DNA from: Exiguobacterium profundum
GTDB lineage: Bacteria > Pseudomonadota > Alphaproteobacteria > Rhodobacterales > Rhodobacteraceae
Assembly (NCBI GenBank): GCA_013693875.1
Contig: CP059262.1
Coordinates: 3,531,698-3,540,216, forward strand
Length of the DNA: 8,519 bases
Direction of reading: 5' to 3'
The notes under the pieces were generated by a model. The model worked only from the letters and a program-made list of their open reading frames with translations, was not told the origin of the DNA and searched no databases. Below are positions 1 to 8,519 of the stretch, piece by piece. The position numbers and the translations under genes are program-made. How positions within the stretch are numbered: the stretch's first letter is position 1; every line of letters starts with the position of its first letter.

Positions 1-60
1 TTGCTGATCACCTATGTGTTAGCGATTTCCCTCGCGATCCCGCGGTTCTTCGGACTATGA
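1..60 (+). CDS. 3' end of a membrane protein gene, possibly TRAP transporter large permease (DctM-like), partial
   Basis: Frame 1 is open from the window edge to the TGA at 58-60 and encodes a hydrophobic tail ending in AIPRFFGL. A hydrophobic last helix followed by a short L-x-x-P-R tail resembles the C-terminus of the large membrane subunit (DctM) of TRAP transporters, which carry organic acids, often sugar acids, across the inner membrane. Its stop codon overlaps the next gene's start (ATGA, 57-60), which supports a real coding end and translational coupling. Only 19 residues are visible, so the family is a guess from the tail and from the sugar-related neighbour; another polytopic membrane protein is possible. 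Confidence 0.5.
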   Translation: MLITYVLAISLAIPRFFGL

Positions 61-1850
61 CGCCCCGCACGGGCGATGGCTGGAACCCCCTCGCCGGGCT
101 TGGGATCGAGACCCGCGATGACATGGTCACGGCGCTGTGCCGCTTGCTCGCGCCGCTTGAACCCTACGTCAGCCCGGGCGGCGCCCGCATCAACCTCTCG
201 GCGGCCGGGGCGAGCTTCGACCGGGCGGCCATCGGGCTCGAGGGTTTTGCCCGCCGGTTGTGGGGTGCGGTTCCGGCCGCGATGGGCGGGCGCGATGTTC
301 TCGACTGGGAACAGGTGCGCGACGGCCTGTCAAACGGCTGCGATCCGGAACACGCAGAGTTCTGGGGGTGGCCCGGCCCCGAGGATCAGCGGCTTGTCGA
401 GATGGCGGCCATCGGCTTCGCCCTTCGGGCCGTTCCCGACCGGGTCTGGCTGCCCCTGCCCCGCGAGGCCCAAAACAATGTCGCAACCTATCTGCGACAT
501 GCCATCGCCCAGCATCATTCACCGAACAACTGGATGTTCTTCCGTCTGCTGGTCGCGGCCGGTTTGCGCCGGGCGGGTGAAGACGTGGCGGAGGCACCCG
601 TCGAAGCCTATCGCACGGCGATTGATGCGCTGTATCAGGGCGACGGCTGGTATCGTGATGGGCCGGGGCGGCGCGTCGATCACTATGTCGGCTTCGCCTT
701 CCACACCTATGCGCTGCTCCTGCACCGTCTTGCGCCAGAAACGGACAGCGGCGACCACCTTGCCCGCGCCCGCCTGTTTGCGCCCCAGTTCGCCGCCTGG
801 TTCGACGGGCATGGGCGCGGGCTCGCCTATGGCCGGTCGATGACCTATCGCTTTGCCATGGTGGCCTTTTTCGGCGCCTATGCCATGGCAGAAACGGCCG
901 CGCCCGTGCTGCCTTGGGGTGTGTTGAAGGGCATCGTCCTGCGTCACCTGCGCGATTGGGCCAACCAGCCCATCGCAGACCGGGATGGTGTTCTGTCGGT
1001 GGGCTATGCCTATCCGAACCCGAATATGGCCGAAGCCTACAATTCCGCCTGCTCCCCTTATTGGGCACTCAAGGCCTTTTTGCCTCTTGCGCTGCCCGCG
1101 CAGCATCCATTCTGGACGGCGACCGAGCAGCCGCTACCCGTTGATCTGCCCTTGGTTCAGCCCGCGCCCGGGTTCCTCTTGCAGCGTATGCCGGATCAGA
1201 CCGCGGCCCTCGCGGCAGGGCAAGAGGCGCAGGTCTTTCGACACGGCGCCGAGAAATATGCCAAATTCGCCTACTCCACAGGTTTTCCCTTCTGCGTCGA
1301 GGCACGCGACGCCACGCTGGCGACCGCCGCGCTCGATTGCATGCTGGGCGTTCAAGTGAATGGAAGACCATGGACTCCCCGACTGTGGTGCCTGTCGGCA
1401 GAAGTACATGATAACGCCGTGCGTTCGGTCTGGCAGCCCTACCCGGATGTCACCGTCACGACCTGGCTGGTGCCCTGGCAGGGCGGGCATATTCGCAGCC
1501 ACACGATCACGACTCCGTTCGAGATAGACACGGTCGAGGGCGGGTTTGCCGTTGCCCGGTCCGATGGAGACCATGACAGATGGCAGATCAGTCAGGGTGA
1601 CGCGAAGGTCATTGGCGTGGACACAAGCCAAATCGCCGACTTGGTGGGCCTGCGGCACGCCCGCGTGCACGGTCCAGATCCCAACGGCAGTCTACGCCAT
1701 GCAAGGATTTGGGTGCCGCAGCTTTTGCACCGTCTCGGACCGGGCACATCAGTGCTTGTCTGCTGGTGCGGCTCGGGTGCGTTAGATCCGACACTCGATC
1801 CTGCGTCGGCTTTGGCGCATCTTGCAACGATCATCGGGGGAACGGCGTAG
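57..1850 (+). CDS. DUF2264 domain-containing protein (possible glycoside hydrolase-type enzyme)
   Basis: A complete 597-residue protein of a length typical for DUF2264. Recognisable features are the N-terminal NPLAGLG (10-16), W158 in NNWMFFRLL, the segment DGWYRDGP with the following VDHYVGFAFH (197-216), and YGRSMTYRFA (258-267). Such aromatic-rich motifs with conserved Asp and Arg fit an (alpha/alpha) barrel in the N-terminal two thirds; the C-terminal third (from about 360) looks beta-rich. I recall that DUF2264 members include beta-glucuronidases classed as GH154, but I cannot verify this and the substrate here is unknown. No signal peptide is seen, so a cytoplasmic role is likely. The ATG at 57 overlaps the upstream stop (ATGA), which favours this start and an operon with the membrane protein. 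Together they suggest uptake followed by processing of a uronate or oligosaccharide. Confidence 0.88.
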   Translation: MTPRTGDGWNPLAGLGIETRDDMVTALCRLLAPLEPYVSPGGARINLSAAGASFDRAAIGLEGFARRLWGAVPAAMGGRDVLDWEQVRDGLSNGCDPEHAEFWGWPGPEDQRLVEMAAIGFALRAVPDRVWLPLPREAQNNVATYLRHAIAQHHSPNNWMFFRLLVAAGLRRAGEDVAEAPVEAYRTAIDALYQGDGWYRDGPGRRVDHYVGFAFHTYALLLHRLAPETDSGDHLARARLFAPQFAAWFDGHGRGLAYGRSMTYRFAMVAFFGAYAMAETAAPVLPWGVLKGIVLRHLRDWANQPIADRDGVLSVGYAYPNPNMAEAYNSACSPYWALKAFLPLALPAQHPFWTATEQPLPVDLPLVQPAPGFLLQRMPDQTAALAAGQEAQVFRHGAEKYAKFAYSTGFPFCVEARDATLATAALDCMLGVQVNGRPWTPRLWCLSAEVHDNAVRSVWQPYPDVTVTTWLVPWQGGHIRSHTITTPFEIDTVEGGFAVARSDGDHDRWQISQGDAKVIGVDTSQIADLVGLRHARVHGPDPNGSLRHARIWVPQLLHRLGPGTSVLVCWCGSGALDPTLDPASALAHLATIIGGTA

Positions 1851-2215
1851 ACTGAGCAGTTTGGAACGATGCCAAATGTCCTTGCTCACGAAACTCACGG
1901 GCACTGCTGCCCTTGGGCGGTCATCAGAACCGCTGACTGCTAGCAAGACCGAGAACTGACAATCACGGTCATTCAAAATCACAGTCATGGCTTGCAGCGG
2001 TACAAAAGTGAGACACCGGACACTTCGGTCGGGGCCTTTGCGGGACGAGATTGCGCCGGAGGCGCTCGCTCAACTGCAGAATAGCCTTCGTCCCGATTGA
2101 GCGCGTTCTTTTGCGGCTTTGTCGCGGTCTTGATCCGGCCCGCCCACTATCCCCCTGATCTTGCGCGCGGTTTTGGCCCGTTTGTTGACCTATTGTTGAC
2201 CCGCCGTTCGGACAG
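1851..2215. other. Intergenic stretch without a supported gene
   Basis: About 365 bases lie between the DUF2264 stop and the tRNA terminator. Frames are open on the minus strand, but they have no recognisable motif, no good ribosome binding site and odd composition (Arg, Ser and Cys rich), so I call no gene. Visible structures are a weak hairpin just after the DUF2264 stop (TTTGG/CCAAA, 1860-1876), a GGGCA/TGCCC hairpin (1899-1912) that could end the rightward operon although it lacks a T run, and two near-identical 12-mers AATCACGGTCAT and AATCACAGTCAT (1961-1972 and 1977-1988). Confidence 0.5.
2182..2201 (+). repeat. Direct repeat TTGTTGACC x2, 11-base period
   Basis: TTGTTGACC occurs at 2182-2190 and again at 2193-2201, an 11-base period that places both copies on the same face of the DNA. 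It lies about 70 bases outside the tRNA fragment. It could be a protein-binding site such as recombinase arm-type sites, or a pair of alternative -35 boxes; no clear -10 was found. Confidence 0.45.
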
Positions 2216-2239
2216 CAAAAGCCGCCCATGCGAGCGGCT
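2216..2239 (-). terminator. Leftward rho-independent terminator, probably the native tRNA-fMet terminator
   Basis: Read leftward, AGCCGC (2239-2234) and GCGGCT (2225-2220) form a 6-bp GC-rich stem with an 8-base loop, followed by TTTT. It lies about 30 bases past the CCA end of the tRNA fragment and in the same direction, as expected for the terminator of the original tRNA gene. This supports the view that sequence left of 2268 is the undisturbed chromosome downstream of that tRNA. Confidence 0.6.
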
Positions 2240-2267
2240 CTTAAGCGATTGATCTATATTGTAATTT

Positions 2268-2314
2268 TGGTTGCGGGGGCAGGATTTGAACCTGCGGCCT
2301 TCAGGTTATGAGCC
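2268..2314 (-). pseudogene. 3' fragment of initiator tRNA-Met (CAT): att site of an integrative element
   Basis: The minus strand reads GGCTCATAACCTG (anticodon CAT in a seven-base loop, 3' anticodon stem), then the variable loop, a T arm with stem GCAGG/CCTGC around TTCAAAT, and the acceptor 3' strand CCCCGCA plus ACCA. This matches the 3' half of alphaproteobacterial tRNA-fMet. The 5' half is missing: sequence right of 2314 has no D arm, and the 5' anticodon stem no longer pairs beyond two bases. A 3' tRNA fragment of this length, ending at the anticodon stem, is the usual duplicated core left by tyrosine recombinases that target tRNA genes. It is not expected to make a functional tRNA. Confidence 0.88.
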
Positions 2315-2570
2315 CATGGAAGGGCAAAAATAAACAATCAGCAAAACCAGCCACTTACAAGGCAAGCCTTTGTTCTGCCGTGATTTTCGTTCTCGCACAC
2401 ACGGGCATTAGCAGGGATTCAAACGCAAAACCGGCACGAAGCCCGCAGTCGCAGGTTGATGTGGCGTTGATCTAGCCTGATGCGCTGCTAGGTTGATCAT
2501 ATCTGAAGATGGCTCAGACCAAGGAACGGAGCAGATCACTGGGCCACAGATTACCTCCAACAAAGGTCGA
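2315..2570. other. Non-coding left end of the island
   Basis: No convincing gene is present. The first 30 bases after the att core are A-rich. A small hairpin (AAGG/CCTT, about 2361-2373) and a CTAGC/GCTAG inverted repeat (about 2472-2490) lie between the att site and the end of the leftward operon; neither is a clean terminator. GTTGAT occurs at 2455-2460, 2466-2471 and 2492-2497. Confidence 0.5.
2455..2497 (+). repeat. GTTGAT repeats near the att core
   Basis: GTTGAT occurs three times in the same orientation at 2455-2460, 2466-2471 and 2492-2497. The first two are 11 bases apart, the same period as the GTTGAC pair at 2184 and 2195 on the other side of the att core. Short motifs recur by chance, so the case for recombinase arm-type or accessory sites is weak. 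Confidence 0.3.
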
Positions 2571-3557
2571 TCATGGTTGGGTCTTGCCCACATGCATGAT
2601 CATCAATGGTGCGTCATCTTCGGCCTCTGCCACCTCGATATAGCTTCGAGCAGAGATTCCCTGCAAATCTAGGTGGTCAACAAGGCTGGGCAGGCTAGCA
2701 ACACGGTGGCGCGTTTCTGAGAGTCTGACTGCCACGTCGCGTGCGTTCTGTTCAGCTGCTTCCGTCCCGCCGAGGCGCCCAACCAGAAGGTCTGCGGGCA
2801 TTTCCGTCGTCAACTGCGCGAGCTTCTGAAGCTGGCGAGATGCCTGATCCTTTGCCGCCATCGGTTCGTCGAGAAGGAACAGAGCCTTGATTTGCGCGCC
2901 GCCAGTGACCGCCATTCCGTCGAGCAGCAGTCTGAGGCTATCGATGGGAATTGCCTCCCGCGTGTAGAGCAGCTTCACCCTATTGTGCATGGCATCAAAG
3001 GTTTCGTGCAGAACCTGCTCGGCCTCAGTCAGGAGTGGCCTTCGATCGACGCGCACCGCGGCGCCATCTACGCGTTCAATCCGGTTGGTAGCCCTTTCGA
3101 GCAGTTGTTGAAGTTCATATGCGCGCCATTCGTCCCGGAAGGCGAGAACGCTATCGTGTGTGGACTGCACGTCGCGGCGCAGCTTCTCTAGCCGCTGACA
3201 GACTATCGCCGTTCCAGCGGCACTGACGCCTAGGCTCGCGATCGACCCTGCTAGAGTTGCCACCTGCAAACCCTGCATGGCACCCAGCATCGACTGCATC
3301 ACATCGATACGACGCTTGATCTGTTCATTCTGGACGACGTTGATAGCGCCTGTGACCAAAGAACCTGCCGATGTTACACCCGTCAAAGACGAGAGAACCG
3401 AGCCCAGCGGCTGGATGGCTGAGAACGCGCCCGTTTCCTGCAGGTGGGCCACAATGCCACCACCGCTCGCATTGATCAGCAGCGCTCCTCGGCGGATCAG
3501 CTTTCCCGCCTCCCACATTGCTTGCAGTTCTGGCGGGACGACAAACGAATAGGTCAT
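2571..3557 (-). CDS. Unknown protein with hydrophobic helices, second member of a membrane-active pair
   Basis: A 328-residue protein of no family I can name. The N-terminus has an IRRGALLINASGGGIVAHLQ-type segment (21-40). It is followed by a Ser/Gly/Val-rich moderately hydrophobic stretch (44-75) and a stronger Ala/Gly-rich hydrophobic stretch (92-119) that could be one or two membrane-inserting helices. The rest (120-290) is predicted helical with heptad-like patterns (RLEKLRRDVQ, ELQQLLERATNRIERV, RQLQKLAQL). There is no signal peptide. Its ATG overlaps the stop of the upstream gene (ATGA, 3557-3554), so the two are translationally coupled and probably act in stoichiometric amounts. Hydrophobic hairpin plus long helices is the layout of alpha-helical pore-forming proteins, but that function is inference. 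Base composition looks lower in GC than the nuclease gene upstream. Confidence 0.85.
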   Translation of the reverse strand: MTYSFVVPPELQAMWEAGKLIRRGALLINASGGGIVAHLQETGAFSAIQPLGSVLSSLTGVTSAGSLVTGAINVVQNEQIKRRIDVMQSMLGAMQGLQVATLAGSIASLGVSAAGTAIVCQRLEKLRRDVQSTHDSVLAFRDEWRAYELQQLLERATNRIERVDGAAVRVDRRPLLTEAEQVLHETFDAMHNRVKLLYTREAIPIDSLRLLLDGMAVTGGAQIKALFLLDEPMAAKDQASRQLQKLAQLTTEMPADLLVGRLGGTEAAEQNARDVAVRLSETRHRVASLPSLVDHLDLQGISARSYIEVAEAEDDAPLMIMHVGKTQP

Positions 3558-4261
3558 GATGCGTTCTCGATACGCTGTTTGTATGCTTCATCAAGGCGAC
3601 GCAGATGGCGGCTAAGGACAGACCCTTCCGCGCTATCGGTTGCAACAAGCAACCGCGTCACCGCATCCTGGACCAACTGCAGATAGGCCTGCCGCTTTTC
3701 TCCGACCGCTGAGGCCGCTGACCAAGCAAAAACCGCAGTGCCGACTGTAATCGCCACTGGCGTCACGACGGCCGCGGCTGCGCCAAGACCAATCATCCCA
3801 AGCAGTCCTGGCGAGGCGCGTGCCGCAACGGTTGCCGCTGCAGCTGTTCCGCTGCCACCGAGGGCCAGTTTGCCGATATCCCACATGCTCCAGCCAAGAT
3901 ACTCGGTTAGGTCATCCATGCCGGACAGGGTTGCGGGAAGTACATGCTGCAACTCACTTACCAAGCACGCCTCGGCTTGGTGAATTCTCTGGAGGAGTTC
4001 AAGCTCAAGTGCCTTCCTCTCCGAGGATATTTCCCACATCAGTTCCTGCGTAGGCAATTCTTTTACGCGAGCCCGCGCCAACTCTCGCAACTCAGCATTG
4101 CTATGCTGGCAGAACGCACGCGCAACCCAGCGCCGCTCCTGCCACCAGTCGATCGCATCCGCTTGTCGTAATGGGTCAGCAATATCCCGGGGCGATCTAC
4201 GTCCGTCCTGTTTCGGTGCATCTGAGCAATCAGGTTCAGATATTTCATTGCGCTCTGCCAT
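3554..4261 (-). CDS. Unknown protein with Ala/Gly-rich membrane segment, first member of a membrane-active pair
   Basis: A 235-residue protein, not recognised. Residues 1-35 are polar and probably disordered. Residues 36-110 are helical and charged (ELRELARARVKEL, ERKALELELLQRIHQAEACL). Residues 129-186 form a long hydrophobic block rich in Ala, Gly and Val (two likely helices with a Pro-Gly break near 151). A helical tail (187-230) follows. The ATG at 4261 has AGGTGA (4277-4272) ten bases upstream. It starts 77 bases after the nuclease gene's stop, a gap holding only a weak AGCCG/CGGCT hairpin, so it may be read through from the upstream operon or have its own promoter. Its stop overlaps the next start by four bases. 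The shared architecture with that neighbour suggests a two-component membrane-active complex. It could also be a holin-like or membrane-anchor protein. Confidence 0.83.
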   Translation of the reverse strand: MAERNEISEPDCSDAPKQDGRRSPRDIADPLRQADAIDWWQERRWVARAFCQHSNAELRELARARVKELPTQELMWEISSERKALELELLQRIHQAEACLVSELQHVLPATLSGMDDLTEYLGWSMWDIGKLALGGSGTAAAATVAARASPGLLGMIGLGAAAAVVTPVAITVGTAVFAWSAASAVGEKRQAYLQLVQDAVTRLLVATDSAEGSVLSRHLRRLDEAYKQRIENAS

Positions 4262-4338
4262 CTCTGATCACTCACCTGACCGCCCAAAATGAAGCCGCGG
4301 GATTCTTTCTTGGAAAAACCAACGGCTGCCCTCTATTC

Positions 4339-5937
4339 CTAGGAAAGACTCCGCTGGAGCGCCACACGATAACTGTAGGGCGCCACTTCTTCGACTGTCA
4401 CCATATCTCCGGCGCGAACGCCATGCCGTTCGAAGAACTCCCGGATCCAGCCGCGCTTACGGAAGAACTTCTTCTCGCCATCGAGGTCTGTCATGACAAC
4501 GGTCGCTCCGCCACAGCCGACGGCAATTTCGCGCTGGGCAGCCGAGGCACGGTTCGACCCACCGATCGCATCAGCCGGAAACTCTTCGAAGAAGCTCCTG
4601 AGATAGATGTGGTTGTTGTCGATGTTGCCCTGCGTGATTTCGGTCGTTCCGATGTGGCGCCCGGCATGCTGGCGCGGGTTCGGGTCTGACGACATCGATG
4701 CGGCCGCGGGCTCCTGGACAACCATCACGGTGTTGTCGTCGTCCTCGATCAGGTCGAAATCCTCGCCGTCCACAATCACAATCTGGCCCGTCGGAACCGG
4801 AGGCTGCGTGCGAACAGGCTGAACGCCTTCGGCGCGAAGGACCACTTCCGCTGCTGCGCGGGCATCCTCGCCCGCATCGTGGTGCTCGAACATGAGGCCC
4901 AGATGCTGCTTGAGGCTTGCAAGACCGTGTCCACCGTTGCCCCGCAACTCCGGCCAGGCGGCGCGGGCGACGTGGACGCTATCGCGCCAGTCCCACTGCG
5001 GGACCGGCAGGTCGCAGTTGCCACAGGCAGCGGCGACGGCGCTGCGGTCAAAGCCAGAGTGCTGATAGACCGTCGCGCCGTTCAGCGCATCCCGCAAGAC
5101 CGGCAGCACCTCGCCAAATGTCGGGGCGCCCTGCACCGTGCGGGCACTGATTCCATGGAGATAGGTGAACACCCAGCGGTCCACCTTCGGATCGACATAG
5201 GTCACCCAGGTCTCGATGGAATTGTCGGGGCGCACGCAAGCGACACCGATCTGGCAAATGCTACCGCGGTCGTTGTTCGCGGTCTCGACATCCAGAGCAA
5301 AGAAGCGGAATGGGCCCTTGGGGAATGGCGTGACACGCGCCTGCCGGATGAGAGCGGGCTTCGGTGCTGGCGCCGCTACAGGAGCAACCAGCGCGGAAAG
5401 GAAGCGCAGGCGCTGCCGTTCGATGGCCGCCTTTTCGCGGACGCCCCAGCCAAGGCGGCGCAGCGTGGCTTCGACCAGATCGACCGGTTCGTCATAGGCC
5501 TGCATCCGGCGCCGGTTCCAGGCGATGGCGTGGTCGGGTGCAAGGGAGAGGATCTCGGCCTCCAGCCGGGCAACGTCCTCCGTGTCGGGCAAGGCAAACC
5601 AGACCGCGCGGCAGTGATCGACGACGAACTCGTTCCGCAACGCCTTGGCGATGTCGCCATCCGCCTTGGTCAAAGCATCCGTCCGGTCGCGCCACATCCG
5701 GCCGCTATTGTACATGGCCGAGAAGTAGTGGCTCATGCCTTCCGATCCGGTCCGATGGCGCTGGTGGATCCGCTCGTAGAAGGTCTGATCGGTGGAACTG
5801 GTCGAGCCGATGTAGCGAAGATCACCATGGTGATCGACGAGGCCGTAAAGGCCACGTGCATCGCGCGGCGCCTGAGCAGTCGGGCGGGGTGCCGCTTCAA
5901 GCAGGGCGGAAAGCAGGTCTTCGGCAGAGAAACGCAT
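4339..5937 (-). CDS. GIY-YIG nuclease / DEDDh 3'-5' exonuclease fusion with C-terminal B3-like DNA-binding domain
   Basis: About 532 residues (numbered from the ATG at 5937). The N-terminal GIY-YIG domain shows GLY at 29-31, RYIG at 41-44, Y54, R56 and LEAEIL with Glu at 126 and 128. The central DEDDh (DnaQ-like) domain has DVE (D216, E218), HSGFD (D297) and H353 with D358, so all catalytic acids plus His appear present. After an acidic linker (about 385-400) the C-terminal domain (about 432-528) has NHIYLRSFFEEFPADAIGGSN and AGDMV, like bacterial B3-type DNA-binding domains of some restriction enzymes. Start choice: a GTG at 5955 would overlap the upstream stop, but GGAG at 5948-5945 lies 7 bases before the ATG at 5937 and 4 before the ATG at 5940, so 5937 is preferred. 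The protein probably cuts and degrades DNA at recognised or damaged sites. DnaQ-UvrC-like fusions are known, but this domain order with a B3 end is unfamiliar. Confidence 0.88.
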   Translation of the reverse strand: MRFSAEDLLSALLEAAPRPTAQAPRDARGLYGLVDHHGDLRYIGSTSSTDQTFYERIHQRHRTGSEGMSHYFSAMYNSGRMWRDRTDALTKADGDIAKALRNEFVVDHCRAVWFALPDTEDVARLEAEILSLAPDHAIAWNRRRMQAYDEPVDLVEATLRRLGWGVREKAAIERQRLRFLSALVAPVAAPAPKPALIRQARVTPFPKGPFRFFALDVETANNDRGSICQIGVACVRPDNSIETWVTYVDPKVDRWVFTYLHGISARTVQGAPTFGEVLPVLRDALNGATVYQHSGFDRSAVAAACGNCDLPVPQWDWRDSVHVARAAWPELRGNGGHGLASLKQHLGLMFEHHDAGEDARAAAEVVLRAEGVQPVRTQPPVPTGQIVIVDGEDFDLIEDDDNTVMVVQEPAAASMSSDPNPRQHAGRHIGTTEITQGNIDNNHIYLRSFFEEFPADAIGGSNRASAAQREIAVGCGGATVVMTDLDGEKKFFRKRGWIREFFERHGVRAGDMVTVEEVAPYSYRVALQRSLS

Positions 5938-5951
5938 CATCCAACTCCAGA

Positions 5952-6896
5952 TCACATCGACATCAGCTGGCGACGCTCGATGCGCTTCCAGTCGCGCCCA
6001 GAGACAATACCCCAGTTGCCCGCCTCGTTCGGACGGCGCCAGCGCGGCGTGGCCATCTTCTGCAGGGCAATCAGCGCCTCGTCGAAGGACGGATACTGAA
6101 CCTCCTCGCCCTTGGCGCCGATCATGAACTTGCCGCCGCGCGCGAGACCGGGATGGAAGTGGCTACCGTCTGCGGAGACGGGGACGAAGACCACCTCGTC
6201 CGAGAAATCCGGGCTCGGCGCTTCGGGCACCACCTCATCGGGCTGCTGCCAGATCGAGGCAAAGAATTCCTTCCGACCCTTCAGCCACGCGGCTGCGCTG
6301 ACGGCTGTCACCCGCTGGCCGACCTTCTCCAGCCCGCCATCGCCGCTGGACAGGATGTTCCGGATACGGCCTTCCGTGACGCCGCCGAACAGGGCGAGCG
6401 ACTGCAGGTCGACCTCGCCCGCGCCGGTATCGATGGCATGGCGCGAGAGGGCGAGATTGATGATCCGGGCAATCACGCCCTGCGGTTCCGGGTTCGCAGC
6501 CTGCCGAAACTGGTCAAGCTGCTGAGCCAGCGTTTCGACCCAAGGCTTGCGGGCATCGAACGGAATTTCGGCAGGAAGCACACCGTAAAGGCCGTAGATG
6601 CCCGCGTTGTCGATCAGCTTCGTGCCCGTCCAGTGCGGCGTCAAGACCGGATCATAGGTTTCGAACGCCTCGCGCCAGGTCTCACCCTCGACATCGGGAC
6701 CATGCAGCATGGCGAAGAGATGCTGCGCGACTTCCTCTGCGCCGAGGATCATCTCGATCACGCGGAAACGGGAGGCGAGAAGCTCGAGAAGCTCGGGGCC
6801 GTAGTCCCAGTTCTGCCGGTAGTCGATGTTGTCGGCGCTGAAGTATCCGGCCAGTTCGCGGTGGAACCAGGTCTCGCGGCGCTGTTCGGCGTTCAT
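5952..6896 (-). CDS. Protein of unknown function with internal helix-turn-helix
   Basis: A 314-residue soluble protein. The N-terminal half (1-150) is helical with aromatic residues and no motif I recognise. Residues 163-184 (DLQSLALFGGVTEGRIRN) form a convincing helix-turn-helix, followed by AAAWLKGRKEF (201-211), a pattern seen in small alphaproteobacterial DNA-binding domains. The C-terminus contains HPGLARGGKFMIGAKGEE (248-265) and TPRWRRPNEAGNWGIVSGRDW (283-303), a conserved-looking Trp/Arg/Asn block. The ATG at 6896 has no good Shine-Dalgarno of its own but overlaps the stop of a 10-codon minicistron (ATGA). Its stop lies just before the nuclease start, so the two are co-translated. It may guide the nuclease to DNA or regulate the operon; both are inference. 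Confidence 0.85.
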   Translation of the reverse strand: MNAEQRRETWFHRELAGYFSADNIDYRQNWDYGPELLELLASRFRVIEMILGAEEVAQHLFAMLHGPDVEGETWREAFETYDPVLTPHWTGTKLIDNAGIYGLYGVLPAEIPFDARKPWVETLAQQLDQFRQAANPEPQGVIARIINLALSRHAIDTGAGEVDLQSLALFGGVTEGRIRNILSSGDGGLEKVGQRVTAVSAAAWLKGRKEFFASIWQQPDEVVPEAPSPDFSDEVVFVPVSADGSHFHPGLARGGKFMIGAKGEEVQYPSFDEALIALQKMATPRWRRPNEAGNWGIVSGRDWKRIERRQLMSM

Positions 6897-6925
6897 GGTT
6901 TCGGGGTCAGGGCGGGCATATTCAT
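6893..6925 (-). CDS. 10-codon minicistron MNMPALTPKP, coupled to the downstream gene
   Basis: An ATG at 6925-6923 follows AAGGA (6937-6933) by seven bases, an excellent ribosome binding site. It opens a frame of ten codons ending in TGA at 6895-6893. That stop overlaps the ATG of the 314-aa gene (ATGA), which itself lacks a Shine-Dalgarno sequence. The AAGGA also touches the stop of the 62-aa gene. The simplest reading is that ribosomes initiate here and restart at the next ATG. It could simply deliver ribosomes or act as a regulatory leader. Alternatively the downstream gene relies on leaderless-like or weak initiation. Confidence 0.5.
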   Translation of the reverse strand: MNMPALTPKP

Positions 6926-6936
6926 GGTCTTGTCCT

Positions 6937-7125
6937 TCAAGCGTGCAGGCGGCGGATCATAGCGCGGAGGTTGTGGCGCGCGCGGTGATCGGAGGGTGTG
7001 GATGCCGCGATGAGGAACCCTCTCTCGAAATGAAGAGCGTAGTGACGGCCGCGCGACTCGATGCCGAGCAAGTCAACACCTTCAGCACGACACAGCTGCT
7101 GATACTCTCTGACGACCTTGCGCAT
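6937..7125 (-). CDS. Small protein with TPSD motif, first gene of the leftward operon
   Basis: A 62-residue basic protein. It starts at the ATG at 7125, with GGAG (7137-7134) eight bases upstream and a promoter about 28 bases before that. The C-terminal half has GRHYALHF, a hydrophobic strand FLIAAS, then TPSDHRARHN and a basic helix. A strand pair followed by TPSD-x-R-A and a terminal helix recurs in short phage and island proteins, and it recalls small dsRBD-like (HicA-like) folds. I cannot assign a family. There is no HicB-like partner beside it, so a HicAB toxin-antitoxin call is not justified. As the first gene after the regulated promoter it may be an RNA- or DNA-binding regulator. Confidence 0.7.
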   Translation of the reverse strand: MRKVVREYQQLCRAEGVDLLGIESRGRHYALHFERGFLIAASTPSDHRARHNLRAMIRRLHA

Positions 7126-7160
7126 GAGGCAATCTCCGTGAAATCATATTTGTTGCCTCA

Positions 7161-7190
7161 TGTATAGTCGTCCGCTAGCGGGTATGTCAA
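7161..7190 (-). promoter_or_regulatory. Sigma70-type promoter of the leftward operon
   Basis: Read leftward, TTGACA (7190-7185) is a perfect -35 box and TATACA (7166-7161) is a -10 box one base from TATAAT, with 18 bases between. Transcription should start near 7154, giving a leader of about 28 bases before the ATG at 7125. No other gene lies between, so it serves the whole leftward operon. Confidence 0.75.
7172..7181. promoter_or_regulatory. Palindrome CCGCTAGCGG inside the promoter spacer, probable operator
   Basis: A perfect 10-bp palindrome lies between the -35 and -10 boxes, where a bound repressor would block RNA polymerase. The regulator is unknown; the helix-turn-helix proteins of 314 aa and 199 aa are the candidates in the element. 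A related split form, CCGC-GCTAA-GCGG, occurs within 7295-7307. Confidence 0.45.
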
Positions 7191-7264
7191 TCGTGTGTAA
7201 TCACGTTTCACCAATTTTGCCTCATTGGTTCACTGAAGCCCAAGCGAGCCCTCGGGCGCACTGT

Positions 7265-7284
7265 TTTTCATGCATTTTCATGCA
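7265..7284. repeat. Perfect tandem decamer TTTTCATGCA x2
   Basis: TTTTCATGCA at 7265-7274 is repeated without a gap at 7275-7284. The 10-base period is one helical turn, as for tandem protein-binding sites (iterons, excisionase or arm-type sites). It stands in the AT-richer part of the control region, far from either att core. Confidence 0.55.
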
Positions 7285-7293
7285 CAAAGCCTT

Positions 7294-7308
7294 GCCGCGC
7301 TAAGCGGC
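7294..7308. other. Hairpin GCCGC/GCGGC
   Basis: A 5-bp GC stem (7294-7298 with 7304-7308) has the loop GCTAA and directly follows the tandem decamers. It has no T run on either strand, so a terminator is unlikely. Confidence 0.35.
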
Positions 7309-7346
7309 AGAAAGCGGTGATGCGCGGTTTCACCCACCTGCCAGCC

Positions 7347-7355
7347 TTATCCACA
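7347..7355 (+). promoter_or_regulatory. Consensus DnaA box TTATCCACA
   Basis: An exact match to the strong DnaA box, inside the non-coding control region and about 60 bases from the tandem decamers. One box alone can be chance or a regulatory site. With iteron-like repeats nearby it raises the possibility of an element replication origin, although no replication initiator is recognised. Confidence 0.4.
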
Positions 7356-7409
7356 GCGTCATTCGGACCACCCCTTGCTCCGAATCGAAGCCCGCGGCAC
7401 GGTGCATCC

Positions 7410-7539
7410 TTGAGGAGAGCAGCCCTCAACCAAAAGCATAACAGGTCTATCGGAACACCAGTCGCTCTGACCGAAGGCGCCTCGGCGCCTCTCGTGTCGT
7501 TGCGCCCGATCACTTAACCCGTGCCGCCCTTGGCACGGG
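7410..7539. other. Hairpin-rich leader region before the 199-aa gene
   Basis: Three inverted repeats follow each other: TTGAGG/CCTCAA (7410-7415 with 7424-7429), AGGCGC/GCGCCT (7475-7480 with 7485-7490, loop CTCG) and a perfect 8-bp CCCGTGCC/GGCACGGG (7518-7525 with 7532-7539). The last is the strongest and ends 53 bases before the gene's ATG. None is followed by a T run. They may be a structured 5' leader, an operator or part of a non-coding RNA. I found no convincing rightward promoter. Confidence 0.45.
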
Positions 7540-7592
7540 CTGCAGGCGGTATGAGTTCGGCCCGTCCTCGGTTCATGTGAGGATGATCTGTC

Positions 7593-8192
7593 ATGGCTTT
7601 GCCGCCACGCGTTTACTACACCCTTCAGGAAGTCACGGCCCGTTGGGGCTGCAACATCGCCGACGTCGCAGGCTGGGCCGCGGCGGGCAAGTTCCACATC
7701 ATGACCGGCATCCCCGCCGTTCGCTGCAGCGACGAGGTCGTCGCGGGCAAGGTGGTGCTGTCTCCGATGGAGCTGTTGCCCCTGTTCCGCCGCTGCGGCA
7801 CGGGCCCGACCGAAGGCGTCATGCGCCGCATCCAGCCCATTGGGCGCCAGGACTGGCTGCTGATCACCGATCCTGCGGGCGGCATTCCCGTCGCCGTGGC
7901 CGACATGCTGATCCTGGCCGAGGAGGTGCATGCCTTCGAGGAAGAGAACGAGATGGTCCGCCGCGTCACAAGCGGGCCGGGCGCCACCACGCCCTATGAT
8001 TGGGAAGGCATGATGGTTGCCCTGATCCATCGCATTCACGAACGGGGCCTCCCGGCCACACAGGCCGAGCTGGTCGCGGAAATGCAGGACTGGTTTGCGG
8101 ATCAGACGGACGGCCAGAAGATCCCCGACAGCCGCAGCATCCGGCGCAGGGTGACGCCAGTCTGGAAGAAGCTGCGAGGAGAAGGATCGTGA
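7593..8192 (+). CDS. Putative DNA-binding protein (N-terminal HTH-like, C-terminal winged-helix-like)
   Basis: A 199-residue soluble protein. The N-terminus YYTLQEVTARWGCNIADVAG (8-27), followed by WAAAGKFHI, is the MerR/excisionase-type helix-turn-helix layout. The C-terminus (136-196) has YDWEGM, then LPATQAELVAEMQDWFA and a basic SRSIRRRVTPVWKKL, a pattern of short alphaproteobacterial island and phage proteins that fits a second DNA-binding domain. The ATG at 7593 has GAGGA (7579-7583) nine bases upstream. The gene converges on the recombinase gene with 25 bases between. Candidate roles are recombination directionality factor, control of the element, or replication regulator; none is proven. 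Confidence 0.83.
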   Translation: MALPPRVYYTLQEVTARWGCNIADVAGWAAAGKFHIMTGIPAVRCSDEVVAGKVVLSPMELLPLFRRCGTGPTEGVMRRIQPIGRQDWLLITDPAGGIPVAVADMLILAEEVHAFEEENEMVRRVTSGPGATTPYDWEGMMVALIHRIHERGLPATQAELVAEMQDWFADQTDGQKIPDSRSIRRRVTPVWKKLRGEGS

Positions 8193-8217
8193 CGATGCGG
8201 GTCTTTGGCTTGCCGCG

Positions 8218-8519
8218 TCAGGCAGACTTGCGCCCGCCCTGATCGCCGACGTCATGGACGAGCCGGGGCTTCGGCCGGAAGGCGCTGGCAACGGCGCCGA
8301 CCCCGGCGCGCAGGGGCGAATCCATCAGGTGGGCATAACGCAGGGTCGTCTGCATCTGGCTGTGACCCAAGAGCTTGCCGATCATTTCCAGCGAAGCCCC
8401 GCCACTGACGAGGAGCGATGCGAAGGTGTGGCGCAGGTCGTGGATCCGGACGTCCTGCAGCCCGCATTGCTTCTGGACCTGCGCCCAGAACCGCCGCACC
8501 TCCTGCACCGGCTGGCCGG
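8218..8519 (-). CDS. Tyrosine recombinase / phage-type integrase, C-terminal part (5' end beyond the window)
   Basis: The frame is open to the right edge and encodes about the last 100 residues of a catalytic domain. It shows RIHDLRHTFASLL (the HxxR box with its Arg), LLGHSQMQTT (the second conserved His) and TLRYAHL, whose Tyr (codon 8337-8335) is the nucleophile that attacks DNA. All conserved residues of this part are intact. The family is usually 350-420 residues, so the start should lie near 9400. The internal GTG at 8508 is not a real start. It is the enzyme expected to insert and excise the island at tRNA-fMet. Confidence 0.95.
   Translation of the reverse strand, partial: GQPVQEVRRFWAQVQKQCGLQDVRIHDLRHTFASLLVSGGASLEMIGKLLGHSQMQTTLRYAHLMDSPLRAGVGAVASAFRPKPRLVHDVGDQGGRKSA

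Follow-up and report, generated by a model that had tools for sequence, protein, structure and literature searches.

A JukB-family protein with a partner of a new family is exchangeable cargo on an integrative island

The stretch of DNA analysed here (the window, 8,519 bp, C1:3531698-3540216 within a 4.26-Mb genome that, judging by its closest named relatives, probably belongs to the Rhodobacterales) carries two modules on one integrative island, namely a pair of overlapping genes, A and B, which is the island's cargo, and a group of three genes, H62, D314 and N538, which accompanies the integrase. Sequence comparison places B, at some distance, in the JukB family, named after the pore-forming effector of the anti-jumbo-phage system Juk (JukA–JukB) of Pseudomonas aeruginosa. 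The effector family is known, and the partner belongs to a new one. We consider it rather probable that A–B is a membrane-pore defence pair of the JukB type with an exchanged sensor, A not being detectably JukA. The features discussed below are the following.

2265..2314, no strand: 50-bp copy of the tRNA-Met 3' end, attachment-site-like, from DNA comparison with the own genome
2571..3557, minus strand: gene B (B328), JukB-family protein of 328 aa, from the PADLOC JukB model and profile–profile comparison
3554..3557, minus strand: stop/start overlap of A and B, 4 bp, from the sequence
3554..4261, minus strand: gene A (A235), partner protein of 235 aa with long helices flanking a hydrophobic block (148-182), no detectable JukA likeness
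4262..4338, no strand: 77-bp gap between backbone genes and cargo pair, from the sequence; DNA identity with genome G171 spans the gap and ends 23 bases into gene A
4339..5955, minus strand: N538, 538 aa, GIY-YIG motif, DEDDh 3'-5' exonuclease domain and variable C-terminal domain, with an ATG at 5940
5952..6896, minus strand: D314, 314 aa, no known family, 343 homologues
6893..6925, minus strand: minicistron of ten codons and a stop, from the ORF list
6937..7125, minus strand: H62, 62 aa, small HicA-like / phrog_2053 protein (the 'TPSD' protein), PADLOC HicA-like 5.6e-7 and phrog_2053 1.9e-7
7161..7190, minus strand: promoter-like TTGACA - 18 - TATACA, 5' of H62, read by eye
7593..8192, plus strand: P199, island protein, phrog_13283 (PHROG match 7e-85)
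8218..8517, minus strand: C-terminal part of a tyrosine integrase (Phage_integrase 4.3e-13), whose gene runs past the window (full gene, L020 17916-19301)

The five leftward ORFs, in the order H62, D314, N538, A and B, and the minicistron were found in the window's ORF list where the original prediction had placed them. The genes are more than chance ORFs, since full-length homologues exist for B, A and D314, and N538 could be aligned lengthwise with its relatives. At the left end of the island, the tRNA-Met-like copy shows 98% identity to C1:3580773-3580822, and the wider segment 2240-2314 shows 91% identity to C1:3441064-3441137. An intact tRNA-Met gene is found at each of the two matching places, some 47 kb rightward for the 98% match and some 93 kb leftward for the 91% match, and none at the copy in the window. 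The earlier proposal of an island holds, and the island is a mobile one. Beyond the attachment-like end, a DUF2264 protein is encoded at window positions 57-1850.

The division between the two modules is seen in genome G171. There, the backbone from the integrase through N538, together with the first 23 bases of A, is retained with 87.7% DNA identity, a gene for a 446-aa protein replaces A–B, and identity returns (77%) at the attachment-like end. Since G171 keeps the backbone but holds another gene at this position, the A–B pair is cargo. The 77-base gap does divide two modules, a possibility that the original prediction had left open. The alternative cargo gene (L021:259-1599, minus strand) gave a match to Xre/MbcA/ParS_C at 4.8e-4, below the cut-off, and none to PADLOC models at 1e-5; its first codons (MAERN.IS) look like those of gene A, and it is a candidate defence or antitoxin-like gene. 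In addition, a contig from a virus collection carries the same genes as the G171 contig (both 53,828 bp).

The view that all five genes form a single defence system, with a nuclease arm and a pore arm acting jointly, draws on their common direction, on their one likely promoter and on their occurrence together in the window and in three close relatives of this island. Specifically, in 29 loci from named genomes, N538 or D314 was found near the B pair in L036 (Paracoccus marinaquae), which holds all five genes and P199, and, as far as the contigs reach, in L037 (D314, N538, A, B) and L039 (N538, A, B), with a distant D314 in L040. However, neither gene was seen near B in 25 of the 29 loci within the DNA covered, where L038 ends just before A, and in G171 the 446-aa gene stands behind the same nuclease genes in place of the pair. 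In 244 genomes of the order, sampled in two draws, B was present in eight, with G073 included on a marginal match of 98 residues, and D314 was present in seven; our genome alone had both. The halves thus occur apart across genomes, and we hold the single-system explanation, which was that of the original prediction, to be very improbable.

As to the backbone, H62 has no Pfam match. D314 matched no family model, those of PADLOC included, no Pfam domain was found in the 120 of its 343 homologues that were listed, and the helix-turn-helix formerly attributed to it received no support in domain searches. N538 overlaps D314 by 4 bp and had been described as a multi-domain nuclease, a description that holds for its DEDDh exonuclease domain (RNase_T 4.2e-13). 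PADLOC matches to DEDDh (3.6e-20) and to the candidate PDC-S48 (1.5e-17) both fall on this domain alone, and residues D217, E219, D298, H354 and D359 (numbering from the ATG at 5940) are intact and invariant in seven aligned proteins. The N-terminal GIY-YIG motif, by comparison, scores below the Pfam cut-off (E 0.17), as it does in a relative annotated as GIY-YIG (E 6.4e-4). N538 resembles the DEDD exonuclease/GIY-YIG fusions of the PRK07883 type in its DEDDh domain, which PRK07883 models match, and in the GIY-YIG motif, but it differs from them in the N-terminal position of this motif and in its third, exchangeable C-terminal domain; PRK07883 proteins presumably carry GIY-YIG in the order opposite to that of N538. 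Two relatives (L025:8627-10147 and L074:7441-8940) have the C-terminal domain of D314 (approximately 232-308) in place of this C-terminus, a domain swap between two neighbouring genes.

We read H62-D314-N538 as the backbone nuclease module of an integrase-bearing island, its own role being unproven. That these genes form a module of their own, directed by its nuclease against phages or plasmids, is a plausible though not the favoured alternative: it would agree with the intact DEDDh residues and the GIY-YIG motif of N538, with the C-terminal exchange among its relatives and with the presence of such relatives in 67 plasmid records, where 16 of the 20 listed match through the exonuclease domain alone. 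Against it, D314 matches no PADLOC model and N538 scores by its exonuclease domain alone, and in G171 the integrase and P199 accompany all three genes, which may therefore serve the island itself.

The region upstream of H62 had been predicted to hold a strong, operator-bearing promoter. TTGACA (7190-7185) and TATACA (7166-7161) are separated by a spacer of 18 bp, as read by eye, and TTGAC and TATA at equal spacing are kept in both aligned relatives (L036 and L021). A consensus promoter scan of the window did not list the pair at 7161..7190. The palindrome CCGCTAGCGG sits in the promoter spacer and is missing from both of these relatives, which makes the operator part of the prediction weak. 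In L021 and L036 the codons of the minicistron are read in frame with D314, so that here it probably remains, after a frame shift, from a once longer D314 N-terminus.

The original prediction recognised no named system in this region. The membrane pair nevertheless has known kin, its effector being assigned to the JukB family by PADLOC and by profile–profile comparison. The PADLOC JukB model matches 40 of 40 B family members, including B of the window. With hhalign, the B family aligned to six full-length JukB proteins at 99.1% (E 1e-18, 146 columns) and to nine JukB proteins at 99.2% (E 3.2e-19, 220 columns), and the reciprocal HMMs recovered 40/40 B and 9/9 JukB proteins when set against 2200 shuffles. 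B328 itself shows an N-terminal RxGALL..GxIVAHLQET motif, a hydrophobic segment at about 100-118 and a C-terminal helical bundle. Three further loci (L089, L091, L092) hold a divergent JukB subgroup that is partnered by JukA and lies at a distance from canonical JukB comparable to that of the B-type proteins.

A and B are a near-obligate pair. An A-type gene lies directly upstream of B in 42 of the 45 distinct loci that remain of 46 rows once a duplicated contig is counted singly, the exceptions being L005, which ends at the contig edge, L054 and L055. The A profile, built from the partners at 25 of these loci, matches 17 of the 19 loci outside the profile that have upstream DNA, missing L054 and L055; when four close kin of profile members are set aside, 13 of 15 match at 1.6e-10 or better, three Pseudomonas-family loci among them. 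The 4-bp overlap of the window recurs in 16 of the 27 loci listed with an upstream ORF. The two coupled proteins with hydrophobic blocks that had been predicted are found as such, in the overlap and in the blocks of A (148-182) and B (100-118). Copies of the pair occur on islands and also on plasmids, there with ccdAB and conjugation genes as neighbours. A–B is a mobile two-gene unit carried as island cargo. Near-alike pairs are present in Methylomicrobium sp. wino1 and Methylotuvimicrobium buryatense 5G (L057 and L061), with an integrase-like gene, identified by eye, 3-4 kb upstream.

A belongs to no family of Pfam or NCBIfam, and its only PHROG match was to a tape-measure protein (0.02). A weak likeness links it to LeoBC, the dynamin-like protein of Eleos: eight of the 27 A members have low-scoring matches (best 1.1e-6), which for the window's A cover profile positions 402-544 only, and A compared with one LeoBC-like protein gave an hhalign value of 15.6%. 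Neither a GTPase domain nor any Pfam match up to E 1 was found in A, and these weak matches to the LeoBC C-terminal part are a hint of a membrane-binding stalk.

In its architecture the pair resembles Juk: two overlapping genes encode first the partner and then the effector, the effector family is common to both, protein lengths are similar, and the partner carries a hydrophobic block. The pair differs from Juk in that A is not detectably JukA and in its hosts, most of which are Rhodobacterales and sphingomonads and some Gammaproteobacteria. Profile–profile comparison of A with JukA returned an hhalign value of 4.8%, and no JukA was seen beside B in any of the 45 distinct loci. Conversely, all ten JukB loci examined (six full-length, three of the divergent subgroup, which joined the set after their JukA partner was noticed, and L070) are preceded by a gene of the YaaW/JukA type, and none has one of the A type. 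A whole-genome search of 34 genomes found JukA in four of four JukAB genomes and in none of 30 B-type genomes, which represent 30 of the 45 loci and include our own genome (83% complete). In a tree built from 45 B proteins, 33 with an A partner, 10 with JukA and two unassigned, the kind of partner changes twice, against 9.1 times in shuffles, although the long branches do not fix the root. In two genomes of one genus (L067 and L068, approximately 400-2103), JukA was observed fused behind what looks by eye like an alpha/beta-hydrolase-like N-terminus.

These data bear directly on the possibility that A is a JukA homologue diverged past recognition, and A–B merely a divergent JukAB. Gene order, similar length, the overlap with B and a hydrophobic C-terminal half are shared by A and JukA, and a few scores point the same way: the A profile scored the JukA of L081 at 12.4 bits, where the highest of 2200 shuffles came to 10.4, one of 24 members of the A2 alignment of A scored with the JukA model, at 0.053, and in a small partner set cross-scores of E 2e-4 to 0.01 were obtained for L081, L086, L085, L044 and L040. 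The JukA profile gave 9.8 bits with A, where the best shuffle gave 10.0. We judge this possibility unlikely. A toxin–antitoxin-like or membrane-stress pair, in which B would be a pore toxin and A its neutraliser, stabilising mobile elements with an indirect effect on phages, would suit two overlapping genes with the island and plasmid locations described above. We hold it unlikely as well: the JukB kinship of B points to phage defence, and defence genes adjoin some A–B copies, as selected examples.

Specifically, other copies of A–B adjoin BrxB/BrxC, an MkoA-like protein, a type I restriction subunit (REase_I), MzaB and WYL regulators, neighbours that were picked by eye without a control and give no rate. 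In our own genome, about 6 kb to the right of the window, lie a type III restriction-modification pair and helicases matching DrmD and DpdF/GajB models. The type III genes with the DrmD-like helicase occupy L071:5889-15233, and a 1478-aa double-helicase protein with matches to the DpdF and GajB models occupies L071:15562-19998.

The preferred reading remains the JukB-type pair with an exchanged sensor, and by analogy A–B is likely an anti-phage system, in keeping with the membrane-active effector arm that had been proposed. According to a review, JukA detects proteins that the phage makes early, at the vesicle of early infection, and recruits JukB, which then forms tetrameric pores on the phage vesicle (PMC13282480); Juk has also been placed among the few known systems that hit jumbo phages at their first membrane vesicle (PMC12931631). 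Sensing, pore formation and protection by A–B are inferred from this likeness. A would take the place of JukA as sensor or recruiter, marking or sensing infection at a membrane, and its hydrophobic block would direct it to the inner membrane or to a phage-made membrane compartment. B would then oligomerise into a pore, as reported for JukB, and in consequence either the phage compartment would be lost or the cell would die. In one study, JukAB was cloned without conferring clear resistance to a phage panel, which its authors ascribe to a missing activating phage (PMC12735699), and a negative plaque result for A–B could likewise mean that no activating phage was present.

A literature search for a JukB with a partner other than JukA found none, the original Juk papers lying outside its reach. 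A tblastn search with the phiKZ chimallin returned 95 phage records, whose names refer to Pseudomonas, Erwinia, Serratia, Klebsiella, Escherichia, Xanthomonas and Burkholderia. Only tentatively, we propose that Juk is modular at both ends, one sensor (JukA) occurring with many effectors and the JukB family occurring with at least two unrelated sensors. The A–B lineage may then defend Alpha- and Gammaproteobacteria by pore formation and independently of JukA, detecting membrane that a phage has made or remodelled, and may do so in hosts, too, whose genera gave no nucleus-forming phage in the chimallin search.

In conclusion, a JukB-type effector with a different partner offers a natural swap experiment, which separates the needs of the sensor from those of the pore, and a common island with exchangeable cargo is a clean handle on further cargo defences. 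The pair also makes it testable whether alphaproteobacteria meet phages hidden in membrane compartments; if our proposal is true, there would be unseen phages with membrane compartments in Rhodobacterales.
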